Origin: Massilia sp. H-1 | GTDB taxonomy: Bacteria; Pseudomonadota; Gammaproteobacteria; Burkholderiales; Burkholderiaceae_D | Direction of reading: 5' to 3' | Length of the DNA stretch: 64,000 nucleotides | Assembly (NCBI GenBank): GCA_024703915.1 | Contig: CP087969.1 | Location: forward strand, 1,488,001 to 1,552,000 | In this document: piece after piece, positions 1 to 64,000 of the stretch | Numbering within the stretch: the stretch's first letter is position 1 | How the letters are laid out: each line of letters starts with the position of its first letter | Notes under the pieces: model-generated | Database searches by the model: none | Seen by the model: the letters and a program-made list of their open reading frames with translations, nothing else | What the model was told of the DNA's origin: nothing | Position numbers and translations under genes: made by a program

Positions 1-207
1 GGAACTGAAAAGATAGTCAAAAACCTCGCGCAATGTCCAAATTGAGACAAAGTTTCATATGAGAATTTTGTGGCGCAATCAGCGCAATCAGCCTGACGCG
101 ATGCCGCAAGACCGCCGTGCTCCCTGCGTCTACGCTCGAACGCGTCACCGTTTCAACTGCAGCTCATCGTCCAATTTCTAACGAAAATAACAGATGGAGA
201 CTCGCCA
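1..207. other. upstream region of secreted hydrolase gene
   Basis: No gene is supported here. The stretch is less GC-rich than its surroundings at its left end and lies before a gene that begins with a signal peptide, so it probably holds that gene's promoter; GGAGA at about 195 is a plausible ribosome binding site. No operator or repeat is obvious. Confidence 0.4.
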
Positions 208-1083
208 ATGAAAACTTGCACGCTGTCCGCACCACTCGTTCTCGGCCTGGCCTTACTGGCCGCCCTCCCCCGCCACTGCTTAAGCAATACCGGCGTCGCT
301 TTCGTCCACGGCACCGGCAATCATCCCGACGCGATCAATGACTACTGGAGTCCGGACTTCGTCAGTTCGGTGAAACAGGGTTTGCCGAACCAGAGCATGT
401 CGATCGTCGTCAACTGCGACTTCAGCCAGTACATGTGGACCTCAGGCGCGCAGTAGCTGCCTGGCCAGCCAGCTCCATCCCTTCATCGTCAACAACAACA
501 TCACCGACCTGGTGATCCAGACCCATTCCAACGGCGGCAACGTGATGCGCTGGATGATGTCGAACCCGACCCAGGATGCGCGCTACCCGGTCATCATCAA
601 CGCGATCCGCTGGGTCAACGCGATCGCGCCATCCTCGCTCGGCACGCCGCTGGCCGATGCTGCCATTTCCGGCAACGTGTTCGAGTCCGCGGTCGGCTGG
701 CTGCTCGGCTACAAGAGCGACGCCGTGCGCATGCAGCAGCAAAGCTGGATGGCCAACTACAACGCGACGCTCCTGTACGGCACCATGCGCTGCCCGGCCC
801 TGCCCAAGCGCTTTTATACCGTGGTCGGCTCCGACGTCGACACCTCGCCCTTCGACGGCGACAGCTACTGCGGCGGCTATCAGTACAACCTGGGTCTGGA
901 AGTGACCCAGGCCTGGCTCAACAGCTGCTCCGACGGCTTCCTCAACTGCAGCAGCCAGACCGGCGCCAAGCACCATCTGGTTCTACGACAAGAACACGAT
1001 GGCGGGCAGCGAGCCGCTCTCGCACCAGCAAAGCCAAGCGCAGCTGCTTCGGCCTCGATGTCATCCTGCGTAACGACCTGTGA
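208..1083 (+). CDS. secreted alpha/beta-hydrolase (lipase/esterase-like), frames broken
   Basis: The start gives a Sec signal peptide: charged MKTC followed by a Leu/Ala-rich core. After it comes a conserved hydrolase opening (VAFVHGTGNH) and the nucleophile elbow THSNGG, a variant of GxSxG, near residue 110. The middle part is rich in Tyr/Trp and contains several Cys residues, as in secreted enzymes. The reading frame changes near 456, 965 and 1046; correcting GCCAAGC at 965 to GCCGGC restores TGAGTIWFYDK, and the final frame ends in VILRNDL. A secreted ester hydrolase is the likely role; the substrate cannot be told. Length after correction is about 290 residues. Confidence 0.6.
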
Positions 1084-1100
1084 ACCCGGAGGAGCCGATC

Positions 1101-2453
1101 ATGACCAAGACACTGAACCCGAATACCGTGCGCGCCTTCCTGCTGCTGTCGGCCACCATGCTGGGCGGCAGCGCGTGGGCCGCGCCGCAGTTTCTGCTTA
1201 AGCAGCACCGGGCGACCTGGTGCCGCGCCAACTGCTCGCGCCCGAAGCCATGCAAAGAGCGCAGGCGCGCCCGGCCTGTCGCGCGAGGCAGTCGGCATGA
1301 GCTGGGCGGCCGAGGGCGCGATCGCCACCGCGCCCCAGCCTTTCGTCGGCCAGAGCCGCGAGTACTACCAGGAGGTCAGCGCCGACGAACTGGCCCATCG
1401 GCGTGACGATCCATACCACGTCCCCGCGCGCTGGTCAGGCTGCAGCCGCTGGCCGCCGCTAAGAAGGACGCCATCGCGCCGCAGTCGCTGGTGCTCACCA
1501 GCCCCGCCGGACGCGCCTTCGCGGTAAAGCAGCAGCGGCATGGACATGCTGGCCAGCGCCGACAAGCTGGCAGCGGCTTAGCACCCCCGTTCGCCCAGGG
1601 CACGTCGGCGTTTCGCATCCATCCGGACCTGGGCGCCGGCGCCTTCCGCCTGCAGGCGAACGAGGCGCGCGGCGCGGCCCGTTACCTGGTCAACGTGGTC
1701 GAACCGGACAGCCCGTACACGCTGACCATGCAGACCGACGCCCCCAGCTATCTGCACGGCCAGCAGCTGACCGTGACGCCCGAACTGGTCGAACAAAGCG
1801 GCGCGCGCACGGCGCAGCGCCACGCACTCGGCAAGCTCGATGGCGTGGTGACCTCGCCCGGCGGTCGCAGCTTCCCGGTCGCGTTCAAGATGGAGAAGGA
1901 CGGCCGCCTGCACGCGCGCCTGCCGCTCGACGCCAACGAGGCGCCCGCTCCCGGCCTGTGGGAAGTGCAGGCGTCCGGCCAGACCTTCGTGCGCGGCCAG
2001 ATCGTCCGGCGCTCGCTGCGGGTCGCGTTCGCGGTCGCCATGCCGGTGGCGCGCCTGTCGAACACGGTGGCCGTGGTCAATGAACCGGGCAGCGTCGGGG
2101 TGCGCCTCGGGGTCGACGTCGCGGCCATGCCACCCGCTACATGAAGCGCGGGCCCTGCTGTACGGGATGGTGGGCGGGCAAATGAAGCCGCTCGCGGTCG
2201 CGCACTCGGCCCAGTGGCTCGAGCCGGGATCGCAATCGCTGGTGGTGCGCTACAGCGCCGCTCTGCTGGCTTGGCGCCAGCGGACCGTTCCGAGCTGCGC
2301 GACCTGAACCTGATCGACCAGGGACGGGTGGCGGTGCTGCAGCGCCAGCAGCGCGCCGTGACGCTAGCCGAGCGCGATCTGGCGCGCACCGGCGCCCAGG
2401 CCGTGATGGCCCGGCCGCCGCAAAAGAGAAGCAGCCTACCCCGGAACTTCTGA
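1101..2453 (+). CDS. DUF4785-like exported protein, frames broken
   Basis: A good ribosome site (GGAGGAG) lies ahead of an ATG that opens an export signal ending in SAWA-A. The body is recoverable only by moving between frames: the longest clean piece (about 1600 to 2140) reads as beta-rich repeats with TSPAGRAFAV, VTSPGGRSFPV and YLVNVVEPDSPYTL. The composition and repeats recall DUF4785 proteins, which are exported and of unknown function; that family call is from memory. GCTTAAGC at 1196, GCTTAGC at 1576 and GCTTGGC at 2269 each stand where GCCGGC restores frame, and further one-base errors are present. It sits 17 bases behind the hydrolase gene and is probably co-transcribed. Confidence 0.5.
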
Positions 2454-2468
2454 CCGGCCGCAGGGTGG

Positions 2469-4626
2469 CTACTTCGGCTGGAACGCCGGGTCGCCGCTCT
2501 GCCACAGGTGGAAGGCGAGCATGTCGGCCAGCATGGCGTTGCGTTGCTGCGTCGTGCTGGTCATGCCGTGTCCTGCCTTGTCGTCCACCCGCAGCAGCAC
2601 CGGATTGTCGCTGGTGCTCGCTGCCTGCAGGCGCGCCGCCATCTTGAACGACATCCAGGGATCGACCCGGTTGTCGTTCATGCCCGTGATGACCATGGTG
2701 GCCGGATACGCGGTGCCGCTCCTGACGTTGTGGTAGCTGCTCATGGCCAGCAGCTGCTTCACGCCCGCCTCGGTCTTGACGTCGCCCATTTCGATCAGGT
2801 GGTTCGGCCCGTTCTGCGAGGCCACGATCATGCGCACCGCATCGAGCAGGCCGACCTGCAGGATCGCGGTGGCGAACAGGTCGGGCCGCTCCGTCATCGC
2901 CCGCCCGGCCGCCACGCCACCCATACTGACTCCGCGTACCGCCAGCTTGGCTTGGCGCCGTGTAGCGCTCCCTCACCAGCATTTCGGCGCAGTCGATCAT
3001 GTCGTGCCAGGTATTGGGCTTGGTCGCGCCGCGCCCGGCCTGGTACCACTCCTCGCCGTAGGCGCCGCTGCCGCGCGGGTTGGCCAGGGCCAGGATCCCG
3101 CCCCGCTCCAGCCATGCCGCCCAGGTCGGCGAAAATTCGGCCGTAATGGTGCTGCCGTAGTAAGCGTAACCTTCCAGGAAGGTCGGATTGCTGCCATCTT
3201 GCTTGACGCTCTTTTTCATCAGGATCGAGATCGGCACTTTGGCGCCGTCGCGCGCCGTGCAGGTCGTCTCGACGGCGACCACCTCGTCATACGGCTGGCC
3301 CTTGTTGCCGATCAGCCCGGCCGAAAAGGCCGCCGCCTGCCCCACCCGCGTGGTCATCAGGTCCAGCGGCGCGGTCCACGGCTCGAGCGTGAAGATCACG
3401 CCCGGCTGCACCGGATCGCTGTCTTCGATGTACACCGAGCCTTGCACCGGCAGGTGCACCTTCTTCGCCTGCCGCGCCAGTGCGCCATGGCGCAGCGCGA
3501 ACAGGTCCGACACGGCGCCGCTGCGCACCACGTAATACAGGCCGTCGCTGCTTGGCGCCGATGTCCTCGATCACGCCGGTCTGCTGCGGCACCGCTTCCA
3601 CCGGCGCCGCCTCCGGGCGCGACAGATCCCAGCGCAAGACGCGGTAGCGCGCGGCGCCGTCGAAGCTGCGGCCATACAGCCACTTGCCGCTGTGGGTGGT
3701 GCGGCGCACCTTGGCCGCCTCGCCGATCACTTCGCGCCACTGCGCGCCCGGTTTGCCGAGCTGCTCGCGCGGCTGCACGTAGATGCGCGGCAGGCCGCCC
3801 ACGCCGTCGGCCAGCATCAGCACCGCATACGGCGACTCCTTGCTCACCGAGACGAACGGCCAGTCGTTCTCGCGCGTCGTCACGCCATGCGCATGATGTC
3901 GTAGCCGAGCAGCGGCTGGTCGTCCTTGCCGTCGCTGCCCACACGCCGGATGATCATCTGGTTCTTGCCATAGGCGCGCGCCGGGTCGCCGCTGCGGGTG
4001 TAAATGAAGCGTTCGCCGTCAGGCATCCAGATCGCCCGCAGCTCGCCCCAGATGCGCGGCACGGGCTCGCCGGTCATGGTCCCGGTCTTCGTATCGAGCA
4101 CGTGGATCGCGCCCAGCTCGGCGTCGGCCACCGACAGCACCAGCGCCACGTATTTCCCATCGGGCGAGACGGCGTAGTTGTTGATCGCGTGGGTCTGACC
4201 GGTGCTGGCCTTCAGCGTGTCCGGATCGAACAGGATGCGGTCGGCCGCCTTACCGGTGCGCACGTACAGCTTGCCCAGTGCATCGGTGGGCTGCTTCTTC
4301 ATGAAGTAGGTGGAACGGCCGACCCGGTTGATGGCGTACACGCGGTCGCTCGCTTTCGCGCTGAGCGCGTCGATGCGTTCCTGCAGCGCGGCGCGGCCGG
4401 GCAGCGCATCGAGCGCGGCGCGCGTGTAACCGCCCTGTGCCCGGGCCCAGGCTTGCACCGCGGGGCTGTCGAGCTGTTCCAGGCCGCGGTAGGGATCGTC
4501 GATGGCAATGCCCTGGTAGGTGTCGGTGACCTTGCTCAGCGGGGTGGCGGGCGGGGCCGCGAAGGCGGGCGCCAGTGCAAACATGGTGATGCTGACAAGA
4601 CAACGCTGCAAGACAGTGGATGGCAT
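2469..4626 (-). CDS. S9A prolyl oligopeptidase family serine peptidase
   Basis: The protein starts with an export signal (APAFA-APPA) and then PYRGLEQLDSP, typical of the prolyl oligopeptidase N-terminus. A beta-propeller region with ISPDG-like repeats (AVSPDGKYVA) follows, then the catalytic hydrolase domain with the serine motif GVSMGG, the Asp region GMNDNRVDP and the His region DKAGHGM. About 715 residues after correction, normal for the family. It would cut short proline-containing peptides, probably in the periplasm. Frames change near 3895, 3550 and 2950; at 3550 and 2950 the written GCTTGGC corrects to GCCGGC. I prefer ATG 4626 because GAGGA lies eight bases upstream; ATG 4641 is in frame. 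Confidence 0.85.
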
Positions 4627-4877
4627 GGCAATGATCCTCATGGGGAAGTGGCGTTCCGAAAATATACGTGAGGCAGCCGAGCTTGTGACAATCATGGAAA
4701 GAAAATAACAGTGCAACGTACGTTTCCCAGCGACATCATTTTTATGAATGTCGACTATGCGTTCCGGAAATGAGCTATGTGATTTGTGAATGGATGGCAT
4801 CACAAATGAAAATTTTATTTATAGCTCGCACTTGTCTATACTTCTCTCATCAACTCGATGTACTACCAGGAAACGAC

Positions 4878-5138
4878 ATGACCACCGCCACCTTCCACAC
4901 CACCGACACGCTGCGCAGCTATTTCGCCGACGTCAGCAATGCTGCACGCGCTTTTGCCGCTGCCCTGTTCGCTGCCCAGGAACGCCAGTTCGTGGCGCAG
5001 GAAGTCATGACCCGTCCGGCGCCATCCGAGCGTTCGCGTGTACGCACCCACATGAAACTGATCCGCATGGCCAATGAATACCAGGACATGCAGCCTAGCC
5101 TGGCCGCCGAACTGCGCCAGCTCGCCTCGCGGGGCTGA
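4878..5138 (+). CDS. small hypothetical protein (86 aa)
   Basis: AGGA stands seven bases before the ATG. The product is a mostly helical, soluble-looking 86-residue protein with FHTTDTLRSYFADV at the start and an Ala/Arg-rich middle (ARAFAAALFAAQ). No signal peptide or membrane segment is visible and I do not recognise a family. It is divergent from the S9A gene and is followed one base later by another small gene, so the two are probably a unit. Confidence 0.6.
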   Translation: MTTATFHTTDTLRSYFADVSNAARAFAAALFAAQERQFVAQEVMTRPAPSERSRVRTHMKLIRMANEYQDMQPSLAAELRQLASRG

Positions 5139-5139
5139 A

Positions 5140-5254
5140 ATGGAATTCGTCGAATACCTGCCCGGCGCCCTGGCCATCGCTGGATGGTGGTACGCCTCGC
5201 CATCCTGGTCCGCAACGGCAACGTGCTTAGGCGGCGGACGAACAAAACGCCTGA
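5140..5254 (+). CDS. tiny putative membrane protein
   Basis: The start codon comes one base after the preceding stop, suggesting coupled translation. Read with one base corrected near 5190 and GCTTAGGC at 5225 restored to GCCGGC, it reads MEFVEYLPGALAIA, then a hydrophobic segment VVRLAILVRNG, and ends VPAADEQNA with a TGA at 5252. That would be about 37 residues with one membrane helix. The uncorrected frame instead ends at 5277 with an unlikely C-terminus. Function is unknown. Confidence 0.4.
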
Positions 5255-5405
5255 CCCAACATCACATGCCACTGTAGTGCTTAGCGTTTGTATTTACCCC
5301 TCCATTTTTTACTTTCCAGACACATCGCCCGGTGGGACGCTGCGCTAGAATGCCCTCTTGCATTTTCTGGCTCCGGCTCCGATTCACTCACCCCCTTCGA
5401 CGACG

Positions 5406-7761
5406 ATGCGTTTACTTGCACTTCCTTTCTTGGCCGCCATCTGGGCGATCCCCGCCGCGGCCGTTACCCCCATCAGCCTCGACCAGGCCATGGCCCATCC
5501 GGACTGGATCGGAACGCCGGTAGAAAACGCCTGGTGGAGCTGGGACAGCAAACAGGTCTTCTTCAAGCAAAAACGCAGCGGCTCGCAGTTGCGCTGACAC
5601 CTTCCAGGCCGTGCCAGGGCGCGCCGCGCAAGGTGGGCGACAGCGAACTGGCCAACCTCGACAGCGACCGCATCGTCTACAACCATGACCGCACGCGCGC
5701 CATCCTGCTGCGCAGCGGCGACCTGTTCGAACGCGACCTCAAGACCGGCACCCTGGCCCAGGTCACGCGCGGCAGCAACGGCCTGGCCGCGCCCCCAGTA
5801 CGCGGCCGACGGCCGCGCGATCCAGTTCCGCGTCGGTCACGAGTGGCTCAGCTGGAACCGCGCCGACCACCTGGTCTCGCCGGTCGCCGCGCCGCGCGCC
5901 AGCAAGGATCCGGCCGCCACGCCCGACGAAGACGCTGCGCGACCTGCAGCTGCGCCTGATCTCCACCCTCAAGCGCCAGAAGGACGACCGCGACGCCGCC
6001 CCGCGCGCGCACCGAAGAAGAACGCCGTGCCGACGCGACCCGCGCCCCGGCCCCGATCTACCTGGGCGACAAAGTCACCATCGAAGGCAGCGCCCTGTCG
6101 CCGGACGCGCTGGCTGCTGGTGGTCACCGCGCCCAAATCGTTCGACAAGGGCCGCATCGGCAAGCTGCCGCGCTACGTGACCGAATCGGGCTACGAAGAA
6201 TTCGACGACCAGCGTCCGCGCGTGGGCCGCAACATGCCTAGGCCGAGCACACCGTCAAGCTGGTCGACCTGGTCACGCGCCAGGTGCGCGACCTGTCGTT
6301 CGACGTGCTGCCCGGTGTGGCCACCGATCCGCTGGCGGCCCTGCGCGCCGAGCGCAAGCTGCCGGGCCTCAAAGGCAACCGCAGCGTGCGCGTGGACGAC
6401 GACGGCGAAACCATCCAGTGGAACAGCAGCGGCACCCAGGCGGCCGTGGTGCTGCGCGCGGTCGACAACAAGGACCGCTGGATCGCCACGGTCGACCTCA
6501 AGGCCGGCGCCTTCAAGCCCGTGCACCGCGACAGCGACAGCGCCTGGGTCAACTCGGGCACCAATGAATTCGGCTGGCTGAACGACAACGCCACGCTCTG
6601 GTACCTGTCCGAAGAGAGCGGCTACTCGCACCTGTACGCAACGGGCGCGGACGGCAAGACGCGCGCTCACGCAGGGCAAATGGGAAGCGACCCGCATCGA
6701 CTGGAGCGCCGACGGCGCCACCGCCTACATGCTGTGCAATCCGAAAGCGCCGGGCACCTACGAGGTCTGCGCCGTCAACGCAAAAGACGGCAAGCTGCGC
6801 GAAGTGACCGCGCTCGAAGGCGTCGAACAGTTCGCGCTCTCGCCCGACCAGCGCAAGCTGCTGGTGCACTACTCGTCGAGCTACATGCCGGTCCAGCTGG
6901 CGACCGTGCCGGTCATGCAGGCAGGCGCTGCAGCCAGACTGACCGACACCCGCAGCGCCGACTTCAAGGCGCAGCAGCTGGATCGAACCGCAAATTGTGG
7001 CCGTGCCATCGACCCATGGCGCGGATCCCGTGTACGGCAAGCTGTATCGCCCGGCCACGCTGGAAGCGGGCCGCAAGTACCCGATCGTCATGTTCGTGCA
7101 TGGCGCCAAGCTACCTGCAAAACGTGAGCAAGCGCTACCCGGTCTACTTCCGCGAACAGATGTTCCACAACCTGCTGGTTGAAAAGGCTACATCGTGCTG
7201 GACCTGGACTACCGCGCCTCGAAAGGCTACGGGCGCGACTGGCGCACCGCGATCTACCGTCAGATGGGTTACCCGGAGCTGGAAGACTACGTGGACGGCG
7301 TGAACTGGATGGCGGCCAAGCACCAGGGTGATCTGAAAAACGTCGGCATCTACGGCGGCAGCTACGGCGGCTTCATGACCTTCATGGCGCTGATGCGCCA
7401 GCCGGAACTGTTCAAGTCGGGCGCCGCGCTGCGCCCGGTGACCGACTGGACCACCTACAACCACGAGTACACCGCCAACATCCTCAACACGCCGGATCTG
7501 GACCCGGAAGCGTACCGCAAATCGTCGCCGATCGAATACGCGGACCAGCTCAAGGGCAACCTGCTGATCTCGCACGGCATGGTGGACGACAACGTGTTCT
7601 ACCAGGACTCGGTGCGCATGGCGCAGCGCCTGATCGAACTGAAGAAAGATCACTGGGAACTGGCCAGCTACCCGCTCGAGCGGCACGCCTTCGTACAGCC
7701 GGAGAGCTGGTATGACCAGTACCGCCGCATCTACCAGCTGTTCGAGCGCACGCTGAAGTAA
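5406..7761 (+). CDS. S9 dipeptidyl-peptidase IV-like serine peptidase
   Basis: A signal peptide (AIPAAAV) precedes a beta-propeller-type N-terminal domain and a C-terminal alpha/beta hydrolase. The hydrolase carries the serine motif GGSYGG, the Asp in HGMVDDNV and the His in LERHAF, in family order and spacing. About 780 residues after correction. It should release dipeptides from peptides in the periplasm. The N-terminal half is broken at several places; GCCTAGGC at 6236 and GCCAAGC at 7105 are restored to GCCGGC (NMPAEHTV; HGAGYLQN). The last 570 bases are in one clean frame. It converges on an M20 hydrolase gene across a palindrome. Confidence 0.88.
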
Positions 7762-7778
7762 TTTCCCAACCGGGGTCA

Positions 7779-7844
7779 GAAACTACAGGGTCAGACCTCA
7801 ATTCTGCAACAAGTTGCAGAATTGAGGTCTGACCCCGTAGTTTC
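7779..7844. repeat. perfect inverted repeat, GGGTCAGACCTC family
   Basis: A 23-base arm (7788-7810) is mirrored exactly by 7813-7835 around a two-base centre, and an outer eight-base pair (7779-7786 with 7837-7844) extends it. It lies between two convergent genes, where a hairpin could end transcription from both sides. The same core (GGGTCAGACCTC) recurs at 37766-37826 and 37971-38020, so this is a dispersed REP-like element rather than a private terminator. Confidence 0.9.
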
Positions 7845-9075
7845 TTACACGGCTAGGAAATCGAGCAGGGTCAGGGCGACCACTTTGGTGGCGCGGCGCA
7901 AGTCTTCCAGCGCCAGCTTTTCGTCGGCTTTCTTGGCGTTCGATTCGGGCACCGTCCGCGGACCGGCGCCGTACAGCACGGCAGGAATGCCGTACTCGCC
8001 ATACAGGCGCGCATCCGCGTACAGCGGCGTGCCCTGGGCCGTGATTTCTTCGCCGATCACTTCCTGCCCGTTTTTCTGCAGGCTGGTTACCAGCTTTTCC
8101 GAACCCGGCAACAGCCGCAGCGCGTGCGACAGCAGCAGGCGCTTGATCTCCAGGCGGATCCCTGGCTCGCCCTTGACCGCGTTCTCGATCAGCGCGCGCA
8201 CCTGCGCTTCCACCGCCACCGGATCTTCTTCCGGAATCATGCGGCGGTCCATCTTCATCACCACTTTGCCGGGCACCACATTGGTGTTGGTGCCGCCGTC
8301 GATGCGGCCCACCAGCATGGTCGGCGAATCGATCCCGGCCACCTTCGATTTGATCTTCTTGAGCTCCGGCAGCTGGCCGTAGATCGCATTGAGAATCCTG
8401 GTCGCCGCCTGCAGCGCATCGTGCCCCGTCTCCGGCATGGCGCCATGGCCGGACTTGCCGTGCACCGTGATCTCCAGCTGCAGGCAGGCGTTGTGCGCGG
8501 TGACGATGTTGTAGCTGAAGCTTAGCCGCGATCACGAAGTCCGGCTTGGTCAGCTTTTGCTCGAGCAGCCAGCCCGGTCCCAGCAGACCGCCGAATTCCT
8601 CGTCGTAGGTGAAGTGCAGCTCGACGCCGCCCTTGAGCGGCACGCCCAGCGCTTCGAGCGCGCACGGCGAAGATGTAGGTCGAAAAATCGCACTTCGACA
8701 CCGCCGCCGCACGCCCGTAGATATAGCCGTCTTCGATCACGCCGCCATACGGCGGCTTGGTCCAGCCTTCACCGGGCGGCACCACGTCGCCGTGCGCATT
8801 GAGCGCCACGGTCGGTCCGCCCGCCGCGTACGGACGGCGGACGATCAGGTTGGTGATGCTCTCCATGCCGTAGTCGTGTACGGCCTGCGCTTAAGCACCG
8901 CGTGCTTTTCCGCCTTCCAGCCATAAGCTTCGACCATGTGGGCCACCGCGTCGGCGTGCGGCGCGTTGTTGCCGGGCGGGGTATCGGTCGGCACCTGGAG
9001 CACTTGCTGCAGGAAGGCGACTTGCTCGTCGAAGTGGGCGTCGATCCAGGCGGTCAGTTTGTCGTGAGTTTGCAT
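7845..9075 (-). CDS. M20 family metallo-hydrolase (ArgE/DapE-like)
   Basis: The ArgE/DapE family signature is visible: LNAHGDVVPPG (metal-binding His-Asp), then HFTYDEEFGG (catalytic Glu-Glu) and a lid domain with VHGKSGHGAMPETG. The C-terminus has GIPAVLYGAGP, and the size (about 410 residues) fits. Zinc-dependent amide hydrolysis is expected; the substrate is not clear from sequence. The gene starts ten bases after the end of puuD, with AGGA six bases before ATG 9075, so it likely belongs to the urate operon. GCTTAAGC at 8889 and GCTTAGC at 8520 break the frame and correct to GCCGGC; another base is lost near 8665. Confidence 0.82.
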
Positions 9076-9084
9076 CGTCATTCC

Positions 9085-10304
9085 TATTTGGCGCTTAGCT
9101 TCGAACCAGGCGGCTAGCTGGGCGCGCTCGGCGTCGGTCATGTTGGTCAGGTTCGCGATCGGCATCGCCTTGAGCTGCACCGATTGCTGGTAAATGCGTG
9201 GCGCGTTCTGCCGGATCTGCGCGTCGCTGTCGAGCATCACAGCCATAAAGCGCGCTGGCAAAGCCGGGCTGGGTCGGCTGCGCGGCATGGCAGGCCACGC
9301 AGCGCGCGCCGATGATGGTCTTCACGTGCGCGAACTGCGCCGCAGGGTCGGCGCCGCCAGCGGCAGCGGCAGGCGCTTTGGGCGCGATGGCCACGGCCAC
9401 CGCGGCCAGCAGCGCGATGCTTAGGCCAGCGGATAGCGCCACTCCACGCGCCCGCGGTGGCGCAGGTTGAAGAAGTGCCGAATCAGCACGCCCGCCGCCA
9501 TGATCACCGCCAGCACCGCCCACGCGTAGTCGTGGCGGTAGGTCATGGCGTAGTGGTTGCTGATCATGATGAACAGGACCGGCAGCGTGAAGTAGTTGTT
9601 ATGCACGCTGCGCTGCTTGGCCTTCAGACCGTGGCTCGGGTCCGGCTTCTGCCCCGCCATCATGGCCGCGACCATCTTGCGCTGGCCGGGAATGATCAGC
9701 ATCAGCACGTTCGCCACCATCATGGTGCCGATCATGGCGCCCACGTGGATGTAGGCCGCGCGCCCGCTCAGGTAATGGGTCAGCAGGTAGGCGCTGCCCA
9801 CCAAAAAGCCGAAGATCACCACGCCAAAGGCGAGGTCGTGCTGCCCCAGCTTGGAGCGGCACAGCAGGTCGTACACGGTCCAGCCGACCACCAGGCTGCC
9901 CAGGCCCAGGCCGATGGCTTGCAAACTGGTGAGGTCGGCCACCGATTTGTCGACCATCATCGCCTGCGCATTGAAGTAGTAGACGATGGTCAGCAGCGCG
10001 AAGCCGGACAGCCAGGTCGAATACGCTTCCCATTTGAACCAGTGCAGTTCCTTCGGCAGTTCGGCGGGCGCCACCAGATATTTTTGCGGGTTGTAAAAGC
10101 CGCCCCCGTGCACGGCCCACAGTTCGCCCGACACGCCCTTCCTGGCCAGATCCGAGCCCAGCGATGGGCCTGGATGGTGTTGTCGAGCCAGACGAAGTAG
10201 AACGAGGCGCCGATCCAGGCGATGCCGGTGATCACGTGCAGCCAGCGCAACAGGAGATTCATCCATTCGAGCAGATAGGGGGTGAGGTGGCCGAATACTT
10301 CCAT
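9085..10304 (-). CDS. puuD: urate hydroxylase PuuD (membrane, cytochrome c-linked)
   Basis: The N-terminal 280 residues are a multi-helix membrane domain beginning LTPYLLEWMNLLLRWLHVI and containing WIGASFYFVWLDN, characteristic of the PuuD family. A C-terminal cytochrome c domain follows with the haem motif CVACH and QPTQPGF. PuuD converts urate to 5-hydroxyisourate, passing electrons through the cytochrome domain instead of using oxygen directly. GCTTAGGC at 9419 separates the two domains and GCTTAGC at 9093 hides the stop; corrected, the protein ends WFEAGAK. It is divergent from a LysR gene and next to UraD-AllC, which fits urate breakdown. Confidence 0.88.
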
Positions 10305-10395
10305 GGGATTCCTTGTTGCAGGCGCGACGACAATAGGTGGGCGAATTTACGCAAGATAGCGTGATTCCCCTCCCTCAACATGAAAAATGACGTAT

Positions 10396-10412
10396 ATTCA
10401 ACATACTTGAAT
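10396..10412. promoter_or_regulatory. candidate LysR operator between puuD and lysR
   Basis: ATTCAA (10396-10401) is mirrored by TTGAAT (10407-10412) with five bases between, containing the T-N11-A pattern favoured by LysR-type proteins. It lies 17 bases ahead of the LysR start in a 124-base divergent control region. Binding is inference. Confidence 0.45.
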
Positions 10413-10428
10413 CGATATACAACACAGA

Positions 10429-11368
10429 ATGGCCAGCCTCCCCCAGCACCTCGACCTGCACCTGATCCGCATCCTGTACCTGCTGCTGGTCGAAAAGAAC
10501 GTCTCGCGCGTCGCGCTCAAGCTCAACCAGCCGCAACCGTCGATCTCCGCTTCCCTGCGCAAGCTGCACGAGCTGACCGGCGACCCGCTGCTGGTGCGCG
10601 GCGCGCGGCATGGTGCCGACCCAGCACGGCGAAAGCTTGCTCAAGCTTCTACCCAAGCGCATCCTCGACGAGACCGAGAGCCTGTTCGTGAAAAAGTCGC
10701 CCTTCATCCCGCAGGAAGAAGCGCGCACCTTCCACATCGCCGCCCCCGACTACCTGGACAGCCAGTTCCTGCCGAATGTGGTGACGGCGCTGCGCCGCGG
10801 GTCGCCCAACAGCCGGGTGGTCATCCACAGCCTGGGCCCGGGCGTGGACTATATCCGCATGCTCTCCGACGGCGACATGGACCTGGTCATCGCCAACTGG
10901 GACGAGCCGCCCGCCCACCTGCACATCTCCAAGCTGTTCGAGGACCCGATCATCTGCACCATGCGCGCCGACAGCCCCTACGCCAGGCGCACCGCCAGCG
11001 ACGCCATGACGATCGAGGATTATCTGAGCCTGCCGCACGTGGCGCCGTCCCAGATGCTGCCCGGCTACCACGGCGTGATCGATTCCTTCCTCGAGCGCCA
11101 GGGCCTGCAGCGCAAGGTGGCGGTGGAGTCGGCCTATTTCGGCCTGATCCCCTATATGCTGACCCAGACCGACCTGGTGCTCACCACCGGGCGCCAGTTC
11201 ATGCGCTTTTACGAGAAGACGCTGCCGCTCAAGACGTTCACGGTGCCGGTCAAGTTCCCGCCGATGCGCTTTTACCAGCTGTGGCACGAGCGCGTGCACC
11301 AGGCGCCGGAGCACAAGTGGCTGCGCGACCAGGTCAGCGCGGCGGCCAAGGCGCTGGTGCAGCGCTAG
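10429..11368 (+). CDS. LysR-family transcriptional regulator
   Basis: The N-terminal winged helix-turn-helix is clear: LDLHLIRILYLLLVEKNVSRVALKLNQPQPSIS is spread over residues 6-38, with the recognition part at QPQPSISASLRKL. The effector domain follows, with a clean frame from 10610 to the stop. One base is misplaced near 10600, where VRG should run on to MVPTQHGE. The gene is divergent from puuD and upstream of uraD-allC, so it probably senses a purine breakdown intermediate and controls both; that role is inferred from position. Confidence 0.85.
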
Positions 11369-11457
11369 CGGCGCCATAGGGCTTATCTGGTTTAAGATAT
11401 ACCTCGCGCCGCAGGCGGCGCTATGATCCCAGTCTGGCACGATCGGATACCCATACC

Positions 11458-13224
11458 ATGACCACTCTCCCGGATTTGAACAGCTGCGCCGCCGCCGATT
11501 TTGTCGATACCCTGCGCGGCATCTACGAGCACTCGCCGTGGATCCCCGAGCGCGCCTGCGCGCAGCGCCCGTTCGCCACCTTCGCCGCCCTCAAATTCGC
11601 GCTGCAGGAAGTGGTAGCCGGGGCCAGCACCGACGAGCAGCTGGGCCTGATCCGGGCCCACCCCGAGCTGGCTAAGCAAGGCCGCCATCGTGGGCCAGCT
11701 GACGGCCGAATCGACCATCGAACAAGCCAAGTCCGGGCTCAATCTGTGCAGCGCCGCCGAATACGCCACGCTGCACCAGCTCAACGCCGACTACAACGCC
11801 AAATTCGGTTTCCCCTTCATCCTGGCCGTCAAAGGCCCGGACGGACAGGGCCTGACCCGCCAGTCCATCATCGAGACCTTCACCCGCCGCCTGAAGAACC
11901 AGCGCAGCCAGCAGAAATGGCCGAATGCCTGCGCCAGATTCACCGCATCGCCGAACTGCGCCTGAACGACCTGCTGGGCGTTGTTCCCGTGTTCGGCCCC
12001 ACGCTGATGCAGTGGTCCGACACGCTGGCTTAAGCTGGAGCGAAATGGAAGACGGCCTGACCTGTTCCTACATGACGGCCGTGCACCAGCGCACCGCCGC
12101 CCAGCTGGCCCACTGGATGCGCGAAGCTGGCATGGAAGTGACGATCGACGCGGTCGGCAATGTCGCCGGGCGCTACCTGTCGGCCGAACCCGATGCCAAA
12201 ACCCTGATGACCGGCTCCCACTACGACACCGTGCGCGACGGCGGCAAGTACGACGGCTTAAGCTCGGCATCCTGCTGCCGGTCGCGATCGCGCGCCACCT
12301 GAACGAGGCGGGGCGAGCGGCTGCCGTTCCACCTCGAAGTGGTCGCCTTCGCGGAAGAAGAAGGCGTGCGCTTCAAGAGCACTTTCCTGGGCAGTAACGC
12401 CGTCATCGGCCGCTTCGACCTCGACCTGCTGGAGCGCACCGACGCCGACGGCGTGCGCATGCGCGACGCGCTGACGCTGGCCGGGCACGATCCGGCGGCC
12501 ATTCCCGCCATCGCGCGAGACCCGGCCAGCCTGCTCGGCTTCGTCGAAGTCCACATCGAACAGGGCCCGGTCCTGCTCGAACACGGCCTGGCGCTGGGCG
12601 TGGTCACGGCCATCGCGGGCAGCTCGCGCTACCTGGTCGAGCTGACCGGCCTGGCCAGCCACGCCTAAGCACCACCCCCGATGACGATGCGGCGCGATGC
12701 GGCCGCCGCCGCCGCCGAAATCGTGCTGCTGGTCGAAGCGCGCTGCACCGGCGTCGCCTCGCTGGTGGGCACGGTCGGCCAGCTGCAGGTGCCCAACGGG
12801 TCGGTCAATGTGATTCCCGGCCACTGCAAGCTCTCGCTCGACATTCGCGCCGCCGACGACGCCGTGCGCCTGGCGGCGGTTCAGGACATCCTGGACGGCA
12901 TCGCCGCCATCTGCGCGCGCCGCCAGGTCGAACACGCGCTCGAACAGGTGGTCAGCGCCGCCGCCGCCCCCTGCGCGCCGTGGCTGATGGACCAGCTGGG
13001 CGCGGCCGTCGAACGGGCCGGCCTGCCCCGCTACGACCTGCCGTCCGGCGCCTAGCCACGACGCCATGGCCATGGCCGCCGTCACCAATGTTGCCATGTT
13101 GTTCACACGCTGCGGCAATGGCGGCATCAGCCACAACCGGCTGGAGACCATGACCGCCGACGACGCCGAGATCGCGGCCCAGGTGTTGCTGGATTTCCTC
13201 AGGAATTTTCACCAGGGCGCGTGA
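11458..13224 (+). CDS. UraD-AllC fusion: OHCU decarboxylase + allantoate amidohydrolase
   Basis: Residues 1-170 are an OHCU decarboxylase (IRAHPELAGKAAI, then AKFGFPFILAVKG), which turns the unstable product of 5-hydroxyisourate hydrolysis into S-allantoin. From about residue 190 the frame runs through to a zinc-dependent M20 amidohydrolase of the allantoate type (TGSHYDTVRDGGKYDG, AFAEEEGVRF, VEVHIEQGPVL, SHAGTTPMTMRRD, GAGHDAMAMA). With GCTTAAGC at 12028 corrected there is no stop between the domains (SDTLAGWSEMEDG), so this is one bifunctional protein. Other corrected sites: 11671, 12256, 12663 and 13050. It handles two steps of the path from urate to ureidoglycolate. Confidence 0.87.
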
Positions 13225-13270
13225 ATGTGTTATCTTGAAGCAACGACCATGTCAGGCACGGCGCGCTTCA

Positions 13271-14588
13271 ATGACCAAAGAATGCCCTATCACCGTGAGC
13301 GGATCGACTGACGCCGAAGCGTTGCTGCTGGCTATCGCCAATAGCGGTACCGGCGTGTGGGACCGCCACATCCCTTCCGGCCGCATCGTCTACTCGGCCG
13401 CCTGGAAGGCGATGCTCGGGTACGCCGAACACGAAATCAGCGACCGCATCGAGGAAAGCTATCACCGCGTCCATCCGGAAGACCTGCCCGGCGTGCGCGC
13501 CACGATCGACGCCCACTTCAAGAACCAGACCCTGTCCTACGAGGTCGAGCACCGCCTGCTGTGCAAGGACGGCAGCTACAAGTGGGTGCTCAGCCGCGGC
13601 AAGGTGGTCGAGCGCGACGAAGCTCAGCAAGCCGGTGCGCATGACCGGCATCACCACCGACATTTCCGACACCGTGGCCCTGTCCGAGGAATTGCGGCGC
13701 AGCGCCGAACTGCTGACCCACCTGACCGACGAAGTGCCGGGCCTCGTGTACCAGTACCGCCAGTGGCCGGACGGCTCGGCGTCCTTCCCCTACGCCAGCG
13801 CTTAAGCATCGTCGCCATCTTCGGCACCAATCCGCCGCTGGCCGCGATGGACGCGGCCCATGCCGAAGTGGTGATCCATCCCGACGACATCGCCCTCTAC
13901 CGCGCCACGCTGGCCGCATCGGCCGAGTCGCTCGAACGCTGGCACCTGCAGTTCCGCGTGATCCTGCCGGGCGCCGGCCTGCGCTGGCGCGAGGGTGAAG
14001 CCCGCCCGCGCCGACTCGACGACGGCAGCACGGTATGGCACGGCTTCATCGCCGACATCAGCGCCCACAAGGAGCTCGAACATCAGCTCAAGGACGCCGC
14101 CGCGACCGACTTCCTCACCGGGCTGCCGAACCGGCGCCACATCATGGCCCGCATGGACCAGGAACTGGCGCGTGCAGCGCGACCCGCTGGCCCTGTCGGC
14201 CGTGCTGATGTTCGACCTGGATCTGTTCAAGGATATCAACGACACCCACGGCCACGCGAAAGGCGACGCGGTGCTGCGGCATTTTGCGCAAGTGCTGCTG
14301 TGCGAACTGCGCAAGGTCGATTCGGTGGGCCGCATCGGCGGCGAAGAATTCGCCATTTTGCTATCCGGCGCGGACGTGGAAGACGCGGCCCGCTTCGCCG
14401 AACGCGTGCGCGCACGGCTGCAGGCTTCGCCCCTGTGCGAGGAAGGCATCTGCATCGCGGTCACGGTCAGCATCGGCGTGGCCACCATGCTGGCCGACGA
14501 CGCCAGCGTCAACAGCGCCCTGTCGCGCGCCGACCGGGCCCTGTACCGCGCCAAGCAGCGCGGCCGCAACCGGGTCGAAATCGCCTAG
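13271..14588 (+). CDS. PAS-GGDEF diguanylate cyclase
   Basis: Two PAS-type sensor segments come first (NSGTGVWDRHI and SYKWVLSRGKVVERDE in the first; WHLQFRVILPG in the second), followed by a GGDEF domain with FLTGLPNRR, DLFKDINDTHGH and the active-site motif GGEEF. It should make cyclic di-GMP from GTP. The frame is broken at 13620 (GCTCAGC for GCCGGC), at GCTTAAGC 13800 and near 14170. ATG 13271 gives MTKECPITVSG; an upstream TTG is also in frame. The link to the neighbouring catabolic genes is unknown. Its stop touches the stop of the convergent hydrolase gene. Confidence 0.85.
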
Positions 14589-15831
14589 CTAGCCCACCAC
14601 CACCGCCCGTTCCAGCATCGCGTGCAGCAGCACGTTGCAGCTAAGCTTCCAGATGGTCGGCCTGCGCATCCTCGATTTCATTGTGGCTGATGCCGTCCTT
14701 GCACGGCACGAAGATCATCCCCGCGGGCGCCAGGCGCGCCGCGTAAATGGCGTCGTGACCGGCGCCGGAGACCACGTCCATGGTCGAATAACCCAGCTTG
14801 GCGGTGGCCGCCCGCACCGCGCCCACGCAGTCCGGATGGAACGGGCATGGCGGGTAGTAGGAAACGCTTCGATGGTGATCCCAAGGCCGCTCTCGGCGCG
14901 TTTTATCAACAAACGCGAGCATCTCTTCGTGCATGGTATTGAGCAGTTCGTCGTTCACGTTGCGCAGGTCGATGCTGAATTTGACTTCGCCCGGAATCAC
15001 GTTGCGGCTGTTCGGGGAACACCTGGACCATGCCGACCGTGCCGCGCCCGTAAGGCGGATAGCGGTTGGCGATGCTGACCACTTCCTGCATGATCCGGGT
15101 CGAGACCTGCATCGCATCCTTGCGCAGCCCCATCGGGGTCAGGGCCGGCGTGCGCTTCCATGCCGGTCACCACGCAGTCGTACCACGACAATCCCATCAC
15201 GGCGGGCACCACGCCGATCACCTTGTCGGCGTCTTCCAGCACCGGGCCCTGCTCGATATGGGTCTCGAAATAGGCGCCGATCGGATGCTGGCCCGGCACC
15301 TGCTCACCCATGTAACCGATGCGCGCCAGTTCGTCCTTGACGCTCTTGCCTTCGGTGTCCTTGGCGGCGTAGGCGGTTTCCAGGCTGAAGGCGCCGCAGA
15401 ACACGCCTGAACCCATCATCACGGGCACGAAACGCGAGCCTTCCTCGTTGGTCCAGAACGCCACTTCGATCGGCGCCTCGGTCGTGATCTTCCAGGTCGT
15501 TCAGGGTGCACACCACTTCCAGGCCTAGCCAGCACGCCGTAATTGCCGTCGAACTTGCCGCCGGTGGGCTGGGTGTCGATATGACTGCCCGTCATGATCG
15601 GCGGCAGCGCCGGATTGCGGCCTTCGCGCCGCATGAAGACGTTGCCGATCTGGTCGACGGTGACGCTCATGCTTAAGCCTCTTTGGCCCAGCCGACCACC
15701 AGGTCGCGGCCTTGCTTGTCGAGGTCAGTCAGCGCCAGGCGCTTGACGCCGCCCTTGGGTGTGGCGCCGATTTTTGCCAGCGCCATCAGGGCGTCCCACA
15801 GGCGCGTGCCGTTAATTCGCAGTTCGTTCAT
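14589..15831 (-). CDS. Zn-dependent amidohydrolase, beta-ureidopropionase/N-carbamoyl hydrolase type
   Basis: The M20 carbamoyl-amino acid hydrolase signature is present: TGSHIDTQPTGGKFDG, NEEGSRFVPVMMGSGVFCG, ETHIEQGPVLE, AHAGPTPM and SGAGHDAI. About 415 residues after correction. In this setting it should cleave N-carbamoyl-beta-alanine to beta-alanine, CO2 and ammonia, the last step of the reductive pyrimidine pathway. GGAG precedes ATG 15831, and the gene follows the dihydropyrimidinase by 18 bases. GCTTAAGC at 15671, GCCTAGC at 15533 and GCTAAGC at 14640 correct to GCCGGC. A hydantoin-type N-carbamoyl-L-amino acid hydrolase is the alternative reading. Confidence 0.85.
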
Positions 15832-15849
15832 GTCCAGCTCCTTGATTTC

Positions 15850-17241
<1,392 letters not shown>

Positions 17242-17245
<4 letters not shown>

Positions 17246-18772
17246 GAACAGCTCCTGAAAATCAGATTAAGAATGTACCATGCCTGCATGGCGTTCACGG
17301 CACGGCCTTTCATCAAGGCGCCGTACACCACGGCGGAAATGGCGATGCCGACAAACCAGGCGTAGGTATAGACCGTCTTGAACAGCGGGTCGACACCGGG
17401 GAAGGACGCCGGAAAGGCGGCATTCATGAAGCCCGGGATATTCGGCAGCACGCCTACCGCGAAGGCGATCACCGCCGCCGCATTCCAGCCGCTGCCATAC
17501 GAATAGATGCCGTCGTCGTGGTACAGCTGCGCGACATCGAGCTCGGTTTTGCGGATCAGGTAATAGTCGACGATCAGGATCCCGGCGATCGGACCGAGCA
17601 GCGCCGAGTAGCCGATCAGCCAGGTGAAGATATAGCCCTGGGTCGACTCCAGTATTTTCCACGGCATCATGACCAGCGCAATGCTTAGGCCGTGATGAAG
17701 CCGCCGGTGCGGTAGGACACCAGCTTGGGCGCCAGCGACGAAAAGTCGTAAGCCGGGCCGACCAGATTGGCCGCCAGGTTGACGCTGACGGTATCGATCA
17801 GCAGCACCAGCAGCGCGATCAGCACCGCCGCGCCGGTCATGCGGCTGGCCAGGTCGACCGGGTCCCAGATCGCCTTGCCGTACAAGACCACCGTGGCCGA
17901 GGTGACGATCACGGCCAGCATGGCCAATAAGCCCATCGGCACCGGCAAGCCGACCGACTGGCCCACGATCTGGTCGCGCTGGGTCTTGGCGAAGCGGGTG
18001 AAGTCCGGAATATTGAGCGCCAGCGTGGCCCAAAAGCCCACCATGGCCGTCAGCGAAGGCCAGAACGCGGTCCAGAACTGGCTTCTAGCCTTCTTGCCGC
18101 CTTCAACGAACTGCGAGGGCTGGTCGAGCAGCGGACCGAAGCCATCGGCCTTGTTGTACACCCAGCCGAGCAGCACGAAGCAGATCACGATCTTGAGCGG
18201 CGCGGTCCAGGTTTCGAGCTTGCGGATCGATTCCATGCCGTGCACGATGTACCAGAACTGGATGGCCCAGAAACCCAGGAAGCAGGCCAGCTGGGAGCCG
18301 TTGATGCCCAGGCCGATGATCTTGTCGCTACCGATCTCGCCGCCCATCATGACCCCGAGCAGCGTGTAGATCATGCTGCCGCCGAACCAGGTCTGGATGC
18401 CGTACCAGCCGCAGGCGACGACGGCGCGCATCAGCGCCGGAATCCGCGCGCCGGTGGTGCCGAACGAGGAACGCGCCAGCACCGCGTACGGAATGCCGTA
18501 CTTGGTGTAGAAGCGTGGCCGATCAGCAGCATCGGCAGCAGCACGATGGCGTTGGCCAGGAACACCGTGAGCACCGCCTGATAGCCGGACATGCCGCCCT
18601 CGATCAAACTGGCCGAGAGCGTATAGGCCGGAATGCACATCACCATGCCCACCCACAGGGCCGCGAAGTGATACCAGCGCCAGGTGCGCTGGGCCGCGGT
18701 GGTGGGGGCGAGATCTTCGTTCCAGAGCTGCGTGTTTGCGGACAGGTCTTTGCTCACTGGGTCACTCTCCAA
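17242..18772 (-). CDS. NCS1-family nucleobase transporter
   Basis: A polytopic membrane protein of about 500 residues, with WNEDLAPTTAAQRTW at the N-terminus, typical of NCS1 permeases, and repeated hydrophobic segments including GIQTWFGGSMIY and NIPDFTRFAKTQ. NCS1 members carry uracil, allantoin, hydantoins or cytosine with a cation; position between PreA and HydA points to uracil/thymine or their dihydro forms. GCTTAGGC at 17683 corrects to GCCGGC (FITAGIALVMM); another base is misplaced near 18515. The stop overlaps the hydA start. Confidence 0.88.
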
Positions 18773-18794
18773 ATCGGGTTGTGGGGTTTGCCGC

Positions 18795-20072
18795 TTAGCC
18801 TACCACTTCCGCACGTGGGTTTCTCGGATCCTGGGTCCAATTCATGTATTTTTTGCCAGTCTGTTGCGGCACCATCGTGATGCAGGCTTCGACCGGACAG
18901 GTGATCTCGCACAGATTGCAGCCGACGCATTCTTCCTTGATCACTTCATAGGTGCGCACGCCGCTGGCCGCGTCGATCAGCTGGGCGATCGACTGGTGCG
19001 AGGTGTCTTCGCAGGCCACATAGCACTTGCCGCACTTGATGCACTTGTCCTGGTCGATCTGGGCGATCACCTGGTAGTTCATATCCAGGTATTTCCAGTC
19101 GGTGGTGTTGGGCACCGCCTTGCCGGAGAATTCGGCGATGTTCTTGTAGCCCTTCTCGTCCATCCAGCGCGACAAGCCATCCTTCATTTCTTCGACGATG
19201 CGGAAGCCATGCAGCATGGCGGCCGTGCACACCTGCACCGAGCTGGCGCCCAGGGCGATGAATTCGGCCGCGTCGCGCCAGTTGCCGATGCCGCCGATGC
19301 CGGAAATCGGCAAGTCCTTGGTTTCCGGGTCGCGCGCGATCTCGGCCACCATGTTGAGCGCGATCGGCTTGACGGCCGAACCGCAGTAGCCGCCGTGGGT
19401 GCTGGCGTCGCCCACAATCGGGAACGCCACCATGCGGTCCAGATCGAGGTGGGTGATCGAATTGATGGTGTTGATCAGCGAGACCGCGTCGGCCCCGCCC
19501 GCCAATGCCGCGCGCGCAGGTTTGCGCACATCAGTGATGTTCGGGGTCAGCTTGACGATCACCGGCAGCTTCGAGTGCTTTTTGCACCAGCGCGTGACCA
19601 TTTCCACGTACTCGGGCACCTGGCCCACCGCCGCGCCCATGCCGCGCTCCGGCATGCCGTGCGGGCAGCCGAAATTGAGCTCGATGCCGTCGGCGCCGGT
19701 CGCTTCCACTTTGGGCAGGATCTCGGCCCACAGCGCTTCTTCGCACGGCAGCATGAGCGAGACGATCATGGCCCGGTCCGGCCAGTCGCGCTTGACCTGG
19801 GTGATTTCGGCCAGGTTGATTTCCAGGCTGCGGTCGGTGATCAGTTCGATGTTGTTGAAACCGAGGACTTCGCGGTTCTTGCCGTAGTGCGCGGAATAGC
19901 GCGACGACACGTTGACGGCAGCCGGGTCTTCGCCCAGAGTCTTCCAGACCACGCCACCCCAGTCGGCTTCAAACGCGCACCACGTTGTAGGCCTTGTCGG
20001 TCGGCGGCGCGGAGGCCAGCCAGAACGGATTGGGGGACTTGATGCCGCAAAATTCGATGCTCAGGTCAGCCA
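18795..20072 (-). CDS. preA: dihydropyrimidine dehydrogenase subunit PreA
   Basis: The N-terminal part is a dihydroorotate-dehydrogenase-like flavin barrel (LELNFGCPHGM-like region reading ELNFGCPHGMPERG; NTINSITHLDLD), and the C-terminus has two [4Fe-4S] ferredoxin clusters (CIKCGKCYVAC and CVGCNLCEITCPV). With PreT it reduces uracil and thymine using NADH. The frame is clean except for one lost base near 19976, which separates DKAYNVVRA from FEADWGG. Its ATG shares a base with the preT stop (TAATG). The annotated stop lies in a GGCTAAGC context that could be a corrupted GCCGGC, so the true C-terminus may be slightly longer. Confidence 0.93.
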
Positions 20073-21435
20073 TTATGCAGCCTCCACTTTCGATTGGATG
20101 TCGTGATGAATGGCCAGCGCGGCCAGTTTTCCGTGCTGGACTGCCTGCACCGTCAGATCCTGCCCTGGCGCCACGCAGTCGCCGCCCGCGTACACGCCCG
20201 GCAGCACCGTGCGGAACGACGCATCGACGCGGATCTTGTCGCCGCTGCGTTCGAGCTGGCGCGCCATCTCGTCCGATATGCCCGACGGGTCGATGCTCTG
20301 GCCGATGGCCTTGAATACCGCATCGGCCGCGATCTCGATGAAGGCGCCGGTGCTTAGCCAGCTTGCCGTTCTCCATGCGCGTCTCTTCGAAGCGCATGCC
20401 GCGCACGCGGCCCGCGTCGTCCAGCAGGACGTCGAGCGGCGCGGCCCAGGTACGCATGCGCACCTGATTGAGCTTGGCGATCTCCTGTTCGTGGCCGGTC
20501 GCGCTCATGGCGTCCGCACCGCGGCGGTACACCAGCGTCACGTCCTGCGCGCCGAGGCGCTTGATCTGCACCGCCATATCGATGGCGGTATTGCCCGCGC
20601 CGATCACGATCGCCCGTTTCGGCACCGGCAGCGCGCTCAGGTCCGATGCCTGGCGCAGGGCCGCGATGTAATCGACCGCCGCCATCAGGCCCGGCGCGTC
20701 TTCGCCGGTCAGGCCGAGCTGGCGGCTGGCGTTCAGACCCAGGCCCAGGAACACGGCGTCGTACTGCGCATGCAAGTCCTTGAGCTGCAGGTTCTGGCCC
20801 AGCACCTGGCCGTGGCGCACTTCGATCCCGCCGATCTCGAGCAGGAATTCGACTTCCTTCTGCGCGAAGTCGCCGGTCAGCTTGTACTTGGCGATGCCGT
20901 ATTCATTCAGGCCGCCCGATTTCTCGCGCGCCTCGAAGATGACGACGTCATTGCCCAGCATCGCCAGGCGGTGCGCGCACGACAGGCCGGCCTTGGCGCT
21001 GACCACGGCGACCGTCTTGCCAGTGCTGGCCGCGCGCTGGAACGGATGCGAAGTGAAGGTCGCGTTGTCGAGCGCGTAACGCTGCAGCAGGCCGATCTTG
21101 ACCGGCTGGCCTTCCTCGTCGTGATTGCGCACGCAAGCGTCTTCGCACAGGATCTCGGTCGGGCACACCCGGGCGCAGCTGCCGCCCAGGATGTTCTGCT
21201 TGAGGATGCCACTGCGGCGCCATTGGTGTTCTGGTCGTGGATATTGCGGATGAAGCTGGCCACATCGATTTCGGACGGGCAGATGCGCGTGCACGGCGCG
21301 TCGTAGCAGTACAGGCAGCGCGCCTTTCGATCGCCGCCTGGCGGCGGTCAGCGGCGGCGCCAGGTCGGTGAAGTGGTCGGCCAGTTCGCCGTTCGATGCC
21401 GCCGCGAGCGGCAGGTGCTTGAGAGAGTCAATCAT
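20072..21435 (-). CDS. preT: dihydropyrimidine dehydrogenase subunit PreT
   Basis: A glutamate-synthase-small-subunit-like NAD/FAD oxidoreductase. Cysteine clusters for [4Fe-4S] are in GGSCARVCPTEILCEDAC; an NAD-binding motif reads AIVIGAGNTAIDMA; the C-terminus has GVYAGGDCV. It passes electrons from NADH to PreA. The first dinucleotide motif, expected VVGAGPAGLS, is written VVSAKAGLS at about 20985, a codon short, which fits damage at overlapping GCCGGC copies. GCTTAGC at 20352 corrects to restore KLAGTGAFIEI, and bases are misplaced near 21225 and 21325. Confidence 0.91.
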
Positions 21436-21490
21436 GTTCGATCCCGATTTCTATTTTTAGTGTGTCTCCACTCGCGTGGGGGTACTGCGT

Positions 21491-22992
21491 TTATTTCATT
21501 TGCGGGAAAGCGAATTCGACGCTTGCGCTGGCGGTGTTCGGCCAGCGCTGCATGACGGCCTTGTGGCGCGTGTAGAAGCGCACGCCTTCCGGACCGTAAG
21601 CGTGGTGGTCGCCGAACAGGCTCTTTTCCAGCCGCCGAAGCTGTTGAAGGCCATCGGCACCGGCAGCGGCACGTTCACCCCGACCATGCCGACCTGGATC
21701 TGGCGCACGAACTCGCGCGCGGTGCCGCCGTCGCGGGTGTAGATGGCCACACCGTTGCCGTACTCGTTGGCGTTGATCAGGTTGACGGCGGTGGCCACGT
21801 CCGGCGCGCAGCACGCACAGCACGGGACCGAAAATCTCTTCCTTGTAGATGGTCATGTCGGGCGTGACGTGATCGAACAGGGTGCCGCCCACGAAGAAGC
21901 CGTTCTCGCGCCCGGCGACCTTGCAGTCGCGGCCATCGACCACCAGCTTGGCGCCCTGCTCCACGCCTTCGCCGATCAGGCGTTCGATGCGCTGCTTGGC
22001 CTGGGCCGTGACGACCGGGCCCATTTCGGCGTCGGCCGCCATGCCGTCGCGGATCTTGAGCGCCGCCGTGCGTTCGCCCAGCGCGCCAATCAGCTTGTCG
22101 CCGGAGTCGCCCACGGCCACCACCACCGAGATCGCCATGCAGCGCTCGCCTACCGAACCGAAGGCGGCGCCGATCAGGGCGTCGACGGCCATGTTCATGT
22201 CGGCGTCGGGCATGACCACCATGTGGTTCTTGGCCCCGCCCAGCGCCTGCACGCGCTTGCCGTTGGCCGTGCCGCGCGAATAGATGTATTCGGCGATCGG
22301 GGTCGAACCGACAAAGCTGATCGCCTGCACTTCAGGATGGTCGAGCAGCGCGTCGACGGTGGTCTTGTCGCCCTGGATCACGTTGAACACGCCGTCCGGC
22401 AGACCGGCTTCCTTGAGCAGCCTGGCGTGCAAGAGCGAAGCCGACGGATCGCGTTCGGACGGCTTGAGCACGAAGGTATTGCCGCAAGCGATAGCGACCG
22501 GGAACATCCACATCGGCACCATCACGGGGAAGTTGAAAGGCGTGATGCTTAGGCCACCACGCCCAGCGCCTGGCGCATCGACCAGGCGTCGATCCCGCGC
22601 GAGATCTGGTCGGTGAACTCGCCCTTGAGCAGCTGGGGAATGCCGACCGCGAACTCCACCATCTCGATCCCGCGCGCCACTTCGCCCTGCGCGTCCGAGA
22701 ACGTCTTGCCGTGTTCGCGCGTGAGCATGGCCGCGAAGTCGTCGGTGTGCTGCTGGCACAGCTGCAGGTACTTGAACAGCACCCGTGCGCGCGTCAGCGG
22801 CGGCGTGGCGGACCACGACGGGAACGCGGCGGCGGCGGCGGCGACCGCGTCGCCGACCTCGTCCGCGGTGCCGAGCGCCACCCGGGCGCACGGTTCGCCG
22901 AGCGCCGGGTTGAACACGTCGGCGTAGCGGCCGCTGCGCGTGTCGACCTTGGCGCCGTTGATGTAATGGGTGATCGTATCGAGATTGCTCAT
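21491..22992 (-). CDS. mmsA: CoA-acylating (methyl)malonate-semialdehyde dehydrogenase
   Basis: An aldehyde dehydrogenase with [16 protein letters not shown] and the catalytic region [11 protein letters not shown], both typical of MmsA. MmsA oxidises malonate or methylmalonate semialdehyde to acetyl- or propionyl-CoA. Downstream of a beta-alanine aminotransferase it would finish pyrimidine carbon breakdown. Four bases separate it from the aminotransferase stop. GCTTAGGC at 22547 corrects to GCCGGC (VVAGITPF); other frame changes are near 21800 and 21625. About 500 residues. Confidence 0.9.
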
Positions 22993-22996
22993 GATG

Positions 22997-24314
22997 TTAT
23001 TCCAGGTTTTTCAGTACGGTGGCCAGCTTGCCGAACAACTCGTCGATGTGTTTTTTCTCGAGCACGAGCGGCGGCGACAAGGCGATGATGTCGCCGGTGG
23101 TGCGGATCAGGACGCCGTCCGCAAAGGCTTTCTTGAAGGCGTTGAACGCGCGCACCCGGCTTGCCCTCGATCGGGGCCAGCTCGATGCCGAACGGATCAG
23201 GCCGATGGTGCGGATGTCGATCACGTGCGGCAGACCCTTGAGCGAATGCACGGCATCGGCCCAGTATTCCTGCATGCCTACCGCGTGTTCGAGGATGTTC
23301 TGCTCCTTGAACACGTCCAGCGTCGCGATCGCGGCGGCGCAGGCCAGCGGATGGCCGGAATAGGTATAGCCGTGGAACAGTTCAATCCCGGCCGGGCCGT
23401 CCATGAAGGCGTCGTGAATATGCTTCTTGGTGAACACCGCGCCCATCGGCACGGTCGCATTGGTCAGGCCCTTGGCCACGGTGACCATGTCCGGCTCGAC
23501 GTCGAAGTAGTCGAACGCGAACGGCGTCGTCAGGCGGCCGAAGCCGGTGATGACTTCGTCGAAGATCAGCAGGATGCCGTGCTTGGTGCACAGCTCGCGC
23601 AGGCGCTTGAGGTAGCCCTTGGGCGGTATCAGCACGCCGGTCGAACCGGCGACCGGCTCGACGATCACGGCCGCGATGGTCGACACGTCGTGCAGCGATG
23701 ATGATGCGTTCGAGGTCGTCGGCCAGGTGGGCGCCGTATTCCGGCTCGCCGCGCGAGAAGGCGTTCTTTTCCAGGTTGTGCGTGTGCGGCAGGTGGTCCA
23801 CGCCCGGCAGCAGCGGGCCGAAGGTGCGGCGGTTGCCGCCGATGCCGCCCACCGAAATGCCGCCGAAGCCGACGCCATGGTAGCCGCGCTCGCGGCCGAT
23901 CAGGCGCGTGCGCCCCGCTTCGCCGCGCGACTTGTGGTAAGCCAGCGCCATCTTGAGCGCCGTGTCGACCGCTTCCGAACCGGAGTTGGTATAGAACACG
24001 TGGCCGAAACGGTGGCCCGTGTAGTCCATCAGTTTTTCGGCCAGGTCGAAGGCGGCCGGGTGGCCCATCTGGAAGGTCGGTGCGAAATCGAGCTGGCCGA
24101 CCATCTCGCGCACGGCGGCCACGATCTTCGGCTGCGCGTGGCCGCACGGCACGCACCACAGGCCGGCAGTGCCGTCCAGGATGCTGTTGCCGTCCACATC
24201 CTTGTAATACATGCCCTCGGCCGAGACCAGCAGGCGCAGGTGCGCCTTGAAGTCGCGGTTGTTGGTAAACGGCATCCAGAAGGACGCCATGGAATCAGGT
24301 TTGGACTCGTTCAT
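22997..24314 (-). CDS. class III omega-aminotransferase, beta-alanine:pyruvate type
   Basis: The class III aminotransferase landmarks are [43 protein letters not shown] (the PLP-contacting Asp) and VAKGLTN (the PLP lysine). The opening [13 protein letters not shown] and about 440 residues match beta-alanine/omega-amino acid:pyruvate aminotransferases. It converts beta-alanine and beta-aminoisobutyrate, the products of reductive pyrimidine breakdown, to semialdehydes for the next gene. Single-base errors near 23700 and 23160-23200 break the frame. Confidence 0.9.
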
Positions 24315-24488
24315 TACGACTCTCCAGGATTTTTACGGGCAAAAAAATAATTTACCAGTTGGCAAAATGATGATGCAATAATAGTCAGCAGGACAACTAT
24401 GGCACATATACACAAATTGCAAAGCCAGCCAACCGTACAGGTGGCGCAAACAACACAGTTTGCGGCGGTGCAGCAGAAGGAGTGGTGA
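24315..24488. promoter_or_regulatory. divergent control region, aminotransferase / MocR
   Basis: This 174-base AT-rich gap separates the minus-strand pyrimidine/beta-alanine operon from the MocR gene. It is the natural place for a shared promoter and operators of MocR or the RutR-like protein. TTGGCAAAAT and ACAAATTGCAAA are visible but no convincing palindrome is. Confidence 0.5.
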
Positions 24489-25914
24489 ATGGAGGAAAAT
24501 GAGACAGGCTGGCCGGTCCTCGAGATCGATCGCGGCAAGCGCGGCAGCCTGGTCGATCAGATTGTAGGAGCGATCACGGCGATGGTAAACCGGCGCGCTG
24601 CGGGTTGGCACCAAGATGCCGTCGGTTAGACAATTCGCAAAGTGCAACGGCGTGAGCACCTTCACGGTCGTCGAATCCTACGACCGCCTGCTCACGCTCG
24701 GCCTGCTGTCCTCGCGCCGCGGCTCCGGCTTTTGTGGCCCGCAGCGACGTCGCCGCCGCGCCGCAACTGGCCCTGCACGCGACCCCGAGCGCGATCGACG
24801 CCCTCACCCCGGACCTGTACTCGGGCGTGTCGGACGCGCTGCCGGTCGGCGCCGGCTGGCTGCCGCCGGAATGGTACGGCGAAGCCACCATCCTCGACGC
24901 CGTGCGCCTGGCGATGAAGATTCCCGCCAACCGCCTGCGCGGCTACGGGCATCCGCTCGGCTTTCCCACGCTGCGCCAGCACATGGCGACCACCCTCGGC
25001 GACGAACTGTTCCAGGTCGGGCCCGACCAGATCCTGCTCACCCACGGCGCCACCCACGCTTTCGACCTGATTTTGCGCACGCTGACCAAGCCGGGCGACA
25101 CCGTGTTCGTCGAAGTGCCCGGCTACAGCAATCTGATGTCGCTGGTGCGGCACCACGGCTGCATCCCGGTCGGCATCGCGCGCGGCGACAACGGACTCGA
25201 TGTCGAGGCCCTGGCGCGCCACGCGGCGGCGATCCCGCCCAAGCTCATGTTCGTCAACACGGTCCTGCAAAACCCGCTCGGCACCTCGCTCACCCAGGCC
25301 CAGGCACACCGCCTGCTCGGACTGGCCGAGCAATACGATTTCTGGCTGGTCGAAGACGACATCTACCGCGAACTGGCCGCGCGGGCGACGCTTCGCTGGC
25401 CGCCATGGACGGACTGCGGCGCGTGATCAGGGTCGGCAGCTTTTCCAAGACGCTCTCGCCGGTGCTGCGGGTCGGCTCGATCTGCGCCTCGAACTCCCTG
25501 ATTCCCGAACTGCTGCGGGTGAAAATGCTGACCGGGCTGACCACCTCCGAAATCAACGAGCGCGCCGTCTACCATGCGCTCTCGGCCCGGCCTTACCGGC
25601 GCATGGTCGAACGCCTGACCGACCAGCTCACGAGCGCGCGCCAGCACCATCGAACGGCTGGCCGAAGCCGGGCTGACGCCGATCGCGCGGCCGCGCGGGC
25701 GGCATGTTCGTCAGCGCCGGCTGGGACATCGCGCCCACGCCCGAATGGAACGGCAAGGTGATCGCCGACCGCGCGCTGGCGGCCTGGCATCCTGCTCTCG
25801 CCGGGCGAATTTTTCACGCTGGACGCGCCGTCCACGATCTGGTTCCGCTTCAATGCGGCTTACGCGGCCGACGCGCTTGCGCTGCTGGCCGCCTTCCTGA
25901 CATCGCTACGCTGA
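24489..25914 (+). CDS. MocR/PdxR-type regulator (GntR HTH + aminotransferase fold)
   Basis: The N-terminus is a GntR winged helix (RGSLVDQIVGAI, then SVRQFAKCNGVSTFTVVESYDRL with one base missing near 24600). The rest is a class I aminotransferase-like domain with HGATHAFDLI, LQNPLGTSLT, EDDIYREL and the PLP lysine in VGSFSKTLSP. MocR proteins use PLP or an amine adduct as signal. It is divergent from the beta-alanine aminotransferase operon, which it may control. Additional frame changes occur near 24735, 25385, 25640 and 25700-25800. Confidence 0.85.
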
Positions 25915-25922
25915 AGGACACC

Positions 25923-26584
25923 ATGGCAACCACCAAGACCGTCAACGCCCTGCGCACCGCGACCACCAAGCGGCGCGTGCTCAACCGCGACAAGCTCGAA
26001 GCCGACATCGTCGCCGAAGCGGTGCGCGTGTTCGCCGAATTCGGCTACGAAGGCGCCTCGATCGCCACCGTGGCCGACAACGCCGGACTGTCGAAGCAGA
26101 ACCTGATGTACTACTTCCCGACCAAGCAGGCGCTGTACCAGCGCGTGCTCGACGGCGTGCTGGACGAATGGCTGGCGCGCATGGACACCCTGGCCGATCC
26201 GCAGCAAGACCCGCGCGACGTGCTGCGCGCCTACATCCAGGCCAAGCTCAAATTCTCGCGCGAGCAGCCCTGGGCGTCGCGCGTGTACGCGATGGAAGTG
26301 ATCAGCGGCGCCCAGCTGTACGGCGACCAGATCCAGAAGCGCGTGGTGCCGCTGCTGCGCAAGGATATCGACGTGTTCGAACGCTGGATCAGCGAAGGCA
26401 GGATCGGCGCCATCAACGCCACCCACCTGCTGTTTGCGATCTGGGCCATGACCCAGTCGTACGCCGATTTCTCGACCCAGATGGCGCTGGTGCTGAACCG
26501 CAAGCAGCTGTCGAAAAGGACTTCGACGACGCCGAACTGATGATCACCAACATGGTCCTCTCCGCCGTCGCCCTCCCCGCCTGA
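25923..26584 (+). CDS. TetR-family regulator, RutR-like
   Basis: An N-terminal TetR helix-turn-helix (FAEFGYEGASIATVADNAGLSK across residues 37-58) is followed by a ligand domain with LMYYFPTKQALYQRVLDGVLDEW, the arrangement of RutR, the uracil/thymine-sensing regulator. It starts eight bases after mocR and near the pyrimidine genes, so it is likely the pyrimidine sensor of the region. An A run near 26515 has lost one base; corrected, the protein ends DAELMITNMVLSAVALPA. About 220 residues. Confidence 0.8.
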
Positions 26585-26668
26585 CGTCGCCCTCGCGAAG
26601 GCGGGGGCCCCATAGCACGCCACCGAATTCGGATAGGTGCTATAGGCCCCGCCTTCGCGAGGGCGACG
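26585..26668. repeat. 22-bp-arm palindrome, CGTCGCCCTCGCGAAGG family
   Basis: The 22-base arm at 26585-26606 is mirrored exactly by 26647-26668. The 40-base inner part has a second weaker pairing (CATAGCACG with GGTGCTATAGG). It begins at the stop of the TetR gene and would act as a terminator hairpin. A degenerate copy lies at 43734-43833, making this a second dispersed REP-like family. Confidence 0.9.
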
Positions 26669-26676
26669 ATTGAGGT

Positions 26677-27242
26677 ATGCTGACGACTATGCCGACCCTC
26701 ACTCAGACCACCCTATCGACCAAGCGCCTCCGGCTGCGCTGGATGACCCAGTCCGATGCGCCGGCCCTGTTCGCGCTGTTCTCCGATCCGGCCGTCACGC
26801 GCTACTGGAGCACCCCGGCCTGGACCGACATCGACCAGGCGCGCGCCTTCATCGACACCACGCTGGCCGAATACGACGCTCGCTCCGGCCTGCGCTTTGC
26901 GATCCTGCTGGCCGAAACGGGCGAGATGATCGGTTCGATCAAGCTGTACGACTTCTACGACTCCAACCGCCGCTGCGACATCGGCTACGCGTGCTCCAGG
27001 CCCAGTGGGGCAAGGGCCTGGTCGGCGAGGCGATGAGCGCCGTGATCGACTACGCGTTCAACACCCTGAACATGAACCGCATCGAAGCCGACATCGACCC
27101 GCGCAATGAAGCTTCGGCCAAGGTCCTCGAACGCATGGCCTTCGTACGCGAGGGCTATATGCGCGAGCGCTGGATCGTCAACGGCGAAGTCTGCGACACC
27201 GCCTTCTACGGCCTGCTCAAGCGTGACTGGGAAGCGCGCTGA
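26677..27242 (+). CDS. GNAT N-acetyltransferase (RimJ/RimL-like)
   Basis: The fold is read from LSTKRLRLRWMTQSDAPALF at the start, IGSIKLYDF, the acetyl-CoA loop AQWGKGLVGEAM and the C-terminal MNRIEADIDPRNEASAKVLERM, all typical of RimJ/RimL-type acetyltransferases. One base is misplaced near 26990. Either ATG 26677 or ATG 26689 could start it; the GAGG at 26672 is too close to the first and somewhat far from the second. Its stop overlaps the next start (TGATG). Substrate unknown. Confidence 0.8.
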
Positions 27243-27988
27243 TGGCTTAGCCTGCGCATCGCCGCCGCCCAGTCGGCGTCCAGCCCGGACGGCATCGCGG
27301 CCAATGTGGCCCACCACGGCCGTTTCATCGACGCCGCCGCCGACGCGGGCGTGCAGCTGCTGGTGTTCCCCGAGCTGTCGCTGACCGGCTACGATCTGCC
27401 CGCCATGGCTGCCAGCGCGGTGAGCGCCGACGATCCCGTCCTCGATCCCCTGCGCGAACACGCGGCGCGCACCGGCATGACCATCGTGGCTGGCGTGCCG
27501 CTGGCCAACCGCCACGGCCTGCCCTTCATCGGCGCGCTGGCGTTCCAGCCCGACGGCCGCTGCACCAGCTACCGCAAGCATTTCCTGCACCCGGGCGAGG
27601 AGCGCTACGCGGCGCCCGGCGCGGCCATCAGCTGCGTGATCGACGTGCGCGGCGTGCCGGTCGCGCTGGCGATCTGCGCCGACACCACCCACCAGGCGCA
27701 TCCGCACGCGGCGGTCCTGGCTAAGCGCCACGCTGTACGTGGCCGGTTCCGTGATCACGCCGGGCGGCTATGTCAAAGATGCAACACAACTGGCCAGCCA
27801 TGCGAAACAATTCAATATTGGCATCCTGATGGCCAACCACGCTTCCACGACCGGCGGCGTCGTCTGCGCCGGGCAGCAGCGCCGTCTGGATGCCAGACGG
27901 ACAACTTCTGGTGGCGGCCGAGGGCCAGGGCGAATTGCTGGTCATTGCCGACGAAGACATCGGCGCCGTCGTGCCAGTCGGCACATGA
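27242..27988 (+). CDS. carbon-nitrogen hydrolase (nitrilase superfamily)
   Basis: The Glu-Lys-Cys triad of the nitrilase fold is visible: VFPELSLTGYD (Glu), YRKHFLHPGEERY (Lys) and LAICADTTHQ (Cys). About 247 residues, the size of the amidase branch. The first codons read MAGLRIAAAQS once GCTTAGC at 27245 is corrected, and GCTAAGC at 27720 restores VLAGATLYVAGS. It hydrolyses an amide, possibly a carbamoyl or omega-amide, and overlaps the GNAT gene by one base. Confidence 0.8.
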
Positions 27989-28113
27989 TCTTCCCTTTGG
28001 TCCGGCGTGGCCGCCGAATATCCCTCAAAATAGGCAATTCGTCGGACGGCGATGGCTCCTGGCAGACGCGCTTGCTACAGTGATTCCATCAACACACCGA
28101 TTGGAGAAACAAC

Positions 28114-28396
28114 ATGAACAACGCCACCTTTGATTCCTTCTTCGCCAACCTCGAAGAAATGGGCCGTGCCATCGGCAAAGCCGCCCGCACCGGCGCCGCC
28201 GCGGTGGCCACCATGTCGTGGCTTAGCCATCGCCGTCTGCTGCGTGCTGCTCGCCTTTGCCATGACCATCATTCCGCTGGCACTGTTCCTGTTCGTCATG
28301 TTCATGGTGATCAAGTTCGTGGTGACCGCCTTCGACAACCGCGCCCGCCGCGGCCCGGCCACGCCGTACAAATCGGCCGACGACCAGGGAGAATAA
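28114..28396 (+). CDS. small membrane protein upstream of LytS-like kinase
   Basis: About 93 residues: a soluble start (MNNATFDSFFANLEEMG), an Ala-rich stretch and a long hydrophobic segment (IAVCCVLLAFAMTIIPLALF) that would cross the membrane once or twice. GCTTAGC at 28221 breaks the frame and corrects to GCCGGC. It ends two bases before the kinase start, so it belongs to the same transcript and may be an accessory membrane subunit. I do not recognise a family. Confidence 0.6.
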
Positions 28397-28398
28397 TC

Positions 28399-29290
28399 GT
28401 GGCTGCCAAGGAGCTCAACAAGACCATGGACTTCCTGCGGGATGCGTTTGCGGAAGCAACCGTGCTCTGGTGGAGCTTCTTCGACTGGCTCGCGCTGGTC
28501 GAATGGCGCCAGCTGTACATCACCTGGTTCCTGGTGTTCGCCTTCGGCATCCTGACCAAGATCGAGGAACCGGCGATCTGGTTCATCATGCTCTCGGGCG
28601 GCGTCAAGGTGCTGGCTAGGCGGCAAGCGCAAGGCCGAACTGCTGGCCAAGGAAATGACGGCCCAGGCCGACGTGGCCACGCTCGAACGCCGCCTGCTGG
28701 AAGCGCAGATGGCCACGCTGCAAGCCCAGGTCGAACCGCACTTCCTGTTCAACACCCTGGCCCTGATCGGCCAGCTGATCGAAACCGATCCACCCCAGGC
28801 GGCCAAGATCCACACCCACCTGATCGAATACCTGCGCGCCACGCTGCCGCAGATGCGCTCGAACGGCGGCGGCACGCTGGGGCGCCAGGTGCAGCTGTCG
28901 CGCTCCTACCTGTCGATCATGCAGGCCCGGATGAAGGAACGGCTCGACGTCGGCTTCGACGTCCCCGATTACCTCGAACACGCGCCCTTCCCGCCGATGA
29001 TGCTGCAAATTCTGATCGAAAACTCGATCAAGCACGGCCTCGAACCGAAGATCGAGGGCGGACGCATCGACGTCAAGGCTCAGCTGATCAACGGCATGAT
29101 GCAGGTCGATGTGCGCGACAACGGGGTCGGCTTCAACATGCATTCGGACGAGGGCGTCGGCCTGGCCAATATCCGCGAACGGCTGCGCCTTCTGTTCGGC
29201 GCCCGCGCCGAACTGGTGATCGAACAGCCGCTCGATGGCGGCGCGCTGGCCTCGATCCGCGTCCCCTACACCACGATGGAGAAACACTGA
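28399..29290 (+). CDS. LytS/YpdA-type membrane histidine kinase
   Basis: Two hydrophobic stretches (LYITWFLVFAFGIL and AIWFIMLSGGVKVL) are followed by a coiled region, the His-kinase box QVEPHFLFNTLALI with the phospho-accepting His, and an ATPase domain with ILIENSIKHGLEP (N box) and VRDNGVGF (G1). This is the HisKA_7TM-less LytS arrangement that pairs with LytTR regulators. The start is GTG 28399. GCTAGGC at 28615 corrects to GCCGGC (VLAGGKRK). Four kilobases of non-nucleotide genes around it give no target hint. Confidence 0.87.
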
Positions 29291-29291
29291 C

Positions 29292-30060
29292 ATGACCGGA
29301 CAAGCCGTCACCGCCCTGATCGTCGACGATGAAGCGCCCATGCGCGACCAGCTGCGCCTGCCTGCGCGACGTGTGGCCGGAGCTGGAGATCGTGGCCGAA
29401 GCGGCCAACGGCGTCGATGCGGTCGCGATGGCAAGGCAGCACCAGCCCGACATCGTCTTCCTCGACATCCGCATGCCGGGCCAGAGCGGGATCGAAGCGG
29501 CGCGCCACCTGTACAGCCAGTGCCATATCGTGTTCGTGACCGCCTATGACCAATATGCGCTGGACGCGTTCGAGCAAGGCGCCATGGATTATCTGCTCAA
29601 ACCGGTCACGCCCGAGCGCCTGCGCCTGACCTGCGAACGGCTGCGCCAGCGCCTGACGGCCGCGCCGCAAAACATCGGCGACCAGCTGCAGCAGCTGGCG
29701 CGCCTGATCGAACAGGGCGGCGAGAAAAAACCCGAATACCTGCGCTGGATCCAGGCCCAGGTCGGCAACAGCCTGCGCATGATCAGCACCAAGGAAGTGC
29801 TGTTCTTCCGCTCGGACGAAAAATACACGGTGGTGCAGACGGCCCAGGCCGAAATGCTGATCCGTAAAACGCTCAAGGAACTGGCCGACGAACTCGATCC
29901 CAAGGAGTTCTGGCGGATTCACCGTTCGACCCTGGTGCGGGTCGACGCGATCGCCGAAGTCACGCGCGACGACCGCGGCCGCCAGATGCTCAAGGTGCGC
30001 AATTTCCCGGCCCAGCTCGAGGTCAGCCGCAACCACGCCCACCTGTTCCAGCAAATGTGA
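29292..30060 (+). CDS. LytTR-family response regulator
   Basis: A receiver domain (ALIVDDEAPMRDQL with the acidic pair, then VFLDIRMPGQSG with the phosphorylated Asp, and LLKPVTPERL with the conserved Lys) is joined to a C-terminal LytTR DNA-binding domain (EVLFFRSDEKYTVV, FWRIHRSTLVRVDAI, VSRNHAHLF). It is the partner of the kinase one base upstream. One base is misplaced near 29358. About 255 residues. Confidence 0.9.
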
Positions 30061-30120
30061 GCCACGCCTGGCCGGAATCCACTACCATGTAAGCTCCCTT
30101 CGGAGAACAAGGAGCAGGCC

Positions 30121-30512
30121 ATGGCACGTGCAGTCCACTTCGAAATTCACGCATCCAACCCGCAGGCGGCCATCGCCTTCTATGCCAGCCTGTTCGGCTG
30201 GACCTTCAACAAGTGGGAGGGCGGCGACTACTGGATGATCCACACCGGGCCGGACGAGCAGCCCGGCATCAACGGCGGCCTGATGCCGCGCCGCGGCGAC
30301 CTGCCTTACCCCCCGCTGGCGGCCGTCAACGCCTTCGTCATCACGGTCGACGTGGACGACATCGATGCCTCGGTCGAACGCGGCAAGGCCATGCGATGGG
30401 CAGCATCGCCCTGCCCAAGATGCCGGTGCCCGGCATCGGCTGGCTCGCTTACCTGAAAGATCCGGACGGCAACATCTTCGGCATGATGCAGGCGGACACG
30501 GGGGCGGCATGA
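30121..30512 (+). CDS. VOC (glyoxalase-fold) family protein
   Basis: The vicinal-oxygen-chelate pattern is clear: HFEIHASNPQAAIAFYASLFGW at residues 6-27, a second half VNAFVITVDVDDIDASVERG, and YLKDPDGNIFGMMQ near the end. About 130 residues in two beta-alpha-beta-beta-beta modules. One base is misplaced near 30395. AAGGAG precedes the ATG. Substrate unknown; such proteins are dioxygenases, lyases or resistance proteins. Confidence 0.82.
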
Positions 30513-30580
30513 GTGCCGACGAGCAAGCAATCCGCGACTTGCTCACGCGCGACGCCAACCTGCTCGGCGCCGCCGCCTGA
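30509..30580 (+). pseudogene. 23-codon remnant, possibly of a SnoaL/DUF4440-like protein
   Basis: The ATG overlaps the VOC stop (ATGA) and reads MSADEQAIRDLLTRDANLLGAAA before TGA. That opening resembles the first helix of SnoaL-like/DUF4440 proteins, whose usual length is about 130 residues. Nothing downstream continues it in any frame, so this looks like a truncated gene; a very short coupled peptide is the alternative. Confidence 0.3.
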
Positions 30581-30758
30581 CTTTGCGTGCGGCAATCAAT
30601 TGCCGCATTTCCCCTCCCGCACCCGATTTGCAACTTGCATAGCCCGGAGGGGCTATAGCTGACTGCCTCCCGTTTTGACACCATAGCGTTTGCAAATTCG
30701 CAATGTTTCATGATGACGCTTAACACTGTGCATCCAAACTAAAACGGGAAAAACTGAA

Positions 30759-31641
30759 ATGAATTTGAAACTGACCGGCCTCGCCCTCGCCTTGTTAGCC
30801 GCTTCACTGCCAGCGATGGCCCATGACGACGAAAACGTTCCACCGCTGCCCCCACTGACCACGCCCGGCACCCACTACGGCGACAGCGTCAGTATCGGCA
30901 ACGGCCGCTACCAGACCTACATCCGCAACACGGCCTACGGCAAGCCGGACGCGGTCGGCGTCGTGTTCTCCAAGCAGACCCTCGACAGCCTGCCGGTCAG
31001 CCCTGTCACCGACGGCAAGACCTGCATGGACAGCAACGGCGACAACACCATCGACCTGCACGAAGAATGCGTGGGCGGCCACTCGCGCACCATGTACTTC
31101 ACGCCCAACCTGACCCAGTTCAAGAGCATCACCATCAACTGGGAACCGCATGGCCACGTGCTTAAGCCGACGTGTATGACAAGCCGCACTTCGACTTCCA
31201 CTTCTACACCATCAGCGACATCGACCGCCTGACCAAGAACCTGATCGGCACTTGCGCTTAGCCTGGTCAACTGCGCCGCCTCGGCCCAGGCGATCAACCC
31301 GATCCCGGCCAAGTACGTGCACCCGGACATGTTCAACACCAACCTGGTGTACGCGCACATGGGCAACCACTACGCGGACGGCAAGAGCCCGGAATTTAAC
31401 GGCGGCAGCTTCACCCACACCTTCATCCTGGGCGCCTTCGACGGCGGCATCACCTTCTACGAGCCGATGCTGACCAAGGAATACCTGCAGAGCGAGCCTG
31501 ACCAGTGCACGCCGATCAAGCAGCTAAGCCGCCTGGCTGAGCACCGGCTGGTACGCGACCAAGTACTGCATCCGCTACAACAAGAACAACAAGCAGTACA
31601 ACGTCTCGCTCGAAGGCTTCAAATACCGCATCGGCAGCTAA
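30759..31641 (+). CDS. secreted protein of unknown function (possibly DUF5602-like)
   Basis: A signal peptide ends PAMA-HDDE. The mature protein has His-rich, metal-binding-like segments (WEPHGHVPADVYDKPHFDFHFY, positions about 130-150, and YAHMGNHYADG) and Cys pairs. Two corrected sites, GCTTAAGC at 31160 and GCTTAGC at 31256, plus GCTAAGC at 31523, join three frames into one protein of about 290 residues. HFDFHFY and MGNHY recall DUF5602-type proteins, but I am unsure. It lies 25 bases ahead of the FAD oxidoreductase gene and may be in its operon. The TAA stop itself sits in an AGCTAAGC context. Confidence 0.6.
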
Positions 31642-31666
31642 GCCCCCCACTTCAAAGGAAAAGACA

Positions 31667-32988
31667 ATGGAACAGTTCGACGTCATCGTCGTGGGCGGCA
31701 GCGTATCGGGCGCCCCCCACCGCTACCCACCTGGCGCGCAAAGGCTACAAGGTCCTGATGGTAGAGAAGGACACCTTCCCGCGCGACACCAACTCCACCC
31801 ACTTCATCTGGCCGCGCGGGATGAGCTACCTGAACCGCCTGGGCGTGGCCGACAAGATCCTGACCCAGACCCCGAGCTTCAAGAAGCTGGAAGTGTCGAT
31901 CGAGGGCATCAGCCTGCACGGCGGCGTGCCGCTGCAGGCCGTGAAAGACCGCTTCGTCAAGCTGCACGGCGACGACCATGGCGTGGTCGACTTCTACAGC
32001 CGGCCCGCGCCGCTTCTTCCTCGACAAGGTGCTGCTCGACGAAGCGCGCCCTCGGGCGTCGACGTGCGTGAAGCGACCACGGTGCAGTCGCTGATCGTCG
32101 AAGACGGCGTGGTGGTCGGCGTGCGCGGCAGCGGCCCGGACGGCGCCATGCTGCAGGCCCGCGCCAAGGTGGTGGTGGGCGCGGACGGACGCATGTCGCA
32201 GTTCATCTAGCCACGTGGCCGCCGAAAAAACCGTGGTGCGCGAAAAATCGACCTTCGCCTACTACGGCTACTTCTCGGGCATCGACAAGCCGGAACTGTG
32301 CATCCACAAGCGCGGCCGCTTCGGCACCGCCATCTTCCCGACCATGGAAGACCGCCACCTGGTGCTGGTCTACGGTCCGACCGCCTGGTGGAGCGACTTC
32401 AGCAAGGATCCGGAAGCGAACTTCCACAAGACCTACGAATTCGTCGCACCGGACGTGGCCGCGGTGGTCGCCAAGGGCAAGCGCGTCGAAGCGTTCAAGG
32501 CCATGGGCCGGATGGTGGCCTTCCACCGCCAGGACCACGGCAAGGGCTGGGTGCTGGTGGGCGACGCCTGCAGCTTCAAGGACCAGTGGACCGCGATGGG
32601 CATCACCCACTCGCTGCGCGACGCCGAACTGGTGACGGGCTATCTGGACCGCGTGCTCAAGGGCGAAATCGGGTTCGACGCCGCCATGGACGAATACAGC
32701 GAAGTGCGCATGGCCGACTACGAAGACTACTGGACCATGGTGTGCGACGGCGCGGAGATGAATCCGTACACGCGCGAACACCTCGAATTCTTCCACGCCA
32801 TTTCGGGCGACCAGGCCAAGGTGGATAAATTCATGGGCCAGGTGGGCGACACGATCAGCCTGAAGGACGCGATCGCGCTGGACGACGCGGCGCCGCGCGC
32901 CCTGCCGGACTTCGTGAAGAACTTCGACGCCGCCGCGCTCGACTACCACCGCAATATCTTCGCAGTCGAAGACAAGGAAGCCGCATAA
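31667..32988 (+). CDS. FAD-dependent oxidoreductase (monooxygenase/halogenase/GGR-like)
   Basis: The N-terminus is an FAD-binding Rossmann motif VIVVGGSVSGA followed by ATHLARKGYKVLMVEKD, and the second FAD motif is VLVGDACSFKDQWTAMGITHSL, as in geranylgeranyl-reductase, flavin halogenase and FAD monooxygenase proteins. DTNSTHFIWPRG is conserved in the 'DTLSTHxL' reductase/monooxygenase group. About 440 residues. An in-frame TAG at 32208 interrupts RMSQFIRHVAAEK, with an extra base, and bases are misplaced near 31725, 32020 and 32040. AAGGA precedes the ATG. It probably hydroxylates or reduces a small molecule made with the next two gene products. Confidence 0.82.
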
Positions 32989-33069
32989 GCCGCTTCGATT
33001 GACTGACCGCTCCCATCGGCCCCGCGCTTGTTTTTCAACGTTTTGCTCACATGTAAAGGAATACTTGCC

Positions 33070-33988
33070 ATGCAAGCGACATTACACCGCAATTCCGGCA
33101 TCAAAATCCCGTCCCAGACCGGCCTGCGCCTGAAGGCGCCCGGCACCTGCGGCGAACTGATGCAAGGCGCAATCGACGAACAGGACTTCCTCGTCAACTG
33201 CCCGGTCAACCTGTTCTCGTACGCGACCGTGCACGAAGGCGACGACGGCCTGCACCTGCACGACCTGCACCGCTACACCAAGATCCGCGACACCATCGCG
33301 CTGGCGGCGCACGAATACGCGTTCCGCCTGTCGCACCAGGTGGCCATTCGCAGCGACATCCCGCGCGGCAAAGGCATGGCGTCCAGCTCGGCCGACATCA
33401 CGGCCGCGCTGGAAGCGGTGTGCCGCAGCGCCGACGTCAAGCTGACCGACGAGATCTTCGCCCGCATCGTCACCGAGATCGAACCGTCGGACTGCGTGCA
33501 CTTTCCCGGTATCGCCCACGTCAACCACCTGACCGGCCAGCTGATCGAATCGATGCTTAGGCGCCAACCGGCATGAACGTGCTGGTGGTGGACTGCGGCG
33601 GCGAGATCGACACCATCGCCTTCGACCGCCAGAAGGCGCGCGGCATCTACCGCAAGAACCAGCCGTATCTGAAAGAAGCGCTGGCCCTGCTCAAGCGCGG
33701 CCTGTACGAAGGCGACCCGCTGGCGGTAGCCGAAGCGGCCACCCGCAGCGCCCAGCTGAACCAGCAAATCCACATCAAGCCGCAGTTCGACGAAATGCTG
33801 CGCACCACGCGCGAACTGGGCGCGCTGGGCGTGAACTGCGCTCACAGCGGCACCGTGCTGGGCGTGATGTATCGCAGCAGCGACAGCTGCGCGACACCCT
33901 GGCACACGACATCACGCGCCGCTTCGGCTCCGGCATCAGCATCGTCGGCGACTTTAATATTATCAGCGGAGGCTGTTATGACTACTGA
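33070..33988 (+). CDS. PduX-like GHMP kinase (L-threonine kinase family)
   Basis: The opening LKAPGTCGELMQGAIDE and the ATP-binding loop PRGKGMASSSADI are hallmarks of the PduX branch of GHMP kinases, which phosphorylate L-threonine for cobalamin side-chain synthesis. A second conserved region is NCAHSGTVLGVMY. About 305 residues. GCTTAGGC at 33555 corrects to GCCGGC, and one base is off near 33885. The last 11 bases overlap the next gene, whose product is a CobD-like PLP enzyme, so kinase and PLP enzyme are translationally coupled. No cobalamin genes are nearby, so the substrate may be a different hydroxy-amino acid. Confidence 0.83.
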
Positions 33989-36056
33989 ACAAAACCTGGA
34001 CATTTTCCAGACCCGTTTCCACAACCCGTCCATCTTCGCGATCCGTTCGCGCACCAAGTTCCAGGGCAAGCTGACCGACTTCTGCGTGCTTAGGCCAATT
34101 CCTACTTCCCGCCGCCCGAGATGCTGGAACTGATCAGCGCCAACATGGGCGACATCCTCAAGTACTACCCTGACTATTCGCCGGTCTACCAGGACTGCAT
34201 CGCCGAACTGTGCGGCACCCCGGCCGAGAACATCGTCGTGGCCAACGGCGTGACCGAGATCATCACCATCCTGTGCCGCGAAAGCAGCGGTCCGATCCTG
34301 ACCTCGGTGCCCACCTTCGGGCGCTGGACCGACCTGCCGCCCGACTTCGACATCCCGGTGCACTTCGTGCAGCGCGTCAAGGAGCGCGACTTCGTGATCG
34401 GCGCCGACGACGTGATCGCGCGTGAAGGAGACCGGCGCGCAGACGGTCGTGATCTGCAATCCGAACAATCCGACCGGCGCCTGGTTCACGGGCGAGGACA
34501 TCGCCAAGCTGATCCGCGAACTGGCGCACATCGAACGCATCATCATCGACGAATCGTTCATCGAGTTTTCCGACCTGACCAGCGCCGAGGCGCTGGCAGT
34601 CGGATCGCACAACACCATCGTGGTCAAGAGCATGGGCAAGTCGCTCGGCTGGCACGGCATCCGCCTCGGCTACGCGGTGGCCAATACCAAGATGGCGCAG
34701 GAACTGCGGGCCAAGGTCCCGTACTGGAACATCAACGGCCTGGCTTAGCTTCGTCCTCAAGAACATCAACAAGTTCCGCGCCCAGTATGCCGAGAGCTTC
34801 AGCAAGGTCATGCAAGACCGCGAATACATGTACCAGCAGCTGCAGAAGGTGCCGGGCCTGAAGACCTATCCGTCCAAGGGCAACTTCCTGTTCAGCGAAC
34901 TGCCGGAAGGCGTCTCGGGCAAGCAGGTGCGCGACATCCTGCTCGAAGAGTACGGTCTGCTGATCCGCGAGTGCAGCAACAAGGCCGGATCGACCGAGCA
35001 GTACCTGCGCAGCGTGGTGCGGGTGCGCGAGGACGCCGACAAGCTGGTGGCCGCGCTGTACGAGGTGCTGGGCGACTACGCGCCAAGCAAAAGCGGCGTG
35101 AACGCGCTCGAAGTCCAGGTCACGCGCCGCAGCTTCGAAGCCGAGGGCATCGACAGCTTCGAGCTGATGCTGCCCGGCGGCGGCGAGCTGCCGCCGTTCC
35201 GGGGGCCGCGCCCACATCGACGTGGTGGCGCCGAACGGCATGGTGCGCCAGTACTCGCTGTGCAACCACCCGGGCGAGCGCCAGCGCTATGTGATCGGCG
35301 TGCTGCGCGACCCCAAATCGCGCGGCGCCTCGCAGGCCATCCACGCGCTGCTGTCCAAGGGCGACGTGGTGCGCATCAGCGCGCCGCGCAACCACTTCGC
35401 GCTGGCCCCGGGTGGGCGCAGCCTGCTGCTGGCGGTCGAGCATCGGCGTCACGCCGCTGATGTGCATGGCGCAGGAACTGCACGAACGGGGATCGGAATT
35501 CGCGCTGCACTACTGCGCCCGTTCGCATTCGCGGGCGGCGTTTCAGGCCGCGCTGACCACGTCCGGCTACGCCGAGCGCGTGCACTTCCACTTCGACGAC
35601 GAAGACCCGGCGCAGCACCTCGATCTAGAGGCGCTGCTGGCGGTGCCGGACCTGGAAACGCACGTCTACGTGTGCGGGCCACTTACTTCATCGAGCTGGT
35701 GAAAACGACGGCGGCCGCGCGGCGGCTGGCGCGCCTCGCACATCCACGTCGAGCATTTCGGGGCCGTGCAGCAGGACTTGCCGGAGCCGGGCAGCTTCGA
35801 CGTCACCATCGCCAGCAGCGGCAAGACGATCCGGATCGATGCCGGTGTCAGCGTGGCCGACGCGCTGGCCAGGCACGGCGTGACGGTGCCGGTATCGTGC
35901 ATGGAAGGCGTGTGCGGCACCTGCATCACCGGTGTGCTCGATGGCATACCGGAGCACCGGGACTGCTACTTCAGCGAGGAGGAGAAGGCGAAGAACGACC
36001 AGTTCATGCCCTGCTGTTCGCGCGCCCGAAGCGCAGCGCTGGTGCTGGACCTGTAG
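33978..36056 (+). CDS. fusion: CobD/HisC-like PLP enzyme + flavin/[2Fe-2S] reductase
   Basis: Residues 1-365 are a class I/II aminotransferase fold like CobD/HisC: SYFPPPEML, KYYPDYSPVY, ICNPNNPTGAWF, IIIDESFIEF and the PLP lysine in KSMGKSLGWHGIRLGY. With no stop and only about ten linking residues (YAPSKSGVNALEV) a phthalate-dioxygenase-reductase module follows: PFRAGAHIDVV, RQYSLCNHPGE (flavin), GGIGVTPLMCMAQEL and VCGP (NAD), then a ferredoxin domain with CMEGVCGTC and a later Cys in MPCCSRA. Both parts lie in one unbroken frame from 34810 to about 35210, so the fusion is not an artefact. Corrected sites: 34088, 34743; other errors near 34430, 35210, 35440 and 35685. GGAGG precedes the ATG. 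Confidence 0.85.
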
Positions 36057-36072
36057 CGGGACCTGTAATGCA

Positions 36073-36098
36073 AAACGCCGCCCGGTCGGGCGGCGTTT
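36073..36098 (+). terminator. Rho-independent terminator after the fusion gene
   Basis: AAACGCCGCCCG (36073-36084) pairs perfectly with CGGGCGGCGTTT (36087-36098) around a two-base loop, 17 bases after the fusion gene's stop. The T run is short (TTT), but the stem is strong. It closes the 30759-36056 gene set. Confidence 0.8.
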
Positions 36099-36220
36099 CA
36101 ACTTGCTTGCCGGGCGCGGATCTGCGCCGAAAACTTAATCCCATGCGACGCCATTCACGTGCAATCAGATCCGCAAGGCCCGGAACGGCGCGTCTGTCAC
36201 GCCGTCCGGACCGGCCAAGC

Positions 36221-36976
36221 TTAGATGGTGGCCATGCCGCCGTCGAACAGCACGTTCTCGCCCATCATGTAGGAGGAATCATCGCTGGCCATGAACAGCA
36301 CGGCCTTGGCCACTTCGTCGGCCTGGCCGAAACGGGTAGCAGGCACTTTGGCCATCAGCTGGGTCGCCCATTCCTGGACGGCTTCTGCTTAAGCAGGCCG
36401 AGTTTGCCGTAGATCGGGGTTTCGATCAGGCCTGGGCTGATTACGTTCACGCGCACGCCGCGTGGCGCAAATTCCGCCGACAGGGTACGTGCCAGCGAGC
36501 GCACGGCAGCTTTGGTGGCAGCGTAGACGCTCATGCTTAAGCCACGCCTTTTTCGATCATCGTGGTCGAGGTCAGTACGACCGACGATGGCTTGTTCAGG
36601 ATCGGCAGCATCGATTGCACGGTGTAGATCACGCCTTTGAAGTTGACGTCGATCTGGTTGTCGATGTTGGAATCGTCCACGTCCGAGAAAGGCATTGGCT
36701 GGGCGATGCTTAGACGTTGGCGAATACCACGTCGAGCTTGCCGAATTCGGCTTTCAGGCGGGTGGCCACGCCATCCATGTCGGATTTTGACGACACATCG
36801 GCACGCAGGGCGATCGCGCCCGCGCCCAGGGTTTTGGCGGCGGCGGCGACGCGGTCGGCATCCTGACCGATGATCGCGACGCGCGCACCTTCTTGCAGGA
36901 ACAGTTTTGCCGTTGCCAGGCCAATACCCGTGGTGCCGCCCGTGATCAGTGCGGTCTTGCCAGTCAGTCTACCCAT
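36221..36976 (-). CDS. SDR-family oxidoreductase
   Basis: A classical short-chain dehydrogenase: NAD(P) motif [15 protein letters not shown] (TGxxxGIG), NAG motif in VFANAGIAQP, and the active site YAATKAA with Ser in [12 protein letters not shown]-terminus [19 protein letters not shown]. About 250 residues. Three motif variants break the frame: 36708 (written GCTTAGAC), 36535 and 36387 (both GCTTAAGC). It is divergent from a TetR gene, which probably represses it. Substrate unknown. Confidence 0.87.
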
Positions 36977-37032
36977 GTCGTTCTCCTAGTTAGCCGCATT
37001 TGCGGCGTGTTGTTGAAATTTGTCACCGGTTC

Positions 37033-37087
37033 TTATTTATGTACCGATAGGTATTTAATATACCGGGTAGTATAATATTAGTCAAAC
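37033..37087. promoter_or_regulatory. AT-rich divergent control region, copy 1 of 2
   Basis: This region between the SDR and TetR starts contains two overlapping dyads, TACCGATAGGTA and TACCGGGTA, spaced by TTTAATA, plus TATAATAT as a possible -10. A closely similar 55-base stretch occurs at 38825-38879. The dyads are good TetR operators by position and symmetry; binding is inference. Confidence 0.65.
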
Positions 37088-37107
37088 AATTTGGATCAGG
37101 AGACGAC

Positions 37108-37746
37108 ATGACGCGCGAACGAGGACGGCCACGCACATTCGACATTGATTTCGCGCTTGACCGCGCGGTAGAAGTTTTTGGAAGCACGGCTTCCAGGATG
37201 CCTCCATGCACGAGCTGACCGAAGCGATGGGCTTGAGCAAACCGAGTCTGTATGCGGCCTTCGGCGACAAGGAAGCGCTGTACCTCAAGACGCTGGAGCG
37301 TTATGTGCAATTGCTGATCGAGCGGCACGCGGCGGCGCTCAATGGCGAGCCGGACGGACGGCGCGCGGTGGAAGGTTTCCTGCGTTCGCTGGCCACCATG
37401 CTGGCCGACCCGGCGCTGCCTGGCGGCTGCTTCATCATCAACGGCACCGCCGACTGCGGCGGCTCGACCATACCACGACGGTGGAACTGGCCTTGCGGGC
37501 CGCCTTGCAAGGCAGTGAAATGATGGTGCTCGAGCGCCTGGTGCGCGCAGCAGCGACGGCGACCTGCCCGAGACGGCGGTACCGGAAGCGCTGGCCGCCA
37601 TGTTCGGCTCCCTGATCGCGGGGCTGGCGGTATTGGCCAAGAGCGGCGCGAGCGAAGCCAAGCTGGGCACCGTGATCGACACCGCCATGGCCGTCTGGCC
37701 CCTGGCCGCGCCCCCGGCCCGCAAGCGCCACCTCAAAGTCGCCTGA
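37108..37746 (+). CDS. TetR-family transcriptional regulator
   Basis: N-terminal helix-turn-helix reading GRPRTFDIDFALDRAVEVF, then GFQDASMHELTEAMGLSKPSLYAAFGDKEALY split around residues 28-60, typical of TetR proteins that control divergent oxidoreductases. The ligand domain has GGCFIINGTADC. Frames change near 37180, 37475 and 37550. Ends in RKRHLKVA. Likely represses the SDR gene and possibly the LuxR gene whose upstream region shares its operator-like sequence. Confidence 0.85.
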
Positions 37747-37765
37747 TCCCCCCAACACCCGCTTC

Positions 37766-37826
37766 AACACCGGGGTCAGACCTCCATTCCGCAATTCTTG
37801 CGAAATGGAGGTCTGACCCCGGTGTT
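37766..37826. repeat. inverted repeat, GGGTCAGACCTC family, copy 2
   Basis: A 23-base arm (37766-37788) pairs exactly with 37804-37826 around a 15-base centre. The central 12 bases match the element at 7788 and the copies at 37971. It begins 20 bases after the TetR stop and can act as its terminator. Confidence 0.9.
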
Positions 37827-37879
37827 TCCTACACGTTAGGCGCAACTGGCGTTCCTGGCCCGGTGCGAGGTAAAAAGTC

Positions 37880-37947
37880 CGTAGGATGATCCCAAAAACG
37901 CGGTGCAGGGATACACCGATGCGCCCGGGAACCACATTCATCCTACG
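37880..37947. repeat. inverted repeat with CGTAGGATGA arms
   Basis: CGTAGGATGA (37880-37889) is mirrored by TCATCCTACG (37938-37947), with a GC-rich inner part (GCGGTGCAGGGA). It is unlike the flanking GGGTCAGACCTC elements and resembles another common class of intergenic palindromes. No gene is present between 37747 and 38022. Confidence 0.75.
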
Positions 37948-37970
37948 CAAAGCAAAAACCCCGATGTTCT

Positions 37971-38020
37971 GAGGTCTGACCCCGATACTGAAACTATTTC
38001 AGAATGGAGGTCTGACCCCG
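37971..38020. repeat. direct pair of GAGGTCTGACCCCG around a small hairpin
   Basis: GAGGTCTGACCCCG occurs at 37971-37984 and again, same direction, at 38007-38020, with CTGAAACTATTTCAG forming a small dyad between. It is the third location of the GGGTCAGACCTC family and ends three bases from the LuxR stop. Confidence 0.85.
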
Positions 38021-38022
38021 GT

Positions 38023-38757
38023 TCAGACTTCGATCAGGCCGAAGGAGATGGCTTTGGCGACGGCGTGCCCGCGTCGAGGCGTTCAGCTTGGCAAGCAGGT
38101 TGCTCACGTGGATCTTGACCGTCCACGAGCTGATCCCCAGGATGCTCGCCATTTCCGAATTCGACTTGCCTCCGCATATCCACTTCAGCACTTCCTGCTC
38201 GCGCTGGGTGAGGATCTTTTCGGCCGCTTGTGGCCGAAATCTTCGACATGCGTGAGCGCGTAATGCAGATGCGGCACCAGCACTTGCAGCAGGAAGGCTT
38301 CGCGCTTGGTCCAGCAATCGACCCCGCCAAAGGCGAAGTAGCAGGCGTGCTCCTGGTTCAGGTTCATCACGCCGTGCACGGCCAGGTTGCGGATGCCGAA
38401 CTTGGTGCACTTGCTTTGCCAGGCCCGGTCCACCGGCTGCACCAGCGAGGAATCGGTGTCGATGTACACGGGACTGCGCACTTCAACCCAGCGCCGCAGG
38501 CCGGGACAGGTCGCGAGCTTTTCTTCGGTGATCAAGCCGCTCAGGTAGGCGGCCGGGAAGGTCAGGTTCATCGATTCCACGATCCGCAGGTCGGCCATGC
38601 GCACCGTCCCGCAGGCGAACATCGCGTGCGGCAGCACCGCCTGCAAACGCGGATGCACGTCGCTGCGGAAGTCGTCCAGATTGCTGACGTCGTGACACGC
38701 CCTGATGAAGGAGGCGAGCGCAAACGTGGCGTCGGTGCCTAGGCTGGGCATGGTCAT
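38023..38757 (-). CDS. LuxR-family regulator (possibly EpsA-like)
   Basis: The C-terminal GerE/LuxR helix-turn-helix is clear: LTQREQEVLKWICGGKSNSEMASILGIS spans the key part, followed by TVKIHVSNLLAKLN. The N-terminal 160 residues (FIRACHDVSNLDDFRS, YFAFGGVDCWTKREAFLLQVLVPHLHYAL) lack an obvious autoinducer domain and recall the EpsA-type regulators; that is a weak call. Corrected near 38240 and 38070, it ends AVAKAISFGLIEV. The control region upstream duplicates that of the SDR/TetR pair. Confidence 0.78.
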
Positions 38758-38824
38758 GGCGTCGGAAAATTCAGGATAGGCGTATGGCTCATGTCTGTCG
38801 TCCCCGCTCAACACCGGTGGACGA

Positions 38825-38879
38825 TTATTTATGTACCGAATGTTATTTAATGTACCGCCAAGTACGAAATTAGTCAACA
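38825..38879. promoter_or_regulatory. AT-rich control region, copy 2 of 2
   Basis: It matches 37033-37087 over its whole length: the first 15 bases (TTATTTATGTACCGA) are identical, as are ATTTAAT, TACCG and TTAGTCAA at the same spacing. It lies 68 bases upstream of the LuxR start. No gene reads rightward from it, unlike copy 1. Confidence 0.7.
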
Positions 38880-39233
38880 CTCTTCCTTCCGATTCGTTTT
38901 CGCGGACGATCCGCGGACTAGGTTTGGGGGGTGGAGCTGGCGATGCCGCCCGTGCTGGCGCGGCGTGGTGGGCTGGCCATCTGTCTGGAACCGTCAATAT
39001 CGCATTGCACAAATGTAAAAGGAATGCACAGAATCGGGTCATTGCAGGCATACAGTCACTTTGTCGACGCCTGAGGCCGCTTCCGGCCCGGGGCGGGCCC
39101 CGTTGCGGCGACGTATCGGCGCCACGAAACCCAAAGTCACCCGCGCTTTTTTTACCAGCTGTATTTACAGCTTGTAAATATTTAGAAAATGACACTACAA
39201 TCTGTTAAATCAAGGCACAGATAGCGACCGCTT
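38880..39233. other. intergenic region without a gene; palindrome before mocR
   Basis: No convincing coding frame is present in these 354 bases. Near the right end TATTTACA (39162-39169) is mirrored by TGTAAATA (39173-39180) around GCT, followed by TACAAT as a possible -10 about 35 bases before the MocR start. The palindrome is a candidate operator for the MocR gene. Confidence 0.55.
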
Positions 39234-41958
<2,725 letters not shown>

Positions 41959-41959
41959 C

Positions 41960-42364
41960 TTACTTCTTCAGGTCCCAGCCGCCGAACGCATTCGGCAGCT
42001 GGCCGAAGGCCGTCGTTTCGAGGACGTCGCCATTGAGGTTGGTGAGTACCACCGGCAGGTCGTTGCCACCCAGTTCGAGCGTCACCTGGCGGCAGGCGCC
42101 GCACGGTGCGATCGGACCGTCGGTGGCGCCGATCACGGCCAGCGCAGCGAAGTCGCCCGGCTTGTAGCCGTGCGCGATGGCGCTGAAGAAGGCGGTGCGC
42201 TCGGCGCAGTTGCACAGGCCGTAGGACGTGTTCTCGATATTACAGCCGCGGAACACACGGCCATCCTTGCACTCGAGCGCAGCGCCCACCTGGAAGTTCG
42301 AGTACGGGGCGTAGGCCAGGGCGCGCGCGGCGGCCGCTTCGGCGATCAGCTTGTCGTATTTCAT
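41960..42364 (-). CDS. cdd: cytidine deaminase
   Basis: A compact 134-residue protein with YSNFQVGAALECKDGR, the catalytic CNCAERTAFF (His replaced by Cys, as in tetrameric Cdd) and the zinc pair in PCGACRQV. It converts cytidine and deoxycytidine to uridine and deoxyuridine, feeding DeoA. The frame is unbroken. It starts eight bases after the deoA stop. Confidence 0.95.
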   Translation of the reverse strand: MKYDKLIAEAAAARALAYAPYSNFQVGAALECKDGRVFRGCNIENTSYGLCNCAERTAFFSAIAHGYKPGDFAALAVIGATDGPIAPCGACRQVTLELGGNDLPVVLTNLNGDVLETTAFGQLPNAFGGWDLKK

Positions 42365-42372
42365 GGCGCGCC

Positions 42373-43698
42373 TCAAGGACGGATGGTGCGGTAGATGATC
42401 GGATTGGCGGCCGGTTTGATGGCGCCGATCTGGTACGCAGCCTGCACTTCGCGCACCGCCTGTTCGGCCGCGGCCTGGGTGCGCGCATGGACCATGGCCA
42501 GCGGCTGGCCGACGGCGATCGCGTCGCCCAGTTCCACCAGGTGGGTCAACCCGACCGCGAAGTCGATCGCGTCTTCCGGACGACGGCGTCCGCCGCCCAG
42601 GCTGACCACGGCCAGGCCCAGGCCGCGGCAGTCGGTGCTGCCGACAAAGCCGGCTTGCAGCGCAGGCGCAGGCACGATGACCGGCGCCTGTTCCAGGTAG
42701 GCGTCGGGACGGTCGACCAGGTCGGCCGGGCCGCCCAGCGCGGCAACCATGCGCGAGAAGCGCTCGGCCGCTTCGCCCGAATCGAGTCCGGCCTGCAGCT
42801 TGGCGCGTGCCTCGGATTCGTTGGCGGCCAGGCCGCCCAGAATCAGCATTTCGGCGCACAGCGCCATCGTCACTTCGTGCAGGCGGCTTGGGCGCGAACG
42901 GCCGGTCAGGTAATCCATCGCCAGGCGCACTTCCAGCGCGTTGCTTAGGCGACCGGGCCGAGCGACTCGTTCATCTCGGTCAGCAGGGCCGAGGTGCGGG
43001 TGCTTGGCTGCCGTTACCGACGGCGACGATGCTCTCTGCCAGTTCCACCGATTTGTCGAACGTCGGCATGAAAGCGCCGGTGCCGACCTTGACGTCCATG
43101 ACCAGCGCATCCAGCCCGGCCGACAGCTTCTTGGACAGGATCGAGCCGGTGATCATGGCCACCGATTCCACCGTCGCGGTGGTGTCGCGGATGCTGTAGA
43201 AGCGCTTGTCCGACGGCGCCAGCTGGGCGGTCTGGCCAATGATGGCCACGCCCACGTCCTTGACGACGGTGCGGAACAGTTCAGGATCGGGGACGGTGCA
43301 GTAGCCGGGGATCGAATCGAATTTGTCGAGCGTGCCGCCGGTGTGGCCCAGGCCGCGGCCCGAAATCATCGGCACGAAGCCGCCGCAGGCTGCGATCATG
43401 GGTCCGAGCATCAACGAGACCACGTCGCCCACGCCGCCGGTCGAGTGCTTGTCCACCACCGGGCCTGGCAGGTTCAGCGAACGCCATTCCATGACCTGGC
43501 CCGAATCGCGCATGGCCAGCGTGAAGGCGACGCGCTCGTCCATGTTCATGTCGTTGAAGAAGACCGCCATCGCCAGTGCCGCGATCTGGCCTTCGGTGAC
43601 GCTGCCGTCAGTAATGCCGCGCACAAAAACTGGATCTCTTGCGCACTGAGGGCGCCGCCATCGCGCTTTTTGCGGATGATTTCTTGGTTCAAAAACAT
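42373..43698 (-). CDS. deoA: thymidine phosphorylase
   Basis: The phosphorylase signature is present: [17 protein letters not shown] at the start, [15 protein letters not shown] (phosphate/substrate loop), [14 protein letters not shown] and [15 protein letters not shown]. About 440 residues. It cleaves thymidine and deoxyuridine to the base and deoxyribose-1-phosphate. GGAG precedes ATG 43698. GCTTAGGC at 42943 corrects to GCCGGC (PVAGNALEV), 43002 is a GCTTGGC variant, and a base is misplaced near 43630. Confidence 0.95.
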
Positions 43699-43733
43699 GG
43701 GTAACTCCGTTACTTCTCTAATCGTATAAATGC

Positions 43734-43833
43734 CGACATCGCCCTCATGAAGGCGGGCTCGCATGCGAGCCCCCCATAGCACCTATGCGACTTCGGTAGC
43801 GCGCTATGGGTCCCCGCCTCCGCGAGGACGACG
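43734..43833. repeat. degenerate copy of the CGTCGCCCTCGCGAAGG palindrome
   Basis: The arms CGACATCGCCCTCATGAAGGCGGG and the mirrored part ending at 43833 (CCCCGCCTCCGCGAGGACGACG) match the 26585-26668 element with mismatches, including the inner CATAGCACC / GCGCTATGGG. It lies between the ALDH stop and the deoA start, inside the operon, so it may modulate transcription there. Confidence 0.8.
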
Positions 43834-43873
43834 TAACTCTGTTCATCGTCCTGCGGTGCTGCTAATTTTTCAA

Positions 43874-46259
43874 TTAAACGCCGTAAGGAATCCAGACATT
43901 CTTCACCTGGCTCGCATGGCCGAGCACCGCGCGGCCATCGGCCTGTTTGGTGTCGTACCAGTCGCGCCCTTTGGCGCCGCCGACCCAGGTCCGCTTGAGC
44001 GGAACCGGCCGACAGGCGTTCAACTTCCGCGCAGCCTTCGGCCGAGCCGTCGTGGCGCCACACGGCATCCACATCAGAGTGCGAGGCCAGCGTCTTGGCC
44101 AGTTCGTCGGCACTGCCGGTGACGATATTGAGCGCGCCGCCCGGCAGATCCGACGTATCGAGTACCTGATACAGATCGGTGGCCGCGAGCGGATACGCTT
44201 CCGACGGCACCGCAACCACGCGGTTACCCAGCGCCAGCAGCCGGCGCCACCAGCGAAATGAAGCCCAGCAGCGGCGCTTCGTTCGGACAGATGATGCCGA
44301 TCACGCCGACCGGTTCGTTCAGCGCCACGGTGATGCCGTGCATCGGCGGCTGGTGCGCCAGGCCGTCGTACTTGTCGGCCCACGCGGCGTAATAGAACAG
44401 GCGCTCGATCGAGGCTTGCACTTCCTTGTGCGGGTCTTTCGAGCCGGTCATCGCGGCCAGGCGGGCGGCGAATTCGTCGGCGCGGATCGCCAGGTTCTCG
44501 GCGATGTAGTACAGCACTTGCGCGCGGTTGTGCGAGGTCGCTTTGGCCCAGCCGGACGCCTTGTGCGCCGCTTCCACGGCGTTGCGGATGTCCTTGCGGT
44601 TGCCTTCGCCGACATCGGCCAGGAAGGCGCCGTTGGCGCCGGTGATGGCACGGCTGTAGGCGCCGTCAGGGCGGGCCTGCTTGCCGCCGATGTACAGCTT
44701 GGCGGTGCGGTCGATCGCGAACGGGTCGCCCGACTCGCTGGCCTTGACCTTGCCCTTGGCATCCACCACGGGCGCGGCCGGACGCGCATCTTCCGACAAC
44801 GGCGTCATGTACTCGTACATGCCTTCCTTGCCGCCTTCGCGGCCGAAGCCCGATTCGCGGTAGCCGCCGAAGCCGCACGCGGCGTCGAACTGGTTGGCGG
44901 TATTGATCCACACGACGCCTACTTGATTTGCGGCGCGACGTCCAGCGCCAGGCTGATCGACTCCGACCACACGCAGGCGGCCAGGCCGTACACGGTATTG
45001 TTGGCCAGCTGGACCGCTTCGACCGGAGTGCGGAAGCTCATGGCGACCAGCACCGGACCGAACACTTCGGTCTGGGCGATGCTTACCGAGGTGGATGCGC
45101 CGGTGATCAGGGTTGGCGGGAACCACGAGCCGTTGGCTTAAGCAGTTCGCACGCGGGCTGATACACGGTGCAGCCCTCAAGCCGCGCCGCTTCGACCAGG
45201 CCTTCGATACGCTGGCGCTGGATCGGATCGACCAGGGCGCCGATGTCCATCGATTTATCGAGCGGCGAACCGAGACGCAGGTTGTCCATGCGGGCGCGCA
45301 GCTTGGCCAGGAAGCGCTGCTCCACCGATTCCTGCACCAGCAGGCGCGAACCGGCGCAGCAGACCTGCCCCTGGTTGAACCAGATCGAGTCGACCAGGCC
45401 TTCGACGGCGGCGTCCAGATCGGCGTCTTCGAACACGATGAACGGCGACTTGCCGCCCAGTTCCAGCGACAGCTTCTTGCCGCTGCTTAGCGGGGTGGCC
45501 TGGCGAATCAGGCGGCCCACTTCGGTCGACCCGGTGAAGGCCAGCTTGTCGATGCCAGGATGCTTGACCATCGCTTCGCCCACGCGGCCGTCGCCGGTGA
45601 CGATGTTGACCACGCTTGGCTGGCACAGCTCTACCTGCTGGCAAATCTCGGCGAACAGCAGGGCCGACAGCGACGTGAATTCAGCCTACTTGAAGACGAC
45701 CGTGTTACCGGCGGCCAGCGCCGGTGCGATTTTCCACGCCAGCATCAGCAGCGGGAAGTTCCAGGGAACGATCTGGCCCACCACGCCCACGGCGCGGTAG
45801 TCGGCGAATTCTTCCGACTGCAGCTGGGCCCAGCCAGCGTGATGGTAGAAGTGGCGCGCGGCCAGCGGCAGATCGGCATCGCGCGTTTCGCGGATGGTCT
45901 TGCCGTTGTCCAGCGTTTCGAGCACGGCGAACAGGCGCGCATGCTTTTGCAGCAGGCGGGCCAGCGCGTACATGACGCGCACGGCCATGGCCGCCCAGCG
46001 CGACCCAGCCCGGCTGGGCGCGGCGCGCCGCTTCCACGGCGCGGTCGATGTCTTGTGGCGTTGCCTGCGTCAGCTGCGCCAGTTCCTTGCCGTCGGCAGG
46101 ATTGGTCGAGGCGAAGGTGTCCGCGGCCGGGCTCCATGCGTTGTCGATGAACAGACCGAAACGGCGTTCATGCTGGTCCAGCCACGCTTGCGCTTCTTTG
46201 GTGCTCTCGGGTGCAGGGCCGTAGTCCATAGTCTGAAGAATCTCGTTAATTGTTGGCAT
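43874..46259 (-). CDS. ALDH16-like tandem aldehyde dehydrogenase
   Basis: Residues 1-490 form a full aldehyde dehydrogenase ([26 protein letters not shown] with the catalytic Glu, [15 protein letters not shown] with the catalytic Cys). A second, incomplete ALDH module follows ([32 protein letters not shown]) and lacks a catalytic Cys, the layout of ALDH16. About 795 residues. Within a deo operon it probably oxidises the acetaldehyde released by DeoC. Corrected sites include 45136 (ELPANGSWF), 45686 (VFKPAEFTS, where TAG replaces CCG) and others near 45985, 44240 and 44035. Confidence 0.86.
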
Positions 46260-46274
46260 GACGAATCCGGTTGG

Positions 46275-47233
46275 TTATGGTTGCGCGTGGCGGTGGTTCG
46301 CGGAGTAGTTCCCGGTGACGTAGTGTTCGAGCTGACGCTCGATGTCGGTCAGCAGGCTCGATGCGCCAATCCGGAACAGGTGCGGCTCGAGCCACTCGCG
46401 TCCGAGTTCTTCTTTCATCAGGGTCAGGTACTGCAGCGCGCTCTTGGCCGTGGCCACGCCGCTTAATGCTTGAAGCCGACCTGGAAACCGGTCTGTTCAT
46501 GGTATTCGCGGATCGTGCGCACCATCGTCAGCGCCACGGGAATAGTGGCGTTCACGCCTTCCTTGCCGGTCGAGGTTTTGATGAAGTCCGAGCTTAGCCA
46601 TCATGCACACCCACGAAGCCTTGGCCACGTTTTCCAGCGTGAGCAGGTCGCCGGTGGCGAGAATGGCCTTGACGTGGGCTTCGCCGCACGCCTTGCGGTA
46701 GGCCAGCATTTCGTCGTACAGGGCTTGCCAGTTGCCGGTCAGGACGTGCTGGCGGGTGATGACGATGTCGATTTCGGTGGCAGCCAGCGGGCGACCGACA
46801 GTTCGATCTCGCGCACCTTGGTTTCCATGCTCGACAGGTTGGCCGGGAACGCGGTGGAGACCGCGGCGATTGGCAAGCGGCCTTGCAGGATCTTGGCGGC
46901 CGGGGCGATCATCTCGTGGTACACGCAGACGGCGCCGGTGGTCAGGTTGCTCACGCCCAGCGCTTCCATCAGGTCGGCGCGCAGCGGGCGCATGGCCTTC
47001 ATGCACAGGCGCTCGACGCGGCCTGGCGTGTCGTCGCCGCCGAGGGTGGTCAGGTCGATGCATTGCAGCGCCTTGATCAGCCACGCGGCCTGGTATTCCT
47101 TCTTGACGGTGCGGCGGTTGGCCAGGCTGGCGGCGCGGCGGTCCGATGCGTTGCGGTTGACCTTGATCTGGTTGACCCAGCCGAGGTCGAGGCCGACGGC
47201 CTCATTGCGTTTGAATCCTGGGGTATGGCTCAT
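46275..47233 (-). CDS. deoC: deoxyribose-phosphate aldolase
   Basis: The aldolase has CIDLTTLGGDDTPGRV, TEIDIVITRQHVL (catalytic Asp region), AILATGDL, the Schiff-base lysine in GSDFIKTSTGKEGVNAT and GFKPAGGVAT. It splits 2-deoxyribose-5-phosphate to acetaldehyde and glyceraldehyde-3-phosphate. GCTTAGC at 46590 corrects to GCCGGC (MMAGSDFIK), and the GFKPAGG region at 46463 is distorted. About 320 residues, the longer DeoC type. The start overlaps the deoB stop by ATGA. Confidence 0.95.
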
Positions 47234-48426
47234 AACAGGCTGGTTCCATTCAGAAGGGGTTTGACGCCGAGGTGTTTGGCGAGCGTGGCGCCGATATCGG
47301 AGAAGGTATCGGAAATCGGCAGCGCGTGCGGCTTGACGCCAGGACCGAAGAAGATCATCGGAATGTGTTCGCGCGTGTGGTCCGAACCGGGCCAGCTTGG
47401 ATCGCAGCCATGGTCGGCGGTGATCACGACCAGGTCGCCGTCCTTGAGCTTGGCGATGAATTCAGGCAGACGTTCATCCATCTGGTGCAGCGCGTTCGAG
47501 TAGCTAGAACGATGTCGCGGCGGTGGCCGAAGGCCTGGTCGAAGTCGACGAAGTTGACGAAGGTGAGCGACTTGTCGCCCACTTCATCGGTCACTTTGAG
47601 CAGCGCGTCGAACAGGGCCATGTTGTCGGCGCCCTTGACCACGCGCGAGATGCCCTTGGTGGCGAAGATGTCGCTGATCTTGCCCAGGCCGACGACTTCG
47701 CCGCCCTCGTTCTTGACGTGGTCGAGCAGGGTCGGCGCCATGGGCGGCACGGCGTAGTCGTGACGGTTGCTGGTGCGGCGGTAGTTGCCGTTCTCGCCCA
47801 GGAAAGGACGCGCGATCACGCGCCCGATGTTGTACGGCTTGACCAGTTCGAACGCGGCTTCGCACACGGCGTACAGGCGCTCCAGGCCAAAGTGTTCTTC
47901 GTGCGCGGCGATCTGCATCACCGAGTCGCCGGAGGTGTACACGATGATCTTGCCGGTTGCGACATGCTCGTCGCCGAACTTGTTGATGATCTCCGTGCCC
48001 GAGGCGTGGCAGTTGCCCAGATAGCCCACCAGGTCCATCTGGCGCTGCAGCGTGTCGGTCAGCGCTTGCAGGAAGGACGGCACTTCGCGCGGGAAGTAGC
48101 CCCAGTCGAAGGTGACCGGCACGCCGGCTGATTTCCCAGTGACCGCTCTGGGTGTCCTTGCCGGTCGAGCGCTCGCGCGCCGCGCCGTAGGCACCGGTAA
48201 AGCCGTCGCGCTGGCTGAAACCGGCGGCCCATTCGCCGCACGCCAGCTGGGCGGCCGCGGCCAGGCCCAGTTTTTCCAGGTTCGGCAGCTGCATCGGCTT
48301 GCCCTCTTTGGCAGCCCAGGCGGCGATGTGGCCGAAGGTGTTGGCGCCTTCGTCGCCGAATTTGTGGGCGTCGGGCGCTGCGCCCAGGCCGAAGGAGTCA
48401 AGCAACAGTATGAATGCGCGTGCCAT
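47230..48426 (-). CDS. deoB: phosphopentomutase
   Basis: An alkaline-phosphatase-superfamily mutase: [20 protein letters not shown] with the metal-binding Asp, [13 protein letters not shown] with the phospho-acceptor Thr, [14 protein letters not shown] and [19 protein letters not shown]. It moves phosphate from C1 to C5 of (deoxy)ribose, linking the phosphorylases to DeoC. Frame changes are near 48125 and 47505, where the expected [15 protein letters not shown] is broken by a TTCTAGC stretch. About 400 residues. Confidence 0.94.
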
Positions 48427-48471
48427 GGTTCGCTCGCTTAAAAAGGTGGTGTGAAATTCAGTGTAGGACAA

Positions 48472-49315
48472 TCAGGCCGGAGCGCGCGGCGTTTTCGCCA
48501 CGTTGCCCAGGAAGGCCAGAATCAGCTTGACCAGGTCCTTGGCGCCGATCGCGGCGTACTTGAGCGTCTGCTCGTGCGACAGCGGGAACGGCGACATGCC
48601 TTCGGCCAGATTGGTGATCACGGATACGCCGGTCACCTTCAGGCCGCAGTGACGCGCCGAGACCACTTCCGGCACCACCGACATGCCGACCGTGTCGGCG
48701 CCCAGCTTGGCCATCATGCGGATTTCGGCGGCGGTTTCGAAGTTCGGGCCCGGGTAGGCGATGAATACGCCTTCGTGCAGCGTGATGCCGTTGTCGGCGG
48801 CCGACGACTTGACCAGATCGTGGATCTCGCCGTCGTAGGCGTTGGCCATGCTGAAAAGCGCGGGCCGAAGCGGTCGTCGTTCGGGCCGACCATCGGGGTG
48901 CCCGGAAGCCAGTTGATATGGTCGGTGATCGCCACCAGCGAACCGGCGTCGACGTCGGTGCGCAGGGAACCGGCGGCATTGGTCACGAACAGCATCTCGC
49001 AGCCGAGCAGCTTGAGGGTGCGCACGGCGCTGGTCATCACGCCCATGCCGTAGCCTTCGTAGAAGTGGCCGCGGCCCTTCATGCAGACCACGTCCACGCC
49101 TAGCCAGGGTGCCCAGCACCAGTTCGCCCGCGTGACCGTGCACGGTGCTGATCGGGAAGCCCGGCAGTTCGTCGAAGCCGATCGCCACCGCGTCCTGCAT
49201 CTGTTCGGCCAGCACGCCAAGGCCGGAGCCGAGAATCATCGCCACGCGCGGCGCGAAGCCAGGTTTGCAGGGCACGGATAATATCGGCGGCTTCAAATGG
49301 GGTGTTAGAGAACAT
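48472..49315 (-). CDS. purine nucleoside phosphorylase, PNP/xanthosine phosphorylase type
   Basis: The trimeric PNP signature is clear: VAMILGSGLGVLAEQM, GELVLGTLAGVDVVCMKGRGHFYEGY, VTNAAGSLRTDV, GVFIAYPGPNFETAAEIRMM and GMSVVPEVVSARHCGL. About 275 residues. It cleaves purine (deoxy)nucleosides with phosphate. GCCTAGC at 49098 corrects to GCCGGC; bases are misplaced near 49262 and 48855. It is the first gene of the deo-type operon; its upstream 300 bases should hold the promoter. Confidence 0.92.
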
Positions 49316-49619
49316 GGGTTTTCCTTGTTTGTTCACGATGTGGGTGGGGCTGCGCGACGCGGCCAGGGTGCAGCTGCTGCGGCAAATGGGGCAATCTGTG
49401 TCGCTTGCTAAGTATTATAACTATGCATGAGTGGCTATATGTATGGCAAATACCATTTTTCTTGCCTATTTATATGGTATAGATATAAATTGGCGTTCAT
49501 ACCTGTTGGATCGCGGCAACACTACATTACAATAAGTCGATAGCGCAGCGTAATGATTGATTGACATGATTAGGACATCTGTCTACCATCGAAGACAATT
49601 GTTTAATTGATTGCCCATC
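49316..49619. promoter_or_regulatory. AT-rich divergent control region, PNP/deo operon and psuK
   Basis: About 300 bases without a gene, strikingly AT-rich against the surrounding GC-rich DNA (for example TATTTATATGGTATAGATATAAAT at 49469-49492). It must hold promoters for both the salvage operon and psuK-psuG. TATATGGTATAGATATA is a partial dyad. Co-regulation of deo and pseudouridine genes from one region is likely. Confidence 0.6.
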
Positions 49620-50770
49620 GTGACCGAACTATCAAAAAAGACCAGTTGTACGAGCTCATCCGGGCCAATCCCTTCATTTCGCAGCAGGATCTCGCGGTCC
49701 AGCTGCGCCTGTCCCGCTCGGCCGTGGCTTAGCTCACATCAGCCGGCCTGATCCGCGACCGCCGCCTGCTTGGCCGTGCCTACGTCCTGCCCGATAACCG
49801 GCCGATCGTCTGCCTGGGCGGCGCCAATCTGGACCGCAAGCTGCGCTCGAACGCCACGCTCAAGATGGGCACCTCGAACCCGGCCCGTCAGGACGAGTCG
49901 TTCGGCGGCGTGGCCCGCAACATCGCCGAGAACCTGGCGCGCCTGTCGACGCCGGTCTCCCTGATCACCGTGATCGGCGACGACGTGTCCGGCCGGGCGC
50001 TGCTGGCGCACGCGGAAGCGGCCGGCATCGACGTGCGCGGCACGCTGCGCCTGCAGGGCATCTGCACCGGCACCTACACCGCCGTCCTCGACGACCATGG
50101 CGAGATGATGCTGGCCCTGGCCGACATGGCCCTGTACGACGCGCTCACCCCCGAATTCCTCGACACCCGCCAGCCGCAGCGCAATGTGGCCGCGCTGACG
50201 GTGGCCGACATGAACCTGCTTAAGCCGAAACGCTGGAACTGCTCCTGGCCGACGCCGCGCGACGCGATCCCGCTGGTGATCGTGGCCGTATCGCAGCCGA
50301 AAATGGCGCGCCTGCCCAAGAGCCTGCGCGGCCTGCGCCTGCTGATCCTGAACCAGGGCGAACTTGAAACCCGCGTCGGACGCCCGCTCAAGACCGAGGC
50401 CGAACTGCTCTCGGCCTGCCGCGAAGTGCAAGCCCAGGGCGCGCAGGACGTGATCGTCACCCGTGGCGGCACCGGCGTGGCCTACACCACCGACGGCGGC
50501 CTGGCCCACCTGGAAGCACCGGATGCGCACATCGTCGACGTCACCGGCGCCAAGGACGCGTTCTCGGCGGCGGTCTGCTGGTCCCTGTTCCACGGCAGCG
50601 AAGATCTGTCGCTGGCTTGCTAAGCACAGGGTCTGCGCCTGTCGGCCATGACGCTCGAATGCGAAGAGACGGTCTGCCCTTACCTGTCGGCCGACATCCT
50701 GGCCGAAATCCACAATTTCGACGGCGTGCCGAGCGTACCGCAAACCTTCAACGCCCTCTACCAGGACTGA
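49620..50770 (+). CDS. psuK: pseudouridine kinase with N-terminal HTH
   Basis: The first 60 residues are a winged helix (DQLYELIRANPFISQQDLA, then LRLSRSAVAGHI), followed by a PfkB sugar kinase: VCLGGANLDRKLRS, GGVARNIAENLARL, and near the end VTRGGTGVAYTT and the anion-hole/catalytic motif. The latter should be TGAGDAF but is written TGAKDAF at about 50544, a same-length change. It phosphorylates pseudouridine for PsuG. Start GTG 49620; an A run nearby has lost a base. Corrected sites: 49727, 50218, 50619. About 380 residues. Confidence 0.87.
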
Positions 50771-50772
50771 CC

Positions 50773-51707
<935 letters not shown>

Positions 51708-51715
51708 TCCGCGCC

Positions 51716-52616
51716 ATGTCCATCGACCTGAAACAGCTCAAGTACTTTCTGGCCGTGGCCGAAGAGAAAAGCTTCAGCCGCGCGGCCGAGCGCCTGCACA
51801 TCTCGCAGCCGCCGCTCAGCCAGCAGATCATGAAGCTGGAAAGCGAACTTGGCGTGCGCCTGTTCGCGCGCACCACGCGCACGTTCGAACTGACCGTGGT
51901 AAGCAAGGCCCTGATGGGCGAAGCGTCGGACATGCTGGCCAAGATGCGCATGACGATCGATACGATCCGCCAGATCGACCGCGGCGAAGTCGGCCGTCTG
52001 CGCGTGGGCATCGTCGGTTCGGCCATGTGGGGACCGATTCCCAGCCTGCTGGAAGAATTCCAGACCAAATTCCCGCGTGACCTGGACCTTGCACGAGTCG
52101 GGCCCGAACGTGCAGTACGATGCGCTGCGCGCGAAACAGATCGACGTCGGCTTCTGGCGCGAGCCCAAGCTCGACGAGGACGATCTGAAGAACGACCACC
52201 TGCGCCAGGAGCTGTGCTTCCGCGAGAACGTGTGCGTGGCCGTCAACGAGCATCATCCGCTGGCGACGCTGCCCTACATCGAACTGACCGACATCCGCGA
52301 CGAGCCGATGCTCACGCTGGCGCTCGACAAGTCGGCCTTCCCGCGCTACCTGATTCAATGCTGCGTGAAGGCGGGTTTTCAGCCGACGATTTTCCAGGAA
52401 GCGTCCGAGCCGCAGACGTTGCTGGCGATGGTGGGCGCGGGACTGGGCGTGGCGCTGATGCCCGAGACGACCAGCCGCATCGGCTGGCCGGGCGTGATTT
52501 TCCTGCCGATCAAGACCAATCCGCCGTCGGCGAATTTGTACATCACCTACACCACGTTGGATGATGCGCCGGTGGTGCGCGCGTTCCTCAATATTCTCAA
52601 TCCGCCCACACCCTGA
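51716..52616 (+). CDS. LysR-family transcriptional regulator
   Basis: The winged helix is textbook: [38 protein letters not shown] over residues 5-42. The effector domain has [36 protein letters not shown]. One base is inserted near 52090. It starts eight bases after psuG in the same direction and is convergent with pcp. Its target is not clear. Confidence 0.88.
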
Positions 52617-52620
52617 GCAC

Positions 52621-53270
52621 TCAGTGCGTGCTGCCGCCTTTCAGTTGAAGGTCGGCGGCGGTATTGACTGCCACATCCACCGCAATCTTCAGCCCCCGCA
52701 CCATCTCGGCCAGCGCCATGCTGGCCGTGCCGGGGTGCCTGGCGGCCTGCTCCGGCAAGTACGGTATGTGAATGAAGTAGGCCTTCAGATCCATGCCCGC
52801 CGTCTGATGCATCAGCCCATAGAACACGTGATTGCACACGAAGGTGCTTAGGCCGTCTGCGACACCGAGGCCGGAATTCCATCGCGCGCAAGGCGGCGAC
52901 GATCGCCTTGATCGGCAGGGTCGAAAAATAGGCCATGCGGCCCCCGCCCGCGACAATCGGCTCGTCCACCAGCTGGCGCTGCGCATTGTCGGGAATCGGC
53001 GCGTCGTCCACATTGATGGCCACCCGCTCGACCGACATGTCGACCCGTCCATCGCTCGCCTGCCCGACCGCGATCACGAGCGCCGGATCGAAGCGCAGCA
53101 CCGCTTCGCCGAGAACGCGGATCGCCGCGCCGAACACGCACGGCAGCTGCACCGCCTGCACCACATAGCCATCGCCGCGCCAGCCCTGCAGCGCGCACCG
53201 CCTCCCAGGCCGGGTTGACGGTCTCCTTGTTGAACGGCTCGAAGCCGGTCAGCAGCACGGTCTTGCTCAT
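52621..53270 (-). CDS. pcp: pyroglutamyl-peptidase I
   Basis: A C15 cysteine peptidase: [18 protein letters not shown] at the start, then [23 protein letters not shown] with the catalytic Glu region, [14 protein letters not shown] with the catalytic Cys, and [11 protein letters not shown] with the His. It removes N-terminal pyroglutamate. GCTTAGGC at 52846 corrects to GCCGGC (QTAGTFVCN); another frame change is near 53190. Its ATG overlaps the upstream DUF979 stop; DUF969-DUF979-Pcp is a familiar operon. Confidence 0.93.
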
Positions 53271-54224
53271 GGTTGATCCATCAAAAAATACAGCAGGAAG
53301 ATATTCACCAGCAGCAGCGGCAAGGCGGTCGGTATCTGCGCCTTGATCACCGCGTTCTTGTCGGGCAGCTCCAGCAAGACCACCGGCACGATGTTGAAAT
53401 TGGCCGCCATCGGCGTCATCAGGGTACCGCAATACGCGCTGAACATGCCGATCGCCGCCATCACGGCCGGGTTGGCGCCGTACACGCCGACCAGGATCGG
53501 GATGCCGACCCCGCCACGATCACGGGGAAGGCCGCGAAGCCGTTCCCCATGATGATGGTAAACAGCGCCATGCCGACGCAGAACACGGCCACCGCGACCA
53601 GCCGCGAATCCATGTTGATGTAGGTGGTGGCGATGTGCGCCACGGCCTTGCCCACGCCCGCTTCGGCAAACAGGAGGCCGAGCACGGCCAGCATGTGCGG
53701 CAGCACAACGGCCCAGCCGATGGCGTCGGCCAGGCGGCGCCACTCGCGCATGCCCTGCACCGGCGTCGAACGCGTCATCGCGCAGGCGACGGCCACCGCC
53801 AGCAGCGAGGCGCAGCCCAGGCTGACGATGGTCAGGTGCTTGGGGTCGAGCAGCGGCAGCGCGCCAATCTGCACGTCCTTGAACAGGGTCGAACCGATCA
53901 TCGTCACGACCGGGATGATCAGCGCCGGGATGAACAGGCGGTGCCCCAGCTTGCGCGCTGGCACTGCGCTCGTCTTTCGACAAGGTGCCGTAGCTGCCCA
54001 GCGAGACGCCGCCGAAGCTTAATGATCAGCGCCATCGATACCATGATCAGGTAGGCCACGGCTTGGCATGCCAGATAGTCGCCGCCCAGGTAGGCCACGG
54101 CGTACAGCGCCCAGAACAGGGCCGTCGAATAGCGCTTGGGATTGCTGCGGTCGCGCAGCGACATGACGGCGGCGACCACCATCATCGCGCCCAGCACGAC
54201 GTAAAAATGTTCGAGGCGGATCAC
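53267..54224 (-). CDS. DUF979 membrane protein
   Basis: A polytopic membrane protein of about 320 residues starting MIRLEHFYVVLGAMMVVAAVM and including VYGANPAVMAAIGMFSAYCGTLMTPMAANFN, a conserved DUF979 region at residues 255-285. With DUF969 it forms a presumed two-part transporter, likely for pyroglutamate or small peptides given the Pcp partner; that substrate is inference. The frame breaks near 54008 (IIAGFGG region), 53960 and 53513. The start is GTG and overlaps the DUF969 stop (GTGA). Confidence 0.85.
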
Positions 54225-54913
54225 TTGCCCTCCCCTTCGCGGCGGATCTCGACGTCAAGCCGGGTCAGGTTCCAGGCATGGATGATAAAGGCGGCGATCG
54301 CGGTCGGAATGCCCCACAGCGCAATGTGCAGCGGATTGACGGCGATGCCTTCGGCCGCCAGGATGGTCTGCATCAGGACGATGGCCCCGAAAGCGACGAA
54401 GACATCTTCGCCGAAGAACAGGCCGACATTGTCGGTGGCGGCGGCCATGGCGCGGATCCGGTAGCGCAGCTTGTCGCTGATGGTTCCGTTGCGCGCTTCG
54501 GCCGCGCCTTCGGCCATCGGCACCACCAGCGGGCGCACCATCGAGGCGTGGCCGCCCAGGCTGGTCAGGCCGAATGCGGCCGAGACCTCGCGCACCAGCA
54601 GGTAGACGATCAGGAGCCGTCCGGCGGTGGCGGCGCGGATTTTCGCGATCGCCGCTTGTGCGTGTTCACGCAGGCCGAAGCGTTCAAGCAGGCCGATGGC
54701 CGCCAGCGGCAGCAGCAGGATCATCGGCAAATTGCGCGTTTTGAGGAAGGCTGTACCGAGCGAGGCGAGGATGGTCTCGACCGGCATGGCCGCCGCCAGC
54801 CCGGTGGCGGCGCAGGCGGCGACCACCACCAGCACCGGGTGGGCGCGCAACACGAAACCGACGATGATCACGGCCACCCCGATCAGTGGCCACAAATTGA
54901 CTGCTGCTTGCAT
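54221..54913 (-). CDS. DUF969 membrane protein
   Basis: A 230-residue membrane protein, frame unbroken. It starts MQAAVNLWPLIGVAVIIVG and has the conserved SLGGHASMVRPLVVPMAEGAAE and TDNVGLFFGEDVFVAFGA segments of DUF969. It is the upstream half of the DUF969/DUF979 pair and the first gene of the pcp operon. Confidence 0.88.
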   Translation of the reverse strand: MQAAVNLWPLIGVAVIIVGFVLRAHPVLVVVAACAATGLAAAMPVETILASLGTAFLKTRNLPMILLLPLAAIGLLERFGLREHAQAAIAKIRAATAGRLLIVYLLVREVSAAFGLTSLGGHASMVRPLVVPMAEGAAEARNGTISDKLRYRIRAMAAATDNVGLFFGEDVFVAFGAIVLMQTILAAEGIAVNPLHIALWGIPTAIAAFIIHAWNLTRLDVEIRREGEGK

Positions 54914-54999
54914 GAACGCTCCTGGCAAATCCGCTGTGCGGGATGGCTTATTGGGTGTCGGCGCCCGGCTGCTGCGCCGCGCCGCCGGTAAATGCAGGG

Positions 55000-56120
55000 T
55001 CACGCTCGCCGTCGAGATAACGCCTGGCGCGCGATATGCTCATTGAAAAGCGCATCCTTGCGCATGGTGGCCACACGCATGAGGACCCGGTATGCCGCGA
55101 TGGCGCCCGCTTCGTCGCCTTGCCGCATTTTTGCGTAACCCAGGTTATACCAGCCGCCGCGCTGTTCCGGATATGCCGCCGTGTAGGCAGTCGCGGTTTG
55201 CGCCGCCGTATCCCAGTGCGCCTGGGCGCTCGCTGCGAGAATCGACATGTGCAGGGCACTGTCATTCACCTCCGGCATGGCCTGCGCCGCCGTCAGCCAG
55301 GGTTCCGCCTCCGCATAGTCGCGCAGCAGGAAATGCGCTTTGCCGAGCAGGTATTGCGCATGCAGGTCGCCGGGAACCAGCCGCACGGCACGCTGCAGCG
55401 ATGCCAGCGCCCACGCCGGATCCTCCGCCAGCTCGAGCAGCAAACGGCCCCGTATCAGCGCTGCGGGGAAACTGTTATCGGCATACCGGTAGGCCGCAAG
55501 CAGCCGCACCAGTTCAGCCCAGGCGGCCGCGCGCTCCTTTTTCTGCAACGGTTCACCAGGCTGCGCAAATACCGCCAGGGCCGAGCGCTGCGCCGCAGTC
55601 AAGCGCGTGCCACCACCGGCCGCGCATTTTTCCCCGCTCGTGCCAGAGCGCGATTGCCGGGCCGGATAGTCGGGGGAAGCCAGACAGCGCTGGGATGGAT
55701 CGATGATCGCGTCGGCCTTCCTGGCTTGCTCGAGAAAGGTCCGGACGTGCTGCGGCGCATCGGCAAACACGGGGCGCCGCTCGCGTTCCTGCACCCACCG
55801 GTAGCTCGTCTCGAAGGTCAGCGCAGTAGGCGTGCTGCTCCCAGTAGATGGCGCAAAACGGCACAGGGCCATCGCCGTGCGGGTTGCCTCGTCGAGCAGC
55901 GGGTAGAAACTCGTGGCCAGCAACTGCGTGCTGGCCACGCTGCCATCGGCGGCCACGGTCACCGCCAGCCGGACCATGCCTTCCTGCCCTGTGCGCAGGG
56001 ATTCTTCGGGCCATACGGGCTTGGCGCATGGTGCGGCCACCGGCAGTGCCAGCGGATTACGGGTAGCAGGCAAAGCGCCGCCAGGAGCAACTGGCGAAGT
56101 CGTACAAAAATCATAGGCAT
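55000..56120 (-). CDS. TonB C-terminal-like + TPR protein
   Basis: After a signal-like start (MPMIFVRLRQLLLAALCLL) comes a TonB C-terminal type segment (WPEESLRTGQEGMVRLAVTVAADGSVASTQLL) and then about 200 residues of TPR-like helices (AVRLVPGDLHAQYLLGKAHFLL; GWYNLGYAKMRQGDEAGA). About 375 residues. One base is misplaced near 56065, between the leader and the rest. It lies downstream of the TonB receptor but past that gene's terminator. It may couple energy or assemble partners in the envelope. Confidence 0.7.
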
Positions 56121-56144
56121 GAACACGGGAAGGGTGCAATGAAA

Positions 56145-56176
56145 AAGCCCCGCACACCTTGCGATGTGCGGGGCTT
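56145..56176 (-). terminator. Rho-independent terminator of the TonB-dependent receptor gene
   Basis: AAGCCCCGCACA (56145-56156) pairs perfectly with TGTGCGGGGCTT (56165-56176). Read on the minus strand the stem is followed by TTTTTC. It stands 24 bases past the receptor stop and separates the receptor from the TonB/TPR gene. Confidence 0.88.
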
Positions 56177-56199
56177 GCCAGCTTAGCAGAGAATCGGGC

Positions 56200-58464
56200 T
56201 TAGAACGTGGCCCGGAACTGCGCGCCGTACGAACGCGGCTCGTTGACGATACCGGTCAGGTTGTTGAAGTTGATCGCGCCCAGCAGCTGCACCTTGTTGG
56301 TGATGTTGCGGCCGTACACGGACAGCTCGTAGTTATCCCACTTGTAGCCGAAACGCAGACCGCCTTCGAGCAGCGACTTGGCCTTGAACTCCACGGCTTC
56401 GTCGAGGAAGAAGTTGTAGGTGCTGCGATACGACCAGTCGGTGAAGGCATACACCTCACCCTTGCCCAGCGGCTGGCTGTAGCGCAGGGTGAAGTTACCC
56501 TGCCACTTCGGTGCACGCGGCAGCGGGTTGCCGTTCACGAGCGCCAGGTTCGGGCTGCCAGGGACGGTCGGATTGGTGTGGGTGCACGGCGCGCCGCACA
56601 CCTGGATCGCCAGGTTCGGGTCCTTGATCTCGGTGTCGTTGTAGCTGCCGCCGATGGACGCTGCCAGGCCGTCTGCCAGGTTGGCCTGGAAGTCGAGCTC
56701 GAGACCCTGGCCGATCGCTTTTTCAGCATTGATCAGTTTGTTCTCGTTGATGCCGCCCGAGGTTGCCGTCAGCTGCAGGTCCTTGACCTGGTAGCGGTAG
56801 GCGCTGGCCGACAGACGCGCGCGGCGGTCGAACAGATCCTGCTTGATACCGGCTTCGACCGAGATCACTTTCTCGGAATTGGCGGTGCTCGGCTGGCTGC
56901 CGGTGCCGAACAGGCGGCCCTGGACCGACGGTGCGCAGTAGCCGGAAGCGGCGCGAACAGGTTGGTCTCTTTGCTCAGCACGTAGGTGCCGGACAGGTCC
57001 CAGCTGACGTTGGTCGCCGACAGGTTGCGTACCAAGAGGCCGCTGGTGCTTGGCGTATTGCCTGGTTCTGACGCGCTCAGCAACGAAGTCCTTCTTGTCG
57101 TTGGTGTAGCGCAGGCCGGCTGCGCAGCTTGAGGCGGTCGCTGACGGTGTAGTTGAGCGAACCGAAGGCGGCCCAGGCTTTCGAATCCTGGCTCTGGGTC
57201 GAGTAGTTCGGGCTTTGCGGATTGCTTAGATGGTGAGCGAATCGAAAGCGATACTGTCGATTGCCATTTGCTCGTCGAAGTAGAACAGGCCGCCGATCCA
57301 GTTCAGCGGGCCCTTGTAGTTCGACTCGAGGCGCACTTCCTGGGTGACCTGACTGTGGTCGCGCAGGATGTCCGCGGTTTCAACCGTGAACGGAATGAAG
57401 CCTGGGCCCATCGGTGGCGCGTACGACGCGCCGAAGCCGCCGTCAACGTCGCCGCGGCTGTAGATGTCGGCTTTTTCGTAGCCGGTGATCGAGTGCAGCG
57501 TCAGGTCGTTCAGGTTCCACTTCAGGCGGATGCTGCCGCCCTTGGTCTTGAGGCGCTGCTCGTTGCCGCCGTCGGTCGGGTAGGAGCCGTAGTCGAAGTT
57601 GTCGACCAGGTCGTTGGTGCCCGGCTTGATGATATTGGCGCGGAACAGGGTGGCGCTGCCGTCATAGTCGCGTGCGTGGACGTTGAACAGGGCGCTGAAA
57701 TTGGCGCTCGGCTTGACCAGCAGCTGCAGGCGCGCCGCATTGTCGTCGTAGCCTTCGAAATCGGTGGTCGGTGCGCCCGGACGGCTGTTGTGGACGCGGT
57801 CGCCGCGGTGCTGGCTTTGCAGCGAGACGCGCGCCGCCATGGTGTCGCTGATCGGCAGGTTGTACGCGCCTTCCAGGTTGCGCACGCTGTAGTTGCCGAT
57901 GCCGCTTGGCATGAAGTAGCCTTCGGACTTGCCGATCACCGGCTTGGCCGAGTCGAACTTGATCACGCCCGCTGGCGAGTTGCGGCCGAACAGGGTGCCC
58001 TGTGGTCCGCGCAGAACTTCGATCTGATCGACGTCAAAGACCGGGAAGCCCTTGAGCATCGGGTTTTCCTGCACCACGTCGTCGAATACCAGGCCCACAG
58101 GCTGCGACGCGTTCAAATCGAAATCGGTATTGCCCATGCCGCGGATGTAGAAGCGCGGGAAGCTGCGGCCATAGTCGGATTCGACCTGCACGCTCGGGGT
58201 ACGGCCCGACAGGAAGCGGATGTCCTGGCCGCTGGCGGTCAGCACGTCGAGTTTTTCGCCCTTCAGGGTGGCGATCGCCATCGGCACGTCCTTGATGTTC
58301 TCGGCGCGGCGCTGCGCGGTCACGATCACGGTTTCAAGCTGGCTAGGCCTTGGCCTTGGTGTCTTCCATGCAAGCGGCTTCCTGTGCCAGTGCGCTATGC
58401 AGCGGGAATGCGCTGGCCACTGCCAGAGCGATGAGCGAACGCGTCGCGAAGTGCCTGTTTTTCA
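56200..58464 (-). CDS. TonB-dependent outer membrane receptor
   Basis: A signal peptide (FPLHSALA-QEA) leads to the TonB box ETVIVTAQRRAENIKDVP, a plug domain with YIRGMGN, VLRGPQGTLFGRNSPAGVI, and a long beta-barrel ending YGRNITNKVQLLGA...FRATF with a terminal Phe, as needed for insertion. About 750 residues. It imports a bulky ligand; the family is of the 'iron/vitamin/carbohydrate' kind and the ligand is not evident. GCTAGGC at 58342 corrects to GCCGGC; other frame changes are near 57225, 57115 and 56955. ATG 58464 has AGGA six bases upstream. Confidence 0.88.
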
Positions 58465-58922
58465 TTGTCATTCCTGAACCCCTTGGGTGGTTTTCGATAA
58501 CTACATTTTTCGTCCGGGCGGGCGCGATGCTGCACCGCACAAAGCCAATCCGACTACCCTCATCCACTGAATAGTTTCTGCTAGACCATGTAAGTGATTT
58601 TGCATCGTAGCATGAAAAGAAATGACGAGAAAACAGCGCAAATGTCTTTTCATTTATACATTGAGAATATAAATGACGAACTAAAATCGTATTTGCCATA
58701 CATATTGGCGCTGGTGCATAGTTCTAAAGCTGTGCAAAAGCCCTCTGGCGCAACGCAGCAACATTATGAAGAGACAGGCTCCCGGGCAAGCGGCCAAAAC
58801 GGCCATTTCTTGCACCGGCAAAAGAGTTGAGCAATAGATAAGTTCGTCATGAAAACCATACAGTCCACGCCACGGCAGCTGTTGCATCAATACGACAAGA
58901 CTAGCCGCCAGGAAGTAAGTCA
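58465..58922. other. AT-rich intergenic region between receptor and transaldolase
   Basis: No gene is supported in these 458 bases, which are AT-rich compared with their surroundings. It carries divergent promoters for the receptor and the transaldolase. An open frame at 58594-58830 has composition unlike the neighbouring genes and no recognisable feature. GGAAG at about 58912 precedes the transaldolase ATG. Confidence 0.5.
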
Positions 58923-60011
58923 ATGAACGAAACAAGCGCATACACGAGCCGCCTCAAGGCAGTTGCCGAACTCGGCCAGCAAGTCTGGCTCGACAATCTG
59001 AGCCATGAACTGATCACGTCCGGCACCCTCGCGGCCTGGATTGCCGACGACGGCATTCAGGGCGTGACCTCGAATCCCTCGATCTTCTTCAACGCCATCA
59101 GCGGCGATCCGGCCTACCGGGCCGCCCTGCCCGCCCTGCGCGCCGCCCACGCCGACCCGGAAGCGCGCTTCGAAGCGCTGGTGCTGCCGGACGTGCAGCG
59201 CGCCTGCGACCTGTTCGCGCCGCTGTACGCGGACAGCGACGGCAAGGCCAAAGCTTCGTCAGCTTCGAAGTGGCGCCCCGCCTGGCGCACGACGCCGCTT
59301 CGGCACCGTGAGCGAAGCGGCCCGCCTGTGGCGCGCCATCGGCCGTCCGAACGCGATGATCAAGATTCCCGCCACCGAGGCTTAAGCATCGCCGCCCTGG
59401 AGGAAGTCATCTTCAGCCTAAGCATCAACGTCAACGTCACCCTGATCTTCGGACCGCGCCAGCTGGCCGCCGTGCGCGCGGCGCACCGGCGCGGCCTGGC
59501 GCGCCGCCTGGAAGCGAAACTGTCGGTGCAGCGCATCGCCAGCGTCGCCAGTGTCTTCATCAGCCGCGTGGACGCGGCGGTGGACGCCCTGCTGCCGCCA
59601 AGCGCCGCCCACCTCAAGGGCAAGGCCGCCATCGCGCAGGCGCGCCTGGCCTGGCACGAAGTGCAGAACGACGGCGGCTTCGCCGTCTTCAGCGCCTTCG
59701 GCGCCACCCCGCAATGGCTGCTGTGGGCCAGTACCGGCACCAAGGATCCGGCCATGCGCGACGTCACCTACGTCGAAGAGCTGATCGGCGTCGGCACCGT
59801 CAATACCGTGCCCGACGCGACCCTGCTCGCTTTCCGCGACCACGGCGAGGCCCGCGCCTCGCTCGGCGAAGGCGTGGACGAGGCGCGCGGCCTGCTGGCG
59901 CAACTGGGACGTCACGGTATCGAACTCGATACAATTGGTAACGACCTGTTGGGTAAAGGACTGACACAATTCGAGCAAGCCCATGCCAATCTGCTGGCTT
60001 TGCTTGCATAA
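58923..60011 (+). CDS. tal: transaldolase
   Basis: Long-type transaldolase (TalB-like of the tal-pgi group): LGQQVWLDNLSHELI, GVTSNPSIFFNAI, MIKIPATEAG with the Schiff-base lysine, INVNVTLIF, ASVASVFISRVDAAVD and QWLLWASTGTKDPAM. It moves dihydroxyacetone units in the pentose phosphate path, linking ribose from nucleosides to glycolysis. Broken by GCTTAAGC at 59380 and GCCTAAGC at 59416; bases are misplaced near 59250 and 59295. About 360 residues. Confidence 0.93.
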   Translation: MNETSAYTSRLKAVAELGQQVWLDNLSHELITSGTLAAWIADDGIQGVTSNPSIFFNAISGDPAYRAALPALRAAHADPEARFEALVLPDVQRACDLFAPLYADSDGKAKASSASKWRPAWRTTPLRHRERSGPPVARHRPSERDDQDSRHRGLSIAALEEVIFSLSINVNVTLIFGPRQLAAVRAAHRRGLARRLEAKLSVQRIASVASVFISRVDAAVDALLPPSAAHLKGKAAIAQARLAWHEVQNDGGFAVFSAFGATPQWLLWASTGTKDPAMRDVTYVEELIGVGTVNTVPDATLLAFRDHGEARASLGEGVDEARGLLAQLGRHGIELDTIGNDLLGKGLTQFEQAHANLLALLA

Positions 60012-60078
60012 AAGGTTCAATCAGGCCCAATGCCCTTGTTGTGCCGGGTACAATATCGATATTCCAGGAGCTAACCTA

Positions 60079-61076
60079 ATGAAACTTAAGCAACTCAGCA
60101 TCATGATGGCAACGCTGTGCGTCGCTGCGAGCGCCACCGCCGCCGATCCCAAGCTGGGCATCGTGTACGACGCTCAATGGGGCAAATTCGACAAATCGTT
60201 CAACCAGTCCGCCTTCGAAGGCGCCGAGCGGTTCAAGAAAGAAACCGGGATCAAATACATCGAGGCGCAGGCGTCGTCCGACACCCAGGCCGAGCAAGTG
60301 CTGCGCGGCCTCGCGCGCAAGAAGCTGGACCTGATCGCCGCCGTGGGCTTCTCGCAGACCCAGGCCGTGCAAAAGTCGCCGCCGAATTCCCGGCCGTGCG
60401 CTTCGTGCTGATCGATGCTGTCGCCAAGGGCAACAACATCAATTCGATCCTGTTCAAGGAAGAAGAAGGCTCCTACCTGGTCGGCGTGGCTGCGGCCATG
60501 GCCTCCAAGACCAAGAAGGTCGGCTTTGTCGGCGGCATGGACATTCCCCTGATCCGCACCTTCGCCTGCGGCTACAACCAGGGCGCCAAGGCGGCCATGC
60601 CAAAAATTGAAACCTTCAGCAACATGGTCGGCACCACCGCCGCGGCCTGGAACGATCCGGCCAAGGGCGGCGAGCTGGCACGCGCAGCAGTTCGACCGCG
60701 GCGTCGACGTGGTGTTCGCCGTTGCTTAATGGCAGCGGCATGGGCACGCTGCAGACGGCCAAGGAAAAGGCAAGCTGGCCATCGGCGTCGACTCCAACCA
60801 GAACTACCTGCATCCGGGCACGATGCTGACCTCGATGGTCAAGCGCGTCGACCTGGCGATCTACGACTCGTTCATGCAAATGAAGGCCTACCCAGTGGAA
60901 GCCGGGCGTGTCGTACAAGGGCCTGAAAGAAGGCGGCGTGGACTGGGCGCTGGACAAGGATAACCGCGCGGTGGTCTCGCCGGAAATCGAAAAGCGTCAA
61001 CGAAGCGAAAGCCAACATCATCAACGGCAAGGTCAAGGTGCACGACTACCGCACCAACAGCGCCTGCCCGGTCTGA
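60079..61076 (+). CDS. BMP-family nucleoside-binding ABC transporter protein
   Basis: A signal peptide (ASATA-ADPK) precedes the BMP/PnrA-type binding protein: LGIVYDAQWGKFDKSFNQSAFEG, AVGFSQTQAV, VGFVGGMDIPLI and VDSNQNYLHPGTMLTSMVKRVD. Such proteins deliver purine and other nucleosides to an ABC permease pair, which follows. CAGGAG precedes ATG. Bases are misplaced near 60373, 60680, 60725 (GCTTAAT), 60895 and 60990. About 330 residues, probably a lipoprotein-free periplasmic form since no lipobox Cys is seen. Confidence 0.88.
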
Positions 61077-61096
61077 TTTTTTCGTCCTCATTCAAC

Positions 61097-61134
61097 AAGC
61101 GCGCCGCGCCGGTTTTTTCCGGTCCGGCGCGCTT
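61097..61134 (+). terminator. hairpin between binding-protein and ATPase genes
   Basis: AAGCGCGCCG (61097-61106) pairs with CGGCGCGCTT (61125-61134), followed by TTGAAATTAA with only a short T run. As a weak terminator it would give more binding protein than transporter, a common arrangement in ABC operons. Confidence 0.65.
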
Positions 61135-61158
61135 TTGAAATTAACTCACTCATCTTCT

Positions 61159-62693
61159 ATGCAGCCAGCTGTAGAATTTCGCAACATATGCAAGGCCTTC
61201 GGGGCCGTGCAGGCGAACGCCGACGTCAGCTTCTCGATTGCCAAAGGCTCGATCCATGGCGTGATCGGCGAGAACGGCGCCTAAGCAAGTCGACCCTCAT
61301 GAGCATCCTGTATGGCTATTACAACGCCAACAGCGGCTCCGTCCTGATCGACGGCCAGGTGCAGCACATCCGCACCAGCCATGAGGCGATCGCGCTGGGC
61401 ATCGGCATGGTGCACCAGCACTTCATGCTGGTCGAGAACTTCACCGTGCTCGATAACGTCATGCTCGGCACCGAAGGCGGCTTCAAGCTGGCCGCGCACC
61501 GCGCCGTGGCCGAAGCGAAGCTGCGCGAGATCTGCGCGCGCTACCGCCTCGACGTCGACCCGCTGGCGAAAATCGAAGACCTGTCCGTGGGCGCGCAGCA
61601 GCGTCGAAATTCTCAAGCAGATCTACCGCAGCGCCAACATCCTGATCCTCGACGAGCCGACCGCCGTGCTGACGGCGCAGGAAACCGCGTCGCTGTTCGA
61701 GATCCTGCGCCTGTTCAAGGAACAGGGCAAGACCATCATCCTGATCACCCACAAGCTGGGCGAAATCATGGAGATCACCGACCAGGTGACCGTGATGCGC
61801 AGCCGGCCGCGTGGTGGGCGCCGTCGAAACGGCCACCACCTCCAAGGAAGAACTGGCCAACATGATGGTCGGCCGTCCGATCCAGAGCGAACTGCCGCGC
61901 GCCCCGTACAACCCGGGCGCCACCGTGCTCAAGGTCGATCAGCTGCAACTGAACGACCAGGCTTAGGCGTGCGCCTGCTGGCCGACATCGACTTCGAACT
62001 GGAAGGCGGGCGAGATCGTCGCCATTGCTTAGGCGTGTCCGGCAACGGCCAGAGCGAATTGATGCACATCCTGTCGGGCATGCGCCTGCCGACCGGCGGC
62101 AAGGTCGCCTTCCTGGGCCAGGACTTGCCGTTCAAGGGCCGCCACGACGCCGACGGCCTGCCCGCGGCCTTCCGCGACCTGGGCATCGGCCACGTGCCGG
62201 AAGACCGGTTGCGCGACGGCGTGATCAAGGATTTCTCGGTCATGCAGAACACCGTGTTCGGCTACCAGGACCGGGTCAAGAACCGCTGGGGCCTGCTCGA
62301 CTTCAAGGCCATCGCGGCGCCTGCGCGGACCTGCTGCGCGTGTTCGACGTGCGCCCGGCCAATCCGGACCTGCGTATCGGCCTGCTCTCGGGCGGCAACC
62401 AGCAGAAGGTCGTGATCGCGCGCGAAGTGTCGGCCAAGCCGAAACTGATGCTGGTCGGTCAGCCCACGCGGGGGGTCGACATCGGCACCATCGAATCGAT
62501 CCACACCCAGCTGCTGCGCATGCGCGACGAGGGCGTGGCCATTTTGCTGGTGTCGGTGGAACTGGAAGAAGTGCGGGCGCTGGCCGACCGCATCATCGTC
62601 ATGTCCGGTGGCCGCATCACCGGTGAACTCAAGATTGAAGAATTCGACACCACCCGCATCGGCTTGCTGATGGGCGGGATGCACAAATCATGA
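61159..62693 (+). CDS. nucleoside ABC transporter ATPase (two ABC domains)
   Basis: Two ABC modules: the first has Walker [13 protein letters not shown] and Walker [13 protein letters not shown]; the second has [13 protein letters not shown] (Walker A variant), the signature [15 protein letters not shown] and a Walker B-like [14 protein letters not shown]. About 510 residues, as in BMP-linked sugar/nucleoside transporters. The first Walker A is split by GCCTAAGC at 61279; others are 61961 and 62027, with errors near 61605, 61806, 62010 and 62320. Its stop overlaps the permease start (ATGA). Confidence 0.9.
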
Positions 62694-63775
62694 AGATTAC
62701 AGAACTCCCGCGCTGGGCCACCGCGTTCGCGCTGCCCGTCCTGAACCTGGTGTCGGCCTTGCTGGTGGCCGCGCTGGTCATCCATCTGCTGGGCGAGAGC
62801 CCGGTCGAATCGCTCAAGATCCTGGTCGACAGCGCCGTCATCAATCCGGAAGGCTTGTCGTACACGCTGTTCTACGCCAGCACCTTCATCTTCACCGGCC
62901 TGTCGGTGTCGATCGCGATGAAGGCCTAGCCTGTTCAACATCGGCAGCGAAGGCCAGCTTTACCTGGGCGGCCTGGGCCTGACCGTGGTCATGCTGCTGT
63001 GCGACGCCAGCCTGCCCGGCTGGCTGCTGATTCCCGCCGCGATGGTGGGCGCGGCCGTGTTTGGCGCGGCCTGGGCCTTCCTGCCCGGCTACCTGCAGGC
63101 CAAGCGCGGCAGCCATGTCGTGGTCACCACGATCATGTTCAACTTTATCGCCGCCAGCCTGATGAACTTCATCATCGTCAAGTACCTGATCCCGGAAGGC
63201 CAGCAAAATCCGGCCAGCCGCGTGTTCGCCAGCGCCGCCGAAATGCCGCGCCTGGCCAACTGGTTCCCGGTGCTGGGCGACACGCCGCTCAACATCAGCT
63301 TCCTGATCGCGATCGCGGCGCTGGCCATCTACGGCATCGTCGTGTGGCGTTCCTCGTGGGGCTACAAGCTGCGCGCCACGGGTCTGAACCACCATGCGGC
63401 GCATTACGCGGGCGTGTCGATCAGCGGCATGATCATTCTGGTCATGCTGATTTCAGGCGCTGGCTTAGCCTGGGCGCGGTCAATTCGATCATGGGGTCGA
63501 CCCACTACCTGTCGCTCAACTTCCCTGCTTAAGCCTTAAGCTTCGTGGGTATCGCGATCGCGCTGATGGGCCGCCAGCATCCGGTCGGCATTTTCCTGTC
63601 GGCCGTGCTGTTCGGCGCGCTGATCCAGGGCGGCTTCGACCTGTCGCTGGAAAAACCGAATATCCCGCAAGAGACCTTCATTTTCATTCAGGGCCTGATC
63701 ATCCTGTTCTGCGGCGCGATGGAAAATCTGTACGCGCCCGCATTGCTCAAGATGCTCAACCTGCGAAAAGGATAA
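62690..63775 (+). CDS. nucleoside ABC transporter permease
   Basis: A polytopic BPD_transp_2 permease: [42 protein letters not shown] (the conserved 'FNIGxEGQ' loop), [15 protein letters not shown], and [16 protein letters not shown] near the end. About 360 residues. Motif variants at 62924, 63463 and two adjoining ones at 63527-63541 (expected NFPAGAGFVG) break it. It pairs with the permease in the next gene. Confidence 0.9.
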
Positions 63776-63778
63776 GCC

Positions 63779-64000
63779 ATGTTTGAAGACTTCCAATTCG
63801 CCAGCATCATCGTCTCGACCATCCGCAATGCGCCGGTCCTGATCTTCGCGGCCATGGCTAAGCCTGTTCGCCGAACGCTCGGGCGTGATCGACCTCGCCC
63901 TCGAGGGCAAGATCCTGGCCAGCGCCTTCGTGTCGGCCGCCGTCGCCTTCACGACCAAGAACCCGTGGTACGGCGTGGCCCTTAAGCATGGCGGTGTCGG
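63779..64000 (+). CDS. second nucleoside ABC permease, partial at window end
   Basis: The start follows the first permease by three bases. Corrected at GCTAAGC 63856, it reads FASIIVSTIRNAPVLIFAAMAGLFAERSGVIDLALEGKILA, with the conserved NIALEG-like loop (IDLALEG) of this family at residues 38-44. It continues past the right edge. A further disrupted site (CCTTAAGC) is at about 63979. Confidence 0.85.

Follow-up and report, generated by a model that had tools for sequence, protein, structure and literature searches.

A promoter-operator element present twice at a Massilia locus suggests joint control of SDR, tetR and LuxR-type genes by a CifR-like TetR protein

The window analyzed in the present study, a 64,000-nucleotide stretch of the Massilia sp. 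H-1 genome (G000:C1:1488001-1552000; a single contig of 5,836,689 bases with a listed completeness of 48.22%), carries closely similar 55-bp control regions in two places. One copy lies between the divergent genes for an SDR family oxidoreductase and a TetR regulator, whose start codons are 131 bp apart, and the other lies upstream of a LuxR-type regulator gene. Why the same control region should stand before both is the question raised by this locus. The original prediction offered two answers, namely that the TetR protein also controls the LuxR gene, or that duplication of the control region accompanied the formation of the island. These answers are compatible, and the sequence evidence supports both. 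The genes and the two copies are as follows.

36221-36976, minus strand: SDR family oxidoreductase gene, frameshifted in the assembly (intact orthologue L031:6040-6792 matches adh_short_C2)
37033-37087, minus strand: copy 1 of the promoter-operator element, SDR/tetR intergenic region (matched by profile models R1 and R2)
37108-37746, plus strand: tetR gene, CifR-like, frameshifted in the assembly (intact orthologue L031:6917-7570)
38023-38757, minus strand: LuxR-type regulator gene, frameshifted in the assembly (Autoind_bind and GerE in the intact orthologue; end placed by eye)
38825-38879, minus strand: copy 2 of the promoter-operator element, upstream of the LuxR-type gene (copy comparison; models R1 and R2)
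39234-40742, plus strand: GntR/MocR-type regulator gene with a broken frame; first rightward gene beyond copy 2

The SDR, TetR and LuxR frames of the assembly are broken by small indels, likely through assembly error, and intact orthologues were therefore used for protein naming. Many small frame-breaking indels occur across the window, where the word GCTTAAG is found 16 times against 2.1 expected from base composition. Compared with the Duganella orthologue, the SDR gene has three 2-base insertions, located on GCTTAAGC or TCTAAGC-like words. Given the GCTTAAG excess, the insertions on the motif and the 48% completeness, the indels look like systematic base-calling error rather than real gene decay. 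Between the convergent tetR and luxR ends (37771-38021) lie short inverted and direct repeats of the forms GGTCTGACCCCG / GGTCAGACC; repeats of this form recur at 4192 and 7789-7837 and possibly belong to a REP-like family.

The coordinates and shared words originally given for the two copies proved correct. Copy 1 and copy 2 are identical at 43/55 positions without gaps, and registers 1-3 bp off yield only 13-19 identities. The best other position in the window reaches 27/55 (28 in an opposite-strand alignment over copy 2 itself), and dinucleotide shuffling of the copy-2 region never attained 43 identities in 20,000 rounds (maximum 31, best register taken). Genome-wide, the 14-base word TATTTATGTACCGA occurs without mismatches only at copies 1 and 2; with up to two mismatches it has 11 sites, fewer than the 15 of the reversed control, and its loose matches are thus at chance level. 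The pattern TACCGNNNGNTATTTAATNTACCG, allowing up to three mismatches, recovers copies 1 and 2 exactly plus a single 3-mismatch site (control, 0), and a profile model lists only the two copies at E <= 1. Many copies unrelated to promoters, which would have counted against the prediction, did not appear in this genome-wide search: no third copy was found in 5.84 Mb by word, pattern or profile. A mobile or genome-wide repeat is ruled out by this copy number. Recent duplication of a larger segment is likewise ruled out, since the 40-bp flanks on either side do not align in register and both copies are also found, with diverged sequence, in another genus. A search for structured RNA (Rfam at the gathering threshold, 36000-40000) returned zero matches.

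Judged by its sequence, the 55-bp element combines a leftward promoter with candidate operators and is aimed at the SDR gene in copy 1 and at the LuxR-type gene in copy 2, a character that the original prediction had missed. Promoter scanning places sigma-70-type promoters on the minus strand at the same position in both copies (TTGACT-17-TATATT, 37085-37057; TTGACT-17-TACATT, 38877-38849). The 2.4 kb from 36900 to 39300 contain three promoter-like sites against 0.6 expected, the third (39172-39201) lying near the GntR/MocR-type gene. The TACC/GGTA dyads noted earlier were confirmed: the downstream one reads TACC-N4-GGTA in copy 1 and, in copy 2, differs from this by a single base of the TACC half. 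Each copy holds two dyads related to GTACC-N4-GGTAC, with centers 19 bp apart (hand count). The elements within the two copies are as follows.

37080-37085, minus strand: -35 TTGACT of the leftward SDR promoter (promoter scan)
37057-37062, minus strand: -10 TATATT of the SDR promoter, spacer 17 (promoter scan)
37060-37073, no strand: dyad O1 of copy 1, ATACTACCCGGTAT, in the spacer and reaching into the -10; proposed TetR site
37041-37054, no strand: dyad O2 of copy 1, ATACCTATCGGTAC, directly downstream of the -10; proposed TetR site
37071-37076, plus strand: TATAAT, possible rightward tetR -10 in copy 1 (by eye)
38872-38877, minus strand: -35 TTGACT of the leftward luxR promoter (promoter scan)
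38849-38854, minus strand: -10 TACATT of the luxR promoter, spacer 17 (promoter scan)
38852-38865, no strand: dyad O1 of copy 2, GTACTTGGCGGTAC; proposed TetR site
38833-38846, no strand: dyad O2 of copy 2, ATAACATTCGGTAC, with one mismatch to TACC in the left arm; proposed TetR site

Because the element consists of a leftward promoter and operators, copy 2 points at the LuxR gene and needs no rightward gene. The statement that copy 2 has no rightward gene holds for the immediate neighborhood, but not beyond it: the GntR/MocR-type gene begins 355 bp to the right, has its own promoter-like sequence and is probably outside the TetR/SDR/LuxR circuit. In both Duganella relatives, the tested right-hand neighbor of copy 2 is a long gene running leftward, cobN-like by our own reading of its translation, so that a rightward target of copy 2 is not conserved as far as tested. 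Copy 2 was also considered as luxR coding sequence, since no stop codon interrupts the leftward frame across it in any of the three species; but copy 1 likewise has an open frame (ORF 37023-37736), and the EpsA profile match begins approximately 5 residues after the ATG at 38757, which is conserved with the Duganella orthologues. On the strength of this EpsA boundary, copy 2 is treated here as a probable promoter and leader, not as coding sequence.

Comparison across 392 sampled genomes of the family shows how the element is distributed. The TetR search gave 23 genomes at E <= 1e-40, in eight of which the relative is close (57-100% identity to the query) and adjoins an SDR gene; all eight of these loci carry the element in the SDR/tetR intergenic region (44-55/55 against copy 1). 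Within 17 genomes of the genus, a 15-base word with one mismatch allowed was found in two others, G007 and G015, both times at the SDR/tetR region. A LuxR gene follows tetR in three genomes, namely the window genome, Duganella sp. CF458 (G229) and Duganella sp. Root1480D1 (G183). The LuxR search itself, at E <= 1e-20, retrieved nine family genomes: the window's own, the two Duganella genomes at 63% identity and six at 30-37%. A scan with two peptide patterns returned only the two Duganella loci. Among 399 sampled genomes of the order, the only LuxR match at E <= 1e-40 was the window's own, the two Duganella genomes, which would have matched, lying outside that sample. On plasmids, eight records matched LuxR at E <= 1e-10, none with at least 60% identity.

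Copy 2 stands upstream of luxR in 3/3 loci with a LuxR orthologue and is absent from 4/4 LuxR-less SDR-tetR loci with visible flanks (G282, G015, G007 and G031), in whose flanks no LuxR match was found; G014, where the contig edge lies beyond tetR, was left out of this tally. An M28-peptidase-like gene (own reading of the translation) occupies the LuxR slot in G282. Among the genomes seen, copy 2 is found only together with the LuxR gene, although the three genomes amount to two independent lineages only, the two Duganella strains being near relatives (copy 1 identical at 55/55, LuxR 98%). This pattern gives sequence support to the proposal that TetR also controls the LuxR gene.

The promoter words are among the most stable parts of the element. 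TTGAC is invariant in 11/11 elements, and a 17-base spacer with TA(T/C)ATT is present in the 10 of 11 that were tabulated, the one left out (copy 1 of Root1480D1) being identical to copy 1 of CF458 over the 55 bp. In all 10 tabulated elements, O1 and O2 either overlap the -10 or lie next to it. The dyads are imperfect when scored against GTACCGATCGGTAC: in the window, copy 1 has 8/14 at O1 and 12/14 at O2, and copy 2 has 10/14 at each. In copy 2 of CF458, O1 scores 8/14, with its GGTA half lost, and O2 scores 12/14. The TCGGTAC half of O2 is kept in all three copy-2 sequences. By eye, the candidate tetR -10 of copy 1 lacks a good -35, and it is absent from the promoter-scan list; at its position, copy 2 has TACGAA in the window and TATAAA in CF458 (by eye), so that loss of this -10 in copy 2 is not general. 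Overall, copy 2 is conserved between the lineages at 36-37/55, far below the 52/55 of copy 1. However, the positions kept between the copies 2 of the window and CF458 are concentrated at sites invariant in the copy 1 of five LuxR-less loci (28/36, vs 8/19 elsewhere; one-sided Fisher p 0.0099).

Two profile models extend this comparison. Model R1, built from 10 elements, found 11 matches of 55-67 bits in the 392 family genomes, all at SDR/tetR or luxR, a result that is partly circular as 10 of the 11 were its training sequences. Next came 13 weak matches (18.0-23.1 bits), each in a different further genome; the 21 genomes matched by R1 include none of the six whose only LuxR relative is distant (30-37%). 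Model R2, built from five loci for which no LuxR is known, served as a held-out test in eight genomes. It recovered copy 2 in the window genome (E 4.0e-8), Root1480D1 (2.4e-7) and CF458 (2.6e-7), and copy 1 in 8/8 genomes, five of these being its own training sequences. Beyond copies 1 and 2, nothing in the eight genomes fell below E 0.01; ten further matches ranged from E 0.0126 to 0.73, three of them copy 1 read on the opposite strand. In 74 genomes from the genus that includes CF458, R2 matched CF458, Root1480D1 and G282 strongly, and G398, G213 and G308 at E 4.8e-5 to 7.3e-4. The matches in G213 and G308, the two of these three that were inspected, belong to an unrelated TetR system, so such dyads are not unique to the TetR of the present locus. 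In that Duganella-genus system (L099, L094, L102, L074 and L077, around base 1501), two TACCGATCGGTA-like dyads with 19-bp center spacing (hand count) precede a SnoaL/DUF1348-like gene (own reading), followed by a TetR gene with a LGKGSIYHFFPGGKDE-like helix region.

The regulator itself belongs to the TetR family. The intact orthologue matches TetR_N (PF00440) at 42.9 bits against a cut-off of 24 and also contains TetR_C_13, and the window's intact TetR piece is 84% identical to it. By sequence, its closest solved chain in the PDB is CifR of Pseudomonas aeruginosa (6nsn, E 3.6e-32); BdcR/BdcA of E. coli was an initial candidate, but this search pointed to CifR instead. Passages of PMC8244358 describe CifR as a repressor of the cif operon that is released by certain epoxides and is encoded divergently from its target operon, and the title of a reference cited there indicates repression through two binding sites. 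Passages of PMC9736018 concern another TetR, PA3973. The window's TetR resembles CifR in its divergent arrangement as well as in a PGGC cysteine, which is invariant in 8/8 orthologues and whose aligned position holds Cys in 6nsn and Ser in 6nsm; this cysteine is a putative ligand sensor. Unlike CifR, whose target is the cif/morB/MFS operon, the present protein would act on an SDR gene and, presumably, a LuxR gene. A divergent cif epoxide hydrolase operon is absent, the divergent gene being an SDR oxidoreductase in 8/8 loci. By analogy, the ligand may be similar to the epoxides of CifR. The arrangement also agrees with the ‘200 bp rule’ in the consulted part of PMC3511530, according to which a divergent neighbor closer than 200 bp is usually under the control of the TetR family regulator: here tetR is divergent from an oxidoreductase gene at 131 bp. 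What differs from the TetR/enzyme pairs described in that part is a second operator copy before a convergent third gene, that for the LuxR-type regulator.

Operators of CifR-like paralogues were compared in 22 loci, in 11 of which the TetR motif could be located, six of them belonging to this clade. TACC-N4-GGTA occurs in 5/6 clade loci, the sixth (L040) having one changed base, and in 0/5 paralogues, of which L054 is uninformative because its start codon was placed too far upstream. The other four paralogues (L052, L053, L056 and L058) carry CGATCGCTATG at the start codon (by eye). Their recognition helix region reads PPSLYAAFG, whereas that of the present clade, with TACC-N4-GGTA, reads KPSLYAAFG. 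The pairing of PPSLY with CGATCGCTATG and of KPSLY with TACC-N4-GGTA is suggestive only, and possibly reflects a specificity switch.

The two presumed target proteins are a dehydrogenase-like enzyme and a second regulator. The intact SDR orthologue matches adh_short_C2 at 200.7 bits and adh_short at 159.4 bits, and its closest solved relatives are the SDR alcohol/carbonyl dehydrogenases 4bmn (E 2.8e-61), 4bms and 4i5d. We take 4bmn to be the Ralstonia enzyme RasADH. The intact LuxR orthologue matches GerE at 62.6 bits and, marginally, Autoind_bind (24.4 bits, and 25.9 bits for the window piece, against a cut-off of 23), in the domain order of EpsA and other Autoind_bind-GerE regulators. Its best NCBIfam match is EpsA (TIGR03020), but the 124 bits obtained are under the curated cut-off of 170; by sequence, the protein is EpsA-like, short of membership in the EpsA family.

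The gene order of the surrounding region bears on the age of copy 2. To the left of the SDR gene lies a five-gene block (30867-36056; L031:699-5971) encoding an unnamed protein with no Pfam match, a FAD monooxygenase, a GHMP kinase (PduX-like by our own reading), a PLP aminotransferase (CobD-like, below cut-off) and a ferredoxin reductase, which may form a small biosynthetic or catabolic cluster. The eight genes from approximately 30867 to LuxR, that is, this block with SDR, TetR and LuxR, have the same order in CF458, and the last six of the eight, tested in Root1480D1, do so there as well. Protein identity of the block with CF458 is ∼57-91% per aligned piece. The kinase, aminotransferase and reductase are absent at E <= 1e-6 from the fetched flanks of G282, G015, G007 and G031. 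The order shared with both Duganella strains implies that the duplication is older than the window genome and, together with the absence of the block genes from the LuxR-less flanks, that copy 2 belongs to a block inherited or exchanged as a unit. The second option of the original prediction, duplication of the control region with the island, is supported at this level, copy 2 lying within a gene block conserved in Duganella.

The two copies, their promoter match, dyads, conservation and co-occurrence with LuxR are features of the sequence, from which we infer a circuit of binding, repression, ligand type and LuxR targets. The reading we prefer, with a probability of roughly 0.82, is that the CifR-like TetR represses three genes through the two copies, namely those for SDR, for LuxR and for itself, and that copy 2 is a long-standing duplicate retained alongside LuxR. 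Bound at O1 and O2 of both copies, TetR dimers would block RNA polymerase; occupancy of copy 1 would repress the SDR gene and tetR itself, and occupancy of copy 2 the gene for the LuxR-type regulator. A ligand, plausibly a reactive (electrophilic) metabolite sensed at the conserved cysteine, would release TetR, so that synthesis of the SDR enzyme would be coupled to that of a second-tier LuxR regulator. The control-region duplication that gave rise to copy 2 would predate the separation of the window and Duganella lineages, or their exchange of the block.

The lower conservation of copy 2 between lineages, and the departure of one dyad per copy from the copy-1 form, would also be expected if copy 2 were a leftover of duplication that has lost TetR binding, with luxR expressed from the surviving promoter. 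This is improbable, as the retained dyad halves speak against a dead duplicate: the kept positions are enriched at sites invariant in copy 1, including the TCGGTAC half of O2 that a promoter alone does not need, and in each copy 2 one dyad scores at least as high as its copy-1 counterpart. A still smaller chance attaches to a different TetR with the same half-sites binding one or both copies, for instance the SnoaL/DUF1348-linked TetR of Duganella, on whose operator the weak model matches in that genus fall, with half-site and spacing alike. A search made for this SnoaL/DUF1348-linked protein alone detected it at E <= 1e-30 in 3/8 genomes and not in the window genome, its three genus mates or G031, whereas the element is present in all eight; not being found in the window genome, it does not explain the element there.

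That only a sigma-70 promoter is shared, by descent or convergence, with incidental dyads, is the most remote of these explanations. The -35 and -10 words are indeed among the most invariant, but TCGGTAC and TA words downstream of the -10 are conserved outside any promoter consensus, the dyads keep a fixed spacing, and some CifR-like paralogues of the family have dyads of similar form upstream (by eye). Joint repression by the CifR-like TetR remains the preferred reading.

This kind of circuit is itself ordinary; a limited literature search found no paper describing the TetR/SDR/LuxR arrangement. More tentatively, and with considerable doubt, a TetR sensing a reactive metabolite might gate both a metabolite-handling enzyme and a LuxR regulator that relays chemical stress to further genes. 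If such a relay exists, the LuxR targets would perhaps include the co-traveling FAD monooxygenase/GHMP kinase/PLP enzyme/ferredoxin reductase block, or a population-level response. The locus offers a testable case in which a local repressor probably gained a second target by the copying of a whole promoter-operator before a neighboring regulator gene, with the relatives that lack both the LuxR gene and copy 2 as natural controls. In addition, it supplies a candidate operator that CifR-like TetR proteins of this bacterial family may use, and it possibly connects an oxidoreductase with a LuxR regulator.
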